Origin: Methanoplanus endosymbiosus
GTDB taxonomy: Archaea > Halobacteriota > Methanomicrobia > Methanomicrobiales > Methanomicrobiaceae
Assembly: GCF_024662215.1 (NCBI RefSeq)
Contig: NZ_CP096115.1
Coordinates: 682,001 to 746,000 of the forward strand
DNA length: 64,000 nucleotides
Direction: 5' to 3'
The notes beneath the pieces are model-generated. The model did no database searches, was not told where the DNA came from, and worked only from the letters and a program-made list of their open reading frames with translations. Of this stretch, positions 1 through 64,000 are shown piece by piece. The first letter of the stretch is position 1, and each line of letters begins with the position of its first letter. Position numbers and translations under genes: made by a program.

Positions 1-148
1 TAATACCCTTGAATGTTTCTTCTCCACAGAATTGTTATCAGATCCTGACATTTTAATTTACCAGATTTTAATATTCAGTTTATTCTCTCTAAGTATTGAT
101 ATTAGTTTCCCGGCATCACTCTCCTGAATTCCTGAATATTTTAATCTT

Positions 149-796
149 TTAGCTCAGCACAAGCGATTTATATACGGCATCAACCGGATCTTCATAGAGT
201 AGTCGTGCTTTGGTCTTTCTCACACGCATCAATGACCGGTAGTGCAACCATCCAAGTTGTGGATTAAAACCCACATTTGAAGTATTTTTTTCTGTTTTGT
301 CCTTATTTAATGGACTATCTGAATTCGCTACCCGTCGGGTAGCAAATTCATATGATTTAAATTTGTCTGTCTCAGAATCTTCATCAGAATTATTAAGTGA
401 GGTTGTGGCAGAACTTTTGGAAAAAGATGTCAGGTTATTTTCATAATCATCATATTCCGGGTTATCCGGCATACGATCAGGATATGTCATATAGAACTGC
501 CTGAATAACCTGAGATTTGCTTTTGAAAATCCTTTTCCGTACTGTCTGTTCAGGTTGTCTGAAAGTTCTTCAGGTACCTGTCTGCCGTATTCGGCCCTCT
601 CCTTTCCTTCCTGTAATTCTTCGACAATCTCCCTGCCGATAAACCAGTAACAAAGAACCATATTGGAATTGACGGCCCGGACTGTGTTTGTTCGTGCCTG
701 CTCAATTATAGAGGCAACACGGAAAAATAAAGTATTAATGCTGTTATTGTTCTCTTCAGGAGAGTTATCCCTGTTATTTCCTTCATACAAAGTCAT
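149..796 (-). pseudogene. DUF1016 (YhcG-type) N-terminal fragment, nuclease half missing
   Basis: The 215-residue product matches the N-terminal helical domain of the DUF1016/YhcG family: the signature around residues 49-56 (CYWFIGREI), then EEGKERAEYG-like and YGKGFSKANLRLFRQFY segments, and the LGWLHYRSLMRV segment near residue 180. Full family members are about 340-370 residues and carry a C-terminal PD-(D/E)XK-type nuclease domain. Here the protein stops right after the N-terminal domain, so the catalytic part is absent. The start overlaps the stop of the upstream fragment by 14 nt, suggesting it could be translated by coupling. The region between residues 112 and 165 is a low-complexity Ser/Asn/Asp-rich linker. 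I infer a decayed defence or restriction-associated gene; a residual DNA-binding role is possible. Confidence 0.75.
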
Positions 797-822
797 TTGA
801 TCTTATCCCCTGTTTCTTCAGG

Positions 823-932
823 TAATCGTACATAAATGTAGGGCGGTGGTTCAGTCCAGGACCGCCCATTGTATCTTTAACGCTCGGTGATTTTTCCCTG
901 AGGCAGATCATAAGCCTTCTTACTTGTTCGGT
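823..932. repeat. Direct duplication, copy 1 (about 110 bp)
   Basis: This stretch is repeated 258 bp downstream at 1081-1190 with only a few differences (for example gggcggtgg against gagcggtgg, and accgccc against acagccc). It encodes the winged-helix segment of the Fic-like tail, so the duplication is an in-frame domain duplication. It ends in the 12-bp repeat tract. Confidence 0.9.
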
Positions 933-979
933 TACTTGTTCGGTTACTTGTTCGGTCACTTGTTCGGTCACTTGTTCTT
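920..979. repeat. 12-bp tandem repeat coding VTEQ, five units
   Basis: Five consecutive 12-bp units of the form TYACTTGTTCGG (last unit ending TT) run without interruption. On the minus strand they encode VTEQ repeats. The length is a multiple of three, so copy-number change keeps the reading frame. Confidence 0.9.
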
Positions 980-1038
980 GTGACTCTGGCCGTAACTCTG
1001 GCCGTAACTCTGGCTGTAACTCTGGCCGTAACTCTGGC
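979..1038. repeat. 12-bp tandem repeat coding PELR/PELQ, five units
   Basis: Five units of YGTAACTCTGGC (the first divergent) encode PELR or PELQ on the minus strand. The core CGTAACTCT is the same as in the 12-bp repeat at 23329-23376, which sits at the end of an unrelated gene. Confidence 0.9.
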
Positions 1039-1080
1039 TGTGTCATCTCAACAAAACCACCTTTTATTGCCGGTTTCAGA

Positions 1081-1190
1081 TAATCGTACATAAATGTAGA
1101 GCGGTGGTTCAGTCCAGGACAGCCCATTGTATCTTTAACGCTCGGTGATTTTTCCCTGAGGCAGATCATAAGCCTTCTTACTTGTTCGGT
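1081..1190. repeat. Direct duplication, copy 2 (about 110 bp)
   Basis: Second copy of the 823-932 segment, same orientation. After the shared VTEQ-coding base run this copy diverges into the N-terminal residues of the fragment. Confidence 0.9.
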
Positions 1191-1252
1191 AACCGGGTCG
1201 ATGACTGGGTCGGAATTAGTTTTGTATTGTCCAAATGTCTGGTTATAGGGTT

Positions 1253-1558
1253 TCATTCTTCCGGCAGTTTTGTCTCTTTCAGCATCCGGTCAGAGTCACT
1301 CTCATACAGCCTGTCCTGAACTATTCGGAATTTCCTAATAGTTGCCTCATATTTCAGTTCCCCGCTCCCGTAGATATTTTTCAGGTGTTCATTTATTGTC
1401 GGAGTTGTCACATCAAAGAGTACAGCCATCATCTTCTGGCTGAGCCATATCGTTTCATCCTCATACCTGACCTCAATCGACTCTTCGCCACTCTCTGAAG
1501 TGAAAATCAGAAATTCGGCTGTGCTGTTTCTGATCAGTTTTCTGTCAGTATTGCTCAT
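1253..1558 (-). pseudogene. RhuM-family protein, N-terminal fragment
   Basis: Residues from the internal ATG at 1558 read as the beginning of RhuM-family proteins: EFLIFTSESGEESIEVRYED, then DETIWLSQKMMAVLFDV, TPTINEHLKNIY and ATIRKFRIVQ. These correspond to the N-terminal DNA-binding-like region of RhuM, which is normally about 330 residues; the Fic/DOC-like C-terminal domain is missing, and the ORF ends after about 101 residues. I prefer the start at 1558 because family similarity begins there; it overlaps the BrxB fragment by 14 nt. The stop TGA overlaps the next start as ATGA. I infer a truncated gene in a decayed defence locus. Confidence 0.75.
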
Positions 1559-1712
1559 ATTTCTGCTCCATTGAATGCCGGATAAGCAGTTCACTCTCAG
1601 GCGGGTAATCAAATATCCAGAAAGGAACTTCGTTGCCAAGTCCCCGCCCCTGTAGAAAATCATCTTTAATAATCTCTTTTTTCAGCAGTTCAATCCGGCT
1701 CTCAATATTCAT
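1545..1712 (-). pseudogene. BrxB (DUF1788) N-terminal fragment of a BREX locus
   Basis: From the ATG at 1712 the product reads MNIESRIELLKKEI, DFLQGRGLGNEVPFWIFDYP and PESELLIRHS. The GLGNE and FxIFDYPPExELxVR motifs are characteristic of the start of DUF1788 proteins, known as BrxB in BREX phage-defence systems. BrxB is normally about 190-200 residues; here only about 50 residues remain before the frame runs into the RhuM fragment. No brxA, brxC, pglX, pglZ or brxL is seen in the window. I infer that a BREX operon was once here or just beyond and was deleted. The fragment is short, but the motif match is strong. Confidence 0.7.
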
Positions 1713-1983
1713 AATATATATATCCTGATAAATGTGATTATATAATATTTTATGGAACGATCTACATTTAAAAAGAATCGGTTTTGATCCGGAAATGTAG
1801 TACAACTGATCTCTCCATCCACTGGCCGGAGTTTTATACTATCATGAAATTCCGGTAAAAATAATACCAGCAGTACAGGCCCTGAAATCTGAAAATTCAC
1901 AGAAGATCTGCTGTCGGACTTTTTTTCCTGCAAATCAGAACTGCAAAATAATTATATCAGTCCTCCCGGAAAAAAGAATACTC

Positions 1984-2568
1984 ATGAAAGTACTTGGCAT
2001 CAGTGGCAGTCCGAGAAAAGGCGGGAATACTGACATAATACTCAACGAGATTCTTTTGGGTGCAGAAGAGTCCGGCATGGAAACAGAAGCAGTGTCCCTG
2101 CGTGACTATACCATAAATTCCTGCATTGGCTGCGAGAAGTGCAGAAAAGCACTTACCTGTTCACAGTTCAATGACGGAATGAATCTTATCTATCCAAAAG
2201 TAGAGGAAGCGGATATATTAATCACCGGTTCTCCGGTGTACAACTACAACATAACAGGCCTCATGAAGACATTTATTGACAGATTATACCCTTACTATAC
2301 ATTTCATGGCAAAAGGCCTGGCAGATACAGCTCACGGCTTCAGGATAAAAAGAGGGAAGCACTCGTCTTTTCAGTCTGTGAACAGATTGATCCAAAAGAG
2401 AATGATTTTGCAATAGAGGCCATGTCAAGGCCTTTTGAGGCCCTTGGATATAATATCATTGATAAAATGGCAATACGCGGCTATTTTGAAAAAGGATCAG
2501 TGCTCCGTGATGATGATCTCATCCGGAAGGTGCACTCTGCCGGAATTAAGCTATCAGAGATGAAATGA
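1984..2568 (+). CDS. Iron-sulfur flavoprotein (Isf-like, NADPH-dependent FMN reductase fold)
   Basis: The 194-residue protein begins with the flavodoxin-like FMN-binding loop GISGSPRKGGNT (residues 5-16). It continues with the compact cysteine motif CIGCEKCRKALTC (residues 47-59, CX2CX2CX5C), which in methanogen Isf proteins ligates a 4Fe-4S cluster. A second flavin-contact segment, TGSPVYNYNITGLMK, follows near residue 80. Family members are cytoplasmic dimers or tetramers that pass electrons from ferredoxin to acceptors such as oxygen or peroxide. The length fits the family. It is apparently monocistronic, with an A/T-rich leader and no strong Shine-Dalgarno, so it may be leaderless. The exact acceptor cannot be read from sequence. 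Confidence 0.85.
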   Translation: MKVLGISGSPRKGGNTDIILNEILLGAEESGMETEAVSLRDYTINSCIGCEKCRKALTCSQFNDGMNLIYPKVEEADILITGSPVYNYNITGLMKTFIDRLYPYYTFHGKRPGRYSSRLQDKKREALVFSVCEQIDPKENDFAIEAMSRPFEALGYNIIDKMAIRGYFEKGSVLRDDDLIRKVHSAGIKLSEMK

Positions 2569-2675
2569 ATTCTCCGGATAAATACTTCTGATCGTTTAGA
2601 ATACCCGGATCATCATATAAATTAATATAAACTGAATTAAAACTGAACTAATACAAAAAAACACGAGGATTAAAA

Positions 2676-3236
2676 ATGTTAGGACTAATTATCGGCGGAG
2701 TCATCATACTGGTTGTAATAGTGCTCATACTGTGGTCAGTAAGCATCTACAACAGATACTTCAGCCTTAAAAACTCATCAGAGGCAACACTGGGACAGAT
2801 CAAAGTCGCTATGAAAAAGCGTCTTGACATGATCTCACAGCTTCTCGGCTCAGTAAAAAGCTATGCGGAATTTGAGAAATCAACACTTGAATCCGTAACA
2901 AAGATGAGAAGCAGTGTCGGCAGTGCCGGAGCAGGAGATTTAAACAAGATCGAGGCTGAATCCAGATCAGTTCTCGGCAGGCTCTTTGCCGTGATGGAGA
3001 ATTACCCCGACCTTAAGACCTCACAGACAGTTCAGGAACTGATGTCATCAATAAAAGAGATCGAGGATGAGATTGCCAGACAGAGATATACATACAACAA
3101 CATCTCACAGCAGTTCAACACCATGCTTGAGACAATCCCCTCAAACATAATCGGAAACATGATCCACATGCAGAAGCTCGATTACCTCGAATTTGCAGAC
3201 GAAAATCTTGAAAAAGCTCCGGAAATAAAATTCTGA
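2676..3236 (+). CDS. lemA: LemA family membrane protein
   Basis: A single N-terminal transmembrane segment (about residues 2-25) is followed by the LemA core: IYNRYFSLKNSSEATLGQIK, then KKRLDMISQLLGSVKSYAEFE, and a C-terminal helix ending NLEKAPEIKF. In LemA proteins the C-terminal domain is a helical bundle. Length (186 residues) is typical. GAGG lies 7 nt before the ATG. The gene sits 13 nt before the DUF2207 gene, and the pair LemA-DUF2207 recurs across bacteria and archaea, so co-transcription and a shared envelope function are likely. The biochemical role of LemA is not established. Confidence 0.9.
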   Translation: MLGLIIGGVIILVVIVLILWSVSIYNRYFSLKNSSEATLGQIKVAMKKRLDMISQLLGSVKSYAEFEKSTLESVTKMRSSVGSAGAGDLNKIEAESRSVLGRLFAVMENYPDLKTSQTVQELMSSIKEIEDEIARQRYTYNNISQQFNTMLETIPSNIIGNMIHMQKLDYLEFADENLEKAPEIKF

Positions 3237-3249
3237 TGGGTAAACCATA

Positions 3250-5073
3250 ATGGATGAAAAGAAACAGATTGCAGTAATTATTGCTGTAACCCTTCTAATC
3301 GGCCTTTTTTCAGTATTTATTGCAGAAGCATTCCAGTCACTGCCGGCAGACTTTGGAGGAGATCTCACAGCAGAGTCATATGAAGTGACCTGGAATGAAG
3401 ACGGCACACTGACAGAGAAATATGTATATGACGTACAGTCATCCGGAGATTACCGGATGCTGTACAGAGTCTGGGCAGCCCCGCTTACATGGTCAGGCAG
3501 TCCCGAAGAAATACAGAACAGCGGATATATAGAACTTACAGGAGTCAAAGCTCCGGATGGAACCGTTGGATACATCAAAACAAAGTCCGGTGCAGTATAT
3601 ATAATCGGCAAAGACTCACAGGCAGGATCATTTGTAACAGACAAAGCGTACGAAAATGAGGCCGGAATCTTAAACCTCAATTACTTTAAGCCTGGAAAAT
3701 ATGAGGTTGAATATACATACAACATCTACCCTCCAATCGAATATGATGAAGAGGCTGTTCATGTAAACCTGATGTTTGCAAGCGAACACATCCCTTACAA
3801 AAGTGTGAAAATTACACTTGAATCGGATGATATAACCGAGGTATTCCCACATCCGCCCACATACAATGTCGAAAAGGAAGACGGCAGAGTTGTCATAACC
3901 GGAAGTTCACCTGAGAATGAAATAATTGAGACAGAATTCCTGATGAATCCGGAGGTACTAAATTCACTTACAGGTTACAAGAGGCAGATCTCCGGAGTGA
4001 AAGAGAAGACATTATCTGCAAATGACAGTTACGGCATTGGATTCTTCCTTGCAGACCTCTTACTGCTCATCGGAAAGATAATTGTCATCTTAACACCGCT
4101 TCTCTTCATACTGCTGTACCTGAAATCAGGGCGGGAAAAGAAGTTTACAGTCCCGGAATACCTGAGCACAATTCCGAACAAAAAACTCACCCCCTGGCAG
4201 GTAAACCTCGTATTCAGCAAAGATGCCTTTGAATCTGACGAGAACGGCTTTTATGCAACCCTTCTCTCTCTTCATAAGCAGAAAAAACTCCGGATGAGTG
4301 AAAAGCCGGATAAGAAAGGCATTCTCATAGAACTGCTTGACCCAGAAAGTCCGGACAGATATGAACAGAATGTCTTAAACTTTGTCTCCCTCTATTCCGG
4401 AGATGACAATATTCTCGATACAGAATACTTTGAGAGCATTGCAAAGAGTGCAAGGCATTCATCGGCCGATGAACATCTGGCCCTTGCAGTAAAGGAGAAC
4501 CTCCAGTCACTAACCAGTGGTTCTGATCAGTCCATATCAGGAAAATATGCAACAGACGGCAGGGGACTTATCCTGCCTTTCATAATCGGCGGAATAATTT
4601 ATATTCTGCTGGCAATTGCCCTCTTTGTATTTGCAGAAGATGCAGCAGGAATGATCTTCATAGCCATATTCCTTGGAATTGTGATGATTGTCCAGTCAAT
4701 AGTAGCAATGGTATTTCCTTCCACAGTATTTGGAAACTGGAAAGAGGACTACTACAAAGAAAAACTTGAATGGGACTCATTTAAAAAATTCCTCTCCGAC
4801 TTAAGCCAGATAAAGAAGTACAGTCCTGACGACATCAATATGTGGGGCGAATGGCTCATCTACGGCACTGCACTCGGCGCAGGCAAAAATGTCGAAAAAG
4901 CAATGAAAGAACTCAATGTAAACATCTCAGAGTCCGGGTACTTCTATCCCCACTATCTCTGGTATGCAGGATTTTACTCCATAAGCACATTCACGCCACC
5001 CTCACAGGGGGGAGCCGGCGGAGGATTTGGCGGAGGAGGCGGTTTTGGAGGTGGTGGTGCAGGCGGAAGATAA
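3250..5073 (+). CDS. DUF2207 membrane protein with Gly-rich tail
   Basis: This 607-residue protein has an N-terminal hydrophobic signal or anchor (about residues 7-25), then an exported beta-rich DUF2207 domain (about 40-235) with the typical VTWNEDGTLTEKYVYD start. Transmembrane segments lie at about 265-292 and in a hydrophobic block at about 440-490. A cytoplasmic-type region lies between them. The last 25 residues are almost only Gly, Phe and Ala (GGFGGGGGFGGGGAGGR), a tail commonly seen in DUF2207 proteins. The gene follows lemA by 13 nt and is probably in the same transcript. A T-tract at 5124-5129 may end it. Function is unknown; a role in envelope maintenance with LemA is inferred. 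Confidence 0.85.
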   Translation: MDEKKQIAVIIAVTLLIGLFSVFIAEAFQSLPADFGGDLTAESYEVTWNEDGTLTEKYVYDVQSSGDYRMLYRVWAAPLTWSGSPEEIQNSGYIELTGVKAPDGTVGYIKTKSGAVYIIGKDSQAGSFVTDKAYENEAGILNLNYFKPGKYEVEYTYNIYPPIEYDEEAVHVNLMFASEHIPYKSVKITLESDDITEVFPHPPTYNVEKEDGRVVITGSSPENEIIETEFLMNPEVLNSLTGYKRQISGVKEKTLSANDSYGIGFFLADLLLLIGKIIVILTPLLFILLYLKSGREKKFTVPEYLSTIPNKKLTPWQVNLVFSKDAFESDENGFYATLLSLHKQKKLRMSEKPDKKGILIELLDPESPDRYEQNVLNFVSLYSGDDNILDTEYFESIAKSARHSSADEHLALAVKENLQSLTSGSDQSISGKYATDGRGLILPFIIGGIIYILLAIALFVFAEDAAGMIFIAIFLGIVMIVQSIVAMVFPSTVFGNWKEDYYKEKLEWDSFKKFLSDLSQIKKYSPDDINMWGEWLIYGTALGAGKNVEKAMKELNVNISESGYFYPHYLWYAGFYSISTFTPPSQGGAGGGFGGGGGFGGGGAGGR

Positions 5074-5123
5074 CCACCACAACCAATAACAGACAGATAT
5101 TACTGTAATAAAAATATACTCTC

Positions 5124-5129
5124 TTTTTT
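5124..5129 (+). terminator. T-tract after the lemA-DUF2207 operon
   Basis: A run of six T follows the DUF2207 stop by about 50 nt, in the short convergent gap before the HIT gene. Archaeal termination needs only U-rich tracts; no hairpin is seen. Confidence 0.35.
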
Positions 5130-5163
5130 CACCATAATATATTTCAGACAGATATCTCTGTGC

Positions 5164-5541
5164 TCAGAACTTCTTCTCATTGAAGACAATTTTTTTAATC
5201 CCGCCCGGAGGATTGTCAGGCTCTTCGTGATAACGTGGGATTACATGGATATGGCAGTGCATGACAGTCTGTTCAGCAGCCTCGCCCACATTTGCAACAA
5301 TATTGTATCCTCCGGGACCATATTTCTCATCCAGAACTTCTTTTGCCAAAATAATCATATCAGAGAGCGTTTCCCTCTCATCGGCAGTCAGCACAAAATA
5401 ATCCACACAGTGACGGAAGGGAATTATCAGGAGATGTCCCGGAGTTGCAGGATAATCATCCCATCTTGCATACCACAGTAAATTTTTAAAAACAATATCT
5501 TTTTCTTCCGGTGAACAAAAAGGGCATATTAACTGATCCAT
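5164..5541 (-). CDS. HIT-family nucleotide hydrolase/transferase
   Basis: The 125-residue protein has the histidine triad near the C-terminus (MHCHIHVIPRY, pattern HxHxH), preceded by the substrate-binding segments WDDYPATPGHLLIIPFRHC and the GGYNIVANVGEAAEQT segment. An N-terminal CPFC pair could bind zinc, as in some HIT proteins. I chose the ATG at 5541 rather than the longer frame because family similarity starts there and GAGG lies about 10 nt upstream. HIT enzymes hydrolyse or transfer nucleotidyl groups on Ap4A or adenylated substrates; the substrate here is not known. It is convergent with the DUF2207 gene. Confidence 0.9.
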   Translation of the reverse strand: MDQLICPFCSPEEKDIVFKNLLWYARWDDYPATPGHLLIIPFRHCVDYFVLTADERETLSDMIILAKEVLDEKYGPGGYNIVANVGEAAEQTVMHCHIHVIPRYHEEPDNPPGGIKKIVFNEKKF

Positions 5542-5754
5542 ACATAAAACCTCATCTATGATTTTGGAAGTGCTGCCCGGAATTGTGATGAAAATCAATA
5601 ATTTCGGGAATAACTTAACACTACCAAATCTGATAACAGTTATTAACATTGATGCAGGATAATCATCACGATATTGCCTTATAATGTCAATTACACCGGC
5701 CCGGAATCAGAATGATAAGATTACTAATACAACTTCATAATTGCGGACAAAAAC

Positions 5755-7023
5755 ATGCAGGAAGAGAGCGCTAAAATTCCGGACAGAAAACACGAGGACT
5801 CAATTGTCAGAAGAGTGGCATGGTACTCACTGATTGTCAATACCATGCTTGTAGCAGTCAAACTGTACCTCTCATGGGTGTCGGGCAGTCTTGCACTTGA
5901 AGCAGATGCCATCCACTCATTCATAGACGTTCTTGCATCTGTGGCCCTTATTGCCGGAATATGGCTTTCCGGACTTAAAAGCAGCAATTATCCATACGGG
6001 CTTTATAAAATTGAAAATCTGGTCTCTGTAATTATTGCCCTTCTGGTCTTTCTGACTGCCTGGGAGATCCTCACTGAAGCCCTCTCCGGAGGCGATACAG
6101 CCGTAGCATTCAGCGGATGGGTGCTCTTTGCAGTTGCGGCACTGGTATCTGTACCATATCTTCTCGGCACATATGAAGTCAAAATGGGGAAGAGATACAA
6201 CTCCCCCGGACTGATAGCAGACGGTAAACAGCACAGGGTGGATGTCCTCTCAACATCAGTGGTATTTTTTGCACTATTTGCCCAGTACTTCGGAATTCCG
6301 GTGGACAGCATTGCAGCAGTAATTGTGGCGTTATTCATTGCATATTCCGGGTGGGAGATACTAAAAGACAGCATGAGAACCCTGCTTGACGCTTCAATAG
6401 ATTATGATACCAGAGATGTGATTAAATCTGCAATTTTATCAGACCCAATGGTAACCGGAATAAAAACTCTTACTGCAAGAAATTCCGGGCGGTTCATCTT
6501 TGTTGAAGCAACGGTGAACATGAAGAGATCAGATTTTTCAGGGGCACATATTGCAAGTGAGAGAATTGAATCAAAAATCCGTGAACTTGTACCGAATGTT
6601 GAGAGAACTGTCATACATTACGAACCAAAAGAGAGACTGCATCTGAGATACGCCGTTCCAATCAACGGTCCTGAAGGAGAGATCTGCTCCCACTTTGGAG
6701 AAGCACCGTATTTCACAGTACTGGAATTCAACCTTAAGGATGCAAAACTCATGCGAAAGGAGACAATATCCAACCCGGCGAGCATGATGGAGAGGCAGAA
6801 GGGAATCCGTTCGGCAGAATTCCTCTTAACCTGCAAGCCGGACATTATATATTCAAAACAGCCACTCACCGGAAAATCTGCTGAATATGTCTTTGAGTCT
6901 GCCGGAATTCTGGTTAAAATAACGAATGCTGACACAACTGCTGAACTGATAACAGAGATTAAAGCTGATTTGACCGCAGGGATGACTGAATCTGACAATG
7001 ATGAAAAAACACAGGCTGAGTGA
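5755..7023 (+). CDS. Cation diffusion facilitator with C-terminal NifX/NifB-like domain
   Basis: Residues about 20-210 form the six-helix CDF domain. Metal-site motifs are visible in TM2 (ADAIHSFIDVLAS, H/D pair) and TM5 (ADGKQHRVDVLST, H/D pair), as in YiiP-type divalent metal exporters. A cytoplasmic ferredoxin-like domain follows (about 215-300). Residues about 300-410 add a dinitrogenase iron-molybdenum cofactor-type (NifX/NafY) domain with YAVPINGPEGEICSHFGEAP. Typical CDF proteins are about 300 residues, so this is a fusion. It probably exports Zn, Fe, Co or Mn, with the extra domain sensing or binding metal or cofactor; the metal is unknown. The architecture is known in several anaerobes and archaea. 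Monocistronic. Confidence 0.85.
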   Translation: MQEESAKIPDRKHEDSIVRRVAWYSLIVNTMLVAVKLYLSWVSGSLALEADAIHSFIDVLASVALIAGIWLSGLKSSNYPYGLYKIENLVSVIIALLVFLTAWEILTEALSGGDTAVAFSGWVLFAVAALVSVPYLLGTYEVKMGKRYNSPGLIADGKQHRVDVLSTSVVFFALFAQYFGIPVDSIAAVIVALFIAYSGWEILKDSMRTLLDASIDYDTRDVIKSAILSDPMVTGIKTLTARNSGRFIFVEATVNMKRSDFSGAHIASERIESKIRELVPNVERTVIHYEPKERLHLRYAVPINGPEGEICSHFGEAPYFTVLEFNLKDAKLMRKETISNPASMMERQKGIRSAEFLLTCKPDIIYSKQPLTGKSAEYVFESAGILVKITNADTTAELITEIKADLTAGMTESDNDEKTQAE

Positions 7024-7104
7024 CTGTTTCACCGGACAGGGGCGCAATACTGCCAGCCGGACTATATTTTAAAATTTTGTTGGGTAAGAATATCCGTGAT
7101 ATAA

Positions 7105-7121
7105 GAATCTGCAACAGATTC
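7105..7121. promoter_or_regulatory. Inverted repeat upstream of the PAPS-reductase/hisH operon
   Basis: GAATCTG-CAA-CAGATTC is a perfect 7-bp inverted repeat about 85 nt before the start of the downstream gene and just before an A/T-rich stretch (CATATAG). Its size and place fit an operator for a dimeric regulator; no regulator is assigned. Confidence 0.35.
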
Positions 7122-7206
7122 GGCCCGGTTTTCATATAGCAGAATGTCACATGGACACTGCAAAAAACAACCTCTTTTATCCGGTTAAAACCAGATATTA
7201 AGGATA

Positions 7207-8613
7207 ATGTCCAAAGCATTTCTTGGAAAACTCGTCCTTAACTGGTGTGACACCTGTCATACCCCGGTTTTAGGGAAAAAATGCTCATGCGGGGCTGAGA
7301 CCAGACAGGTCTCTGTCACACCTCCGGGTGACATCAGGCCGGCATTTAAGAAGGATATCGAGCATATCAATAAAATATATTCTGAAAATTTCGGCACTAT
7401 GCTCATACCCGAAGGTCACCTTGTAATCCTCAACAAAGTCCCTGACAAAGACAGGATGGAAGAGGTAATTATGGGCGGGGCAGTAGTCTGCGCTATACGC
7501 TATCTTCCGGCTGAGAAGAGATGGGAAGTACTCCCGCGTGTCCATGCCGCAGAGTATTTCAGACCGGAGAAAGGCTACGTAGTAGCCGACAATGGCGCAG
7601 TTGAGCCGGTTAAATCCGGAACAAGTCTGTTAGCACCCGGCCTTGTGGATCTTCATCCGGATGTGAAAGCCGGAGATGAGGTATTCCTGGTCTCAAGGGA
7701 TATGGAATCTATAGCTGTCGGCAGGGCAAAAGTCGGATATGAAGAAGCAAAGGGGATGGAGAGAGGGCAGATTGTCAGGACCAGAAAACCAAAACCCTCG
7801 GTATGCGTACCCGGCGCTGCAACCTGGGACGATGCGGTAAATTCCAACAAATATATTATGGACAGTCATGAGTCTGAAGCGGTCAGATTTACAAAATCTG
7901 TCGTTGAGAAAAATCCGGATATGCCTGCAACGGTCTCATATTCCGGCGGAAAGGACAGCCTTGCAACCCTTCTGATTGTCCTTAAGGCAATCGGCAAAGT
8001 TCCGCTGATATTTTCAGATACAGGACTTGAATTTCCGGAAACATACAAAAACATAACTGATGTCGCTGAAAGATACGGACTTGAGATTATAAATACAAGC
8101 GGCGCTGAAGAATTTAATAATAAGTTTGAAGTTCACGGCCCGCCGGCTGTGGATGTAAGGTGGTGCTGCGCCGTATGCAAACTAAACCCCGTAAAGTCCC
8201 TCATCACCGAAAAATGGGGCGAATGTCTCTCATTTATCGGACAGAGAAAGTATGAGTCACTTGCGAGGATGAAAAGCCCCAGAATATGGCGGAATTTCAA
8301 GGTGCAGGTGCAGCTCTCTGCCGCACCATTGCAGCACTGGACTGCAATGCATGTATTTCTCTACCTCTTCAGGGAGAAGGCACCATACAATCCCCTGTAT
8401 GAAGAGAGGATTGACAGAATCGGGTGTTTCATGTGTCCGTCAAGTGATCTTGCAACCTTTGAGATCATTAAGGAAGATTACCCTGAACTATGGAGTACCT
8501 GGGAAGAGAAGCTGAATTCATGGAAGGAGAAGAACAACCTTTCTGATGAATGGATTACAAACGGAGAATGGAGAAAGAGAGGAGGACCGGATGACACAAG
8601 TAGCTATTCTTGA
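7207..8613 (+). CDS. PUA-domain PAPS reductase-like PP-loop protein
   Basis: An N-terminal zinc-ribbon-like CxxC pair (CDTCHTPVLGKKCSC, residues 14-28) is followed by a PUA-like domain (about 60-190). A PP-loop ATP-pyrophosphatase domain comes next, with SGGKDS near residue 243. Cysteine pairs near residues 320 (CCAVC) and 408 (CFMC) could hold an Fe-S cluster. Methanogen relatives are annotated as phosphoadenosine phosphosulfate reductases, but the PUA domain suggests that RNA or another sulfur-transfer substrate is possible. Length (468) fits the archaeal family. AAGGA lies just before the ATG. The 3' end overlaps the hisH start by 23 nt, so translation is probably coupled. The reaction is uncertain. 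Confidence 0.8.
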   Translation: MSKAFLGKLVLNWCDTCHTPVLGKKCSCGAETRQVSVTPPGDIRPAFKKDIEHINKIYSENFGTMLIPEGHLVILNKVPDKDRMEEVIMGGAVVCAIRYLPAEKRWEVLPRVHAAEYFRPEKGYVVADNGAVEPVKSGTSLLAPGLVDLHPDVKAGDEVFLVSRDMESIAVGRAKVGYEEAKGMERGQIVRTRKPKPSVCVPGAATWDDAVNSNKYIMDSHESEAVRFTKSVVEKNPDMPATVSYSGGKDSLATLLIVLKAIGKVPLIFSDTGLEFPETYKNITDVAERYGLEIINTSGAEEFNNKFEVHGPPAVDVRWCCAVCKLNPVKSLITEKWGECLSFIGQRKYESLARMKSPRIWRNFKVQVQLSAAPLQHWTAMHVFLYLFREKAPYNPLYEERIDRIGCFMCPSSDLATFEIIKEDYPELWSTWEEKLNSWKEKNNLSDEWITNGEWRKRGGPDDTSSYS

Positions 8614-9202
8614 TTACGGACTTGGAAATATAAGAAGTGTACAGAAAGGTCTTGAAAAGGCCGGAGCAAAGGCCATCATCACATCTGACTGTGAGGAGAT
8701 GATGGCATCTGACGGAGTCGTCCTTCCGGGCGTAGGTGCGTTTTCGGAAGGGATGGAACAGCTGGGCGATATGAAAGGGACTCTCTTTGAATTTGTAAAA
8801 AAACGCCCGGTTCTTGGGATCTGCCTTGGGATGCAGATGCTACTTGAAATTAGTGAGGAGTACGGCATTCATGAGGGCCTTGGACTTGTGCCCGGAAGAG
8901 TCAGGGGTTTTGAGAAGAAGGAAGGATTTAAAATTCCGCATATGGGCTGGAATAACCTGACATTAACCGGCAGTGATCCACTTTTTGAAGGAATAAAAGA
9001 TCAGACATATGTGTACTTTGTCCATTCATATTATGCAGATACAACTCCGGAGTACACAATCGCAGAGACTGATTATATCTGTCCGTTCTCATCGGCTGTG
9101 AGGAATAAGAATGCCTGGGGGACGCAGTTTCACCCGGAAAAAAGCGGGGATGCCGGACTTAAAATCCTTAAAAATTTCATTGCGATTGCAGAGACACAGT
9201 GA
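8591..9202 (+). CDS. hisH: Imidazole glycerol phosphate synthase glutaminase subunit HisH
   Basis: This class I glutamine amidotransferase (203 residues) has the HisH start AILDYGLGNIRSVQKGLEKAG, the nucleophile elbow GICLGMQ with catalytic Cys, and the catalytic His-Glu pair in FHPEKSG near the end. HisH releases ammonia from glutamine for HisF in histidine and AICAR formation. I chose the ATG at 8591 because it is preceded by GGAGG and matches family starts; this lies inside the upstream PP-loop gene, a 23-nt overlap. No hisF or other his gene is nearby, so the subunit gene is separated from its partner. Its last codons and stop coincide with the end of a MITE-like repeat. Confidence 0.95.
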   Translation: MTQVAILDYGLGNIRSVQKGLEKAGAKAIITSDCEEMMASDGVVLPGVGAFSEGMEQLGDMKGTLFEFVKKRPVLGICLGMQMLLEISEEYGIHEGLGLVPGRVRGFEKKEGFKIPHMGWNNLTLTGSDPLFEGIKDQTYVYFVHSYYADTTPEYTIAETDYICPFSSAVRNKNAWGTQFHPEKSGDAGLKILKNFIAIAETQ

Positions 9203-9310
9203 AATTATTAAGTGATATGATCTCTTAAACAGACAGTGCCGGCTTAAATCAGATGAAAAACTGATCTATGCCTAAAAATGATCAGTCATCACTGATTTTT
9301 CAGACAGTGC
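9193..9310. mobile_element. MITE-like repeat, copy 1
   Basis: This 118-bp non-coding segment is homologous over its whole length, in reverse orientation, to 19971-20106. Shared blocks include TGATCTCTTAAAC near 9219-9230, GAAAAACT in the middle and CACTGATTTTTCAGACAGTG at 9290-9309. The outer ends are imperfect inverted repeats. The left end overlaps the hisH stop codon. There is no coding capacity, which fits a miniature inverted-repeat element or an insertion-sequence remnant. The family is not identified. Confidence 0.6.
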
Positions 9311-9719
9311 CGCCTTAAGAGAATGGTTCACCAAATGGTGTAGGTAATTATAACAAATCCCATAAAATCACTTATATTTTTAGCAGGGTTGTGACGCATT
9401 TTTCAGTCAAATCCCAGATTTACGGAACCTTTGACTTAATTTCTGATTCTACGCATTAAATGCTACCCACTTAAAACAGCGAGGAGCCAGTTTACTGATT
9501 TATAATCTCTTTAAGAATCATAAAGCAGATAGACACTAAATTCTAAAAAAATCCTATGGGTTCAGTAGCCACCAATTTAATATTATCACTGCCGCCGTTA
9601 AAATATAGAAAATATAATATTTGTGCAGAAAAAGATAATGTCCGAACCAGAATATAAACTATAACCCGGGTAAGAGAAATACAGACTATAACAGATCCAG
9701 AATAATAATAAGATGTAAT
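9311..9719. other. Non-coding stretch between the repeat and the MerR gene
   Basis: No credible ORF is present in the 409 bp. The sequence after the MITE-like repeat includes a small palindromic CACC-AAAT-GGTG. A stretch near 9385-9475 gives short transposase-tail-like but stop-interrupted translations on the minus strand. The last 120 bp are A/T-rich and must hold the promoter of the MerR-type gene. Confidence 0.5.
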
Positions 9720-10565
9720 ATGCCATCCGACAGAATAACAATCAGCAGATTTTCACTCTTTACATACCTCTCACAGAAAGCCCTGCGCCTGTATGACAAA
9801 AAAGGGATACTCGTCCCTGAGGAAAAAGATCGGTTTACAGGATATCGCTATTACACAACCAGCCAGATTGAAAAGGCACTAAAAATCAAGACTCTCAGCA
9901 ATCTTGGATTCAGCCTCAGTGACATATCAGATCTTCTTCAGGCATTAGATGATAATGACGATGAATCAGTCCGGAAGATTATCACAAAGTACCACAGTAA
10001 GACAATGAAGGAGATTAAACGGCTGGAGAAGATAGAGTCCATACTTAAAGAAAATAAGGAGTTTATGGAGTTATTTAAGATGAATGTATCAGAACCTGTT
10101 ATAAAAGACGTGCCTGCAATGAGAGTAATTTCATGCAGGAGAATTGGATCGTATGAGGAAGTCTGCTCAGAAGTATCAGAAAACCTCATAAAAATAATAT
10201 TTAACCCTGCCAACCAGAAGGAAGGAGTTAAAATCACCGGCCCGTTCATTACAATATGTTATGATGGCGAATACAGAGAAACAGATGCAGACATTGAGAT
10301 GGCTGTACCCGTTCAGGGACAAATCGCAATTGATGAAGACGGATATCAAATCAGAAACCTTAGACCATGCCGGGTAATATCCGTCATCTACAAAGGACCA
10401 TATGAACATGAAGGATTTTCAGCAGCTTACAACGCCGCATTTAAAATTGCAACAGAAAAAGGACTTGAAACAATTGGCCCTGAGAGACAGATATATCTCA
10501 ACAATCCTGATGAAACAACACCGGAAGAACTGCTGACAGAAATTCAGATTCCGGTTAAAAAATAA
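9720..10565 (+). CDS. MerR-type regulator with GyrI-like effector-binding domain
   Basis: Residues about 7-75 form a MerR winged helix (ISRFSLFTYLSQKALRLYDK, then DRFTGYRYYTTSQIEKAL). A coiled-coil dimerisation helix spans about 80-122, and a GyrI/AraC-effector domain about 125-280 (VPAMRVISCRRIGSYEEVC; GPYEHEGFSAAYNA). This matches BmrR-like multidrug-sensing regulators. It should bind DNA as a dimer and twist a promoter in response to a hydrophobic ligand. The target is not obvious; the downstream ABM-domain gene, 58 nt away, is a candidate. No Shine-Dalgarno is visible, so it is possibly leaderless. Confidence 0.85.
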   Translation: MPSDRITISRFSLFTYLSQKALRLYDKKGILVPEEKDRFTGYRYYTTSQIEKALKIKTLSNLGFSLSDISDLLQALDDNDDESVRKIITKYHSKTMKEIKRLEKIESILKENKEFMELFKMNVSEPVIKDVPAMRVISCRRIGSYEEVCSEVSENLIKIIFNPANQKEGVKITGPFITICYDGEYRETDADIEMAVPVQGQIAIDEDGYQIRNLRPCRVISVIYKGPYEHEGFSAAYNAAFKIATEKGLETIGPERQIYLNNPDETTPEELLTEIQIPVKK

Positions 10566-10623
10566 ACTTTTTTCCGGAATAATACACAAACCTATTTTCT
10601 CATTTAAACTATAATTAATTTTA

Positions 10624-11232
10624 ATGAGTGATGAAACTCAGAATCCAGACCCGGTTACAATAGTCAGGACACATTTTGTAAAACCGGGTTTTAAAGAAGA
10701 ATTTGAGGAGGAGATCATGCACCTGTCAAAGATATTATCCCAATATCCCGGATATCTCGGTGTAAACTTCTTCAGGCCGCTTGATCCGGCCGATGGTGAC
10801 TACAGAATAGTTATAAAATTCCGGACTGAAAATGATCACAAAAACTGGAGAGCTTCAGAAGACTACAAAAGATGGGAAGAAATTGAGAAGAAAATTACCA
10901 TAGCTCCGCCCAGGACATATAAATTAGACGGCCTTGAGACATGGTTCACACTTCCGGGAAACAGAGTTATAAAACCTCCCCGAAAAGAGAGGCAGTATTT
11001 TGTAACCTGGCTTGCCATCTGGCCGGTAATTTCAGTACTTGGCCCTATTGAAGCCATAATTTTTGGAGATCTGCCATATATTCTTCAGAAGATGATTGAT
11101 GTTGCAATCCTCGCATTCCTCATGACTTACATCGTTATGCCGTTCATGACAAGACTATTCAGAAAATTCCTGTACCCAAAAGGAACAAGAAAAATTCTTG
11201 ACGATAATGACAGACTGATAAACGAATTTTAA
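10624..11232 (+). CDS. ABM-domain (COG3224) membrane-anchored protein
   Basis: The N-terminal about 100 residues form an antibiotic biosynthesis monooxygenase-like alpha/beta fold (TIVRTHFVKPGFKEEFEEEI, then YPGYLGVNFFRP and YRIVIKFRTENDHKNWRAS). Two hydrophobic segments follow at about 125-147 and 158-180, as in COG3224 proteins. The substrate is unknown; related domains oxidise quinone-like compounds or degrade haem, but catalytic residues cannot be assigned. The gene lies 58 nt after the MerR-type regulator in the same direction and ends convergent with the histidine kinase. Its A/T-rich leader suggests a leaderless start. Confidence 0.75.
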   Translation: MSDETQNPDPVTIVRTHFVKPGFKEEFEEEIMHLSKILSQYPGYLGVNFFRPLDPADGDYRIVIKFRTENDHKNWRASEDYKRWEEIEKKITIAPPRTYKLDGLETWFTLPGNRVIKPPRKERQYFVTWLAIWPVISVLGPIEAIIFGDLPYILQKMIDVAILAFLMTYIVMPFMTRLFRKFLYPKGTRKILDDNDRLINEF

Positions 11233-11280
11233 CCGGAATAAAAAGGATTTCTCAGAAAAACCTTATTTCCACGGGTCTTT

Positions 11281-13374
11281 TCAGTTATCAGCCTCTAAAC
11301 GGTATGTTCCTTTTGGAACTATAATCTCAAACCTTGCCCCTTCACCCGGAATGCCTGTCTCCTTTATCTCAATGCCCGTAATTGAGAGAATCTCCCGCGA
11401 TAAAAACATCCCAAGCCCCGTATTTCTGAAATATCTCCGGTTGAAAATATTCTCCTTCTCCTTCTCAGGAATTCCTATACCATCATCCTCAAGGATTAGA
11501 ATCAGACAGTCATCCTCTGTTTTTAACGACAGGGAAATATAGGTCAGTTTCTCCCCATAATGAAGGGCATTTTCAACAAGATTGTAAAATACCTTCTCCA
11601 GAAGAGGATCGGCATATATTTCAATATTTCCGACATCCACAAGAATACTCACACCATTTGAATTAATATACTGAACGGACCTGGAAAATATAATTTTAAC
11701 ATTCTGCCATCTGGGAGACTGAATACCAATATCCTGATAATCTTCCGTAAATTTAATCTGCTGATGAATAATCTCTGCCGCATTAGATTCTTTATCAAGA
11801 TATTTAATAAGCAGAGAGTCCGGATCAGCTGTATTGCTGAGATGTTCCCTGGATAAATCCTGATAACCCTTCAGTATTGTAAGCTGATTTAAGATGTCAT
11901 GACGGGTTATTCCGGAGAGGAGGTTCAGTTTTTTATTAGCCTGATAGAGGGATTCTTCACTCTTCTTCCTCTCAGTTATATCATACAGAATACAGTGTGT
12001 CCGTACAAAATTCCCTTCAGGATCGCGCTGTATGCGCCCGGATATTATCACCGTAACCAACTGCCCGCCCTTATGGACAAGTTCAAGTTCTCTGTATATC
12101 AAATCCTCACCTGAAAATGCCCTGAAATAATCTCTGAAATGATGTCTGGTTCTCTCTGAAAAGAAACAGGCAAGGGATTTACCCAGTACCTCTTCTCTGT
12201 TATACCCCAAAATACTGCTCCATTCGGGATTTATCTCAATTATTTTACCGTCACTGTTCAGCGACTGATAAGCTACAGGTGACTGCAGAAAGAGATTCCT
12301 GAATCTTTCCTCACTCTTCCGTAATGTAGCCTCTGCATTTCTGCGTTCAGTTACATCCAGCAGTATAATTATTAATCCCTCATTATGTCCGTACCTGTCC
12401 TTTAACGGAGTTGTCTGAATATTGACTGTCTTTCTGAAGTCATCATACTGAAAAACGATCTCCTCTTCACTACTGACAGGAACATCCTTCAGAAGACCAT
12501 TTATGTAGCCATCAAATTCCGGCCATTTTGAGCAGTATTCAGATAGAACCTTCCCGGAATCGTCCTGGACATTACATCTCAGAAACTTATCCGCGGAGTC
12601 ATTTGCACCAATAACATAGCCGTAATTATCAACTATCAGCACACCTGAAGGAATTGCATTGAACACCAGGTCATATGCAACAGGGGTGAGAGAGAAGAGC
12701 CTGTACCGGAATAACGCCCAGAAAGTGATAACTGATACAGACAGAAAAGCGAGTGGTGAGATATCAATATGGTAGTAAGGCCCTAAAATAAAGATATAAG
12801 CAATATATGCAGCAAGTGTAATTATAGCCCCATAAATTATAATCGTCACCTGTTTCTTAATCAGGCCATGAGTTCCGGGCAGAAAATCAGAAAGAATCAA
12901 AATTCCGGATATAAATGCCAGTATAAAATATAAGGCACTGAGAAGATATACAAGCCCCGGACTGATTGAAAGCAGCAGCAGATCTCCATACCTTACAAAA
13001 TTCACAGACTGATACAGCAGAGGTATGAGATAGCCGGAATTTACAGTGATCAGAGTCACAACCGGAATTGTGAAAAATAATACGTAAACCGGAAAATTGA
13101 GTACATCCCTGTGCCGTGTGTAAGTTAAGACAAATATCAGCCACAGCGGAGGTATGAATACAATCCCGAAGTATTCAATCCGGATCATCAGCAGTATCAG
13201 TTCCGGATCAGTAAGTGCCAGTTCAATTCCATATGTAATTGAGTAGTACGATACTGCCAGTAAAAGGAGTATAAAAGCATTGGAAGTTCTGGATGGTTTT
13301 TTCCCTAGAACAAAGGATATCAGGATAAAACCCAGAATTCCGGTGAACAGAAAAACAACTGATGCAAAATTCAT
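11281..13374 (-). CDS. Histidine kinase with 7TM N-terminus and two PAS domains
   Basis: Residues about 1-225 are seven hydrophobic segments of the archaeal/bacterial 7TM histidine-kinase N-terminal type. PAS domains follow at about 235-345 and 355-475; the second has SPVAYQSLNSDGKIIEINPE. The phosphoacceptor box is SGITRHDILNQLTILKGYQD (near residue 490), the archaeal HDxLNQL type. The HATPase domain (about 585-690) shows the N box (LVENALHYGE), G1 (EDDGIGIP) and G2 (NTGLGMFLSREIL). All elements for autophosphorylation are present. No response regulator is adjacent. The nearest paralogue is the kinase at 57486-59729, with the same C-terminal type. The signal is unknown. Confidence 0.9.
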   Translation of the reverse strand: MNFASVVFLFTGILGFILISFVLGKKPSRTSNAFILLLLAVSYYSITYGIELALTDPELILLMIRIEYFGIVFIPPLWLIFVLTYTRHRDVLNFPVYVLFFTIPVVTLITVNSGYLIPLLYQSVNFVRYGDLLLLSISPGLVYLLSALYFILAFISGILILSDFLPGTHGLIKKQVTIIIYGAIITLAAYIAYIFILGPYYHIDISPLAFLSVSVITFWALFRYRLFSLTPVAYDLVFNAIPSGVLIVDNYGYVIGANDSADKFLRCNVQDDSGKVLSEYCSKWPEFDGYINGLLKDVPVSSEEEIVFQYDDFRKTVNIQTTPLKDRYGHNEGLIIILLDVTERRNAEATLRKSEERFRNLFLQSPVAYQSLNSDGKIIEINPEWSSILGYNREEVLGKSLACFFSERTRHHFRDYFRAFSGEDLIYRELELVHKGGQLVTVIISGRIQRDPEGNFVRTHCILYDITERKKSEESLYQANKKLNLLSGITRHDILNQLTILKGYQDLSREHLSNTADPDSLLIKYLDKESNAAEIIHQQIKFTEDYQDIGIQSPRWQNVKIIFSRSVQYINSNGVSILVDVGNIEIYADPLLEKVFYNLVENALHYGEKLTYISLSLKTEDDCLILILEDDGIGIPEKEKENIFNRRYFRNTGLGMFLSREILSITGIEIKETGIPGEGARFEIIVPKGTYRLEADN

Positions 13375-13576
13375 AACATTATATATCTCCTGATTACTGA
13401 TTTATTCTGAATTACTCCGCCAAATAATATAATGAATCTCACAAAACATTTATCGTACTTATAATCTGTGCAGGCATAAACTGTAAACAGGAAAAAGCTG
13501 TCTGCTCTCAGATTCCTGCAAAACTTCAGTTACAGAATAGGTCCACAGCTCATTATTCCGGATGACAATCTTAGAA

Positions 13577-13605
13577 GGCATATTCTTAATTTTTAAAAAT
13601 ATGCC
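13577..13605. promoter_or_regulatory. Inverted repeat, 8-bp arms
   Basis: GGCATATT at 13577-13584 pairs perfectly with AATATGCC at 13598-13605 across a 13-nt A/T-rich spacer. It lies in the divergent promoter region between the 7TM kinase and the sulfite reductase-like gene. Confidence 0.3.
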
Positions 13606-13678
13606 ATATTATTATAAATAACCATCGTGGGAGATCTCTGCCACACACCAATATTATGAATTATCCACTAACATCACA

Positions 13679-13699
13679 CAGCCGGTCATCTTCCGGCTG
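13679..13699. promoter_or_regulatory. Inverted repeat just upstream of a TATA-like box
   Basis: CAGCCGG-TCATCTT-CCGGCTG is a perfect 7-bp inverted repeat, ending about 10 nt before an ATATATAT run that is a likely TATA box for the sulfite reductase-like gene. This place suits an operator or activator site. Confidence 0.4.
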
Positions 13700-13767
13700 G
13701 CATCAGATATATATATTATTGGAATGAATAGTGAATCAACCCCTTTGGTGAGGGAGGAGAAATGATC

Positions 13768-14448
13768 ATGGCTGAAAAAATCAAAGGAGCAATAATCCAG
13801 AGAGATAGAGAGACCTACGCAATTGTCCCCAGAAGTCCGGCAGGGATAGTCACTCCTGAAAATCTTGAAGAGATCGCAAAGACTGTCAGAAAATATGGAA
13901 TTCCGATCATAAAGATGACATCCGGACAGAGAATGGTGCTGGTGGGGATTAAGGAAGAAGATATTGACAATGTCAAAACAGACCTCGGTATGCCAATAGG
14001 AGAAGCTACCGCACCCTGCCTTCATTATGTACAGACCTGTCCGGGAACAGCAGTATGCAAGTACGGAAACCAGGACTCACTTTCACTTGGTCTTGAGATT
14101 GAAAAGCTGTATCAGAATCTCAATCTTCACGCAAAATTAAAATTCGGTGTATCCGGATGTCCAAGATGCTGTGGTGAGAGTTATGTCCGTGATATAGGGA
14201 TATTTGGCTCAGGCAAGGGATGGACTGTAACATTCGGTGGCAATTCAGGCGGAAGGCCAAGAATCGGCGATGTAATTGCAAAGAATATTACAAAGGATGA
14301 GGTACTGGACCTGACAAAACGCCTGCTTGAATATTACAAAATGAATGGAAAACCCGGAGAGAGGACAGCACGCTTCATGGAGAGAATCGGATTTGATGCA
14401 CTTAAGAGTGAACTGCTGACCACAATTCCATACATTGAGCTGGAGTAA
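13768..14448 (+). CDS. Small siroheme sulfite/nitrite reductase-like protein (Dsr-LP type)
   Basis: The protein of about 226 residues has one ferredoxin-like half-domain followed by the siroheme-4Fe4S domain. The cluster motif is complete: CPGTAVC (CX5C, with KYG following) and CPRCC (CX3C) within SGCPRCCGES. It is far shorter than assimilatory or dissimilatory reductases, matching the small dissimilatory-like sulfite reductase proteins of methanogens. Those proteins may reduce sulfite or nitrite or act in sulfur assimilation; the substrate is unproven. Starts at 13762 and 13768 are both in frame; I prefer 13768 because it gives a 10-nt spacing from GGAGG instead of 4. No electron-donor subunit is adjacent. 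Two inverted repeats upstream suggest regulation. Confidence 0.85.
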   Translation: MAEKIKGAIIQRDRETYAIVPRSPAGIVTPENLEEIAKTVRKYGIPIIKMTSGQRMVLVGIKEEDIDNVKTDLGMPIGEATAPCLHYVQTCPGTAVCKYGNQDSLSLGLEIEKLYQNLNLHAKLKFGVSGCPRCCGESYVRDIGIFGSGKGWTVTFGGNSGGRPRIGDVIAKNITKDEVLDLTKRLLEYYKMNGKPGERTARFMERIGFDALKSELLTTIPYIELE

Positions 14449-14474
14449 TCCAAAAAGACAGCAAAACCCAAAAA

Positions 14475-14484
14475 TTTCTTTTTT
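14475..14484 (+). terminator. T-rich tract after the sulfite reductase-like gene
   Basis: TTTCTTTTTT lies 27 nt after the stop codon, in a convergent intergenic region. It is a plausible archaeal U-tract terminator. Confidence 0.35.
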
Positions 14485-14587
14485 AAGCAGAGATGATAAG
14501 ATTGCAGACTGCAAAAAATATTTGTGGCCGGCTGTATAGCCCATATTTGCGGATGAGAATACAGCACACACCTGACATCAGGCATTA

Positions 14588-16030
14588 TTATAATGCTGAA
14601 ATCTGTCCAATGATGAAATAAGCGATCTTTGCGGCATCACCGACCTCAACAAGAGAATTGTCATTGAAATCTGCTGCCGGGTCAGGAGTTTCCTTATCTG
14701 CAACCATATATGCCACCTTTGAGACATCACCGATATCAACAACATTATTGCCGTTGAAATCACCCTTTACTCCGATTGTAATGTTTCCAGAATTGTAAAT
14801 ACCACTATAGCTTATCCCTTCAGCGTCCTTACATTCCGGATCTGTGATCATGATATGGGTTGTGTCACCCGGAACTCCGGATCCCCTTACAACAATTTCA
14901 AATAGAACTGCCGGATTTTCGGCTGTAAATCCAGAATCACTGTTAAATTCAAGCCCTGCACCATATTCCTCATACCAGACACTCATCTCAGTGTCCTCAA
15001 ATGCAGAATTTAAAATACTGATGCCAGTGACATTAACAACCGCAGGATCATATGAGGCAGTCCCTGAAAGACTTTTAATTCCGGAACAATTGCTCAGATA
15101 AACCGGAATTATTGTATAGCCATTCAGGGGCACGGTAACATCCGGAAGAGTCAGCACTGCACCAATGGCAGATGATCGTACACTGATAAATTCATATTTT
15201 GTTATTATATCAGAACCGCCCGCATTTGTTGCAGTGAGAGTTACATCATACGCTCCGGGTGTGACATATGTATGCTCAGGATTTTCTTCAGTGGATGTAT
15301 TGCCATCACCAAAGTCCCATAACCATTCCGAAGGACTGCCCGATGAGAGATCACTGAACTGAACTGTAAGATAATCTGTGCCGGTCACATTTCCGGCAGT
15401 GAAATCTGCAACAGGCACCGGAGGTGTACCTCCGACTGAGATCACCTGTGAGGAGATCACTTCACCGTCAACGAGAACGGTTATGACAGCATTACCTTCA
15501 TCTATACCATTAAGGCCAAAAGTTATTGATGAATCATCAGCACCGTTTTTTTTGCCTTCAAGCTGAAGTGTAAGATTGACAACTGAAGTGCCTGCATCCA
15601 GCTCACCAAACAGTTTCAGAGAGTCAACAGTGCCTGAACCTAAACTGTCAAGTCCCTGAGAAAAATCCACAATATTATCATCACCAGCAATATATTCAAG
15701 TGACTTAACTGATCCGTCATTCTGTGCCCTAAGTCCGGCACTTACGACAGGTTCTGCCCGGACATATACGTCAGGATTTCCAAGTGAAAACGGAAGGAGA
15801 ACACTGGTTGCCTCAAAGGCAAAACTCTCAGCACCTTCAACATTCATATCAGACTGCATTTTAAGTGCAAATGTGCTTTCGTCAGCAAGATCCTGAATGT
15901 CTATTGTGATCGTATCTCCTTCCTGGATGTAATCCGGACTGACTGTGACTGTAACAGCGGATGCCCCGGCACAGATAAATGCCAGAAAAAATATACATCC
16001 GGTAATGATGTAATTGCTATAATGGTAGTT
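14588..16030 (-). CDS. Secreted PKD/cohesin-like/dockerin protein
   Basis: From the ATG at 16030 there is a signal peptide (MNYHYSN, hydrophobic core, AGASA cleavage-like site); the longer frame from 16075 adds 15 residues without a better ribosome site. Domains in order (numbering from 16030): an unrecognised beta-rich domain (about 25-200), a PKD domain (about 205-285, WLWDFGDGNTSTEENPEHTY), a cohesin-like domain (about 290-415, with YDPAVVNVTGISILNSAFE), and a two-repeat dockerin-like module. The first EF-hand loop is GDFNGNNVVDIGD; the second is degenerate (DFNDNSLVEVGD). Likely a cell-surface or secreted protein that assembles through Ca-dependent contacts. It shares the C-terminal architecture with the proteins at 16202, 37992 and 40366. 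Ligand unknown. Confidence 0.85.
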   Translation of the reverse strand, partial: NYHYSNYIITGCIFFLAFICAGASAVTVTVSPDYIQEGDTITIDIQDLADESTFALKMQSDMNVEGAESFAFEATSVLLPFSLGNPDVYVRAEPVVSAGLRAQNDGSVKSLEYIAGDDNIVDFSQGLDSLGSGTVDSLKLFGELDAGTSVVNLTLQLEGKKNGADDSSITFGLNGIDEGNAVITVLVDGEVISSQVISVGGTPPVPVADFTAGNVTGTDYLTVQFSDLSSGSPSEWLWDFGDGNTSTEENPEHTYVTPGAYDVTLTATNAGGSDIITKYEFISVRSSAIGAVLTLPDVTVPLNGYTIIPVYLSNCSGIKSLSGTASYDPAVVNVTGISILNSAFEDTEMSVWYEEYGAGLEFNSDSGFTAENPAVLFEIVVRGSGVPGDTTHIMITDPECKDAEGISYSGIYNSGNITIGVKGDFNGNNVVDIGDVSKVAYMVADKETPDPAADFNDNSLVEVGDAAKIAYFIIGQISAL

Positions 16031-16201
16031 CATAAATTGTCTCACAAAAACTGGTTTATCTCTTAATTTTTGCATTCAGCACTTAAATGTGTACTGAAAT
16101 CCTCCCGTACAAAACAGATTAGACAGATATAGCAGGAATAACAGCAGAACGACCACACAATAATTTAAAAAAGAAATAATATTTCCTGGGAGAACTCAAT
16201 C

Positions 16202-19200
16202 CTACAGTTCACTGACTTTACCAATGAAGAACCAGGCAATTTTGGCAGCGTCACCGACATCAATATTCTCATTATAATTGAAATCTGCCATAGGATCATA
16301 TGGCAGAAGTCCGGCAGACATATAAGCAACCTTTGACACATCACCTATATCAACAACATCATTTCCGTTAAAATCACCTTTGACTCCTATTTCTATAAGT
16401 CCTGATTCAGTATTCATACTGTAAATGCCAAAAGAGTCATCGGTATATTCAGCCTTTACAAAGTCAAAACCCGAATTATCACCATTACTGCCAAGTGAAG
16501 TCAGAGTTATATTGAGTATCTCATACTGAGACGTTATTGTAACAGCATCCTTAAGGACAAGCACTGCCACAGCCTGCCCCTCAGTAATATTTTTAGTCAG
16601 GGATGCACCATCAAATGCAGAATTAAACTGGATATCCTCAGCTGAAAAGAGAGTTTCATCAAAGATAACTGTTATTCCAAAACCAGCTGCACAGTTTACA
16701 TTCTTCACAAATACCGGAATATTGCCTGAGTTCCCTGCGGCAATCTTCGTCTCCGGCATTCTGACATAAGGCTCATCAGACGATCCATTTACGACTTTGA
16801 TATAGTCCTTCTTTGCCAGAGTATCTTCACCTTCAGAATTACTCACTGTCAGACTCACGGTGTACAGCCCTTCCTTATCATAAACCTTAACAGGATTCTG
16901 ATCTGCTGATGAATCACCATCCCCGAAATCCCATTCCCATGATGACGGACTTCCGGTTGACTGGTCTGTAAATGCCACAGATAAAGGCAGCCGCCCCACC
17001 GTAGCATTCACCGAAAATGCAGCCTTTGGAACATATGTAGGACCATCCATAGAAGTCAGCCAGAAATCAGCCGAACCATGATTTCCTGAAACATCAATGT
17101 CATTGGAAACAGTCATCCCTGCAATAACAAATGTTCCGTCCGGCTTTCGCAGCATTCCGGCATCTTTATCAGATTTTGACCCACCCATACAGCGCTGCCA
17201 TACCAATTCTCCGTCTTTATCCACTTTCACAAACCAGATGTCACCGAAGTACCAGTCCGAATCATACTGCCGGTTGAAATATCGTACAGGAATATCTCCG
17301 TCATGGGACATTGTACGGCCCGCAACCAGGAACCCACCATCTCCCGCCTGTTCAACAGAAACACCATATTCTTCAAGACTGCCTCCGAGGCATTTCTGCC
17401 ATATAATTCCGGAACTAAGTGATCCCTTAACAACCCAGATATCATATAAACCATGATTCCCGGAAACATCATTATCATCTGAACCTGTAACACCACAGAC
17501 CACATATTCATTGTCCGGAAGAACTATAATTGAACGTGCATAATCATCATTTGTCCCTCCAAAGGATTTACTGTACGTAATTGCTCCAAGATTACTGATC
17601 CTGAATATCCAGAAATCTTTATCGCCATAATTTTCAGAAAGGTCATGGTCATCTGATTCCGAATATCCGGCAGCAAGATACTCAGCATCATTAATTTTCC
17701 TTATTCCTGAAATAGAATCCTCTTCAGTGCCACCATAACAGTTATTCCATTTAAGATAACCGTATTTATCCAGTTTTAATATCCACCCGTCATAATCATA
17801 ACCATAAGCAGGAGTGAATATTTTACCTGTTACATCTCCGTCATCAGAAGCTGTTTTCCCTGCAATGAGATAACCATCATCATAAAATTCCAGAGCATCG
17901 TAACCAACATCGCTGTCTGTTCCACCATAACATCCACTCCAGTCAACAGAGCCGTATTTATTCATTTTGATAACAAGAAGATCAGATGTAAGATATGTCT
18001 CATGCTCATGATAGCCCGTAATATCGCCATCGTCCGAGTACGTATAACCAACAACCAGACATCCGCCATCTGAGGTTGGAATTACAGCTTCACCAGCATC
18101 CTCCCTGCTTCCGCCAAACGACTTCTGCCAGACAAGATCACCAATTACGTCTGTTTTAACAATCCATACGTCCTCTTCACCTTTATTAACTGTAACATCT
18201 CCATTTTCAGACATCGAATATCCGGTAAGGAAGTAACCCCCATCTGATGCCTCTTTCACATCTTTGCATACATCTGATTTGTTTCCCCCAAAGGTATTCT
18301 GCCAGTCAGGTACAGGGATGTCGCTGCCCCAGACACCGACATAATTCTCTTCAGAAGTAGTATTACTGCCATCAGTGTTTGTTGCTGTCAGAGTCACATT
18401 GTAGGTCCCGGCAGTTGTGTATGTATATACTGGGTTCTGCTCCTCAGAAGCTGAACCGTCACCAAAATTCCATAACCACGAATCCGGATTTCCGGTAGAT
18501 TCATCTGTAAAATTTACTGTCAGAGGCACTTTTCCGACATTGAGCCCAGATGAAAACTGAGCACCCGGAATGACAGAATCACATTTAAACTCAACAGCCC
18601 ATAGATCATACCAACCGCCATGATTACCGGAGACCTCTCCGTCGTTGGAGGCAGACTGGCCGCATAAAACATACGATTCATTGCCTGTATAAATGACAGA
18701 CGGATAATATTCATAGTCAGTACCCCCAAAACACCTCTGCCATGAAATTTTACCATCATCATCTGTCCTGACAGCCCAGTAATCCGCACGTCCGTGGTTG
18801 CCTGAGACATCAATATTATTGGATTCTGTATAGCCGGAGATGATAAAACCACTCCCCGGATGTTTAATGATGTCATAGGCTTTATCTGATCCCGTACCTC
18901 CATAGCAGTTTTCTGAAACAAGTTCACCGGAACTGTCAATTTCAACAATCCAGAGATCATAATTACCATTATTACCAGAAACCTGCCCGTCTGTTGAAGA
19001 AGTTGTTCCGGCAACCATGTATGAATCACCTGTTCCCTTACATACAGACATGCCTTCATCAAGAGCACTTCCACCAAAACAGTTCTGCCAGATAAGATCA
19101 CCATAACTGCCAATTGAGATTACCCAGTAGTCACCATTTCCGTGATTGCCTGATACATCACCATCATCTGAACCTGTTTCTCCGGCGATGACTGTCGAAT

Positions 19201-19906
19201 ATGAATCCGAATAGATATCGTAACCACAATCTCCATTACTGCCGCCATAGCATTTCTGCCAGTTTATATCTCCATATTCGCCAATACTAAAAGCACAGAC
19301 ATCATTTCCTCCATGATTTCCAGAGACATCTCCATCGTTGGACTCCGTTATTCCGGCAAATATATATCCGCCGTAGAAATGAGAAGCAATTGAATTGCCT
19401 TCATCGTTCTGGGTACCACCAATGCATTTCTGCCAGATAATATCTCCATAACTGTCAATCTTTACAACCCAGATATCCCTGCCGCCGTGATTGCCCGATA
19501 CATCACTATCGTTTGAATATGTATAACCTATAAAAATGAAATTTCCATCATCTGACTGCATAATATCATTGCCAGAGTCAGATTCAGAGCCACCGTAACA
19601 TTTTACCCATTCCTTCTCTCCGGAAGATGTCAGTTTGACAACAAAGACATCATATTTGCCATGATTATCCGATACATCACCATCATTGGAATTTGTGGAA
19701 CCAATAATTATAATACCTCCGTCAGAAAGCTTCTCTACAGAGCCTATCCTATCTATACCTGAACCACCAATGCATTTCTGCCACGTTATGTTTGTCACTG
19801 CTTCGTCTATCCTGACGATATCCTCACCGGAAACCGGCAGAACAAAAAGAAACAAAATTACCAGGATTAAGAATACAGACTTAAACCCAAAACCAAAAAA
19901 TCTCAT
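16202..19906 (-). CDS. Giant secreted protein: two 7-repeat propellers, two PKD, cohesin-like, dockerin
   Basis: A signal peptide (residues 1-27, ends PVSG) precedes 1,200 exported residues. Residues about 38-440 hold seven repeats of about 55-58 residues, each with a WQKCxGG start, an aGxTxSNDGDVSGNHG loop and a DxWVVKID strand. A PKD domain follows (about 446-520). A second block (about 530-953) again holds seven repeats, then a second PKD (about 957-1038), a cohesin-like domain (1040-1172) and a paired EF-hand dockerin (1174-1234, GDFNGNDVVDIGD and DFNYNENIDVGD). The seven-fold repeats suggest two beta-propellers with Asp/Asn-rich, possibly Ca-binding loops. Likely adhesion or a surface scaffold. 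AAGG lies just before the ATG. Enzyme activity is not evident. Confidence 0.85.
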   Translation of the reverse strand: MRFFGFGFKSVFLILVILFLFVLPVSGEDIVRIDEAVTNITWQKCIGGSGIDRIGSVEKLSDGGIIIIGSTNSNDGDVSDNHGKYDVFVVKLTSSGEKEWVKCYGGSESDSGNDIMQSDDGNFIFIGYTYSNDSDVSGNHGGRDIWVVKIDSYGDIIWQKCIGGTQNDEGNSIASHFYGGYIFAGITESNDGDVSGNHGGNDVCAFSIGEYGDINWQKCYGGSNGDCGYDIYSDSYSTVIAGETGSDDGDVSGNHGNGDYWVISIGSYGDLIWQNCFGGSALDEGMSVCKGTGDSYMVAGTTSSTDGQVSGNNGNYDLWIVEIDSSGELVSENCYGGTGSDKAYDIIKHPGSGFIISGYTESNNIDVSGNHGRADYWAVRTDDDGKISWQRCFGGTDYEYYPSVIYTGNESYVLCGQSASNDGEVSGNHGGWYDLWAVEFKCDSVIPGAQFSSGLNVGKVPLTVNFTDESTGNPDSWLWNFGDGSASEEQNPVYTYTTAGTYNVTLTATNTDGSNTTSEENYVGVWGSDIPVPDWQNTFGGNKSDVCKDVKEASDGGYFLTGYSMSENGDVTVNKGEEDVWIVKTDVIGDLVWQKSFGGSREDAGEAVIPTSDGGCLVVGYTYSDDGDITGYHEHETYLTSDLLVIKMNKYGSVDWSGCYGGTDSDVGYDALEFYDDGYLIAGKTASDDGDVTGKIFTPAYGYDYDGWILKLDKYGYLKWNNCYGGTEEDSISGIRKINDAEYLAAGYSESDDHDLSENYGDKDFWIFRISNLGAITYSKSFGGTNDDYARSIIVLPDNEYVVCGVTGSDDNDVSGNHGLYDIWVVKGSLSSGIIWQKCLGGSLEEYGVSVEQAGDGGFLVAGRTMSHDGDIPVRYFNRQYDSDWYFGDIWFVKVDKDGELVWQRCMGGSKSDKDAGMLRKPDGTFVIAGMTVSNDIDVSGNHGSADFWLTSMDGPTYVPKAAFSVNATVGRLPLSVAFTDQSTGSPSSWEWDFGDGDSSADQNPVKVYDKEGLYTVSLTVSNSEGEDTLAKKDYIKVVNGSSDEPYVRMPETKIAAGNSGNIPVFVKNVNCAAGFGITVIFDETLFSAEDIQFNSAFDGASLTKNITEGQAVAVLVLKDAVTITSQYEILNITLTSLGSNGDNSGFDFVKAEYTDDSFGIYSMNTESGLIEIGVKGDFNGNDVVDIGDVSKVAYMSAGLLPYDPMADFNYNENIDVGDAAKIAWFFIGKVSEL

Positions 19907-20484
19907 ACCTTAAGGTGAAGTTAGCCATATATATATCTATCGCCTGTGATATGCAAACAACAGTCTGAAAGGCACTGTCTGAAAAATCAGTGACGAATAA
20001 TTATGATGACAATAATAATAAATATTATGCAAAAATTAGTTTTCCAGACGATCTAAGCTCAAATTGTCCGTTTAAGAGATCACATCACTGAAAAATACGA
20101 CTGTGCCATCCGGAATAACTAATTTCAATAAATTATATAAAACTTATGCCAGCCGGATTTTTAAATTCCTGACAATCAGGGGTATTCCGGTGTTTTCAGG
20201 ATTTTTTCGGAATACCACCTATTTTACAGCAGTCAGCAGTCAGCAGTCAGCAGTCATCAGTTATCAGTCATCAGTTATCAGTCATCAGTTATCAGTCATC
20301 AGTTATCAGTCATCAGTTATCAGTCATCAGTTATCAGTCATCAGTTATCAGTCATCAGTTATCAGTTATCAGTCATCAGTTATCAGTCATCAGTCATCAG
20401 TCATCAGTCATCAGTTATCAGTTATCAGTCATCAGTTATCAGTCATCAGTCATCAGTTATCAGTCATCAGTTATCAGTTATCAG
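19907..20484. other. Gene-free repeat region between two envelope genes
   Basis: These 578 bp contain the upstream region of the 1,234-residue protein (TATATATATCTAT near 19929-19940), the second MITE-like element (19971-20106), a 120-bp unique stretch and the heptamer array that runs into the stop codon of the next gene. No real protein is coded here. Confidence 0.7.
19971..20106. mobile_element. MITE-like repeat, copy 2
   Basis: This 136-bp segment is the reverse-oriented homologue of 9193-9310. It begins GGCACTGTCTGAAAAATCAG and ends with an imperfect inverted copy (ACTGAAAAATACGACTGTGC at 20086-20105), 16 of 23 terminal positions pairing. The inner block GTTTAAGAGATCACATCACT (20070-20089) corresponds to 9211-9230. 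No ORF. No clear target-site duplication is visible. Confidence 0.6.
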
Positions 20485-20488
20485 TCAT
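20227..20488. repeat. Heptamer tandem array (CAGTYAT)n
   Basis: About 37 tandem copies of a 7-bp unit, mostly CAGTTAT alternating with CAGTCAT, with CAGCAGT units at the left end. The array includes the stop codon (20485-20487) of the minus-strand COG1361 gene. Because 7 is not divisible by 3, the plus strand shows a long spurious ORF (repeats of SVISYQ and SVISHQ), whereas the minus strand has stops in all frames soon after the gene. Similar heptamer arrays occur in cyanobacteria and some archaea. Confidence 0.95.
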
Positions 20489-21873
20489 TTCTGATTCTTC
20501 TTCCTCAGTACAAAATAAATACCAAAGAGAATAACAGCCAGTATAAGAGCATCCACCACAGGATTTGTAATTAATTCTCCAATGCCGGATTTCTGTACCG
20601 CAATTAACTCCACCTTCAGTTCATCAGAGAGGCAGAGATTATCATATTCATCCCGGTATTTTATCTCGGAATTTAAGGCATAGGGCTTTAAAATTGCCTT
20701 TCCGTCAAGAGAAAGTTTATATTCGGCAGTGACCGTCTCTCCGGGTGAGATGTCACCAAGAATTACTGAATCGGTCACTGCTGTAAACGGACTTTTCGCA
20801 GTAATTCTTGAATTTGCACCATATGCAGTTGCATCTCCGGTATTTCTGTACTCAACACAGACACTTCCGGTATCTCCCGGAGAGAATGTAATTTCTTCAG
20901 ATAAAACCTCAAATTTCGGCCCTTTGCCAACCGGAATCCCGATTACTGCCACCTCAGACTGTGCTGAATTACCAAATTCGTCAGTATATATTACAATAAA
21001 CTCAGCCGGATATATGCCGCTCTCCACATCACCGGAAACAATCGCCTTAAACCTCGCACTGCCTGCATCTCCTGAAGCTATATCACCAAGATATACACTG
21101 CCTTCCTCAACTGTTACCGGAGCATAGGGAGACAGAATGATCTCTGCTTCGGCATCCTTTCCAAAGGCATAACCGGAATTGATAAAACCGACATTTATGT
21201 AACCCTCCTTTCCGGAATTCAGATTTTCCGTTGTGACATTCAGTTCCTCCGGAATAAATTTCCCCTTTATCTTCACCGGAATTTCAGTCTCCTGAATAGA
21301 ATTTCTGAAATCGTACCTCAACTCCCCGGACTCATCAAAATAACTGGAAAAAACATACCTGGATTCAGTCATCAGGACCAGATTATAACTGCCTGCCTCC
21401 GCCCCATCATTAACATAAATGCTGTATGTAACAGTAAGGCTCTCACCCTGCCCGATATTGCCAACCATATAACTGTCACTCTTTACAATTACAGGTGCAT
21501 CTCCGGACGTTAACGCTGCATCAGTGCCAAGTGCATCTGCCGGATCAATCTCCATCATTGGATAATCAAGGGCAAGAAGCTCCTCGGTATCAACAGCCAT
21601 ATTCTCAATCAGAACAGTCACAGAGTATGTATTTCCGGGGAAGAACTCATACGATCCTTCAATTGTCGCAGTAAGCTGTGGTTCACTCCAGATAAATTTC
21701 TCTCCCGCACCGGATACAGGCATAGCCAGCATGCAGATCACCAGAATGGCAGCAATAAGACAACCGGTCAGGGAAGGTCTCAGATTGCCTGAAAACCGAG
21801 TATGGGGCAGAATGGGTGTGACATTCTCTTTTCTCTTCCGGAATGATAAATTTATAATATCAAATATTATCAT
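20485..21873 (-). CDS. COG1361 S-layer-type exported protein
   Basis: The 462-residue protein has a basic N-terminus and a signal-like hydrophobic segment (about residues 36-54, ending PVSGA). Several repeated beta-sandwich (CARDB/NEW-like) domains follow with the recurring motif xLGDIxxGExxTxxYxxxxxxxA, and a C-terminal transmembrane helix (about 438-456) ends in the basic RKKNQK. It should face the outside, anchored by its C-terminus. It lies 16 nt after its paralogue at 21890-23176, so both are probably one transcript with the upstream polyferredoxin gene. Its stop codon lies inside the heptamer array. Function is unknown; an envelope partner of the polyferredoxin is inferred. Confidence 0.8.
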   Translation of the reverse strand: MIIFDIINLSFRKRKENVTPILPHTRFSGNLRPSLTGCLIAAILVICMLAMPVSGAGEKFIWSEPQLTATIEGSYEFFPGNTYSVTVLIENMAVDTEELLALDYPMMEIDPADALGTDAALTSGDAPVIVKSDSYMVGNIGQGESLTVTYSIYVNDGAEAGSYNLVLMTESRYVFSSYFDESGELRYDFRNSIQETEIPVKIKGKFIPEELNVTTENLNSGKEGYINVGFINSGYAFGKDAEAEIILSPYAPVTVEEGSVYLGDIASGDAGSARFKAIVSGDVESGIYPAEFIVIYTDEFGNSAQSEVAVIGIPVGKGPKFEVLSEEITFSPGDTGSVCVEYRNTGDATAYGANSRITAKSPFTAVTDSVILGDISPGETVTAEYKLSLDGKAILKPYALNSEIKYRDEYDNLCLSDELKVELIAVQKSGIGELITNPVVDALILAVILFGIYFVLRKKNQK

Positions 21874-21889
21874 AATCTCTTCCAGTCAG

Positions 21890-23176
21890 TTATTTACCGT
21901 TCTTCTTTTTTGAATAGAACCATGCACCCACTCCGAGAAGGATGACAAGCACCAGAAATCCGGCAATTAACATCATACTGTCTGACTTCTTATCAACAGT
22001 CACTAAAACTTTAACAGTATCTGAGACATAATTATTGTTTTCAGCGTCATTATAGCGGACTTCAGAGTCAAGTGCATATTCCTTTGCAGTTGCATCGGCA
22101 GATACTTTTACCTTATAGACACCCTGCACCGAATCTCCGGGTTTTAAATCACCAAGATAGACATTTGAGTCATCGCTGGAGAAGGGATCAACCACGCTAA
22201 TTCTCCCCTCTGCCTGATATGCAGTGGAATCGCCGGTATTTTTGTATGTGACATATATTAATGCATCTTCACCGGAACTGACCACAGTCGGATCTCCGGT
22301 TGACTTAAACCGGATCTTTCCTTTAAATCCAATTCCGACAGATACAGGGGCGGTCTTCTCTATCTGGTCCTCATAATTATTATATGTTGCATAGACCTGC
22401 ATCGGATAGACCTGAGTCGGGTCAGCATCCTTTGAGACTGAGACTTTAAACCTGACACTGACTGAATCTCCGGAGTTCATATCACCGACATATACACTGT
22501 CCTCCACCGGAGTAACAGGGCTTTTTCCTACCGGCTGAATGAATACCGCGGTCTCTGTACCATCATCAGAGCCGTCATTTTTAATCTCCATTGTGACGTA
22601 ACCCTCACCTCCGGCATAAAGCTCCTCAGAACGTACACTCTTAATGCTGAGGTGAAGTGACGGTTTGATGACTATCCTCACCGGAATTTCCTCAGATACT
22701 TTTTTGAAGGTATATGATATCTCATCCGTTCCTGACTGATCAGCATTGTACATATAATCATAATCGACCTTCAGGAGAAGCTCATAATCTCCTTCCTTTG
22801 CATCCTGCGGAATATTGATCTCAAATTCTGCCGGTTTGTAATAGCCGGAAGGAATATCCCCTAATATCTGCGGATCAGATTTTACAGTCAGAGGAGAATT
22901 CCCGGAGATTAAAGTTGCCTTAACAGCTTTTGCTGTTGTCGGGCTGTAATCCGGAGTAATGTCCGTTGCCTTGACAAATTTCATATCTATAAGGCCGCGG
23001 TTCTCAACGAGAATTACAATGCTCCCATCAAGTCCCGGAGCCAGCTCATTTGTCCCCTGGACTGCCGCAGACAGTTCAGGCCCGTTGGAATAGAATTTAT
23101 CACCGGCTGATACAGGGATTATAACTGCTGCAAATACAAGAAATACAACAAAGAGATATAAAGATATTTTTTTCAT
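21890..23176 (-). CDS. COG1361 S-layer-type exported protein, paralogue
   Basis: From the ATG at 23176 (an in-frame GTG lies at 23185) there is a short signal peptide (MKKISLYLFVVFLVF, ends PVSAG). Then come CARDB/NEW-like beta domains with VYVGDMNSGDSVSVRFKV and VYLGDLKPGDSVQGVYKV motifs, and a C-terminal membrane helix (about 405-422) followed by KKKNGK. Domain order is the same as in the following gene, so this is a tandem duplication that has diverged. The neighbours are a membrane polyferredoxin 5' and the paralogue 3'. Likely an anchored exterior protein; ligand unknown. Confidence 0.8.
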   Translation of the reverse strand: MKKISLYLFVVFLVFAAVIIPVSAGDKFYSNGPELSAAVQGTNELAPGLDGSIVILVENRGLIDMKFVKATDITPDYSPTTAKAVKATLISGNSPLTVKSDPQILGDIPSGYYKPAEFEINIPQDAKEGDYELLLKVDYDYMYNADQSGTDEISYTFKKVSEEIPVRIVIKPSLHLSIKSVRSEELYAGGEGYVTMEIKNDGSDDGTETAVFIQPVGKSPVTPVEDSVYVGDMNSGDSVSVRFKVSVSKDADPTQVYPMQVYATYNNYEDQIEKTAPVSVGIGFKGKIRFKSTGDPTVVSSGEDALIYVTYKNTGDSTAYQAEGRISVVDPFSSDDSNVYLGDLKPGDSVQGVYKVKVSADATAKEYALDSEVRYNDAENNNYVSDTVKVLVTVDKKSDSMMLIAGFLVLVILLGVGAWFYSKKKNGK

Positions 23177-23318
23177 TGTTATCACTGGTTATTCAGGATA
23201 TGCGTTCAGATAATATAAGTGCTATTGGATTGTTCTTTCTATTCAGTCTGAAAACGGGATATTGAATTTTATCTTTTGCTTTTGATTTTTAAATATATCT
23301 CCCTATGATTTTTCCGGG

Positions 23319-24746
23319 TTACTGTTCCCGTAACTCTTCCCGTAACTCTTCCCGTAACTCTTCACGTAACTCTTCCCGGACTGGGGAAACGGCTGATTTT
23401 TCCGGAGCACTTAAGGTTTTGGAGAGGCCGTATTCCAGTGCACCATCAACCGGGCAGACATCAAGACACCTGCCGCAGAGATAACATTCATCCTTTGCAG
23501 CATCCCTTCCTGCCACACCGGCAGGACAGATTCTTTCACATTTCCCGCAGTTAATGCAGGAGTCAGTCCTTTGGATTTTATTCCTGCTGAATATGCCAAA
23601 CAATGAAAATATCAGACCATAAGGGCATACAAACCTGCAAAATGGCCTGTATATAAACAGGGAAATTATCAGAAAAGCTGAAAATATGTAAAATCCAACT
23701 GAAGAAAAGATAAGCCCGAAGAAATATGAAGTGCCGGTATATTCAGATATGCCCAGTGATAAAATACCTCCGGCAATGAACACAATAAAAACAAATAACC
23801 GGACAACCTTTGGGAAATTATTATTCCGGATATTAATCTTATTAACCGGAATTTTGGATAACAACTCCTGCAATGCCCCTACAGGGCAGATGTGCCCGCA
23901 AAATACCCTGCCTGATATAAGAACAGTTGCAGAAATAAATACCAGCGATATAAAACCAAGTGTAACTATATTAACCGAGAGGAGATTTTTCACCTGTGAT
24001 GAAAATCCGTCAGGTGCAAGCGGGGCAACAAATAAAAAGCCGACAAGCACTGTAAGCATTAAAAACGGAATGCTGACATTACGGGACATTTTCTCTTTTT
24101 TATGAAGATATGAAGCAATAACGGTTCCAACAGCAAGATATACCATCCCAAAATAGAGATCAATAATATCAGCTGTCTTTTCAGGAATACCTGCAATTTC
24201 GGGGTGGTTTAATAAAAGATATAATACTGCAAAAGGTGGCAGAATATATCCAATTCTAAGAAGAATAAGCTTATTCTCAGTTACGTCCTTATTGTTCATC
24301 TTCAGATATATCAGATAAAATATTGCAGACATTGCAATTGCAATAAGAATAAATGACGCAATGTCAGCCGGATTTATCCCCGAAATTGTATCATTCACCC
24401 CGGAAACAGAATCTACAGTATCTCCGCCACCCCTTATTCTCATTCTTCCGCCATCTGAAAGACTTTCACTGACAGAAGTGCCGTTGCTGACATTATTGAC
24501 CGTGCCGGGTACATCAGAATCAGCAGTGCCGGCTAATGATGATGCCTGCGATTCAGCTTCAATATCGGCAGATGTATAATCACAGAGGGAATTGCCGTCT
24601 GCATCAATATATAATGAACATCTCCCGGGAAACGGGCATTCACTCCTTCCTCTTGGACATACAGCAGCACATGCCGGTTGTGTAGCTAAGGCAGTGACTC
24701 CAAATCCACCAGAGATTATCTTTCTGAGATTTTTTCTGATATCCAT
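23319..24746 (-). CDS. NapH/NosR-type membrane polyferredoxin
   Basis: A hydrophobic N-terminus precedes a Cys-rich motif (CPRGRSECPFPGRC then DADGNSLCD, about residues 30-60) seen in some envelope 4Fe-4S proteins. Six or so transmembrane helices follow with two NapH-type motifs (FCGHICPVGALQ and FCRFVCPYGL). Two ferredoxin clusters lie near the C-terminus (CINCGKCERICP; CYLCGRCLDVCP). The tail is four EELR repeats coded by 12-bp tandem repeats. I chose the ATG at 24746 over an upstream TTG. NapH/NosR proteins move electrons across or along the membrane; here the partner may be the two COG1361 exported proteins downstream. No napG, napF or FMN-binding gene is next to it. The physiological donor is unknown. 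Confidence 0.85.
   Translation of the reverse strand: MDIRKNLRKIISGGFGVTALATQPACAAVCPRGRSECPFPGRCSLYIDADGNSLCDYTSADIEAESQASSLAGTADSDVPGTVNNVSNGTSVSESLSDGGRMRIRGGGDTVDSVSGVNDTISGINPADIASFILIAIAMSAIFYLIYLKMNNKDVTENKLILLRIGYILPPFAVLYLLLNHPEIAGIPEKTADIIDLYFGMVYLAVGTVIASYLHKKEKMSRNVSIPFLMLTVLVGFLFVAPLAPDGFSSQVKNLLSVNIVTLGFISLVFISATVLISGRVFCGHICPVGALQELLSKIPVNKINIRNNNFPKVVRLFVFIVFIAGGILSLGISEYTGTSYFFGLIFSSVGFYIFSAFLIISLFIYRPFCRFVCPYGLIFSLFGIFSRNKIQRTDSCINCGKCERICPAGVAGRDAAKDECYLCGRCLDVCPVDGALEYGLSKTLSAPEKSAVSPVREELREELREELREELREQ
23329..23376. repeat. 12-bp tandem repeat coding EELR, four units
   Basis: Four units of CGTAACTCTTCM end just before the stop codon of the polyferredoxin gene and encode a charged EELR tail on the minus strand. 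The core CGTAACTCT is shared with the PELR repeat at 979-1038. Confidence 0.9.
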
Positions 24747-25065
24747 AACCAAATATCCAACAACCTTTAAGATATAAAATTATTCTGAGACATTAAATAT
24801 TTTCTACTCACTGCACACTTCAGGACAACGATAAAATAACACCTCAGCCATTTTTCCGGATAAAATAAGAAATTATATCTGCCATTGTGATAAAAACCTC
24901 CGGTATATACCAATATAAATGAGAAATGATGCAGTATCAGGATTTTTGTTATCAGCCGGTTTTTTAAAGTATGATTGTATGGAATAACTAAGCATTTCAG
25001 AATTTCTGAAAGATATAAATATAAGATAATGGCGAAAATCCGGATTGGAAAAAGGAGATCAATTA
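24747..25065. other. Divergent promoter region, polyferredoxin and RND transporter
   Basis: A 319-bp A/T-rich region without a credible ORF. It holds the inverted repeat at 24995-25011, a TATA-like GATATAAATATA immediately after it, and the ribosome-binding site AAAGGAG (25051-25057) of the RND gene. Confidence 0.6.
24995..25011 (+). promoter_or_regulatory. Operator-like inverted repeat abutting the RND promoter
   Basis: TTTCAGA-ATT-TCTGAAA is a perfect 7-bp inverted repeat that directly touches the TATA-like box GATATAAATATA (25012-25023). A repressor bound here would block TBP/TFB access. The regulator is not identified. Confidence 0.45.
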
Positions 25066-27309
25066 ATGTCAGGGTTAAATAAAGCATACCGGAAGACCGG
25101 AGAGATAATAAACAGGCATCCAAAGGCAATACTTCTGGTAATGATTGTTCTTTTTGTCTGTGCAGGGTATTTCACTACATTCATACAGTCACAGAATATG
25201 TCAGACCAGTACCTTGACAAATCAACTCCAAAAGGGATAATCTATGACCAGTACAATGACAATTTTGTATCTGACACCTACATCCTGTTAATCCAGACTG
25301 CAAATCCTGCTGATTACGAGCTGTTAAAAGATCTGCTGATAATGGAGGAGCAGATAAACAGGCTTGATTATATCCAGTCATCCACATCAATTGGAGATAT
25401 TGTTTCAGAGATGAACGGCGGGGTTCTGCCGGATAATAACGAAGAGATAAACGAGCTGATCTCACTTCTGCCGGAGAAAAATTCCGGGATGTTTATACCT
25501 GACAGTGAAACCGCCATTGCATATATAAAGGTTGAACAGGGCATCTCAACCGATATTTCAGCCACAATTCTCCCCAGTGTGCAGGCAATTGTTGATACCG
25601 CCGTTCTGCCGCCCGGAGTTTATATTGAGGTTACAGGCGGCACACCGTATAATGTAGAGATGCAGACAGCAATGGTTGAGAATGGTGTTGTACTTGTCCT
25701 TGGTGCATTTGTCCTGATGTTTATAGTTCTTGGACTTCTCTTCTCAAATATGAGGCACTGGTATCTGCCGATCGTTCTCCTGCTGGTAAGTCTGATCTAT
25801 ACCTTCGGATTTATGGGTGCATTTAATGTCCCTTTTAACAATGGCGCTGTGGCAGCACTGCCGATTCTTCTTGGCCTTGGGATAGATTATGCAGTGCAGT
25901 TCCATGCCAGATTTGACGAGGAGAGAAGAAAAGACCAGTCAATACACGATTCAGTGCTTGAGACGGTATCAAACACAGGCCCGGCAGTCCTTCTTGCAAT
26001 GCTTGCAACGACAATGGGCTTTATTGCAATGATCCTAACCCCGATTCCAATGATTCAGAGTTTTGGAATTGTGGCTATAATCGGGGTTGCATGCAGTTAT
26101 CTGACAGCACTCTTCGGATTTCCGGCAATTGCGTCAGTTATGTCATACGAACCGAAAAATGACAGCAGCGGCCCTGCACACAAAATCATGTCATCATATG
26201 ACCTTATCCTTGGCAGGTTGTCCAAAAAGATCGTCAGGGTGTCAGTGCCGATATTAATAATTGCAGTCTCAGTTGCATACATCGGTCTGGTCACAGATTC
26301 AACGATTGCAATAGATACAAGCACCAAAGACATGGCCCCGCCTGACCTTCCTGCACAGTTGTCCCTTGATAAAGTGCAGGATGTCGCAGGATCTGTAACT
26401 GCTTTTCCTTATTACATAAAAGGGGATGAACTTACAAATATTGAAGTTATAGAATGGATTGACAGGTTTGGAACTTTTGCTGAGAATAATCATGAGGAGA
26501 TAACCGGAGTTGACAGTATTGCCACAGTCATCCGGAAATACAACAACAATGAAATACCCGATGATCAGGGAACTCTGAATACAGTGCTAAAAAATATTCC
26601 GGATGACGAGAAGAGCACCTATCTTCAGGAACCGGATGAGGCAGTGGTATCATTCTCAACAGTGAGCCTCTCAATGGATGAGGAGAACGAACTTAAAAGA
26701 GCGGTTACAGCCGATATAACCTGGCTTAACCCTCCGGCAGGAATAGAACTCTTCCCCACAGGTGATTTCGATCTCTATACTGCCCTTATATCCCAGATTG
26801 CAGAGAGCAAAGATCAGATGACAATTACAGGTTTCATCCTGATATTCTTCTTCCTGCTCTTTGCATACAGAAAACTGGTAGCAGCAACCCCGATAATTCC
26901 AATCATCTGTATTGTAGGCTGGAATACTGTTGCAATGCTCATTCTCGGCATGGAATACAATCCGATCAGTGCCTGCCTTGGCTCAATGACAATAGGTGTT
27001 GCATCTGAATATACTATTCTTGTCATGGAGAGGTATATTGAGGAGTATGAGAAGTCCGGAAATAAGACTGAGGCCATTGTAACTGCGGTTAAGAAGATAG
27101 GCTCTGCAATAACTGTATCAGGACTTGTGACTGCAAGCGGTTTTTCAGCCCTTATGCTCTCAGCATTCCCAATCATCGGCACTTTTGGTCTTTCAACCGT
27201 TATTGCGGTCGGGTTCTCACTTATCGGTGCGATATTCATAATGCCTGCCATTCTCACATTCTATGCCGGCGCTGAGGACAGGATGAAAAAAGACAGTACA
27301 TTATTATAA
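25066..27309 (+). CDS. RND-family (HAE3/MMPL type) transporter 1
   Basis: The 747-residue protein has the RND layout duplicated in one chain: TM1 (about 17-39), an exterior domain (about 40-210), TM2-6 (about 213-370), then TM7 (about 390-410), a second exterior domain and TM8-12 (about 585-740). The archaeal HAE3 signature GLGIDYAVQFHARFDEERR lies after TM4, and GVASEYTILVMERYIEEYEK is its counterpart in the second half. I chose the ATG at 25066 because of the AAAGGAG site 8 nt before it. Such proteins export lipids, hopanoids or hydrophobic drugs; substrate unknown. It is monocistronic, with a paralogue at 32733-35072. An operator-like palindrome precedes the TATA box. Confidence 0.88.
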   Translation: MSGLNKAYRKTGEIINRHPKAILLVMIVLFVCAGYFTTFIQSQNMSDQYLDKSTPKGIIYDQYNDNFVSDTYILLIQTANPADYELLKDLLIMEEQINRLDYIQSSTSIGDIVSEMNGGVLPDNNEEINELISLLPEKNSGMFIPDSETAIAYIKVEQGISTDISATILPSVQAIVDTAVLPPGVYIEVTGGTPYNVEMQTAMVENGVVLVLGAFVLMFIVLGLLFSNMRHWYLPIVLLLVSLIYTFGFMGAFNVPFNNGAVAALPILLGLGIDYAVQFHARFDEERRKDQSIHDSVLETVSNTGPAVLLAMLATTMGFIAMILTPIPMIQSFGIVAIIGVACSYLTALFGFPAIASVMSYEPKNDSSGPAHKIMSSYDLILGRLSKKIVRVSVPILIIAVSVAYIGLVTDSTIAIDTSTKDMAPPDLPAQLSLDKVQDVAGSVTAFPYYIKGDELTNIEVIEWIDRFGTFAENNHEEITGVDSIATVIRKYNNNEIPDDQGTLNTVLKNIPDDEKSTYLQEPDEAVVSFSTVSLSMDEENELKRAVTADITWLNPPAGIELFPTGDFDLYTALISQIAESKDQMTITGFILIFFFLLFAYRKLVAATPIIPIICIVGWNTVAMLILGMEYNPISACLGSMTIGVASEYTILVMERYIEEYEKSGNKTEAIVTAVKKIGSAITVSGLVTASGFSALMLSAFPIIGTFGLSTVIAVGFSLIGAIFIMPAILTFYAGAEDRMKKDSTLL

Positions 27310-27317
27310 TTATATTA

Positions 27318-27323
27318 TTTTTT
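27318..27323 (+). terminator. T-tract after RND transporter 1
   Basis: Six T follow the stop codon within 15 nt in an A/T-rich context. Consistent with archaeal intrinsic termination. Confidence 0.35.
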
Positions 27324-27379
27324 CAGTCATCCGGGCCGGTTACAAAAAATATTAATCATTTCAGTTCAATTATTCCTGT

Positions 27380-28096
27380 ATGTTTGATCCTGACGATGAG
27401 AGATTCAATTTTACCGGAAATCCACTGGAAGACGGCTGTATCGGGCAGTATGCAGTATATCACGATGGAAAAAAACTCAATTCTGAACTGATGAAGACAT
27501 TTCCGGGTGCGATAATCTTTGAGGGATCAGTAGTTTTTCCGGACTGCAAACTCGGTGATAATGTGGTTATTCATCCTGGTGTCGGGATTTCATCATCTGT
27601 AATCGGGGACTATACATATACATGGTCGGGCATGCACAATACTACGGTTGGGAAGTTCTGTTCAATTGCCCTGCATAACAGAATTGGTTATGGATTTCAT
27701 CCGTCCGGAACTTTTGTTGCAACCCATCCGGCATTTTATTCAAAATGGAATCCGGGAGTTTTAGCATCTTTTACAGACGAAACAACATTCCAGGAGAGCC
27801 TGCCGATAACAATTGGAAATGATGTCTGGATCGGTACCGGATGCACCATACTTGACGGAAAAACAATCGGTGACGGAGCAATTATAGGTGCGGGTGCGGT
27901 TGTGACAAAGGACGTTCCGGATTACGCAATAGTTGCAGGGACACCGGCAAAGGTTATAAAATACCGTTTTAATGAGGATCAGATCTCACTTCTGAAGGAA
28001 TTTAAGTGGTGGAATAAGGATATTGAATGGATAAAGGAGAATGCCGGATTATTCAGGGACATAGAGAAGTTCTGTACGTATATTCAGGAGGAGTAA
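27380..28096 (+). CDS. Left-handed beta-helix acetyltransferase
   Basis: The 238-residue protein contains hexapeptide-repeat coils (residues about 50-195), for example [20 protein letters not shown], and the acetyl-CoA-binding end [40 protein letters not shown] and PAKVIKYRF. The inserted loop with a likely catalytic His (GFHPSG or ATHPAFYS) resembles xenobiotic (VatA/CatB) and sugar O-acetyltransferases. The substrate is unknown; a surface sugar or antibiotic is possible. The gene is separate from its neighbours and is followed by a 25-bp triplicate repeat and a hairpin. Confidence 0.88.
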
Positions 28097-28097
28097 G

Positions 28098-28172
28098 GAA
28101 AATAACTGACAGAAGAAACGAAGAAAATAACTGACAGAAGAAATGAAGAAAATAACTGACGGAATAAACGAA
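28098..28172. repeat. 25-bp tandem repeat, three copies
   Basis: Three adjacent copies with unit beginning GAAAATAACTGACAGAAG, exactly 25 bp apart, start 2 nt after the acetyltransferase stop codon. The third copy has three changes. Confidence 0.85.
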
Positions 28173-28210
28173 GAGAAGAGACACGTTAAGGAATGAGAAT
28201 ACAGAGAACT

Positions 28211-28230
28211 CCGGATTTCCAAAAATCCGG
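28211..28230. terminator. Stem-loop downstream of the acetyltransferase
   Basis: CCGGATTT-CCAA-AAATCCGG is a perfect 8-bp stem with a tetraloop about 115 nt after the stop codon. No T-run follows directly, so it may be a processing or stability element rather than a terminator. Confidence 0.35.
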
Positions 28231-28329
28231 CAACAGAATAGATACAGTCACTAAAAATTGATTCGGTACTGCCACAAAACCCGGTTATATCATTTTTACT
28301 GCCGGAAAAATACAGTTTTTTATTATTAT

Positions 28330-28614
28330 TCAGAGAACCCATTCAAGTTCTTCACATGACATTGTCGGTTCAAATTCAATGAATTCATAATCAGCAATGT
28401 TGTTAATCTTAAAGGGATCTCTTTCAATTATTTCTTCAAGTTCATCCCTGCTGCACACATTTGCAAATATGATACCGCCGGTGCGGGGGATTTGTCTTCC
28501 GGAAATTATGAAATTTCCGTTATCATATTGTTCCGCCAGATAATCCCTGTGTGCCGGAAGATAACTGTCAATCTCCTCCAGTCCTTTGATGTATTTCAGT
28601 AATACTACAAACAT
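28330..28614 (-). CDS. YciI-family protein
   Basis: From the ATG at 28614 the 94-residue protein reads MFVVLLKYIKGLEEIDSYLP followed by AHRDYLAEQYDNGNFIISGR and a C-terminal ERDPFKINNIADYEFIEFEP. The conserved His (AHR) and Asp (RDPF) are the proposed catalytic pair of the YCII domain. The longer frame adds nine residues that the family lacks. YciI proteins are small dimeric alpha/beta-barrel proteins, some acting as dehydrochlorinases or lactone isomerases; most have no known function. The gene sits alone between the repeats and the pRiA4b-type gene. Confidence 0.85.
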   Translation of the reverse strand: MFVVLLKYIKGLEEIDSYLPAHRDYLAEQYDNGNFIISGRQIPRTGGIIFANVCSRDELEEIIERDPFKINNIADYEFIEFEPTMSCEELEWVL

Positions 28615-28698
28615 AATGTTTATCAAATCAATATTCTGCATCAGAATTAATAAGTGATGTGGTGGGAATGCCTCCCGGAATTTTGTTAAAGAAATTTC

Positions 28699-29427
28699 TC
28701 AGCATTCATCATCAGCAAGTCCGCCCATGTATCCACAAACTCCTGATCGTGGGGAGTTTGCAACCAAAAGCCAGGCATCATCACCGCATTTATGCTTTGC
28801 ATGGCATTCATCACAGTAAAATATGTCATCCGGATCTTCATAAAGGCGGAATATATAGGTTGCCGACCTTCCGCATTTTGAACAGAAAATCTCCGGTTTT
28901 TTATTTCTGGCAACGATCTCTGTTTTTCTGTCTTCTTTTGTCCGGTACGGAAGCTCACATATAACCTTAAATTCCAGAGTAGTCGGGCTTCCATTGTCAT
29001 ATACATACTTTCCAGTAAGATTCTCTGAAAAGAAATCCCCAACCACAACATCGGCCATATCAAGCCCTTCGCTGTAATAGGAATCTTCAGGCGGATCAGA
29101 TTCATATTCCTTTCCGACTATGTAAAACGACGAGAGATGGCCACAGCATTCAAGCCAGACATCCCTTAACTTCTGATCAATATCTTTAAGGGTTGCATAT
29201 TTATCCACGAGCAGATATAGCCAGAATTCAGGCTCTTTAAATCCGGTGAAAAATACAAGCCATGAAGCAGGTTCGGATTCTTCCCTGCGATCTTTTTTCA
29301 GCGAAAGAATTATCTCATTCTCTACCTTTCTTTTTGTTGTATCTAATCCTGAAATCAGGCATCTGCCAGGATAAGTTCTCCGCACCATAAAACATATTGG
29401 ACATATTAAGGAATTAAATGTGTCCAA
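28699..29427 (-). CDS. pRiA4b ORF-3-like protein with C-terminal zinc ribbon
   Basis: Residues about 35-165 match the plasmid pRiA4b ORF-3-like fold: FWLYLLVDKYATLKDIDQKL, then LRDVWLECCGHLSSF and a late YVYDNGSPTTLEFKV strand. A zinc ribbon follows (CSKCG near residue 183 and CDEC near 205), with a last Cys-containing tail. This family is widespread in bacteria and archaea, often near mobile elements, and may bind nucleic acid; the biochemical role is not known. Length 242. A CPICF pair at the N-terminus may be an additional metal site or lie before the true start. Overlapping frames in this region are shadows. Confidence 0.75.
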   Translation of the reverse strand: MDTFNSLICPICFMVRRTYPGRCLISGLDTTKRKVENEIILSLKKDRREESEPASWLVFFTGFKEPEFWLYLLVDKYATLKDIDQKLRDVWLECCGHLSSFYIVGKEYESDPPEDSYYSEGLDMADVVVGDFFSENLTGKYVYDNGSPTTLEFKVICELPYRTKEDRKTEIVARNKKPEIFCSKCGRSATYIFRLYEDPDDIFYCDECHAKHKCGDDAWLLVANSPRSGVCGYMGGLADDEC

Positions 29428-29572
29428 CGATATTATATGAGTCAGAATTATAATAACAGAGCATATAGACAGATAATGCTGTACAAATCACAGAACAGAT
29501 ATAAATTTTAATAAAGGGACAATATTAGATTCGGATAACAAAAGTAAAAAAAAGAATAGGCCAAAAACAGGT

Positions 29573-29758
29573 TTACTCGTATGCCACGAGTTTAACACCG
29601 ATTTCTGACTCGACATTCTGAATTGTCTTTAAAGCCTCTGCGGAGAGATCTGCTACCTTTGGTTCTTTCTCTACAGCCAGAAGAACAACATTCATCTTGT
29701 CTTCACATTCTTTAAGTTTTGAAATATCCTTCTCTTCAAGTTTCGCATACCCTGTCAT
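29573..29758 (-). CDS. Small conserved-looking protein, 61 residues, function unknown
   Basis: The product (MTGYAKLEEKDISKLKECED, then VVLLAVEKEPKVADLSAEAL, ending GVKLVAYE) is charged and mostly helical, with no signal or membrane segment. GAGATAAATG provides a weak ribosome site. It stands alone, with A/T-rich non-coding DNA on both sides. I do not recognise the family. Codon use and amino acid composition resemble real genes in the window, so I consider it coding. Confidence 0.6.
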   Translation of the reverse strand: MTGYAKLEEKDISKLKECEDKMNVVLLAVEKEPKVADLSAEALKTIQNVESEIGVKLVAYE

Positions 29759-29880
29759 TTATCTCACCAGATTACAATCATCGTTAAGACATATAATTAT
29801 ATCTGCCATTAAATCAAACTGTTTTGATATATATCAAACCACAATGTATCAGCCTGGATTTGAGCATCACTCAGTTTTTA

Positions 29881-31206
29881 TCAGCCAATTTTTTTGGAAC
29901 TGACAGCCCTCGCAGCAGCAAAAGCCGTTGAAAATGCAGCCTGAAGATTATAACCGCCGGTATCCCCGTCAATGTCAAGCACTTCACCGATAAAATACAG
30001 TCCGGAGATTATCTTTGATTCCATCGTCTTACGGTTGATCTCCTTTAGATCAACGCCGCCCTTTGTCACCATCGCCTCATTTAAGCCTGAGAGAGAATCC
30101 ACCCTGACTTCATAACCCAGAAGTCCGGATATAATTCTGTTTCTCATCTTCTTATTCAGGTGGGCACAGGTAAGATCTTCGGAAATTTCTGAAATATCAA
30201 GATATTTTCTTACAAATCTGTCAGGAAGGCCAAATTCAGAAAGAACCTTTCTGATCATTTTTGTACTGTTACCTTCAATTTCAGCAGTTATCTCCTGCCT
30301 GAAAATTTCAGGGTTTTTTCCGGATATGAAGGATATCCTAAGATGATCTCCGGGGACAATATGCCTTGATAAATGAAGAACGCAAGGCCCTGAAAATCCC
30401 TTATGGGTAATCAGCAGATCTCCGGACTGCTCTGAAATCTTATTATTATCCCTGAATAAAGAGACTTTAACATCCTCAAAGGAAATCCCGGACAATTCAG
30501 ATAGCTCAGAATTCCGGGTATAAACAGCAGCAAGTGCAGGTGACGGACTGATAACAGTATGACCAAACCCTTTGGCAAACCTGTACCCGTCACCCGCTGA
30601 ACCTGTTGCCGGATAGGTCATCCCTCCGGTTGCGACAACCAGATTTCTGCACTCATATCTGTTATTCTCCGTATGAATGACAAATGTCCGGTCTGAACAA
30701 CCTTCCTCTGAGATATTTTCACCTGACAAACCCGGATCTCCGGGCAGTTTATTGTTCAGATATTCAGTTCTGATCACAGTGTCATCAGTGTTTATCCGGA
30801 CTCCTCCCTTTTCACATTCACGTATTAACAGATCAAGGACATCTGCGGCTTTTTTCGATTCCGGAAAGATCTTGCCGTTTTTATCTGTCACCAGTGGCAG
30901 CCCTCTGTTCTGAAAATAACTGATTAGGTCAGTATTTGAAAAGGAAGAAAACGATGGTTTTAAAAAATTACCATTGCCGCCATAATGGGCCGGAAATTTT
31001 TTGATCTCCTCTGTATTGGTGATATTGCACTGCCCTGTGCCGGTAATTAAGAGTTTTCTCCCGCAGAGTTTTTTCTTCTCTAAAATGAGAATTTTTTTTC
31101 CGGAATTTTCGTCTATATCTTTTTCACCGTTTATTTTAGCAGCACAGAAAAGCCCGGCAGGTCCTCCGCCGATGATTATTGTATCAAATATAAAATTATT
31201 ATTCAT
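29881..31206 (-). CDS. BaiN/HI0933-type NAD(P)/FAD-dependent oxidoreductase
   Basis: An N-terminal FAD-binding Rossmann motif (TIIIGGGPAGLFCAAKI, residues 9-25) is followed by the family signature GRKLLITGTGQCNITN and the YGGNGNFLKPSFSSF segment. A central HI0933 insert domain follows, then the C-terminal ISGLYFIGEVLDIDGDTGGY and NLQAAFSTAFAAARAV. Length 441 is slightly above typical. The family includes BaiN, a flavoprotein active on bile acid intermediates in gut bacteria, but in methanogens the substrate is unknown. The gene is cytoplasmic and monocistronic. Confidence 0.88.
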   Translation of the reverse strand: MNNNFIFDTIIIGGGPAGLFCAAKINGEKDIDENSGKKILILEKKKLCGRKLLITGTGQCNITNTEEIKKFPAHYGGNGNFLKPSFSSFSNTDLISYFQNRGLPLVTDKNGKIFPESKKAADVLDLLIRECEKGGVRINTDDTVIRTEYLNNKLPGDPGLSGENISEEGCSDRTFVIHTENNRYECRNLVVATGGMTYPATGSAGDGYRFAKGFGHTVISPSPALAAVYTRNSELSELSGISFEDVKVSLFRDNNKISEQSGDLLITHKGFSGPCVLHLSRHIVPGDHLRISFISGKNPEIFRQEITAEIEGNSTKMIRKVLSEFGLPDRFVRKYLDISEISEDLTCAHLNKKMRNRIISGLLGYEVRVDSLSGLNEAMVTKGGVDLKEINRKTMESKIISGLYFIGEVLDIDGDTGGYNLQAAFSTAFAAARAVSSKKIG

Positions 31207-31341
31207 TGCAAAAGTTCTCCGGATTTTGGTTCATATTTTAATTTTATCATGGATGTAAATATTATCAAAAGTATTGTCAATGACAAGTCTGTTGCAGGGA
31301 GATTGATATTTACATATATTCATCAGAATACGGGACGGTAT

Positions 31342-32121
31342 TCAGGTTACATCATCCTCTAAGAATTTAATATTAACTTTAAGCATATAAACCAGTGCAG
31401 GCATCATAATCACAGTGCCAAATACCTCATCCTCAGTGGAATATATCGCAAAAGCAGTTGACTCATCAATGATCATAACCAGCTTATCCTTCATTGCCTG
31501 TCCTGAAAATCCCGGCCGCCTGTCCCCAATCTCCTCTAATTTTAAATCAAACTCACGGGTAAATTTTCGCCAGCTCTCCGAATATTCCGATACCCTTAAT
31601 CCGGTCCCTTCAAAATCTGATTTATTATCTGCATAGATCTCAATATTAAGCCTTTTCTTTGCTTTTACAACATCTTTCTGTGCCCATCTGAAAGTATTAA
31701 AATCTTCAACAATGAATATAATCTCTTTATTGGCATTCAAAATTAAGGATTTAAGCCGGTTCTTTATCGACCATTCACTGCGTATGGTCCAGAAAGGAGA
31801 GATGGGCTTTGTATCAAAATGAAGATCACCAAGATATTTTATTGAATCATCAATATCTTTATTTATTCCCATACGGAATGAGTTTAAAATCATTGATGGA
31901 TCAGATGATGAATAAAATGCAGGATTTCCTTCCTGAACATCAATAAAACCTTTATCAGCAAGAGACTTTAACACAGAATATATTCTGCCAAGGGGAACTC
32001 CGCTGTTTTCATGTATCTCCCTTGCAGAAGATATGCCAAGGCCGACAATAGAAACATAGGCTTTTGATTCATACTCAGTCAGTCCAAGCGTTTTCAGGGT
32101 TTCAATAACCTTATTTTTCAT
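31342..32121 (-). CDS. TrmB-family transcriptional regulator
   Basis: The N-terminal winged helix (about residues 1-70; LGLTEYESKAYVSIVGLGIS, then AREIHENSGVPLGRIYSVLKSL, ending KGFIDVQEGNPAFYS) is the classic TrmB DNA-binding domain. The rest (about 85-255) is the phospholipase D-like sensor half seen in TrmB proteins, without the longer sugar-binding tail. The start codon is 2 nt from a perfect palindrome (32123-32141), so autoregulation is likely. It faces the 32199 ORF and the RND transporter, which are candidate targets. Effector unknown. Confidence 0.88.
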   Translation of the reverse strand: MKNKVIETLKTLGLTEYESKAYVSIVGLGISSAREIHENSGVPLGRIYSVLKSLADKGFIDVQEGNPAFYSSSDPSMILNSFRMGINKDIDDSIKYLGDLHFDTKPISPFWTIRSEWSIKNRLKSLILNANKEIIFIVEDFNTFRWAQKDVVKAKKRLNIEIYADNKSDFEGTGLRVSEYSESWRKFTREFDLKLEEIGDRRPGFSGQAMKDKLVMIIDESTAFAIYSTEDEVFGTVIMMPALVYMLKVNIKFLEDDVT

Positions 32122-32122
32122 T

Positions 32123-32141
32123 TACAACTCTATGAGTTGTA
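32123..32141. promoter_or_regulatory. Palindromic operator beside the TrmB start
   Basis: TACAACTC-TAT-GAGTTGTA, a perfect 8-bp inverted repeat with a 3-bp centre, lies 2 nt upstream of the TrmB start codon in the divergent region. Two half-sites separated by 3 bp resemble TrmB-type sites, so autoregulation is plausible. Confidence 0.5.
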
Positions 32142-32198
32142 CCTCATTAATATTAGATTCTTTCCAGATATTATTGTGCAGGCTATGAGGCAGTATAA

Positions 32199-32630
32199 AT
32201 GATCAGGAATACAGTCCGGCACACCGGAACAAATAAAGAATTATCCGGCCTGGAAACGTATCATATATGGAATGAAACCGGATTTTTTCCGTCTGTTTAT
32301 TATATATCCTTAATAGAGATGCTCCATCAGGCAGATTCATCGGCATATATCATTCCTGATGACCTGATTCTTCATGCAATTCAAAACCTTGAGAATGAAA
32401 CCATCTCAGGCTGCGGGTCATATAAATTATACTCACGGGAAAAGATGATAAACTTTGCCGGAATATGCGGTATTTATAATAACAATTCAGATATATCTGA
32501 TGATAATTACCTGATGGCAAAAATTACAGAGTCACTGATAAGTGACTATCTAAGCCTTAAAAAACAATTTAAAAAAGTCATTCATGAACCTGCGGGTTCA
32601 CAGATGGTGGATGAAACAAATGTTTCATAG
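32199..32630 (+). CDS. Unrecognised 143-residue protein ending in a dispersed repeat
   Basis: The product is soluble, without signal or membrane segments, and I do not recognise it. Its sequence (TYHIWNETGFFPSVYYISLI, then SSAYIIPDDLILHAIQNLEN) looks structured, so it may be real. The last 19 residues are coded by a 57-bp repeat that is also present non-coding at 57352-57408. The ORF is divergent from the TrmB gene and lies about 100 nt before RND transporter 2, so it could belong to that regulon. The end may have been changed by insertion of the repeat. Confidence 0.5.
   Translation: MIRNTVRHTGTNKELSGLETYHIWNETGFFPSVYYISLIEMLHQADSSAYIIPDDLILHAIQNLENETISGCGSYKLYSREKMINFAGICGIYNNNSDISDDNYLMAKITESLISDYLSLKKQFKKVIHEPAGSQMVDETNVS
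32574..32630. repeat. 57-bp two-hairpin repeat, copy A
   Basis: 53 of 57 positions match 57352-57408. It holds hairpin 1, TGAACC-TGCG-GGTTCA, and hairpin 2, ATGAAAC-AAAT-GTTTCAT, separated by CAGATGGTGG. It supplies the C-terminal codons and TAG stop of the 143-residue ORF. Confidence 0.8.
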
Positions 32631-32653
32631 GAGAGAGATCAGGAGATCTTAAA

Positions 32654-32684
32654 CAGATTATTCCAAAAAAAAAAGGATAATCTG
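32654..32684. promoter_or_regulatory. Inverted repeat with A10 loop before RND transporter 2
   Basis: CAGATTAT at 32654-32661 pairs with ATAATCTG at 32677-32684, with an additional CC/GG pair inside and a run of ten A between. A TATA-like GATATATAA follows at 32692-32700. It could be an operator for the RND gene, or a terminator for a minus-strand transcript. Confidence 0.35.
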
Positions 32685-32732
32685 CCATTCTGATATATAA
32701 CCGGCAAATTTTAAGAAGAGGGAGGATTTTTT

Positions 32733-35072
32733 TTGAAATCACCATTTGAATACATAGCCAATTTGATAAATAAACACCCGTATGTCGTTGCCGGAATTGT
32801 GATAGGAGTTCTCCTCTTTGCAATGTATGGTGCCACCCTGACAACAATGGAGACAGGGACTGAGACATATCTGGACACTGAAAAACCTGTCGGATCCCTG
32901 CTTATACACTATGAAAACGAGTTCGGATCAGATACGATAATTCTGATAATTGAAGGAGATGATGTAACCAGCCCGCAGGTTGTCGGATATATTGATGATC
33001 TGGAAACAGACATAGAAGACGAGCAGTATATCGACAGTGTCACCGGACTTCCCGACCTTTTAAGGCTTGGGAACAATGGAGAACTTCCGGATTCCATAGG
33101 TGAGACCAGAGAGGTAATAGATGCGTTACCTGAGGATTATGTAAGCGCCATTCTCCCGTCAGATATGATGACACTTGTCAGCATCCCTCTTGAGGCAGGA
33201 TCACCCGAAGAAGCCTCGGAAGCCCTTGTTAAAACCGTTAATACCCTGATTAAGTTCTCCGAGCCTCCCGCAGGAATTACTGTAACAGTCTCCGGCAGTC
33301 CATCCTTTACTGTCGAGATGAAGGAAGATATGCAGAAGAATATGGGAACCCTCATAGGACTTGCAATGCTGCTGATGATTGTTGCAATGGCTCTTCTGTT
33401 TGGCCATGTCAGGTACAGGATGCTCCCTGTATTTGTGGTATTCTGCGGAATAATTCTTACATTCGGATTCATGGGCCTTGCAGGAATCGGCCTCAGCTCA
33501 ATAGTAGTAGCTGCGTTTCCGGTGCTGATAGGAATAGGAATTGATTACGCCATTCAGTTCCATTCGAGATTTGACGAGGAGATACGGCGTGTGCCGATAA
33601 AAGAGGCGGTATTTACAACGATTACAAGTTCAGGCCCGGCCATTCTCCTTGCAATGGTTGCAACTGCCCTTGGATTTATTGCACTCTCAGCACTTGCTCC
33701 GGCACCAATGGTTGCTGACTTTGGGACAATCTGTATCATCGGGATTGTATGCTGTTACCTCTGTGCAATGATAATTGTCCCGCTCTTCGCCCTTATAATG
33801 AATTATACTCCTAAGGAGAGTGGGAACAGACTTGACGAAGCAGAAAGCTGCCAGTTTGACTGGAAAGGCTGCGACCACAATCCTGTCAATTCGCATGCCG
33901 TTTCCAAAGGCTCCATGATGGAGAGGTATGACAAATTCCTGGGCAAAGTGGCAGTTAAGATTGCCAAAAACCCGGTACCAATTATAGTAGTGCTGCTTAT
34001 GTTTGCAGTGATCGGCTTTCAGCTTGACGGAAATGTCATCATTGATACCGATGAAGATTCAATGGTTCCACAGGGTATGCCTGCCAAAGTATCAATGGAC
34101 AAACTTGGAAGTGTCATAGGATCAACGAGCACCATTACCACATTTATAAAGGCGGATTCTGTAAAGGATATTGACACTATAAAATGGATTGACGGATTCA
34201 GTGATTATGCCCTTGAGAAGCAGAGCGATCTGACAGGTGCAACAAGCATTGCAACATATCTGAGAGCGTACAATGACGGAGAACTTCCGACTGACAAACA
34301 GACCTTAAATGAAGTATGGGACAAAATTCCGGAGAGCTACATTGAGAATTATATCAATGGCAATACAGAAGCTGTAATCCAGTTCAGTATGGAGGACATC
34401 TCAATTCCGGCAACACAGTCGCTGATTGAGGATATGCAGAAAGATCTCGACTGGTACACGATGCATCCCGGAATGAGTGCGGAATATACCGGACAGATGG
34501 TGATGTTTACTGACCTTATCAATGGAATAAAAGATACCAAAAATCCGATGACATATCTCGGATTTGTACTGATTCTGATATTCCTGCTGCTTGTGTACCG
34601 GAATTTTTCAGCAATATCACCTCTTGTTCCTATTGTCATGATTGTCGGATGGAATGGCCTGATTATGTATTCATTCGGCCTTAACTACTCGCTGCTGACA
34701 GCAACGCTTGGTGCGATGACAATCGGAATTGCATCCGAATATACCATTCTTATAATGGAGCGTTATCAGGAGGAGAAGGCAAAAGGTGAGGATATGCTCA
34801 CTGCTATTCAGACCTCAATACAGAAGATAGGAACTGCCGTATCGGTCTCCGGGCTGACAACAGCCTTTGGTTTTTCAGCCCTTCTGCTCTCCACATCACC
34901 GATAATTCAGAATTTCGGAACTGTCACAGTGCTGACAGTAGGATTTTCACTGATAGGTGGTATTGTGGTTATGCCGGCAGTAATTTCACTATTTGAAAGA
35001 TTTGCCGGAGATGTCCATAATCCGGATGAAAATAAGAGCCAGAGTCAAAAAAAGTCTGATTTTCTGGACTGA
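32733..35072 (+). CDS. RND-family (HAE3/MMPL type) transporter 2
   Basis: Same architecture as transporter 1: TM1 at about 18-38, two large exterior domains, two groups of five or six helices. The signatures are GIGIDYAIQFHSRFDEEIRR (after TM4) and GIASEYTILIMERYQEEKAK. The loop between the halves has a Cys pair (SCQFDWKGCDHN) absent from transporter 1. The start is TTG, because GGAGG lies 7 nt upstream at 32721-32725 and no ATG is near. Length 779. The substrate is unknown, probably a lipid or hydrophobic compound. Neighbouring TrmB and the palindrome suggest regulated expression. Confidence 0.88.
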   Translation: MKSPFEYIANLINKHPYVVAGIVIGVLLFAMYGATLTTMETGTETYLDTEKPVGSLLIHYENEFGSDTIILIIEGDDVTSPQVVGYIDDLETDIEDEQYIDSVTGLPDLLRLGNNGELPDSIGETREVIDALPEDYVSAILPSDMMTLVSIPLEAGSPEEASEALVKTVNTLIKFSEPPAGITVTVSGSPSFTVEMKEDMQKNMGTLIGLAMLLMIVAMALLFGHVRYRMLPVFVVFCGIILTFGFMGLAGIGLSSIVVAAFPVLIGIGIDYAIQFHSRFDEEIRRVPIKEAVFTTITSSGPAILLAMVATALGFIALSALAPAPMVADFGTICIIGIVCCYLCAMIIVPLFALIMNYTPKESGNRLDEAESCQFDWKGCDHNPVNSHAVSKGSMMERYDKFLGKVAVKIAKNPVPIIVVLLMFAVIGFQLDGNVIIDTDEDSMVPQGMPAKVSMDKLGSVIGSTSTITTFIKADSVKDIDTIKWIDGFSDYALEKQSDLTGATSIATYLRAYNDGELPTDKQTLNEVWDKIPESYIENYINGNTEAVIQFSMEDISIPATQSLIEDMQKDLDWYTMHPGMSAEYTGQMVMFTDLINGIKDTKNPMTYLGFVLILIFLLLVYRNFSAISPLVPIVMIVGWNGLIMYSFGLNYSLLTATLGAMTIGIASEYTILIMERYQEEKAKGEDMLTAIQTSIQKIGTAVSVSGLTTAFGFSALLLSTSPIIQNFGTVTVLTVGFSLIGGIVVMPAVISLFERFAGDVHNPDENKSQSQKKSDFLD

Positions 35073-35173
35073 AAAATGAAAATAGCAGCCACGAAGATTA
35101 ACTCTTAGCGGCCCAACAGCCGGACAGATGCTGATCTGTTCAACTGTTTTTTTACCATTAATCCGTTTTAATA

Positions 35174-35392
35174 TCAGTCCCGCTGATTTATTGCTCCCTG
35201 TATTTTCTGTTCGTTTGGAAGACCGTGCCGGACTTTTGCCATCCGGGATTTTATTGCTGCTTCCTCCGCTTTGCTTCTCTCAATCTCTTTTCCTGCAAGT
35301 ATTTCTGATTCCTGATGCAGACGGGTCTCCTCTGCTTCAGCTTTCTCCTTTTCCAGATGCTTACTGGTGTCTGTTCTCTTTTCTGCTGACAT
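35174..35392 (-). CDS. Small charged coiled-coil protein, function unknown
   Basis: From the ATG at 35392 the 72-residue product is nearly all Lys, Glu, Ala and Arg (HLEKEKAEAEETRLHQESEI, then EERSKAEEAAIKSRMAK-like sequence) and should be one long helix or coiled coil. A strong GGGGGGAG lies 5 nt upstream, which is why I chose this start over the 110-residue frame. The family is not recognised. It is convergent with RND transporter 2 and divergent from amt. Confidence 0.6.
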   Translation of the reverse strand: MSAEKRTDTSKHLEKEKAEAEETRLHQESEILAGKEIERSKAEEAAIKSRMAKVRHGLPNEQKIQGAINQRD

Positions 35393-35602
35393 TATTACTC
35401 CCCCCCATTGTTGAGGATTAATATCCTTCAATGCTCTGTCAGATAATATTTGTTTCGGATACTTTATCAGGGAGATCTCACCTTTTCTCTTTAGATTATA
35501 GAGCAATTACAAAAAATATATACATTAAATAGAAAATTATAAATAATGATAGAAATTAATTTCCTTCCCACAATTTGGAGATAATTATCGTTAGTGATTA
35601 TA

Positions 35603-36808
35603 ATGGAATGTAACGAAATAATGATCAATTCCGGATTTGTACTGATATGTACAGCTATGGTAATGCTGATGACACCGGGAGTCGGTCTCTTTTATGCCGG
35701 ACTTGTCAGAAAAAAGAATTTAATCTCAATGCTGACGCTTTCATTCATCTCTTTTGCTCTTGTAACCATTCAGTGGGTTGTAATCGGCTACAGTCTTGCA
35801 TTTGGCCCTGATGTCGGCGGAATTATTGGCAGTTTTGATTATTTCATGCTCAATGGTGTCGGATTTAACGGAGAACCGATCCCTGACATCCTGTTTATGG
35901 CTTTTCAGCTTGTTTTTGCGGCAATAACACTTGCAATTATTACCTCAGCAGTTGCTGAAAGGATAAAGTTAAGCTCTTTTATTATATTCGGCCTGTTATG
36001 GACGACACTCATCTATGATCCACTTGTTCACTGGGTATGGGGTGGCGGATGGCTGTCACAATTAGGCGTTCTGGATTTCGCAGGCGGAATTACGGTGCAT
36101 ATAGGCGCAGGATTCGGAGCGCTCGCTCTTGCATTTGTAATAGGTAACAGACTTGGATTTGGTGACCACACCATGGAGCCGCATAACATCACATTAACCC
36201 TGATCGGCGGTGCGCTGTTGTGGTTCGGATGGTTTGGATTTAATGCCGGAAGTGCACTTGCAGTAAATGAGATTGCCATCAATGCCTTCATTGTGACAAA
36301 TATCTCTGCCTCTGCCGGCGCTCTTGCATGGCTTGGTGCATCCTGGATAAACGGCAAACCGGGTTCAATGGGTATGATTTCAGGTGCAGTTGCCGGTCTT
36401 GGCGCAGTAACTCCTGCTGCCGGTTATGTAGGGCCGGTATCTGCCATATTTATAGGCATTGTATCAAGCATGTTATGCTATGGGGCACTTCTCTTCAGGA
36501 TGGATAAAGGATGGGATGAGTCACTCGATGCCTGGGCAATTCACGGAGTCGGAGGTCTGTGGGGAACCATTGCCCTTGGAATATTTGCGGTTCCGGCGAT
36601 TGGCGGAATAGCCGGAGTGATCTCCGGAGGATATGAACAACTGGGGATTCAGATCTTTGGTGCAGTCGTGACTGTAATATTCGCCTTCGCAGGAACTTAC
36701 ATTCTGGCAAAAATTATCGACAGAATATACGGCTTAAGAGTTAGTGAAGAAGAAGAGTATGTGGGACTTGACATCTCGCAGCATGGTGAAGCAACCATTA
36801 ACTCCTGA
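35603..36808 (+). CDS. amt: Ammonium transporter Amt
   Basis: The protein has about 11 transmembrane helices and the family motifs: GVGLFYAGLVRKKN (TM1-2), FAAITLAIITSAVAER, the pore His in DPLVHWVWGGGWLSQLG, FGFNAGSALAVNE, and the second pore His in DAWAIHGVGGLWGTIALGIF. Both twin-His residues are present, so it should conduct ammonia/ammonium. Length (about 401 residues) is normal. The ATG at 35603 is preferred; an in-frame GTG at 35594 has GGAG 13 nt upstream and is an alternative. A TATA-like AAAATATATAC lies near 35511-35521. No glnK (PII) gene follows, which is unusual because amt-glnK pairs are the rule. Confidence 0.92.
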   Translation: MECNEIMINSGFVLICTAMVMLMTPGVGLFYAGLVRKKNLISMLTLSFISFALVTIQWVVIGYSLAFGPDVGGIIGSFDYFMLNGVGFNGEPIPDILFMAFQLVFAAITLAIITSAVAERIKLSSFIIFGLLWTTLIYDPLVHWVWGGGWLSQLGVLDFAGGITVHIGAGFGALALAFVIGNRLGFGDHTMEPHNITLTLIGGALLWFGWFGFNAGSALAVNEIAINAFIVTNISASAGALAWLGASWINGKPGSMGMISGAVAGLGAVTPAAGYVGPVSAIFIGIVSSMLCYGALLFRMDKGWDESLDAWAIHGVGGLWGTIALGIFAVPAIGGIAGVISGGYEQLGIQIFGAVVTVIFAFAGTYILAKIIDRIYGLRVSEEEEYVGLDISQHGEATINS

Positions 36809-36851
36809 TGACCACTCAGTTTTTCCAAATCAAAAAATACCAATTTTTCCT

Positions 36852-37769
36852 CTAAAGCAGGAAATATGCCATAAGAGGAATTGTAAAAATACAGAGCAGT
36901 GTTGAGATAAAAACACCTTTTGAAGCGGCAGTTGAATCTACATTGTACTCCTCTGCCAGCAGTACTGCATTTGCCGCAACAGGCATACCTGCAAGAATTA
37001 CAATAATACCGAGAAGCAGTCTGTCGGATACAAACGGAACCAGTATCAGATAAAGGACTGCCGGGATTATTATCAGCCGGAATAATGACATTGCATAAAT
37101 TCTGAGATCCTTAAACATGGAGGCTGCCGGCATGGTGGCCAGCAGTGATCCTGTTACTACCATTGCCAGGGGAGTTGTCAGTGATCCAAGTATCTCAAGA
37201 ACATCAATAAAAGGGGCCGGGATCTGAAATCCGGTGAAGAAGAAGAGCAGACCTATAAAGGATGCAATAATGCCGGAGTTTAAGAAGAGTTTAGGATCGA
37301 AATACTTCCCCATATCCGGTCTTAACATCAAAATTCCGACTGAGAAGGCCAGTATCCCAAACGGAAGCATGACAAGTGATGTGTAAAATACTGCTTCACT
37401 GCCAAATATTGCCGCCGTTACAGGGATGCCCATAAATCCGAGGTTTGAAAATACCAGCATGAAACTGTACACTCCTTTTTCAAGGTCACTCTCTGTGAGG
37501 TATTTCGGAACTGTAAATGCAAATGCAAATGAGAGAATATAATAGATGACTGCAATTGCAAACATCTCCATTGTCCTTCCAAAAGTTTCATCGCTCAGCG
37601 GTATCTGCATTGAGACAATAATAAGTGACGGAAGTGTGATATTTACGAGAAATGATGAAAGTCCGTGTGCACCGTCACGGGTTATAATTCCGGACTTATA
37701 CGCTGCATATCCAACGCCCATCAGCATAAAGAGAATTACAATACTGTCAATTATTGTCAGGAAATTCAT
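36852..37769 (-). CDS. AEC-family (auxin efflux carrier type) transporter
   Basis: The 305-residue protein has about ten transmembrane helices in two five-helix halves. It shows AEC features: MGVGYAAYKSGIITRDGAHG, LSSFLVNITLPSLI in TM2 and, in the second half, ILAGMPVAANAVLLAEEYNV with the AxxS-type break. Related proteins export organic acids such as malate or malonate or amino acids; the substrate is unknown. It is convergent with amt and has a short A/T-rich gap. Confidence 0.88.
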   Translation of the reverse strand: MNFLTIIDSIVILFMLMGVGYAAYKSGIITRDGAHGLSSFLVNITLPSLIIVSMQIPLSDETFGRTMEMFAIAVIYYILSFAFAFTVPKYLTESDLEKGVYSFMLVFSNLGFMGIPVTAAIFGSEAVFYTSLVMLPFGILAFSVGILMLRPDMGKYFDPKLFLNSGIIASFIGLLFFFTGFQIPAPFIDVLEILGSLTTPLAMVVTGSLLATMPAASMFKDLRIYAMSLFRLIIIPAVLYLILVPFVSDRLLLGIIVILAGMPVAANAVLLAEEYNVDSTAASKGVFISTLLCIFTIPLMAYFLL

Positions 37770-37910
37770 CTGTGAGGATAGATTATGTCTCAGAGATAAT
37801 TAAACCGGCGTTTATGCAGAGAATCTCAGATCAAATCCGGAAAAATCAAAAAATCCGGATGCAGTAAAGGGAGATAATATATATTCTGAAAATCCATAAA
37901 ATTAAATCAG

Positions 37911-37941
37911 GTTATAACATTAATACAGTTATAACATTAAT
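37911..37941 (+). promoter_or_regulatory. Direct repeat upstream of the secreted protease
   Basis: GTTATAACATTAAT occurs at 37911-37924 and 37928-37941, 17 bp apart, 50-80 bp before the subtilase start. Both copies contain a palindromic GTTATAAC. Possible TATA-like or activator-site pair. Confidence 0.35.
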
Positions 37942-37991
37942 CCGGTCATAGCATATTCCCCTTACCGGAAAAGAGCATATCAGGCGTAACA

Positions 37992-40259
37992 ATGGATAAA
38001 AATCCGGCATCAAAACGAACTATTCAGAAAGCAGCTTCATCAGTAATAGTGTACGGTATATTAATGTGCCTGTTATTAGTTCCGGCATCAGTCAGTGCAG
38101 CTGATGACATCATAGGATTTCCGGATGAATCAGGAGATAATTCCACCGAGATTAAACCGGATTCAATAATAGTTATGATGAATCCGGATACACCTGTAAA
38201 ATTAATGTCCGGAAGTTATGCTGTAAAAGATGCCAGTACAATTAATGAATCAGTTAATTCCGGCCAGGATTCAGAATCTCTGATTACAGATGAAAATATC
38301 ATCAGAGACTATTCAGATGCCGGTATTCCCGGACTTAAAGTAGTTAAAATTCTGGAAAACTCATCTCTGAATGAAACTCTGCACGCTTACAGCAGCAGCC
38401 CGGATGTACTGTACGCAGAACCGAATTACATCCGTTATGCCCACGATATGCCGGATGATCCATATTTTGGGCTACTCTGGGGACTTGAAAATACCGGGCA
38501 GTATGTAAACGGAGTGTCAGGCACTTCCGGTGCAGATATTGATGCCTTAAATGCCTGGAATATCACCACAGGGTCGGATGACGTTGTAATAGCTGTTATT
38601 GACACCGGAGTTTTGCTCACCCATCCCGATCTGAGTGAGAACATATGGACAAATCCGGGTGAGATAATAGACGGTATTGACAATGACAATAACGGATATA
38701 TTGACGACATTCACGGGTGGGACTTCTGTTCAAATGACAATGACCCGACTGACGAGAACAGTCACGGCTCTCATTGTGCCGGGATAATTGCCGGTGTCGG
38801 GAATAATTCAGTCGGCATTACAGGTGTTATGTGGAATGCAAAGATTATGCCGCTTCGTTTCCTCGATGAAAGAGGTTCAGGAGATACTTCGGATGCGATA
38901 GAGGCTATTATTTATGCCCGGAATAACGGGGCAGACATTATCAGCAATTCATGGGGCGGCGGAGGATATTCAGTTACCCTTAAAGATGCCATAGAGGATT
39001 TTGCAGGCCCTGCCATATGTTCCGCCGGAAATGATTATGGTCATAACACTGATATTTTACCAAATTACCCTGCATCTTATGACCTTGACAATATCATAGC
39101 CGTTGCTGCAACTGACAGCGATGATGACCTGGCATACTTCTCAAATTATGGCCCTGTATCTGTTGATGTCGCTGCTCCGGGGGTGAATATCTACAGTACA
39201 GTTACAGGCAGTTCATACGCCTATAAAAGAGGCACGTCAATGGCAGCACCTTATGTTTCAGGGCTTGCAGGACTTGTTCTCGCGTTAAACTCAACCCTTT
39301 CGGCAACCGAGGTTAAGGATCTGATTATTGACAATGTGGATCCGATTCCGTCACTCTCATCGGTAACGGTGTCAGGCGGAAGGATAAATGCGTTTAAAAC
39401 GCTTTCTGCTGTCATTGCTCCGTCTGAACTGCCAAAAGCCAATTTCACCGCAAATATGACTGAAGGAGATCTTCCGCTTTCTGTCTCATTTACTGACCTC
39501 TCAGCCGGAGAACCGGATGTCTGGCTCTGGGACTTTGGGGACAATACAACGTCGGCAGATAGAGATCCGATGAAGGTATTTGATAAACCCGGAATATATT
39601 CAGTAAGTCTGACGGTTGCAAATTCAGAAGGGGCTGATAATCTTACAAAGACCGATTATATCAATGTAACCGGAAAAAATACTCAAATTGCATACCTGAT
39701 AATGCCATCCGGAAATATAGAGCCGTCCGGCAGCGGCATATTTTCAGTCCATGCCGGCAATATTTCCGATGCAGCAGGTCTCTCCTTTGAGATTGTCTAT
39801 GACCCATCTGTTATTTATGTTGAAAATATCACCTTAAACTCCACAGTTGCAGATGCAGACTTTACAGTAAATATTACAGATGGGAAAGCTGTTGCAGATC
39901 TTGCACTGACTACGCCTTTCACGTCCGGAAATGAGACTGAATTATTCTGTATCAATATCAGCGCAGCAGGGGAATATAGGAGCAATACAACACTGAACTG
40001 CCAGAATGCGACATATACTGATGATTCAGGCAGTTCTTACAGCATTGCCGTTACTGACGGAATAATCTCAATAACAATTAAAGGCGACTTCAACGGCAAC
40101 GGATTTGTTGACATCGGTGACGTATCAAGGGTTGCCTATATGGTTGCCGGAAAAATACCGGAAGATATGACGGCTGACTTCAACGGCAATGGTGAGGTTG
40201 ACATCGGGGATGCAGCTAAGATTGCATATTATTTCGTATGTATGATCTCAAACATATAA
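37992..40259 (+). CDS. Secreted subtilase with PKD, cohesin-like and dockerin domains
   Basis: A signal peptide (about residues 1-37, ends VSAADD) and a propeptide precede an S8 protease domain (about 150-475). All catalytic motifs are present: Asp in AVIDTGVLLTHPDL, His in NSHGSHCAGIIAG, oxyanion Asn in CSAGNDYG and Ser in RGTSMAAPYVSGLAG. A PKD domain follows (about 480-560), then a cohesin-like domain (about 563-690) and a paired EF-hand dockerin at the end (GDFNGNGFVDIGD; DFNGNGEVDIGD). Length 755. It should be an active extracellular or surface protease, possibly docked in a surface assembly. Two direct repeats lie upstream. Confidence 0.92.
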   Translation: MDKNPASKRTIQKAASSVIVYGILMCLLLVPASVSAADDIIGFPDESGDNSTEIKPDSIIVMMNPDTPVKLMSGSYAVKDASTINESVNSGQDSESLITDENIIRDYSDAGIPGLKVVKILENSSLNETLHAYSSSPDVLYAEPNYIRYAHDMPDDPYFGLLWGLENTGQYVNGVSGTSGADIDALNAWNITTGSDDVVIAVIDTGVLLTHPDLSENIWTNPGEIIDGIDNDNNGYIDDIHGWDFCSNDNDPTDENSHGSHCAGIIAGVGNNSVGITGVMWNAKIMPLRFLDERGSGDTSDAIEAIIYARNNGADIISNSWGGGGYSVTLKDAIEDFAGPAICSAGNDYGHNTDILPNYPASYDLDNIIAVAATDSDDDLAYFSNYGPVSVDVAAPGVNIYSTVTGSSYAYKRGTSMAAPYVSGLAGLVLALNSTLSATEVKDLIIDNVDPIPSLSSVTVSGGRINAFKTLSAVIAPSELPKANFTANMTEGDLPLSVSFTDLSAGEPDVWLWDFGDNTTSADRDPMKVFDKPGIYSVSLTVANSEGADNLTKTDYINVTGKNTQIAYLIMPSGNIEPSGSGIFSVHAGNISDAAGLSFEIVYDPSVIYVENITLNSTVADADFTVNITDGKAVADLALTTPFTSGNETELFCINISAAGEYRSNTTLNCQNATYTDDSGSSYSIAVTDGIISITIKGDFNGNGFVDIGDVSRVAYMVAGKIPEDMTADFNGNGEVDIGDAAKIAYYFVCMISNI

Positions 40260-40365
40260 TTCTAAAATTATCAAATTGAATGTTTTTTACGATACTGTTA
40301 TGGTGCATAAACTCATTTTTAAGTATATAATCATATCCAGTGATTAAATTTCAGGAATGATAATT

Positions 40366-43300
40366 ATGTTTTGGGGTAAGAATAAAATTGCTTTAATCAG
40401 CTTAATGCTTCTAATATCTTCACTGATATTATGCGGTGCAGCAGCAGCAGAAGATTTACAGATATCTTCCGGTTCGGAAACAGAGTCAGATAATAGAAAT
40501 AATTACTCAGTATCTGAAAACAGTTCTTTGTTAAATAATGAAAATAACAGTTATCCGGTAAATAATGAGAATAACAGTTATCCGGTAAATAATGAAAATA
40601 ACTATTCTGTATCAGTACCGGCTGTTCTGCCTGAACAGGTCAATGCAGAAGAAGATACAGGCACGGATGTCCCTGATGTCTACCCAAACATTTCAGCAGC
40701 CATTGATGCTGCAAATCCGGGTGACACAATCACTGTCGGGAGCGGCACTTACAATGAAATTATTGAGATCAATAAACCTCTCACAATCAAAGGAGTTGAC
40801 ACAGGAGGCGGCCTGCCTGTTATCAGCGGCGGGGGGATGAGTTCTGCCCTGGCAGTGGTATCCATAAACTGCAATAATTCAGTTATTGATAATTTCCATG
40901 TCAGAGATTATGAAGGATCTCACTGGTATGGATCAGGAATATTCCTGAATGCAAGTCATTGCAGCATACTTAACAGTACAATTTCTGATTCTGTAAATGG
41001 TCGCGGCATTTATTCAGGATACATCAATTATTATAAAGAAATAACCAATTCAACAATTTCAGGAAATATAATTCACTCAAATAATAAAGGAATCTATCTT
41101 GACCGGGGATGCAGCAATATAAAAATTACATCCAATGAGATCAGGAATAATACATACGGATTCAGATCATATAATAACCCACATCTGTTCCTCCGGAATA
41201 ACAGTCTCCATGACAATTCCTACAATCTGATATTGTTCGATTATACCGGAGACGGTGATATAGACACAAGTAATCTCGTTGACGGAAAACCGGTTTACTA
41301 CTTATCCGGCGAGTCAGGAAGAACAATTGACTCATCAACCAATGCCGGCATGGTCATCCTTGTAAAATGTGAAGATATCACAGTATCCGGTCTTGATCTA
41401 TCTAATTGTGGTACTGGAATTTTTATTGCAGGCTGTAATAACTGCAAAATTTCCGGGAATACAATAAAATATTCAGAATACGGAATAGAAAATACAGGAT
41501 CAAACGGAAGTACAATATCTGACAATCAGATGATTGACGGATGGTGTGGCATTATTATTGATGGCTCCACAGACGTAACACTACGGAGAAATGAGGCATC
41601 AGGAAATAATTTCAATTATGCAATGTGGTCATTTGCAGGAAATGATATAGATCAGACAAATACAGCAGACAAAAAACCGGTTTTATATTATGACGGAGAA
41701 ACATCCTTAGAGATCACTTCAGAAGATAATCCCGGTGCGGTATTTTTAACCGGATGCAGCGATATTTACATTCATAATATTGAAATCAGCAATGAGGATG
41801 CAGGGGTTCACATTGAAGAGAGTACAGGAGTGAGAACAGAAAACTGCAATTTCTCAGACATTTACAGTGCAGTCATTCTGGATGAATCTGAAGAATGCTC
41901 ACTCAAATATAGTGATGTAGAAGACTGCCACATTCTTGCAGAACTCTATAACTCCAATAATAATTCAGTTAATAAAAATGAGGGCCGGAATTGTAATGAA
42001 CTTGCATACATATCTTCAGGCAGATATAACAGTATAAAAAGAAATAATATCAGTTCTGCTTATTCCGGTTTGTACCTCACAAATTCTGATTACAATCTTA
42101 TATCCAGAAATACTATCAGTACAGGCGGAATTTACCTGAACACCTACAATTCTGTAAACAATTCTGTTTATCTCAATGATTTCATTACCGGAATTTACTA
42201 TAATGATAATTTAAATGACGGTTTTGACGGGATTCAGTCATCTGTGAGCAGATATTACCTGCACAAACCGGAATTAAACTCAGAAACAGAACATGATTAT
42301 TACCGGAATTACGATAACACCGGCCCATACACCGGATATGGCAGCATCATTACGAATGAAATTCCGGATGGCACAGTAATAATAGATGAATCCTACTCCA
42401 AAAATCTCTGGAATTCAACATATCTGACTTACCAGTATGAAGAAAAGACCTATTCAGGATATATGGGCAACTTCTGGACATCATATTCCGGAACAGACAC
42501 AGACGGCAATGGAATAGGAAATACTGAACATTATATCGGGTATGAGGAATATGACCATTATCCTCTGATAAAAACACATGATAATTATATAATCTGTTCA
42601 GAACAGAACAATGCGGATTTCACTGCAAATCCTTTATTTGGAGCAAAACCGCTTGAAGTAACATTTACTGACAGGTCAGTCGGTGATCCCTATGAATGGT
42701 CATGGGACTTTGGAGATGGATCAAATTCAACTAAAAAGAATCCAGTACATACATATACACAGACAGGAACATTCTCAGTCTCACTCAATATAACAAACAG
42801 CACAGGTACATATTCAGCAGCAAAATATGACTACATAAAAGTAACAGATCCCTTAGTTGTGCCTGACAATTATCCAACAATCAGCGCAGCAATCAGTGCA
42901 GCAGAAAACGGAGATACAATTCAGGTTAAAAGTGGAGAGTATAACGAGATTGTAACGATCAATAAAACCCTGATTTTAACCGGAATTGATACAGGAAGCG
43001 GACTTCCGGTTATAAACGGAGAGGGCCTATCAGATGCCAATTCCCTTGTTTCACTTGACTGCAACAATTCAGTAATTGAAAATTTTGTCATTCAGAATTT
43101 TAAAGGAGATTACTGGGCATCTTCCGGAATTTATATGAATGCAAGCTATTGCAGCGTATTAAACAATACAATCTGTGACTTAAATTATGGAATTTATAGC
43201 AGCTATATCGGTTACTACAAAGAAAGGTTCAATAATACAATTTCCGGAAACACTATATCTTCAAATAATGAAGGAATTTATCTTGACCGGGGATGCAGCA

Positions 43301-44973
43301 ATATAAAAATTACATCCAATGAGATCCGGAATAATACCTATGGATTAGAATCATATGATAACTCCTACCTATTCCTCCGGAATAACAGTCTCCATGACAA
43401 TTCCTATAATCTGATATTATTCGATTATACCGGAGACAGTGATATAGACACAGGCAATCTCGTTGACGGAAAACCGGTTTACTACTTATCCGGCGAGTCA
43501 GGAAGAACAATTGACTCATCAACCAATGCCGGCATGGTCTGCCTTGTCAACTGTAGTGATATAACCGTTTCAGACCTTGATCTATCAAACTGCGGTGTTG
43601 GAATCTGGATTTCAGGCTGTAATAACTGCACAATCTCCGGGAATACAATAAAATATTCAGAATACGGAATAGAAAATACAGGATCAAACGGAAGTACAAT
43701 ATCTGACAATCAGATAAGTAACGGCGGATGGTGTGGCATTATTATTGATGGCTCCACAGACGTAACACTACGGAGAAATGAGGCATCAGGAAATAATTAT
43801 AATTATGCAATGTGGTCATTTGCAGGAAATGATATAGATCAGACAAATACAGCAGACAAAAAACCGGTTCTATATTACGACGGAGAAACATCCTTAGAGA
43901 TCACTTCAGAAGATAATCCCGGTGCGGTATTTTTAACCGGATGCAGTGATATTTACATTCACGATATTGAGATCAGCAATGAGGATGCAGGGGTTCACAT
44001 TGAAGAGAGTATAGGAGTGAGAACAGAAAACTGCAATTTCTCAGATATTTACAGTGCAGTCATTTTAGATAAATCAGAAGAATGCTCATTTAAATATAGT
44101 GATGTAGAAGACTGCCACATTCTTGCAGAACTCTATAACTCCAATAATAATTCAGTAAATAAAAATGAGGGCCGGAATTGTGATGTACCTGCATACATAT
44201 CTTCAGGCAGATATAACAGTATAAAAAGAAATAATATCAGTTCTGATTATTCCTATTTGTACATCAGTGATTCCGATTACAATCTTATATCCAGAAATAC
44301 TATCAGTACAGGCGGAATTTACCTGTACACCTACAATTCTGTAAATAATTCTGTTTATCTCAATGATTTCATTACCGGAATTAACTATAATGATAATTTA
44401 AATGACGGTTTTGACGGGATTCAGTCATCTGTGAGCAGGTACTACCTGCACAAACCGGAATTAAACTCAGAAACAGAACATGATAATTACCGGAATTACG
44501 ATAACACCGGCCCATACACCGGATATGACAGCATCATTACGAATGAAATTCCGGATGGCACAGTAATAATAGATGAATCCTACTCCAAAAATCTCTGGAA
44601 TTCACCAACTAAATTAACATATCAGTACAGAGAAGGCAATTATTCAGGATATATGGGCAACTTCTGGACATCATATTCCGGAACAGACACAGACGGCAAT
44701 GGAATAGGAAATACTGAACATTATATCGGGTATGAGGAATATGACCACTACCCTCTGATCAACACAACTGATAATTACATATTATACTCAGTCAAAGGCG
44801 ACTTTAACGGCAACGGATTTGTTGACATCGGTGACGTATCAAGGGTTGCCTATATGGTTGCAGGCTTAACTCCGGTTGACATGGCAGCTGACTTCAACGG
44901 CAATGGTAAGGTCGATATTGGCGATGCGGCAATGATTGCCTGGTACTTTGTCGGAAAAACAGCAGAACTTTAA
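40366..44973 (+). CDS. Secreted right-handed beta-helix protein with PKD and dockerin
   Basis: A signal peptide (ends CGAAAAE) and an Asn-rich stretch with VNNENNSYP repeats (9 residues, coded by 27-bp repeats at about 40531-40611) precede two copies of a NosD/CASH-type parallel beta-helix (about residues 100-745 and 825-1485, numbering from 40366). A PKD domain lies between them (about 750-825, WSWDFGDGSNSTKKNP). The end is a paired EF-hand dockerin (GDFNGNGFVDIGD; DFNGNGKVDIGD). The halves are duplicated at DNA level with an offset of 2,184-2,190 bp. I chose the ATG at 40366 because AGGA lies 9 nt upstream. Such proteins bind or cleave polysaccharide or act as adhesins; no catalytic residue is evident. 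TATA-like AAGTATATAATC lies near 40321-40332. Confidence 0.88.
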   Translation: MFWGKNKIALISLMLLISSLILCGAAAAEDLQISSGSETESDNRNNYSVSENSSLLNNENNSYPVNNENNSYPVNNENNYSVSVPAVLPEQVNAEEDTGTDVPDVYPNISAAIDAANPGDTITVGSGTYNEIIEINKPLTIKGVDTGGGLPVISGGGMSSALAVVSINCNNSVIDNFHVRDYEGSHWYGSGIFLNASHCSILNSTISDSVNGRGIYSGYINYYKEITNSTISGNIIHSNNKGIYLDRGCSNIKITSNEIRNNTYGFRSYNNPHLFLRNNSLHDNSYNLILFDYTGDGDIDTSNLVDGKPVYYLSGESGRTIDSSTNAGMVILVKCEDITVSGLDLSNCGTGIFIAGCNNCKISGNTIKYSEYGIENTGSNGSTISDNQMIDGWCGIIIDGSTDVTLRRNEASGNNFNYAMWSFAGNDIDQTNTADKKPVLYYDGETSLEITSEDNPGAVFLTGCSDIYIHNIEISNEDAGVHIEESTGVRTENCNFSDIYSAVILDESEECSLKYSDVEDCHILAELYNSNNNSVNKNEGRNCNELAYISSGRYNSIKRNNISSAYSGLYLTNSDYNLISRNTISTGGIYLNTYNSVNNSVYLNDFITGIYYNDNLNDGFDGIQSSVSRYYLHKPELNSETEHDYYRNYDNTGPYTGYGSIITNEIPDGTVIIDESYSKNLWNSTYLTYQYEEKTYSGYMGNFWTSYSGTDTDGNGIGNTEHYIGYEEYDHYPLIKTHDNYIICSEQNNADFTANPLFGAKPLEVTFTDRSVGDPYEWSWDFGDGSNSTKKNPVHTYTQTGTFSVSLNITNSTGTYSAAKYDYIKVTDPLVVPDNYPTISAAISAAENGDTIQVKSGEYNEIVTINKTLILTGIDTGSGLPVINGEGLSDANSLVSLDCNNSVIENFVIQNFKGDYWASSGIYMNASYCSVLNNTICDLNYGIYSSYIGYYKERFNNTISGNTISSNNEGIYLDRGCSNIKITSNEIRNNTYGLESYDNSYLFLRNNSLHDNSYNLILFDYTGDSDIDTGNLVDGKPVYYLSGESGRTIDSSTNAGMVCLVNCSDITVSDLDLSNCGVGIWISGCNNCTISGNTIKYSEYGIENTGSNGSTISDNQISNGGWCGIIIDGSTDVTLRRNEASGNNYNYAMWSFAGNDIDQTNTADKKPVLYYDGETSLEITSEDNPGAVFLTGCSDIYIHDIEISNEDAGVHIEESIGVRTENCNFSDIYSAVILDKSEECSFKYSDVEDCHILAELYNSNNNSVNKNEGRNCDVPAYISSGRYNSIKRNNISSDYSYLYISDSDYNLISRNTISTGGIYLYTYNSVNNSVYLNDFITGINYNDNLNDGFDGIQSSVSRYYLHKPELNSETEHDNYRNYDNTGPYTGYDSIITNEIPDGTVIIDESYSKNLWNSPTKLTYQYREGNYSGYMGNFWTSYSGTDTDGNGIGNTEHYIGYEEYDHYPLINTTDNYILYSVKGDFNGNGFVDIGDVSRVAYMVAGLTPVDMAADFNGNGKVDIGDAAMIAWYFVGKTAEL
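40680..42570 (+). repeat. Internal duplication of the beta-helix gene, half 1
   Basis: This half aligns with 42864-44760. Long stretches, such as 41280-41355 with 43464-43539 and the region 41555-42020, are identical or almost identical in DNA, while others differ by many synonymous and non-synonymous changes. Confidence 0.9.
42864..44760 (+). repeat. Internal duplication of the beta-helix gene, half 2
   Basis: Second half of the duplicated beta-helix; offset from half 1 grows from 2,184 to 2,190 bp by small in-frame insertions (for example an added Asn-Gly near 43720). The mosaic of identical and diverged blocks suggests gene conversion. Confidence 0.9.
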
Positions 44974-45051
44974 GAAAAGTTCTGCCAAAAAAATATATAT
45001 TTTATTTCAGACTGAACCGGCATCTGCCGGATATTCCGGATATTCCGGATA

Positions 45052-46245
45052 TCATTCTACAACCATAAGTCCGGGATGCTTTCCCGTAACACTCTCTGCC
45101 CCTCTGGCAGTCACAATAAACGTATTCTCAGTCCCAACCATACCAAATCCTTCAATTCCCTTCTTAGGCTCAATTGCAAAGACCATATTCTTCTCAATTG
45201 GTTCATCAAACCTTTTTGCGATCACCGGAAGTTCATCAATCTGAAGCCCTATACTGTGACCAAGAAAACTGGCCCGCCGGTTTTTAAAGCCCATGAAATT
45301 ATCCAGAAATTCCGGCTCAATCGTTCCCATTATAGTATCATAAATTTCAGAAGGTATTGCACCCGGCTTTAAGAGCTTTGCAGTCTCCATCTGAATATCA
45401 TACAGCCGGTCATTAATATCGGAAATATCATTTTTCGGATGGCTGTTCATCATATAAGTCATCGTCTTATCTGTATGGTACCCGCATACACCACAGCCAA
45501 CATCAATGAATACAAGATCTCCGTTCTTTAGCTTCCGCCTTCTGCTTCCAAGAACAGGCACTGAAGTCCCCATCCCCAGAAATCCGCTGGGACTGTCAAA
45601 ATTTGTCGGATTTAAGGAATTGTCACCAAATGCAATCTGCCCAAGCACAAAATCGGTATCAAAGGCCCTGAATCTTATCATACCCTGATGCCCCTCATCA
45701 ATCAGCGCCCTGAATAATTCAGCACCAAGATCGGCTTCAGTCATTCTCTCCTTTAAAATTCCGGGAATGACATCCTCAAGAACAAACCTGTGTATCTTTC
45801 CGGCCTCACGGATAAATCCAAGTTCATACCGGCTTTTTACTGACCGGAGTTTCAGTATGGTATTATCAACACCCCGGATCTCCTCTACAGGGAAATGCTT
45901 TGTAAATCTGTCCATAAGTGAGAGAGGGACAATCTCTTTTTCGGTATAAATTATCTTTGGTGTCCCTCCCATCTCAGATGCAGCGTCCCTGTAACTTCTC
46001 ATCTGTTTTATGACCGGAAAATTTGATTCAGCCTCAGCTCTCTCAAAACTCCTCCGGACAAAAAATTCTGCCTCACCATCAGAAGGTATGAGCAGAACAC
46101 CGTCCTGCATCGTCCCTGTAAAATAATACTGATTAACTTTACTGAAGACTGCCGCCATTTCCCAGTCCGGATCTATTCCTGACATCTCATCCCTGAAGCG
46201 TGTCATACGCCTCTTAAGTTCCGGTGCCGGCACCTTCGTATGCAT
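45052..46245 (-). CDS. M24-family metallopeptidase (Xaa-Pro aminopeptidase-like)
   Basis: The protein has the two-domain layout of prolidase-like M24 enzymes: an N-terminal creatinase-like domain (about residues 10-130) and a pita-bread catalytic domain (about 140-395). The five metal ligands are in order: Asp in VFIDVGCG, Asp in YHTDKTMTYM, His in LGHSIGLQ, Glu in FAIEPKKG and Glu in GTENTFIV. Length 397 fits. It should remove N-terminal residues before Pro or cleave X-Pro dipeptides. Its promoter region has a perfect 13-bp inverted repeat around a TATA-like box, with the box about 23-30 nt upstream of the ATG, suggesting a leaderless transcript. Confidence 0.9.
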   Translation of the reverse strand: MHTKVPAPELKRRMTRFRDEMSGIDPDWEMAAVFSKVNQYYFTGTMQDGVLLIPSDGEAEFFVRRSFERAEAESNFPVIKQMRSYRDAASEMGGTPKIIYTEKEIVPLSLMDRFTKHFPVEEIRGVDNTILKLRSVKSRYELGFIREAGKIHRFVLEDVIPGILKERMTEADLGAELFRALIDEGHQGMIRFRAFDTDFVLGQIAFGDNSLNPTNFDSPSGFLGMGTSVPVLGSRRRKLKNGDLVFIDVGCGVCGYHTDKTMTYMMNSHPKNDISDINDRLYDIQMETAKLLKPGAIPSEIYDTIMGTIEPEFLDNFMGFKNRRASFLGHSIGLQIDELPVIAKRFDEPIEKNMVFAIEPKKGIEGFGMVGTENTFIVTARGAESVTGKHPGLMVVE

Positions 46246-46253
46246 AAATAATA

Positions 46254-46299
46254 TTTATTCCGGCTGATATATACGGATAACTAAAGCAGCCGGAATAAA
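46254..46299 (-). promoter_or_regulatory. 13-bp inverted repeat flanking the M24 TATA box
   Basis: TTTATTCCGGCTG (46254-46266) and CAGCCGGAATAAA (46287-46299) are perfect reverse complements with a 20-nt centre. The centre carries ATATATAC, the likely TATA box, about 23-30 nt from the start codon at 46245. The geometry fits an operator or a DNA hairpin controlling a leaderless gene. Confidence 0.5.
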
Positions 46300-46455
46300 C
46301 AGTAAATAAATGATAAATCACCTCCGGATAAGAAAGGAAAAAGAGAAACAACGCAGGTTAAATCTGACAGGATAAAATTTATACTGCATATTAACCACAT
46401 TTCAAAAAAATATCTGAATAATTATTCAAATGTTAAAACGATGAAAACAGATAGA

Positions 46456-49155
46456 TCAGGATTTAATAATGCTGCCTATCTGATCAATATTTCTCTGGTA
46501 TTCTCCAAGATCACCATTATTAAGCGCCACCTGTGCACTGTCATACAGTACAGCAATCCGGTTTAATTTATCCACTACCTCGCTGCTGAGGACCTCGACC
46601 TCTTCACCTGCACCAATGCCCTCACCGGCACCTCCGACAGACCTTTCGACAGCAATATTACCAAATATCTCATCCAGTGCCTCAGCAAGAGTATCCTGCA
46701 TAGTCAGGCGGTCGCCATAGGCAACAATCACACGCTTAAGCTGCGGAAGAGTGCCCTTCTCCGTTGCCTCAAGATAAAGCGGTTCAACATACAGCAGTGA
46801 GTTTTCAATCGGAATTATGAGCGTATTACCTCTTAAAACCGAAGATCCGGACTGTGACCACAGGGTAATATCCTGTGATATCTCAGTATCCTGATCAATT
46901 CTGGCCTCAATCTGCATAGGCCCGTATGTCAGCTCCTGCTTGGAGAACTGATAGACCACAATACCGCCGTAATTTGGTGTGTCAGACCTGACAGCCATCC
47001 AGGCAATCAGATTCTCCTTACTGCGTGGAGTAAACGGCAGCATCTGAATAAACTCCTCAGACTCCTCGCCCGGAAGCTTCATGATGACATAATACGGCTC
47101 CATCCTCTGCCTTGAACCCCTGTACACCTCATCCGGTACATTCCAGGCATCTTCCCGGTTATAAAACACCCTCGGATCAGTCATATGATACAGTGAATAG
47201 ACCTCAGACTGAATCTCAAAGATTCCCGCCGGATACCTGACATGCTCACGCAGGTTTTCAGGCATCTCTGAAAAGTCCTTAAATACACCCGGAAACATCC
47301 CTTCATATGCCCGAATCAGGGGATCATTTCCATTGACAACATAATAGGTAATATCACCGTTGTAGGCATCAATTACAACCTTGACACTGTTTCTCAGATA
47401 ATTGAACTCTTCATAATCAGATGCCTGAACAGTTGCCGAATACGGGAATTTATCCGTTTTAGTATAGGCATCAATTATCCAGAAGAGCCTGCCGTCTGAA
47501 ACAACAACATATGGATCTGAATCATATGACAAAAAGGGTGCAACAACATCTGCACGTTCAAGAATATTCCTGTTCATCAGAATTCTGCTGTCAGAATCAA
47601 GTGATCCCGAAACCAGAAGCTCTACTGATTTAAACTTAATAGCATAGATCAGCCTCTGAATTATTCCGGATAGTTCAACGCCTCCGGAACCCTGATATGT
47701 GGTATAAATATTGTCATCACTGGACGGATAATCAAACTCCTCAGTCTTTGTCATAACAACAGAGTAATCATCCAGGCCCTCACCATAATAAATTCCGGGC
47801 TGGTCAAGACTGATGTATTCAGAAGTGGGCGGAATGTCCTTTAAGTAAAAATCAGGCAGGCCCTCTTTGGATACAACATCAACCGGACTCATAACAGCCC
47901 CATAACCATGAGTATAGACCAGATGAGTATTAACCCACGTCTGTGCCTGTGACGGAAGATCTTTAATATTCATCTCCCTTGCTGAGATCAACACCTCCTT
48001 ATAACTGTCATCGAAGGTATAGCGGTCAACGTCAATATCATTGAATTCATAATATGTCCTGAAGAGCTGCAACTGTTCATATGTCGTCTTCAGCGGCCTC
48101 CAGTCCCAGAGACGGATATTTTCAACAGTAGGACCGTTATTAATTATGTCTGCTGATGTCAGATTATAATCGACAGTGAACTGCTGCTCATCCACATCAT
48201 CAAGACCATAAGCAGCAAGAGTGCTGTTTATATTATATGACAGATACGTCTTTTCAAGATTGAACTCATTTGGCGATACAATGAGAACCTGGACAACTCC
48301 GCCTGCAACAACTCCCAGAATGGCAACTGCAATGAAGATGACAACACCGTATTTAATAACTTCCGGCCTGCGCAGCTTTTCATTGATCAAAAATCCTATT
48401 CCAATCAGGAATGATACAAATGTCAGCACTGCCATAACCGGCAGTGTAACTGTCGCATCGGTATAACCTACACCAAATACTGTTTCACCGGGAGTGAAGA
48501 GCAGATCATAGCGTGCAAGCCAGATACGGGCAGATATTGCCGAAAACAGGAAGAAGAGCAGAACGCTGAGCTGCGGAATGAAAGAATCGATCTTAAACTG
48601 CCCTTTAAATTCAGTTATTGGATATTCACTGAAATTGAGAGTCAGAATTTCAGATTCCAGAAGGTAACCCAAAAAAGAGACAATTGTCGAAAATATGACA
48701 ATTCCAATGAAAAAATTCACAACCAGGTTAAAAAACGGCAGTGAAAATACATAAAATCCTGCATCAAGTCCGAAAATCGGATCTAAGATGCCAAAGGGAC
48801 TCTGGTTTAAAAACATCAGCACAGTTTCCCACTGTGATGATACAGATAATCCGCCAAAAAGTGCTCCAATGGCACAGAGAAGCATAACTATTCTCTTGTT
48901 TATAACCGAAACGTCACCCCCGTTTGCTGCTGACTTCAGCGAAATTCTGGCACATATATAACTAAAACCAAAAAATACAACTGCCGAAATTACTCCGAGA
49001 ATTACTGACACTGCGATTATATTTAAGAAAATACCGGCATAACCGACAGAATCAAACCAGTAGTAATCTCCCAGAAATGAGATTAATGCCGCACATACTA
49101 TAATTATTATTACAGGTATCAGTGCGAGATAATGAGAATATTTCATAATGCACAT
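46456..49155 (-). CDS. UPF0182 (COG1615) membrane protein
   Basis: The 899-residue protein has about seven N-terminal transmembrane helices (about residues 5-300) and a large exterior domain. Family signatures are WFDSVGYAGIF near residue 35, the NIRLWDWRPLKTTYEQLQLF segment (about 345) and a HLVYTHGYGAVMSPVDVVS stretch (about 410). The C-terminal region is acidic with a Gly-rich GGAGEGIGAGEEVE run. Length is normal for UPF0182, whose function is not known. Two ATGs (49155 and 49146) are possible; no ribosome site is seen, so it may be leaderless. Confidence 0.9.
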   Translation of the reverse strand: MCIMKYSHYLALIPVIIIIVCAALISFLGDYYWFDSVGYAGIFLNIIAVSVILGVISAVVFFGFSYICARISLKSAANGGDVSVINKRIVMLLCAIGALFGGLSVSSQWETVLMFLNQSPFGILDPIFGLDAGFYVFSLPFFNLVVNFFIGIVIFSTIVSFLGYLLESEILTLNFSEYPITEFKGQFKIDSFIPQLSVLLFFLFSAISARIWLARYDLLFTPGETVFGVGYTDATVTLPVMAVLTFVSFLIGIGFLINEKLRRPEVIKYGVVIFIAVAILGVVAGGVVQVLIVSPNEFNLEKTYLSYNINSTLAAYGLDDVDEQQFTVDYNLTSADIINNGPTVENIRLWDWRPLKTTYEQLQLFRTYYEFNDIDVDRYTFDDSYKEVLISAREMNIKDLPSQAQTWVNTHLVYTHGYGAVMSPVDVVSKEGLPDFYLKDIPPTSEYISLDQPGIYYGEGLDDYSVVMTKTEEFDYPSSDDNIYTTYQGSGGVELSGIIQRLIYAIKFKSVELLVSGSLDSDSRILMNRNILERADVVAPFLSYDSDPYVVVSDGRLFWIIDAYTKTDKFPYSATVQASDYEEFNYLRNSVKVVIDAYNGDITYYVVNGNDPLIRAYEGMFPGVFKDFSEMPENLREHVRYPAGIFEIQSEVYSLYHMTDPRVFYNREDAWNVPDEVYRGSRQRMEPYYVIMKLPGEESEEFIQMLPFTPRSKENLIAWMAVRSDTPNYGGIVVYQFSKQELTYGPMQIEARIDQDTEISQDITLWSQSGSSVLRGNTLIIPIENSLLYVEPLYLEATEKGTLPQLKRVIVAYGDRLTMQDTLAEALDEIFGNIAVERSVGGAGEGIGAGEEVEVLSSEVVDKLNRIAVLYDSAQVALNNGDLGEYQRNIDQIGSIIKS

Positions 49156-49468
49156 ATAGGGTAAATAGGAAAATATTTAAAACCATAGCATACTTTAAAT
49201 CCCGGCATAACTTTAAAATTTCCAATAAATATACAGAACAGAGAAGCAGTAAATCAGAGTTATTCATCCGGAAAATTATATTGCAAATTAATATAATGAA
49301 TAAAGCCGGTAAAAAAAGAGAAAGTGTTTAAAACTGCACAATAATAAAGCCCACAACATATATTATTAAGTGTAACCGGAGAATCTTATTTATATCTTGA
49401 AAGTTACTTTTAATTAGTATCCGGAATTATACAGGTTGATCTCCGGAATTATAATATCATGATATCTA
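49156..49468. other. Divergent intergenic region without a gene
   Basis: 313 bp of A/T-rich DNA. The word TCCGGAATTATA occurs twice near the right end (about 49420 and 49452). A TATA-like TTATTTATATC lies near 49386-49396. No ORF or RNA gene is evident. Confidence 0.5.
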
Positions 49469-52400
49469 ATGAAACGGGGTGTTCTCATAATTAATGTTTT
49501 GGCCATTGTTGAGCAGAATGAGATATTTAACGAAGTTCTGTCAATAATTAAGAGAATAACAGATATAACAGTAAAACCGGTAACAGATTCAGAACTGATT
49601 AAATTATCAGCCGGCAGCAACTCTTCAGATCTTATCTGTGATGCCGCAGTTATCTGTAAATCTATAATAGACAGAGAGACAGACCAGATCATTAATAATA
49701 TAGCGGAATTGTTGCCCGACATCCCGATTATACTTATCACAGACGGAAATGAAGAAGAGAACAGAGAAGAAGAACTGTTAAACAATATTGATCTTTATAT
49801 CGAATACACCTCCGGAAATGAGAAAGATAGAGATTTTTTAGCCGGAAGAATCATTAATTTTTTAAGAACAATAGTTACAGAAAGAGAGAAAGAATACATA
49901 AAAGATCTCTCCTTAATCCTCAATCTCATGCCCGGATTTTCATGTATTATAAGACCGGATATGTCCATCTATCTGGCAAATGATGAATTTATCCGGATAT
50001 TTGGGGAACCGGACGACCGTACATACTCTGAATTAACCGGATGTCTAACAGCAGATTCATATAACTGCCCGGTATATGAAGTCTTAAAGACAAAAGAAGA
50101 GCAGTCTTCGAGATGGACAAAGGATGACGGAAGAATTTATTCTGTACATGACAACCTGATAAAAGGGCCGGCAGGCGGGGAGATGGTAATTGAGCTTGGC
50201 CTTGACATTACTAAGAGAGTTAATGCAGAAGAAAAAGCCGGAGCCTTCTCAAAAAAATTAAAAGAGCAGATAAATATAATCAATAAAAGTAAGGTGATAA
50301 TCTACCTGCAGAATAGAGATGGACAGCAGAATACAGAACTGATCAGTGATAATATATCGCAATTCGGATATTCTCCGGATGACTTCACATCCGGAAATCT
50401 AAACTATACATCCCTGATTCATCCGGATGACCTGCCGGTGGTTACTGATAACATTACAAAGAATATAATTTCCGGCAATGAAGAGTTTATCCTTAATTAC
50501 AGGATTTATGACATCAATAATAATATCAGATTTATTGAAGATCATGTATTCACAATATATGACAATAGCGGGAAACTGACACACCTTCAGGGTATTATTA
50601 TTGACATAACAGAAAAGAAAAGATCTGAAGATACCATAAGAATATTTAAAACAGTTTCAGATAATGCAAATTATGGCATTGCAATTGCAGACTTAAACGG
50701 CATACTGACCTATACAAACAGATGGTTTGCAGATCTGCACGGATACAGTCAGGAGGAGTTAAGCGGAAAACCAATTAATTTTCTGCACTCCGGAGAAGAG
50801 ATTGGCTATGTAAATACACTGCTGGATCTACTGAAGGAAGAAGGGCATTTTGAAGATAAAGAGGTCTGGCACAGGCACAAAAGCGGCAGAGTATTTCTGA
50901 CAAGGATGAATGCAAATATCATCTCAGATAAAAATAACAATCCCTTATATCTCTCAACAACACTATCCGACATTACTGAAGAGAAAGAAAAAGAGAGAAT
51001 TATCCGGGATAATGAAGAAAAAATCCGGCTAAAACTTGAAAGTATTCTCTCTCCCGATTACAACATAAAAGAAGAAGAATTAAGGAATATTATAAACACC
51101 AAAGAGATACAGTCACTGATGGATGACTTTTACAGAATTACAGATGTCGGAATTGCAATTCTGGATATAAAGGGCAATATTCTTGTTGCGGCCGGATGGC
51201 AGGAGATATGCACAAAATTTCATCGTATCAATCCTGAAACAAAGAAAAACTGTACTGAAAGCGATTTGGAACTGACAACGGATATAAAACCCGGAGAGAT
51301 CAGGCAGTATAAATGCAAAAATAATCTCTGGGATATTGCAACACCAATTTATATCGCCGGCAGGCACATGGGAAATATGTACCTGGGTCAGTTCTTCTAT
51401 GAAGATGAAATTCCGGATTACTCAGTCTTTGAGAAGCAGGCAGAAATTTACGGTTTTGACAGGACAAAATATCTTGCAGCACTGGAGAAGGTACCCCATT
51501 TTAACAGGGAGAAAATCAGGAATATAATGTCATTTTATAAAAAATTTGCACTGATGATCTCAAAGCTGAGCTACAGCAATATTAAGCTTGCAAGACTCCT
51601 TATTGAACATAAAGAGACAGAAAAAAGGCTTAAATCATCTGAAGAAAAATACCGCAGCTATATTGACAGATCTCCGGAAGGGATCTTTGTTGCAGATGAG
51701 CAGGGCCGTTACGTTGAAGTTAATAAAGCAGCCTGTGAAATGCTTGGATATACCGAAGATGAACTTCTCACAATGTCAATCCCGGAACTTGTAATTAAAG
51801 AAGAATCTGACAAAGCACTTGAATATTTTGAGAAACTAAAAGAGAGACATCAGTATATTAATGAAATTAACCTTAGAAGGAAAGACAATTCCGCATGCCC
51901 GGTAATAATCAGTACAACGGTACTGCCGGACAGGAAATATCTTGCATTTTCAACCGATATAACTAACAGAAAAGAGGCCGAATCTAAAATATCCCAGTTA
52001 AACCGCCTGCTTGGCGCAATCAGAAATATAAACCGTTTAATTGTGGGAGAGAAGAGCAGAGAGAAACTTATTGAAAAGACATGCAGAATACTGACTGATA
52101 ACGGCGGATACACCAATGCCTGGATTATTTTACTTGACAAAAATAAAAAAGTTATATATTCAGCACAGTCAAATCCGGATAAGAGTAATAATCCCTTCAA
52201 AAAATATATTGAAGAAGGAAATATTCCCGGTTGTGCAGAAAAAGCCATAAAATCCGGTGAAATAACTGTCATATCAGTAAATCATGAAAACTGTGGTGAC
52301 TGCCCCCTCTCTGACAGTTCCAAACGGATTAACCGCCTGACCGGAAACCTGAAATATAAGGATAAACTGTTCGGAGTAATTTCAATATCAATTCCGGACG

Positions 52401-54523
52401 GAAAAATTCCGGATGGTGAGGAGTATAACCTTTTTTCAGAAGTATCAGGCGATCTTGGATTTGCACTTAATAGTATTGAACTTGAGGAAGAACGCCTCAT
52501 TCAGGAAACAGAAATATTAGAGATTAACAAAAGGCTGACAATTGCATATAAAGAGCTTGAAGAGAATGAGGAAGAATTAAGGCAAAGTTATAATGAAATT
52601 CTTGAGAGCCAGGAAAAACTGCGTGAGAGTGAAAACAGGCTTTCAAATATAATAAATTTCCTTCCGGATGCAACTTTTGCCATTGATAAAGAAGGCAGGG
52701 TTATCACATGGAATAAGGCAATGGAAAAAATGACCGGCATTTCTGCATCAGAAATAATTGGAAAGGGAAATTATGAATATTCAATGAAGGTATATGGCAA
52801 AAGAAGACCCTTACTAATAGATTTTATTCTCAACGATAAGCTAAAAAAAGAGATTAATTATCCGGTATTATATGAAGAGGGAAATAAACTGATAGCAGAG
52901 AATTATGTGCCCTATCTTGCAGAAGGAAAGGGAGCATATATCTGGTTTACCGCATCACCCCTTTATGATTCAGAAAAAAATATTGTCGGCGCTATAGAAT
53001 CAATGAGAGATATAAGCGAGGTTAAATCTGCGGAAGAAAAGATTGTTCAGACATCCTTTGAATTATCCGAAAGAGTCAAGGAACTAACTGCATTAAAAGA
53101 TCTCTCTGATCTCATGATTAAGAAACCGGACGAAGATGAATTTTTTAATACAGCAGCCAGTATCATAAAAAATGCCATGCAGTATCCTGAGTCCACCGGT
53201 GTTTTAATTGAAACGGATGGGAAAAGATATCAGACAGAAGGATTTTATGAGACTGATATTGCAATAAAAAATGATTTTTACTCAGATTATATAAAAGAAG
53301 GCAGTATAACTGTCTGTTACCTCAACCATTCTCCAAACGGGTATTTGGGAGAATTTCTGAACGAAGAAAAAGATCTTCTTGGAATTATCTGTGAGAGAAT
53401 AGAAAATTATATTGACAGAAAAAATACAGAGATTGATCTGAAGAACAGCGAGGAGAGATTCAGGGAACTGTTCAACAATATGAGCAGTGGTGTTTCAGTA
53501 TATGAGGTGACTGATAACGGGAGCAACTTTATTTTTAAAGATATTAATAAAGCATCTGAAGAGATCGACAGTATCAGAAGAGATAATGTAATAAACAGAA
53601 GCATTTATGATATATTTCCCGGTGCTGAGAAATTCGGACTCATTGATATACTAAAAAGGGTCTGGAAAACAGGAAAACCTGAGCATTATCAGTTAAGCGA
53701 ATATAAAGATGAGAGAATTCACGGGTGGAGAGAGAATTTCATATACAGGCTTCCTTCCGGAGAAGTTGTTACAGTTTATAATGACCTGACTGATAAGAAG
53801 AGAGCAGAAGACGCATTAAAAAAGAGCGAACGGAAATATCATGAATTATTCAACAATATAAATGAGGCAGTATTTCTCCATAAGATCAAACAGGATAACG
53901 AACCGGGTAATTTTGTTGAGGTCAATGATATTGCCTGTCATCGTCTGGGCTACACAAGGGAAGAACTCTTAAAACTTTCAATCGCAGCCATTAACAGTAA
54001 TAATGTAAATAAAGAGGAACCGGAAATAATAAACACTCTTAAGAAGAACGAACAGATCTCCTTTGAAGCCGAACATAAAAGAAAAGATGGATCAACCTTT
54101 CCGGTCCATGTCAAGGCAAGAATGATTGAACTGGGTGAACACCAATATGTTATTTCACTTGCCCGGGACATCACTGAAGAAAAAGAGGCAAGAATACGTG
54201 AAAATACCGCCCTTCATCAGATTGAAGAAAATATAGCACAACTTGCAATATTAAATGATAAGATCAGAAATCCGCTTACAATAATAATCGGCCTTGCAGA
54301 TTTAGGGGGAGAAATATTTAAGGATAAAATTATTGAACAGTCTATGGAAATTAATGATATAATTACACGCCTTGATCGTGGATGGCTTGAATCTGCCAAA
54401 ATAAGGGATTATCTGACAAAACACCACGGTATAGAATCAGAAAATGATAAAAATAATAAAAACCGGAGACTGAAAGAGAATATGAGAATAAATGAGATAA
54501 TTTCAGATATAACTGATAAGTGA
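49469..54523 (+). CDS. Giant multi-PAS/PocR/GAF sensor without kinase ATPase domain
   Basis: The 1,684-residue soluble protein starts with a receiver-like domain lacking clear phosphorylation residues (about 1-130). PAS domains lie at about 140-265, 285-385 and 390-505. A PocR sensory domain follows (about 525-705), then PAS (720-835), GAF (845-1010, with a CGDCPLS cysteine pair), a coiled coil, PAS (1050-1190), a degenerate GAF-like part, and two more PAS (about 1320-1440 and 1445-1575). It ends with a dimerisation-helix-like tail in which the phosphoacceptor His is replaced (NDKIRNPLTIIIGLADLG). No HATPase domain follows. It should sense several ligands but cannot phosphorylate alone. Its 3' end overlaps the receiver gene tail to tail by 21 nt. 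Confidence 0.85.
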   Translation: MKRGVLIINVLAIVEQNEIFNEVLSIIKRITDITVKPVTDSELIKLSAGSNSSDLICDAAVICKSIIDRETDQIINNIAELLPDIPIILITDGNEEENREEELLNNIDLYIEYTSGNEKDRDFLAGRIINFLRTIVTEREKEYIKDLSLILNLMPGFSCIIRPDMSIYLANDEFIRIFGEPDDRTYSELTGCLTADSYNCPVYEVLKTKEEQSSRWTKDDGRIYSVHDNLIKGPAGGEMVIELGLDITKRVNAEEKAGAFSKKLKEQINIINKSKVIIYLQNRDGQQNTELISDNISQFGYSPDDFTSGNLNYTSLIHPDDLPVVTDNITKNIISGNEEFILNYRIYDINNNIRFIEDHVFTIYDNSGKLTHLQGIIIDITEKKRSEDTIRIFKTVSDNANYGIAIADLNGILTYTNRWFADLHGYSQEELSGKPINFLHSGEEIGYVNTLLDLLKEEGHFEDKEVWHRHKSGRVFLTRMNANIISDKNNNPLYLSTTLSDITEEKEKERIIRDNEEKIRLKLESILSPDYNIKEEELRNIINTKEIQSLMDDFYRITDVGIAILDIKGNILVAAGWQEICTKFHRINPETKKNCTESDLELTTDIKPGEIRQYKCKNNLWDIATPIYIAGRHMGNMYLGQFFYEDEIPDYSVFEKQAEIYGFDRTKYLAALEKVPHFNREKIRNIMSFYKKFALMISKLSYSNIKLARLLIEHKETEKRLKSSEEKYRSYIDRSPEGIFVADEQGRYVEVNKAACEMLGYTEDELLTMSIPELVIKEESDKALEYFEKLKERHQYINEINLRRKDNSACPVIISTTVLPDRKYLAFSTDITNRKEAESKISQLNRLLGAIRNINRLIVGEKSREKLIEKTCRILTDNGGYTNAWIILLDKNKKVIYSAQSNPDKSNNPFKKYIEEGNIPGCAEKAIKSGEITVISVNHENCGDCPLSDSSKRINRLTGNLKYKDKLFGVISISIPDGKIPDGEEYNLFSEVSGDLGFALNSIELEEERLIQETEILEINKRLTIAYKELEENEEELRQSYNEILESQEKLRESENRLSNIINFLPDATFAIDKEGRVITWNKAMEKMTGISASEIIGKGNYEYSMKVYGKRRPLLIDFILNDKLKKEINYPVLYEEGNKLIAENYVPYLAEGKGAYIWFTASPLYDSEKNIVGAIESMRDISEVKSAEEKIVQTSFELSERVKELTALKDLSDLMIKKPDEDEFFNTAASIIKNAMQYPESTGVLIETDGKRYQTEGFYETDIAIKNDFYSDYIKEGSITVCYLNHSPNGYLGEFLNEEKDLLGIICERIENYIDRKNTEIDLKNSEERFRELFNNMSSGVSVYEVTDNGSNFIFKDINKASEEIDSIRRDNVINRSIYDIFPGAEKFGLIDILKRVWKTGKPEHYQLSEYKDERIHGWRENFIYRLPSGEVVTVYNDLTDKKRAEDALKKSERKYHELFNNINEAVFLHKIKQDNEPGNFVEVNDIACHRLGYTREELLKLSIAAINSNNVNKEEPEIINTLKKNEQISFEAEHKRKDGSTFPVHVKARMIELGEHQYVISLARDITEEKEARIRENTALHQIEENIAQLAILNDKIRNPLTIIIGLADLGGEIFKDKIIEQSMEINDIITRLDRGWLESAKIRDYLTKHHGIESENDKNNKNRRLKENMRINEIISDITDK

Positions 54524-55156
54524 AGCCGGAATATATTCTTCAATATCAAACTCTGTTACCTTTTCTATAAATTTTTGTTGCAAAGCATCAAAATGACTGT
54601 TTAACTTTTCAATATCGGCATCCAAATCATTATCGGTTCTTTCTGAATTATCTTTTAAATTAACATCAATGAGCTTATCAGTCATCTTTCTGAAAAAAAG
54701 CATATCTTCGGCAGTTTTTCCAACATCCAGAGCTATTTCATAATCAGACGTTTTTAATGCTGTTTCCTTAATAAATATATCAATCTCTTCTTTCTCTTTA
54801 AAAAATGAATTGATACATTTAATGAGACTTTCAACCTTCAGAGGTTTTTTAATGTAACCGCTGATCATGCCACCGTACTGAAAAATATCATCAGGTAAAA
54901 GTTTTTTTGCAGTCATCATTATTACAGGTATATCTGAAATTTCAGAATCGGCCCTGATATAATCCAGAGTTTCCCAGCCATCCATAACAGGCATTATGAT
55001 ATCAAGAAGAATTAAATCTGTTTTGACTGACTTAAGCTGCTCTATACCTTTTAATCCGGAAATTGAATTATATACACTGTAGCCCTCATTTTCGAGAACT
55101 TCAGCGAATATATTATTGATTAGTTCCATATCATCGATTATAAGTATCGTTTTCAT
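54503..55156 (-). CDS. Response regulator receiver protein with extra helical C-terminus
   Basis: From the ATG at 55156 the receiver domain (about 1-120) has the acidic pair (ILIIDDMEL), the phospho-acceptor Asp (DLILLDIIMPVMDGWETL), Thr (VIMMTAKKL) and Lys (YIKKPLKV). The C-terminal about 95 residues are charged helices (IEKLNSHFDALQQKFIEKV), not a known DNA-binding output. The 11-residue longer frame from 55186 is less likely. The gene is convergent with the giant sensor and divergent from the membrane PAS protein. It could be a relay between sensors and the complete kinase at 57486; this is inferred. Confidence 0.88.
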   Translation of the reverse strand: MKTILIIDDMELINNIFAEVLENEGYSVYNSISGLKGIEQLKSVKTDLILLDIIMPVMDGWETLDYIRADSEISDIPVIMMTAKKLLPDDIFQYGGMISGYIKKPLKVESLIKCINSFFKEKEEIDIFIKETALKTSDYEIALDVGKTAEDMLFFRKMTDKLIDVNLKDNSERTDNDLDADIEKLNSHFDALQQKFIEKVTEFDIEEYIPASLISYI

Positions 55157-55383
55157 GACCGGATTCCGTATAAATAGATCAAACATTATACTCAGTGTTG
55201 AGACATAAATGTTGATTCCAAATAATAAATAACAAATTTATTCTCAAAGTAAATAAGTATTCTGAATTGTATTTATATGTACAACTGAATAATTATCTCA
55301 ATTTAGATGTAATTAATATTAATGTCTGAAAGAAAATCTAAAATTCAAAAATACATTTATACTTGTAAAAAAAACCAGAGAAT

Positions 55384-56673
55384 ATGAAATTACTGACAAA
55401 TAATAAATTATTCATAGATACAATTCTCATCTTTTCAGTCCTGATAACAGTAATAATTACATGGTACTGCCTTCAGAATCAGATACTCAATGTTTTTCCG
55501 CATATATACTATATCCCTGTAATATTATCTGCCTATATCTACCGGAAATACGGAATGATACTGATATCAGGTCTCTGCATATATTACATTACAGCTGTTG
55601 GATTTTTTTATTTCACGGATTTTACAGTTATGATGTCTGCGGTAATACGGGTCCTTGCATATATTCTGATTGGCTATATAATAATCATTCTTGCTGAAAG
55701 AATAGAGGACGAACGTAAGATATTTCATAAAACATTTGAATACTCAAAATGCGGTCTTGCACTCATATCTCCGGATTTAAAGATCCTGGTTATGAATCCG
55801 GAAATGGAAAATATCTCAGGATATACAAATTATACTGAAAAAAAACTTGAAATAAAAGATCTCTTCAGCGATAAAAATTATAACGAAATAGACAGCTGTG
55901 TCGAAGGTAAAAAAGAATTCTGCTACAGGGAAGTAATTTTAAAATCCAAAAGCGGTGAGGATAAAACTGTCATAGTTAATTTTACAGATTTAACAGAGAA
56001 AAATCTGATATTACTCTCATTAACAGACATTACAAAAAGAGTTGAAGCGGAATATAAGATCAAATCTTCAGAGATGAAATTTAGGACACTGTGGGAGAAT
56101 ATATCCGCAGGAATGATTATCATTGATGAAAAAACACATGAGATCATATCTGCCAATCCGGAGATAAACAGGCTGAGTGGATATGATAAAGAAGAAATTG
56201 AAGGTCAGATCTGTCATAATTTCATCTGCCCAAATAAAGCGGGCAAATGCCCCATATCAGATCTGAAGCAGGACGTAAATCATACAGAAACAATACTGAT
56301 TACAAAGAATAAAGACAGAATTCCGGTACTAAAATCCGCTGCCATTGCTGAAATTGATGATAAAAAGGTTATCATTGAAAATATAATAGATATCAGAAAA
56401 CAGAAAGAGGCCGAACTTGATCTATTATCATATGTACGTGAGACGGCACTCAGAATTAAAAATCCTGTTGATATAGTGAAGCAGTATCTGATTGATCTTA
56501 TCTGCGAACTTAAAGAAGAGCAGGAGATTGACAGAGAAGATTTAATAATACAGCTATCAGTACAGATCTATAACCTCAGGGTAATAAAAGACAACCTTTC
56601 TGATATGGACAGAGCAATTGCAGAGAACAGAAAGGAAATTCCGGATGCATTCAGAGAATACCTTACAAAATAA
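55384..56673 (+). CDS. Membrane PAS sensor lacking kinase ATPase domain
   Basis: An N-terminal block of about four transmembrane helices (residues about 8-105) is followed by two PAS domains (about 115-225 and 230-345), the second with a Cys-rich insert (CHNFICPNKAGKCP) like cluster- or metal-binding PAS insertions. The tail (about 350-429) aligns with a dimerisation helix pair, but the His box is replaced (ETALRIKNPVDIVKQY) and no HATPase follows. Protein length 429. Its 3' end overlaps or abuts the next gene, a Walker-less RecA-fold protein, so they are probably one operon. This is the same kinase-less type as the giant sensor. Confidence 0.82.
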   Translation: MKLLTNNKLFIDTILIFSVLITVIITWYCLQNQILNVFPHIYYIPVILSAYIYRKYGMILISGLCIYYITAVGFFYFTDFTVMMSAVIRVLAYILIGYIIIILAERIEDERKIFHKTFEYSKCGLALISPDLKILVMNPEMENISGYTNYTEKKLEIKDLFSDKNYNEIDSCVEGKKEFCYREVILKSKSGEDKTVIVNFTDLTEKNLILLSLTDITKRVEAEYKIKSSEMKFRTLWENISAGMIIIDEKTHEIISANPEINRLSGYDKEEIEGQICHNFICPNKAGKCPISDLKQDVNHTETILITKNKDRIPVLKSAAIAEIDDKKVIIENIIDIRKQKEAELDLLSYVRETALRIKNPVDIVKQYLIDLICELKEEQEIDREDLIIQLSVQIYNLRVIKDNLSDMDRAIAENRKEIPDAFREYLTK

Positions 56674-57259
56674 CCAGTTTATGGAAAAAATAAATATTTT
56701 CCCGGATGATAATCCGGGGATAATGCTTGCATTTATAACGCCGGAGAATATGAGAGATACAACGATATATCTGGTGAAAAAAGCCTCAGAAATAGCAGAT
56801 CAGATCATATATCTCTCAGTTAATCAGCCAGCACCTTACCTTAATAAACAATTTAAAAAATCCGGAATTGATGTTTCAAAAATATATTATATTGACACAA
56901 TTACAAAATATGCCATAGGTAAACCACCTGATGATTTTGATCAGGGTACATTCTTAAATACACCATCTGATCTGACGGGCATGAGTGTTGCAATATCTGA
57001 GTGCATAAAAGAATACAATAAAGGAAAGGTGGTTGTGTGCCTGGATTCAGTTAATGCAATGCTTATTCATATGCCTTCCAAGAGTGTATCAAAATTCATA
57101 CATTTTATAACGTCAAAGATGAAGGTATTAAATATTTCAGGAATATACTTCGCCATTGAAGAAGGGCTTGATCCTGTAATTATCTCTCAGCTGACCGTAT
57201 TTTCAGATTCAATATTCAAAACCGGAAATCTGCCGGAAAGTCCTGAAAACACGGATTAA
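56645..57259 (+). CDS. RecA/KaiC-fold protein without Walker A
   Basis: The product of about 204 residues has alternating strands and helices like RAD55/KaiC-type ATPases: IMLAFITPENMRDTTIYLVK where a P-loop would be, the strand QIIYLSVNQPAPYLNKQF, a Walker-B-like KVVVCLDSVNAML and GIYFAIEEGLDPVIISQL. The P-loop Gly and Lys residues are missing, so ATP binding is doubtful. Starts at 56645 (AGGA 8 nt upstream, 29-nt overlap with the previous gene) and 56681 (8 nt after its stop) are possible. Related archaeal proteins often occur with PAS sensors. I infer a signalling adaptor. Confidence 0.65.
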   Translation: MHSENTLQNNQFMEKINIFPDDNPGIMLAFITPENMRDTTIYLVKKASEIADQIIYLSVNQPAPYLNKQFKKSGIDVSKIYYIDTITKYAIGKPPDDFDQGTFLNTPSDLTGMSVAISECIKEYNKGKVVVCLDSVNAMLIHMPSKSVSKFIHFITSKMKVLNISGIYFAIEEGLDPVIISQLTVFSDSIFKTGNLPESPENTD

Positions 57260-57351
57260 CTGCAATGCAGGCAGACAGACCATTTCTGTTCAGAACCATA
57301 AATCAGGGACAGATTATTCAGAAGAGATCTTTTCAATGAATCCGGATATAT

Positions 57352-57408
57352 AAAGTCATTCATAAACCCGCGGGTTCACAGATGGCAGATGAAACAAATG
57401 TTTCATAG
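57352..57408. repeat. 57-bp two-hairpin repeat, copy B
   Basis: Near-identical to 32574-32630 (53 of 57). Here hairpin 1 is a 12-bp perfect palindrome AACCCGCGGGTT and hairpin 2 is ATGAAAC-AAAT-GTTTCAT. It lies in the 226-bp convergent gap between the RecA-fold gene and the MASE3 kinase, with no ORF using it. Confidence 0.8.
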
Positions 57409-57485
57409 AAGATTCACGATCATAATATGCAGATGCACAATCAGATAATAACCAGGTTATCTGACCGGAGATTTAGATTAACTGT

Positions 57486-59729
57486 TCATCTCTCTGAAAA
57501 GCGGAAATATTCTTTTGGAATATAAATCTCAAACTTTGCACCTTCACCATAAATGCCCGTCTCCTTTATTGTAATTTCAGTGATTGACAGTATTTCTACA
57601 GATAAAAAGAGTCCAAAGCCGGTATTCTGATAATATTGTCTCTTAAAGATCTTCTCTTTTACATCCGGAGGAACACCCACGCCATCGTCCTGACATACAA
57701 AGACAAGTTTATCCGGCATCACTTCATATGAAAATGAAATGGTGGTTATCTTTTCGCCATATTTTACTGCATTGTCAAAGAGATTATAGATAACTTTTTC
57801 AAAGAGCGGATCTGCAAATATCTCAAGGTTATTGACCGGATTTACAGTCTGAAGATCACTGAATGACTTTATCCGGGAAATTTTCCGGATGATAAAACCA
57901 ACATTCTGCCAGTGCGGGGATGAAGCACCGAGATTACTGTAATCCCTTGTGAAGAGTATCTGTTTTTCAACAATATCCACCGAAGAGACGACATTTTTAA
58001 GATATTCAGAGGTTTTTGTGCCGGCAGGAATCTCATTACGATCTCCAATCAGTTCAAGATATCCTTCAATTGCTGTAAGCTGATTTAAGACATCATGTCT
58101 GGTAATGCCGCTCAGGAGGTTTAGTTTCTTATTTATCTCCTGTAAAGCTTTTTCTGCTGCTTTCTGTTCTGTTACATCCTGCAATGCACCGGAAACTTTT
58201 ATGGTTATGCCATTTTTATCCATAATGCGTTCAGCCACAGATTTAATAATCTTCTGAGGACTGCCGTCTGCCGGATTAATTACAAATTCAAGGTTGTATT
58301 CCTTACCACTCTTTATAAGATCCACCAATGCCTGATGAACTTTATCTCTTTCAGGAATACATGCTTCAATATCCTCAATTGGAAATATATTTCCTTCCGG
58401 AGGATTATAGCCATAAATTCTGAATCCCTCATCAGACCCCCAGATTTCACCGGATGCAGTATTATACTCCCAACTGCCTGTGTGACTGATCTCCTGTGTC
58501 TTACTTAACCTCTCTTTTTCAACAGCAATCTGATTCTCATATTTAATCCTGTCAGTAATATCCTCCCCTGAACTGAGTGTACCGATAATTATTCCCCCAT
58601 TATCTCTTAAAATACGGTTATGCCAGAGAATAGTTCTTAACTCTCCGGTTTTTGTGACAATCTCATTCTCATAGGATTCAGTGAATTTTTCATCACCGGA
58701 GATATTCATTCTGCGTAATGAATTTACTTTTCCTTTCTCCTCTTCCGTTACAAAATTCTCCACCCATTTCTTTCCGACAATATACTCTCTCTCATAGCCA
58801 AGTATCTCACATCCTTTTGGGTTGATAAGTTTTACAAAACCGTCTGTATCAAGGATTAGAAATATCACTCCGGCCACATTGATATACAGGTCCAGCATAT
58901 CCCTCTCTTTTCTGACCTCAGTCTCTTTCTGACTGAGTGACCGAAATATTGTCTCATATGGCCGCCTGATGCCTGAATCCACAATTGCATAATATATAAG
59001 GGCAAATTCAGTAATTTTAAACAGATGTCCGATAAGGTTTGAAAAGCCATAGACACTGATATAGAAGGTAAATGCAATCTCAGAGAGAATTGTAAATATT
59101 ATTGAGAGGATTATCAGATTATAGACTTTCCGTTCAAAATGCTCTCTTTTCCGGAATAAAAAATATATTGAGATGAAGAGCATAATTGAAATGAGGTATT
59201 CACTGTAGATTTTAAAGCCGGTGAGACCTTTTCCCTCAATGTAGCAGTCCGGAAAAAAGCCTGAAAATATTGAGATGATCAGAAATACTGTAATAAAGGA
59301 ATAAATTATTATTTCAGACGATACATTCGTTTTTTTATGCATCAGAAGAGGAGCAGCAATCAGTGTTGCTGCCTGCATATATCTTGAAGCAATCCATAAC
59401 TCTGTCGGCAGGTTGGCACCATATCCGGTAAAAATATTCATGCCTTTGTATGCAAGGGTATGCAGAAAGTCAATACTGCCGATGAAGAGAAATGCAATTC
59501 CTAAAAAAAGCAGGTAATAATTTGTGATATAATCCCGGCTGTTCCATGCTATTATAAAAATTATTGCTGCTATTACAATACTGAACAATTCAGTTACTGT
59601 ATGAAAAAGCAGATAGCTGTACAGTGATGAGAGAGTAAAAAATGTCAGAATCAGGACAAGAGCAACTAAAAACGATATATCATTTTTATTATGCAGAAAT
59701 TTTGTACTGATATTAATTGCTCCACCCAT
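57486..59729 (-). CDS. Histidine kinase with MASE3 membrane sensor and two PAS domains
   Basis: Residues about 10-255 form a MASE3 sensor (GSIDFLHTLAYKGMNIFTGY, then WIASRYMQAATLIAAPLLM). Two PAS domains follow (about 270-385 and 395-520). The phosphoacceptor box is SGITRHDVLNQLTAIEGYLE (near 535). The HATPase domain (about 620-745) has N box LFDNAVKYGE, G1 CQDDGVGVP and G2 NTGFGLFLSVEIL. It is thus a complete kinase, similar in its C-terminus to the 7TM kinase at 11281-13374. It is the only kinase with an ATPase domain in the 49-60 kb signalling cluster, so it may serve the receiver protein and the kinase-less sensors. Confidence 0.9.
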   Translation of the reverse strand: MGGAINISTKFLHNKNDISFLVALVLILTFFTLSSLYSYLLFHTVTELFSIVIAAIIFIIAWNSRDYITNYYLLFLGIAFLFIGSIDFLHTLAYKGMNIFTGYGANLPTELWIASRYMQAATLIAAPLLMHKKTNVSSEIIIYSFITVFLIISIFSGFFPDCYIEGKGLTGFKIYSEYLISIMLFISIYFLFRKREHFERKVYNLIILSIIFTILSEIAFTFYISVYGFSNLIGHLFKITEFALIYYAIVDSGIRRPYETIFRSLSQKETEVRKERDMLDLYINVAGVIFLILDTDGFVKLINPKGCEILGYEREYIVGKKWVENFVTEEEKGKVNSLRRMNISGDEKFTESYENEIVTKTGELRTILWHNRILRDNGGIIIGTLSSGEDITDRIKYENQIAVEKERLSKTQEISHTGSWEYNTASGEIWGSDEGFRIYGYNPPEGNIFPIEDIEACIPERDKVHQALVDLIKSGKEYNLEFVINPADGSPQKIIKSVAERIMDKNGITIKVSGALQDVTEQKAAEKALQEINKKLNLLSGITRHDVLNQLTAIEGYLELIGDRNEIPAGTKTSEYLKNVVSSVDIVEKQILFTRDYSNLGASSPHWQNVGFIIRKISRIKSFSDLQTVNPVNNLEIFADPLFEKVIYNLFDNAVKYGEKITTISFSYEVMPDKLVFVCQDDGVGVPPDVKEKIFKRQYYQNTGFGLFLSVEILSITEITIKETGIYGEGAKFEIYIPKEYFRFSER

Positions 59730-59880
59730 AATTGATCATTATATGAGAATACACCGGAAAATATTTATTATTATTGGATGAATCTCCAAAAATCAATATT
59801 GAGAAAGGCATGATTTCCGGAATTATGACCTGTCAGAGGGGAAAATAAATTTAGTAAATCTTTTAAAGTCAATCGCCAAT

Positions 59881-60069
59881 ATGGAATTAATGAAAAATAT
59901 TGAAATGACTGTTGAAGGAAATATTCTGACTATGAAGATAGATATTTCAAAAGACTTTGGAGAGTCAAAATCCGGAAAATCGATCACAATTGCATCAACG
60001 GAAGGAAATATTTCCCTGCCGGACAATGAGGATATTAAGATCGGAGTTAATGTTTACCGGAAAAAATAA
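59881..60069 (+). CDS. Small conserved protein (KSGKxIxIASTEGN type)
   Basis: The 62-residue protein reads IEMTVEGNILTMKIDISKDF, then SKSGKSITIASTEGNISLP and ends GVNVYRKK. Short proteins with the same SGKxxxIASTEGN core and NVYRK end occur in many methanogens and bacteria; their function is unknown. It should be a compact beta protein. The start is 59881 or 59890 (in-frame ATGs). It lies alone between the MASE3 kinase and the RecQ gene; the minus-strand frame over it is a shadow. Confidence 0.75.
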   Translation: MELMKNIEMTVEGNILTMKIDISKDFGESKSGKSITIASTEGNISLPDNEDIKIGVNVYRKK

Positions 60070-60312
60070 AATACTGCATGATTTTGTTCCGGGAATAATC
60101 TGTAATTTCAGCATGATGATCAAATCCGGGCTGTGACAGAATGACTGATCTCAATAAGTAAAAGCCTTATCTGAGCTTCATTTTGTGATCTTCATAAATA
60201 CTGTAACTTTTACGATGCAGTGCTGTCACTGCCCAAATCCCTCTTTTTTTATAACCCTCTTCAGATTCATAACTAAAGTGTAAGTATTACCTGATAATTT
60301 CACCACAAATAT

Positions 60313-63300
60313 ATGTCTTGTTTAACTAAACTAAACCTGATAATAATTATGCCATCTTCCGAGGATATTTTAAAGGAAAAATTTGGCCACAGTGAATTTC
60401 TGCCATTTCAGGAGAAAATAATTGATGATATATTAAATGGCAGGGACACACTTGGTATTTTAGCCACAGGCAGCGGCAAATCAATATGCTATCAATTGCC
60501 GGCACTGCTTCTCGATGGCATTACACTTGTTATTTCACCACTTAAAGCACTGATGAAAGATCAGGTTGACAACCTGAAGATAAACGGAATCCCGGTTGCG
60601 ACAATAAACAGCTCAAATTATGAAAAACATGATGAGATCAGGAGAAGAGCGGAAAATAATGAGATAAAGATCCTCTTTGTCTCACCCGAAAGGGTGACAA
60701 CTGACAATTTTATTCTGTTTCTGAAGAGACTGAAGATATCACTGATTGCAGTTGATGAGGCACACTGCATCTCAATGTGGGGGCATAATTTCAGGCCGGA
60801 ATACCGGGAAATCCGGGTATTAAGAGATGCCTTTTTGGATGTTCCTGTGGTGGCACTGACTGCAACAGCAATTCCGGAAGTGCGAAAAGACATTATACAG
60901 CAGCTGGAATTGAGAGATCCACATGTCTATGTGGGAAGTTTTAACCGGAAAAATCTGTTTTACTATATAAAAGAGAAGAAGAAGGCTAAGGAACAGATTT
61001 TGCAGTATTTAAATGAAAATCCCGCCGCCTGTGGAATTATATACTGCCTTTCAAGAAAAACAACAGAAGAGATTGCCGGATTTCTTCAGAATAACGGTTT
61101 TAATGCAAAACCATTCCATGCAAACCTACCGGAGGATATTAAGCAGGAGACACAGGAAGATTTCCTCTATGGAAAAACTCCGGTCATCTGCTCAACTGTC
61201 GCATTCGGAATGGGAGTTGATAAGCCGGACATACGGTTTGTCATTCATTACGATCCTCCAAAAGATCTGGAGTCATATTACCAGGAGACAGGACGTGCAG
61301 GGCGTGACCGGGAAAACAGCGACTGTATCTTCTTTTATTCACCTGGTGATTTCTCAAAGATAAGAAATATGGTCTATGAGAATAATTCCGGAAATTCGGG
61401 GCATAGATCGGTTGCCATGAAGAGAATTAATGATCTCATCAATTTCTGTGAAACCTCGTGCTGCCGGAGAAAATATCTCCTCAGTTATTTTGGAGAGGAG
61501 TATGACGAAGAACCATGCCCCGGATGTGACAACTGCATAAACAGATCTGAAAAAATAAACGGCAGGGCAGTTGCAAATCTGGTATATAACTGCCTGCGGG
61601 AGATGAGAGGTAAATCATCAGCCGGACAGATTGCAGATGTTCTCAGAGGGTCAAAGAGTAAGGACATTCTGAAATTCGGTCGTGACCGCCTTAACTCCTA
61701 TAACAAAGGTCTTGCTTATGGAAAAGATGAGCTTAAGAGTTATATCTATCAGCTGGTATCGCAGGGATATTTTGAATGGACTGATGATAAATATCTGCTT
61801 TTAAGCATATGCGAAAAGAGCCGGACAATTGAGGACGAAGATACTGAAATATTCCTCAGAAAACCAAATAACAGGTATATACCAACACTTCAGGCAATGT
61901 CTGAAAAGAGAAGTGAGATCAGTTATGACACGGAACTTCTTGATAACCTGAAAGGACTGACAGAGAAAATATCCACTGAAATGAGGGTAATTTCATTCAA
62001 TATCTGCCCGGCAGTAGCACTTAAAAATATGGCGGCAACTCTGCCAAAGACCAGAGATGAACTATACAGAATAGGCGGTTTCAGTAAAAACAGGGTGGAT
62101 GAGTTTGGAGATCTGTACCTAAAAGAGATAGCGGAATATTGCAGAACAAAAGACAATTCTGCATCTTCCGGTGAGAATAATAGCGGGAATGACGATAAAA
62201 TCAGTAATAATTTAGATTCTGAGATCATCAGTGATAATACAGGTTTCAAAACCACCGCCAATCCCGAAATTTCCGGCATAGATTCTCAGCCGGAAAATAT
62301 CACATCTATATCCTCAGCAGATGCAGAAAGAGCAGCAGATTGTCCTCCAAAAAATTGCGGGGAAGTGATTTCCGGAAATTGCAGCATGAATACGCCGGAA
62401 GGAAAGGACCGGAATTACTCTTTAAAAGACGATACTGATTCACCACAGAGGGATGATTCAGACAGAATAACATATGAATTTTCAGAAACAGGAGAACACT
62501 GGATTAATGATTACCTCAGTAAGTATGAGCCAAAACTGCTAAAGATACATAAAAATGTATCAGATACGCTTGAACTTTTAAGAAAAGGTTATGACATCCC
62601 GGCAATTATATTAATCACAGGTTTTGAAAAAGAAACCATACTGGCCCATATAATCCCGCTCATAATATCAGGCAACCATAACATTCCGGATAATCAGAGA
62701 GATGAATTTAATTCGCCTTTCTTCCCGGAAATCTCAGAGATAATGATTGATGCCCTTTATTCAGGTACTGAACCTGAAGAACTGAATTATGAACTCTCAT
62801 TATACACACTTCCGGATTATTATAGCACTATAATCACCATTGCCGGCAGGATCAATGGTGAAAATTTCCGGGTGAAGAATAATGATAATCACCAGACATT
62901 CCGGAATATCAATTACAGATATAATATATCAAATCTCCGCTCAGCACTTTATCCTGGAGTGACAGGGGATTTTGATGTCAATTCATACCAGTCCCTCAAA
63001 TATAACGGTAAAAAGGCATTTATAAAGCAGCTTACAAAATCCGGGTCAGATAATACGATTGCAGTTCTCAGAGAAATTTTTCATGCCGAGGATAACATCC
63101 GGATAAAACTGATGATAATAAGAGGTCTTAACAATATGTACTCTCCGGAGAACAGAGAATTTCTTGAGAGGTGCATATCCGAAGAAAAAGATTCAAAGGT
63201 CATCAGTTATTCATTTTCAGCACTGGCAAATAATGATCCGGAGACGGTCAGAAGTAAAATAATGGAATATGCTGCAATTCCTGAGATTAAAAAGGATGTG

Positions 63301-63894
63301 ATCTATTTTATGGGGGGCTGTTCTGACACAGATACTTTAAGGTACCTCATAGAAAAACTCTCCTCATCAGACGAGACGGAGGTCAGTTCTGCCATAAAAG
63401 CACTTGGCAGAAGAAAGAACAGGTCTGCAATAAAAAGTCTTGTAAAAATTTCAGGCAGAGATGAACGAACAGATGGTGAAATAATATCTGCACTGGGAAA
63501 TATCGGCAGTGATACATCAGCTGAATTCATTGAAAGATATCTTGACAGTCAGGATGAAAATCTTAAAGGGAGAGCAATTGAAGCACTGATAAGTATTGAC
63601 AGAAGAAAAATTCATGAATATATTGAACGTTACAGTGAGAATGAATCCGAAATTATCAGAAAAGCAGTTGCATATGCCGCATACGGAATTTCATCCCCGG
63701 AATTATGCCCGTTATTTCTCCGGTACGCATATGACCCTTCTCCGGCAATCCGTGCCCTTGCTGCTGAATGGATGGGAAAGACCTGTTATATATTAATGGC
63801 AGATGCAGTCAGTGATCTGATGAAAGATGAATCAGTTCCTGTAAAAAGAAAGGCACTCAGTGCTTACATGGAATATTATTACAGGTACTGCTGA
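60313..63894 (+). CDS. recQ: RecQ-family DNA helicase with HRDC and C-terminal HEAT repeats
   Basis: Helicase domain 1 has Walker A ATGSGKS (residues 51-57), motif Ia SPLKALMKDQ and DEAH box AVDEAHCISMWGH (about 147). Domain 2 has CGIIYCLSRKTTEEIAGFL, ATVAFGMGVDKPDIRFVIH-type motif V and QETGRAGRD motif VI. The RecQ zinc site follows (CETSCCRRKYLL near 380 and CPGCDNC near 397), then an RQC-like winged helix, HRDC (about 560-620), an acidic linker (about 625-725), a helicase-tail HTH (about 745-790) and about 300 residues of HEAT-like helical repeats (about 890-1190). Bacterial RecQ is about 600 residues; the HEAT tail is unusual. An in-frame ATG at 60349 is an equally good start. Confidence 0.88.
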   Translation: MSCLTKLNLIIIMPSSEDILKEKFGHSEFLPFQEKIIDDILNGRDTLGILATGSGKSICYQLPALLLDGITLVISPLKALMKDQVDNLKINGIPVATINSSNYEKHDEIRRRAENNEIKILFVSPERVTTDNFILFLKRLKISLIAVDEAHCISMWGHNFRPEYREIRVLRDAFLDVPVVALTATAIPEVRKDIIQQLELRDPHVYVGSFNRKNLFYYIKEKKKAKEQILQYLNENPAACGIIYCLSRKTTEEIAGFLQNNGFNAKPFHANLPEDIKQETQEDFLYGKTPVICSTVAFGMGVDKPDIRFVIHYDPPKDLESYYQETGRAGRDRENSDCIFFYSPGDFSKIRNMVYENNSGNSGHRSVAMKRINDLINFCETSCCRRKYLLSYFGEEYDEEPCPGCDNCINRSEKINGRAVANLVYNCLREMRGKSSAGQIADVLRGSKSKDILKFGRDRLNSYNKGLAYGKDELKSYIYQLVSQGYFEWTDDKYLLLSICEKSRTIEDEDTEIFLRKPNNRYIPTLQAMSEKRSEISYDTELLDNLKGLTEKISTEMRVISFNICPAVALKNMAATLPKTRDELYRIGGFSKNRVDEFGDLYLKEIAEYCRTKDNSASSGENNSGNDDKISNNLDSEIISDNTGFKTTANPEISGIDSQPENITSISSADAERAADCPPKNCGEVISGNCSMNTPEGKDRNYSLKDDTDSPQRDDSDRITYEFSETGEHWINDYLSKYEPKLLKIHKNVSDTLELLRKGYDIPAIILITGFEKETILAHIIPLIISGNHNIPDNQRDEFNSPFFPEISEIMIDALYSGTEPEELNYELSLYTLPDYYSTIITIAGRINGENFRVKNNDNHQTFRNINYRYNISNLRSALYPGVTGDFDVNSYQSLKYNGKKAFIKQLTKSGSDNTIAVLREIFHAEDNIRIKLMIIRGLNNMYSPENREFLERCISEEKDSKVISYSFSALANNDPETVRSKIMEYAAIPEIKKDVIYFMGGCSDTDTLRYLIEKLSSSDETEVSSAIKALGRRKNRSAIKSLVKISGRDERTDGEIISALGNIGSDTSAEFIERYLDSQDENLKGRAIEALISIDRRKIHEYIERYSENESEIIRKAVAYAAYGISSPELCPLFLRYAYDPSPAIRALAAEWMGKTCYILMADAVSDLMKDESVPVKRKALSAYMEYYYRYC

Positions 63895-64000
63895 AAAACT
63901 GAATTTAAAGCGTGTATGTAGTTTAAGGTGATCTCTTAGGATATCATTCACGGAATTTCTGAAACTGTCAGGGAGAATTTAGCCGTCATAAATAAAGACT

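Follow-up and report, generated by a model that had tools for sequence, protein, structure and literature searches.

A candidate two-gene module of a kinase-less sensor and a pseudo-KaiC protein in Methanoplanus endosymbiosus and other Methanomicrobiales

Results

The window, the whole stretch of 64,000 nucleotides analysed from Methanoplanus endosymbiosus, contains five neighbouring genes for sensory and signalling proteins (Table 1). A preliminary description of this DNA had listed the same five parts, and all of them are present, including the complete MASE3 kinase. Two PAS proteins end in helical tails. As described, neither has an acceptor histidine or a following ATPase; a domain search found no HATPase_c domain in the 429-aa or the 1684-aa sensor. 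The receiver carries the proposed novel helical tail of about 90 residues, which was found in 2 of 60 genomes, both of the genus. The fifth protein, here named RecAl, is the one described as having a RecA/KaiC fold without Walker A motif; an AlphaFold2 (AF2) model, PDB comparison and a motif scan agree on this assignment. The 1684-aa sensor also has a PocR domain, which was not mentioned in the preliminary description.

Table 1. Genes and features of the signalling locus (positions in the window).
Feature	Position	Strand	Properties
Sensor of the module	55384..56673	+	429 aa; about four transmembrane helices, two PAS domains, C-terminal TAIL_B helical hairpin
TAIL_B	56407..56670	+	Helical hairpin in which E-x3-R-x3-P is nearly invariant; lacks a phospho-acceptor His and a following ATPase domain
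RecAl	56681..57259	+	192 aa; predicted KaiC/RecA fold without P-loop, DUF7504-like
Neighbour outside the recurrent module: sensor	49469..54523	+	1684 aa; multi-PAS/PocR, C-terminal TAIL_A with Asp for His, no ATPase
Neighbour: receiver	54503..55186	-	Phospho-Asp present; helical tail of about 90 aa, genus-restricted
Neighbour: histidine kinase	57486..59729	-	Complete MASE3-PAS-PAS histidine kinase

The mechanical open reading frame of RecAl starts at TTG 56618 and overlaps the upstream sensor gene. The more likely start is ATG 56681, located 7 nt past the sensor stop codon and in agreement with the starts of homologues.

The genome has seven RecAl genes and seven TAIL_B genes, arranged in seven adjacent pairs, one of which lies in the window. 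Over all loci in Methanomicrobiales, a TAIL_B gene is located directly upstream of 156 of the 165 distinct core-family RecAl genes. Intergenic distances in the relatives are mostly within 30 nt. At least two of the nine remaining RecAl genes (L192 and L374) have a swapped order, RecAl first and then a GAF sensor with TAIL_B; the two genes overlap by 4 nt in L192. The others have partial tails or stand alone, with unpaired RecAl genes in L355, L235, L047 and L112. TAIL_B without an adjacent RecAl was found for at least 15 of about 93 genes (60 bits or more, 60 genomes).

Both families co-occur. Using 60 bits as the threshold for TAIL_B presence (a few weaker matches lie at 27–60 bits), RecAl and TAIL_B were detected together in 31 of 60 relatives, and one further genome had TAIL_B only, so that the two families agree in 59 of 60 genomes. 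The Fisher p of about 3e-16 is inflated by shared ancestry. Absences are scattered over six families. Core RecAl is encoded in 100 of 232 genomes and in 23 of 40 genera of Methanomicrobiales, the order to which named homologues also assign the genome of the window. The pair is constant while the sensor inputs vary: PAS, receiver, membrane or GAF domains, or none recognised. Receivers of REC-TAIL_B proteins retain the phospho-Asp, and locus L059 has the gene run CheY-CheC-sensor-RecAl; phosphorylation can therefore be an input.

The pairing of the 429-aa sensor type with a RecAl gene thus recurs more than 150 times, above chance. The preliminary description had suggested the RecA-fold protein as a possible partner of the orphan dimerisation helices of both sensors. 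This is well supported for the 429-aa sensor, with the adjacency, the swapped gene orders, the co-occurrence and, as detailed below, a kinase replacement in stressosome-type operons and an AF2 read-through model in its favour. It is unsupported for the 1684-aa sensor, whose TAIL_A belongs to another family and lies within four genes of RecAl in one of seven loci, the one in the window.

TAIL_B is a hairpin of 87 residues; its helices were predicted by AF2 on the homologue in L184. With the TAIL_B proline aligned to the HisKA proline, most tails have a hydrophobic residue at the histidine position. The ungapped BLAST register against the kinase of a bacterial locus (L293) places a conserved glutamate there in 149 of 154 tails and a histidine in two. 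A histidine at the acceptor position is missing in both plausible registers in 152 of 154 tails. Comparison with the DHp domain by hhalign was not significant (E 0.04), and 8 of 36 TAIL_B sequences gave weak HisKA matches. Homology of TAIL_B to the DHp domain is not proven.

TAIL_A is C-terminal without a following ATPase and has an aspartate at the expected phospho-acceptor histidine (LNDKIRNPL). Its HisKA similarity is weak (15 bits, below the cut-off), and hhalign relates it to the DHp domains of local kinases (E 2.5e-6). The genome has 14 copies, and TAIL_A was present in 30 of 30 relatives searched. A common family of TAIL_A and TAIL_B was considered and is unsupported, with an hhalign E of 0.0036 over 27 columns only.

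RecAl matches Pfam DUF7504 (PF24336) with 34.5 bits, above the curated cut-off of 27. This cut-off is exceeded by all seven copies of the genome, and DUF7504 was matched by 32 of 32 aligned members. The match to Pfam KaiC (PF06745) begins at profile position 39 and reaches 24.9 bits, below the curated cut-off of 26.6; DUF835 and DUF7090 also matched weakly. The AF2 model (61 sequences) has a pLDDT of 90.6 and a pTM of 0.87. Its top PDB match is the KaiC-like PH0284 (2dr3; Z 15.6, rmsd 2.8, 175 aligned residues), and further matches are KaiC (Z about 15) and Elp456 (4a8j, Z 14.9). An hhalign comparison with the active KaiC of neighbouring loci was not significant (E 0.03), so the predicted RecA/KaiC fold rests on the AF2/PDB comparison together with Pfam. 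A sequence search of solved structures in the PDB revealed no relative of RecAl, and the literature searched contained no mention of DUF7504.

The motif scan found Walker A (G-x4-G-K-[ST]) in 0 of 165 family members. In the model, the first strand comprises residues 14–18 and the first helix residues 21–38. Only two residues separate them, which indicates that the P-loop was deleted rather than merely mutated. Invariant residues in the alignment include N48, D72, G80, P95, T99, D122, S123, F139 and H141. Some site is therefore under strong selection. The polar N48, D72, T99, D122 and H141 could form a retained ligand or catalytic site.

A physical complex of TAIL_B and RecAl is a candidate suggested indirectly by structure prediction. 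In L184, the sensor and RecAl genes are in frame. The stop codon was read as glycine to give a single chain for AF2, with 12 in-frame paired rows and unpaired rows in the alignment. The model had a pLDDT of 85.9 and a pTM of 0.84, with the linker 88–107 below a pLDDT of 50; these values refer to covalently joined proteins, were obtained with the cognate pair only and were judged from scores. The pTM expected for two freely moving folded parts is about 0.6–0.7, as estimated from their sizes and not computed. Direct-coupling analysis of 156 pairs (Neff 91) found inter-protein couplings as strong as intra-protein couplings; its shuffled null ignores ancestry, and the analysis did not distinguish contact from common descent.

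One operon type places TAIL_B and RecAl in the position of a histidine kinase core. Four methanogen genomes (G000, G001, G032 and G042) encode STAS, an RsbT-like ATPase and HATPase-PP2C, followed by one RecAl pair whose sensor consists solely of a coiled coil and TAIL_B. The Pfam search of the sensor was run on the G000 copy. STAS, RsbT-like and HATPase-PP2C genes lie upstream of the paralog in L099. The same slot is filled by a coiled coil with a complete histidine kinase on a Variovorax plasmid (L293) and in L381, which belongs to a different, probably haloarchaeal, genome of the phylum. An alignment of the two kinds of slot proteins spans the coiled coil and extends into the first helix of the bundle (BLASTP E 5e-12). 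No STAS, RsbT-like or HATPase-PP2C gene is present around the copy of the pair in the window.

The five genes of the window had been read as one modular system. The complete set was found only in the window and in a congener (L100), where all five genes are kept in order. Beyond the genus, homologous clusters lack some of these neighbours, the outcome named beforehand as speaking against a single system. The gene neighbourhoods and the restricted receiver tail led us to reject the set as a conserved unit beyond the genus. The 1684-aa sensor, the receiver and the MASE3 kinase are outside the module. Complete kinases are enriched near the pairs (16 of 257 versus 13 of 696 genes, Fisher p 0.001), yet lie within two genes at only 12 of 77 pair loci; kinases may therefore feed the module without belonging to it. 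The MASE3 kinase could phosphorylate receivers encoded nearby, and the pair in L070 is also flanked by a MASE3 kinase and a receiver. The L100 orthologue of the 1684-aa sensor begins with a receiver-like domain. No Pfam receiver model matched the start of the 1684-aa protein itself, where this domain is thus probably degenerate.

Discussion

The TAIL_B sensor and RecAl probably constitute a two-gene module of Methanomicrobiales, in which the sensor switches RecAl, a pseudo-KaiC, within a non-catalytic output complex. The sensor would dimerise and relay a conformational change into the C-terminal TAIL_B. PAS, GAF or membrane parts would sense the input, and in other copies receiver phosphorylation would provide it. 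TAIL_B would sit at the position of the phospho-acceptor bundle of a histidine kinase, would be unable to accept phosphate, and would bind RecAl. RecAl has lost the P-loop and hence is probably no ATPase. It may serve as a switchable docking or adaptor subunit whose output would be its conformation or availability, possibly through association with other KaiC-family ATPases. We infer both the non-catalytic switching and the downstream target.

These output partners are proposed because of an operon in family f9, probably Archaeoglobi. There, a RecAl relative shares the operon with three further KaiC-type proteins, of which two have Walker A and one lacks it. This points to an origin of RecAl as a subunit of a KaiC assembly that mixed active and inactive members.

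The replacement of the kinase core in the STAS-RsbT-PP2C operons also bears on an alternative, in which RecAl has nucleotide-dependent enzyme activity and stands in for the GHKL ATPase of a kinase, for example as an atypical kinase of TAIL_B or another target working without a P-loop. The invariance of the Walker-B-type DS (D122), D72, T99 and H141 over very diverse RecAl sequences would fit such an enzyme. It is nevertheless unlikely: the Walker A motif is missing throughout the family, the P-loop is deleted in the model and not just mutated, and TAIL_B offers no conserved phospho-acceptor histidine. TAIL_B and RecAl occupy the place of the kinase core by direct operon evidence; that they do the same job is our inference.

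Adjacency could also reflect operon co-inheritance by co-transcription only, with RecAl acting with other KaiC-family proteins and forming no complex with the sensor. The unpaired TAIL_B and RecAl genes point in this direction, as does the f9 operon of four KaiC paralogs, which is without TAIL_B. Against this stand the retention of RecAl in 23 genera of the order, a pairing that persists where paralogs have multiplied to seven, where other neighbours have changed and where the gene order is reversed, and the pTM of the read-through model. We regard co-inheritance without a complex as improbable. Less likely still is a phosphorelay hub of all five genes, with phosphotransfer from the MASE3 kinase to the tailed receiver and with RecAl and the two kinase-less sensors as further members. 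The conserved order in the congener, the kinase enrichment and the flanking genes in L070 agree with a hub, but the full set and the receiver tail are confined to the genus, a kinase within two genes is missing at 65 of 77 pair loci, and the tail of the 1684-aa sensor comes from a different family.

A two-gene module has precedents in its parts. Inactivated KaiC (iKaiC) output domains of archaea were described as DUF835, MEDS and HalOD1-iKaiC (Galperin et al. 2018, PMC5847659). Like these, RecAl is a KaiC-related archaeal protein that lacks the ATPase signature and is associated with PAS and receiver inputs, here through gene adjacency. Unlike the described cases, which are fusions, RecAl is not joined to PAS or REC in one polypeptide. 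It is a separate gene in 156 pairs, and its protein is paired with a dedicated sensor helical tail. In 2017, Makarova et al. (cited there) reportedly proposed KaiC as a hub.

Nonenzymatic kinase-like proteins of the class 'HisKA, no HATPase' occur in Methanomicrobia and Archaeoglobi, and no partner protein was proposed for them (PMC5847659). Both sensors resemble this class in having sensor domains, no ATPase and a C-terminal tail that may be of the dimerisation type, and TAIL_A fits best. The class was described as retaining the histidine, whereas TAIL_A has an aspartate and TAIL_B no acceptor. Kinase-less proteins and inactivated KaiC domains were treated separately, with partners not known (Galperin et al. 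2018, PMC5847659).

For the operons, rsbT loci with histidine kinases are already known (PMC12143880), and that article, citing Heinz et al. 2022, describes stressosome/RsbT modules that regulate histidine kinases by way of a coiled coil. The methanogen operons share STAS, RsbT-like, HATPase-PP2C and coiled-coil proteins with these modules, with the order kept (L099, L293). They differ in having TAIL_B and RecAl for the kinase core in the four genomes. A further likeness concerns the Elongator subunits Elp4/5/6, in which a RecA fold serves as a scaffold. Elp456 is not known to carry ATPase motifs. Its pathway is unrelated, and the PDB search found no sequence link to RecAl.

New here is the splitting of the known archaeal coupling of sensors and inactivated KaiC into two proteins with a dedicated histidine-less helical tail. 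One class of kinase-less sensors gains a specific predicted partner, itself a dead KaiC, with up to seven copies per genome. The question of sensor and RecAl is directly testable with small soluble proteins. More tentatively, and with less than even confidence, the pair might represent a further signalling core of prokaryotes, in which a dimerisation helix non-covalently switches a pseudo-KaiC and can replace a whole kinase core, and RecAl regulates KaiC-family ATPase assemblies. If the proposed module is true, phosphotransfer would be replaceable by conformational coupling in archaea, and a histidine kinase core would be exchangeable for a pseudo-ATPase.

Gene neighbourhoods of the sensor tails and RecA-fold proteins

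The multi-PAS/PocR sensor of 1684 aa ends in a tail of a separate family, TAIL_A, of which the genome encodes 13 further copies. These C-terminal tails are DHp-related, carry the motif LND[HEQK]IRNPL and have Asp at the His position. The N-terminus of this sensor looks degenerate; its counterpart in the congener is a receiver-like domain.

Loci and features (RecAl, Walker A-less, DUF7504-like KaiC/RecA-fold protein; TAIL_B, His-less helical hairpin of kinase-less sensors)
Feature	Position
TAIL_A	window 54215-54520
N-terminus of the 1684-aa sensor	window 49469-49900
STAS, RsbT-like, HATPase-PP2C, coiled coil-TAIL_B, RecAl	L099:5358-8240 (G000:C1, about 1012.4-1015.2 kb)
CheY, CheC, PAS-TAIL_B, RecAl, porB/porA/porC-like	L059:5180-10048
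DUF7504 protein, adjoining KaiC-like domain-small GTPase fusion	L088:6271-10006
Four KaiC paralogs	L151:6389-9184

A RecAl relative belongs to the KaiC operon, which is kept across many genomes of a family that is probably Archaeoglobi; two of its genes have Walker A and two lack it. At L059, porB/porA/porC-like genes of 2-oxoacid:ferredoxin oxidoreductase type directly follow RecAl, and L039 and L092 are arranged similarly. A 616-aa FeoB-like gene adjoins the L088 genes, whose order is resembled at L086, L087 and L089.

The L099 run, in the genome containing the window, is a methanogen module of stressosome type with its kinase core replaced.
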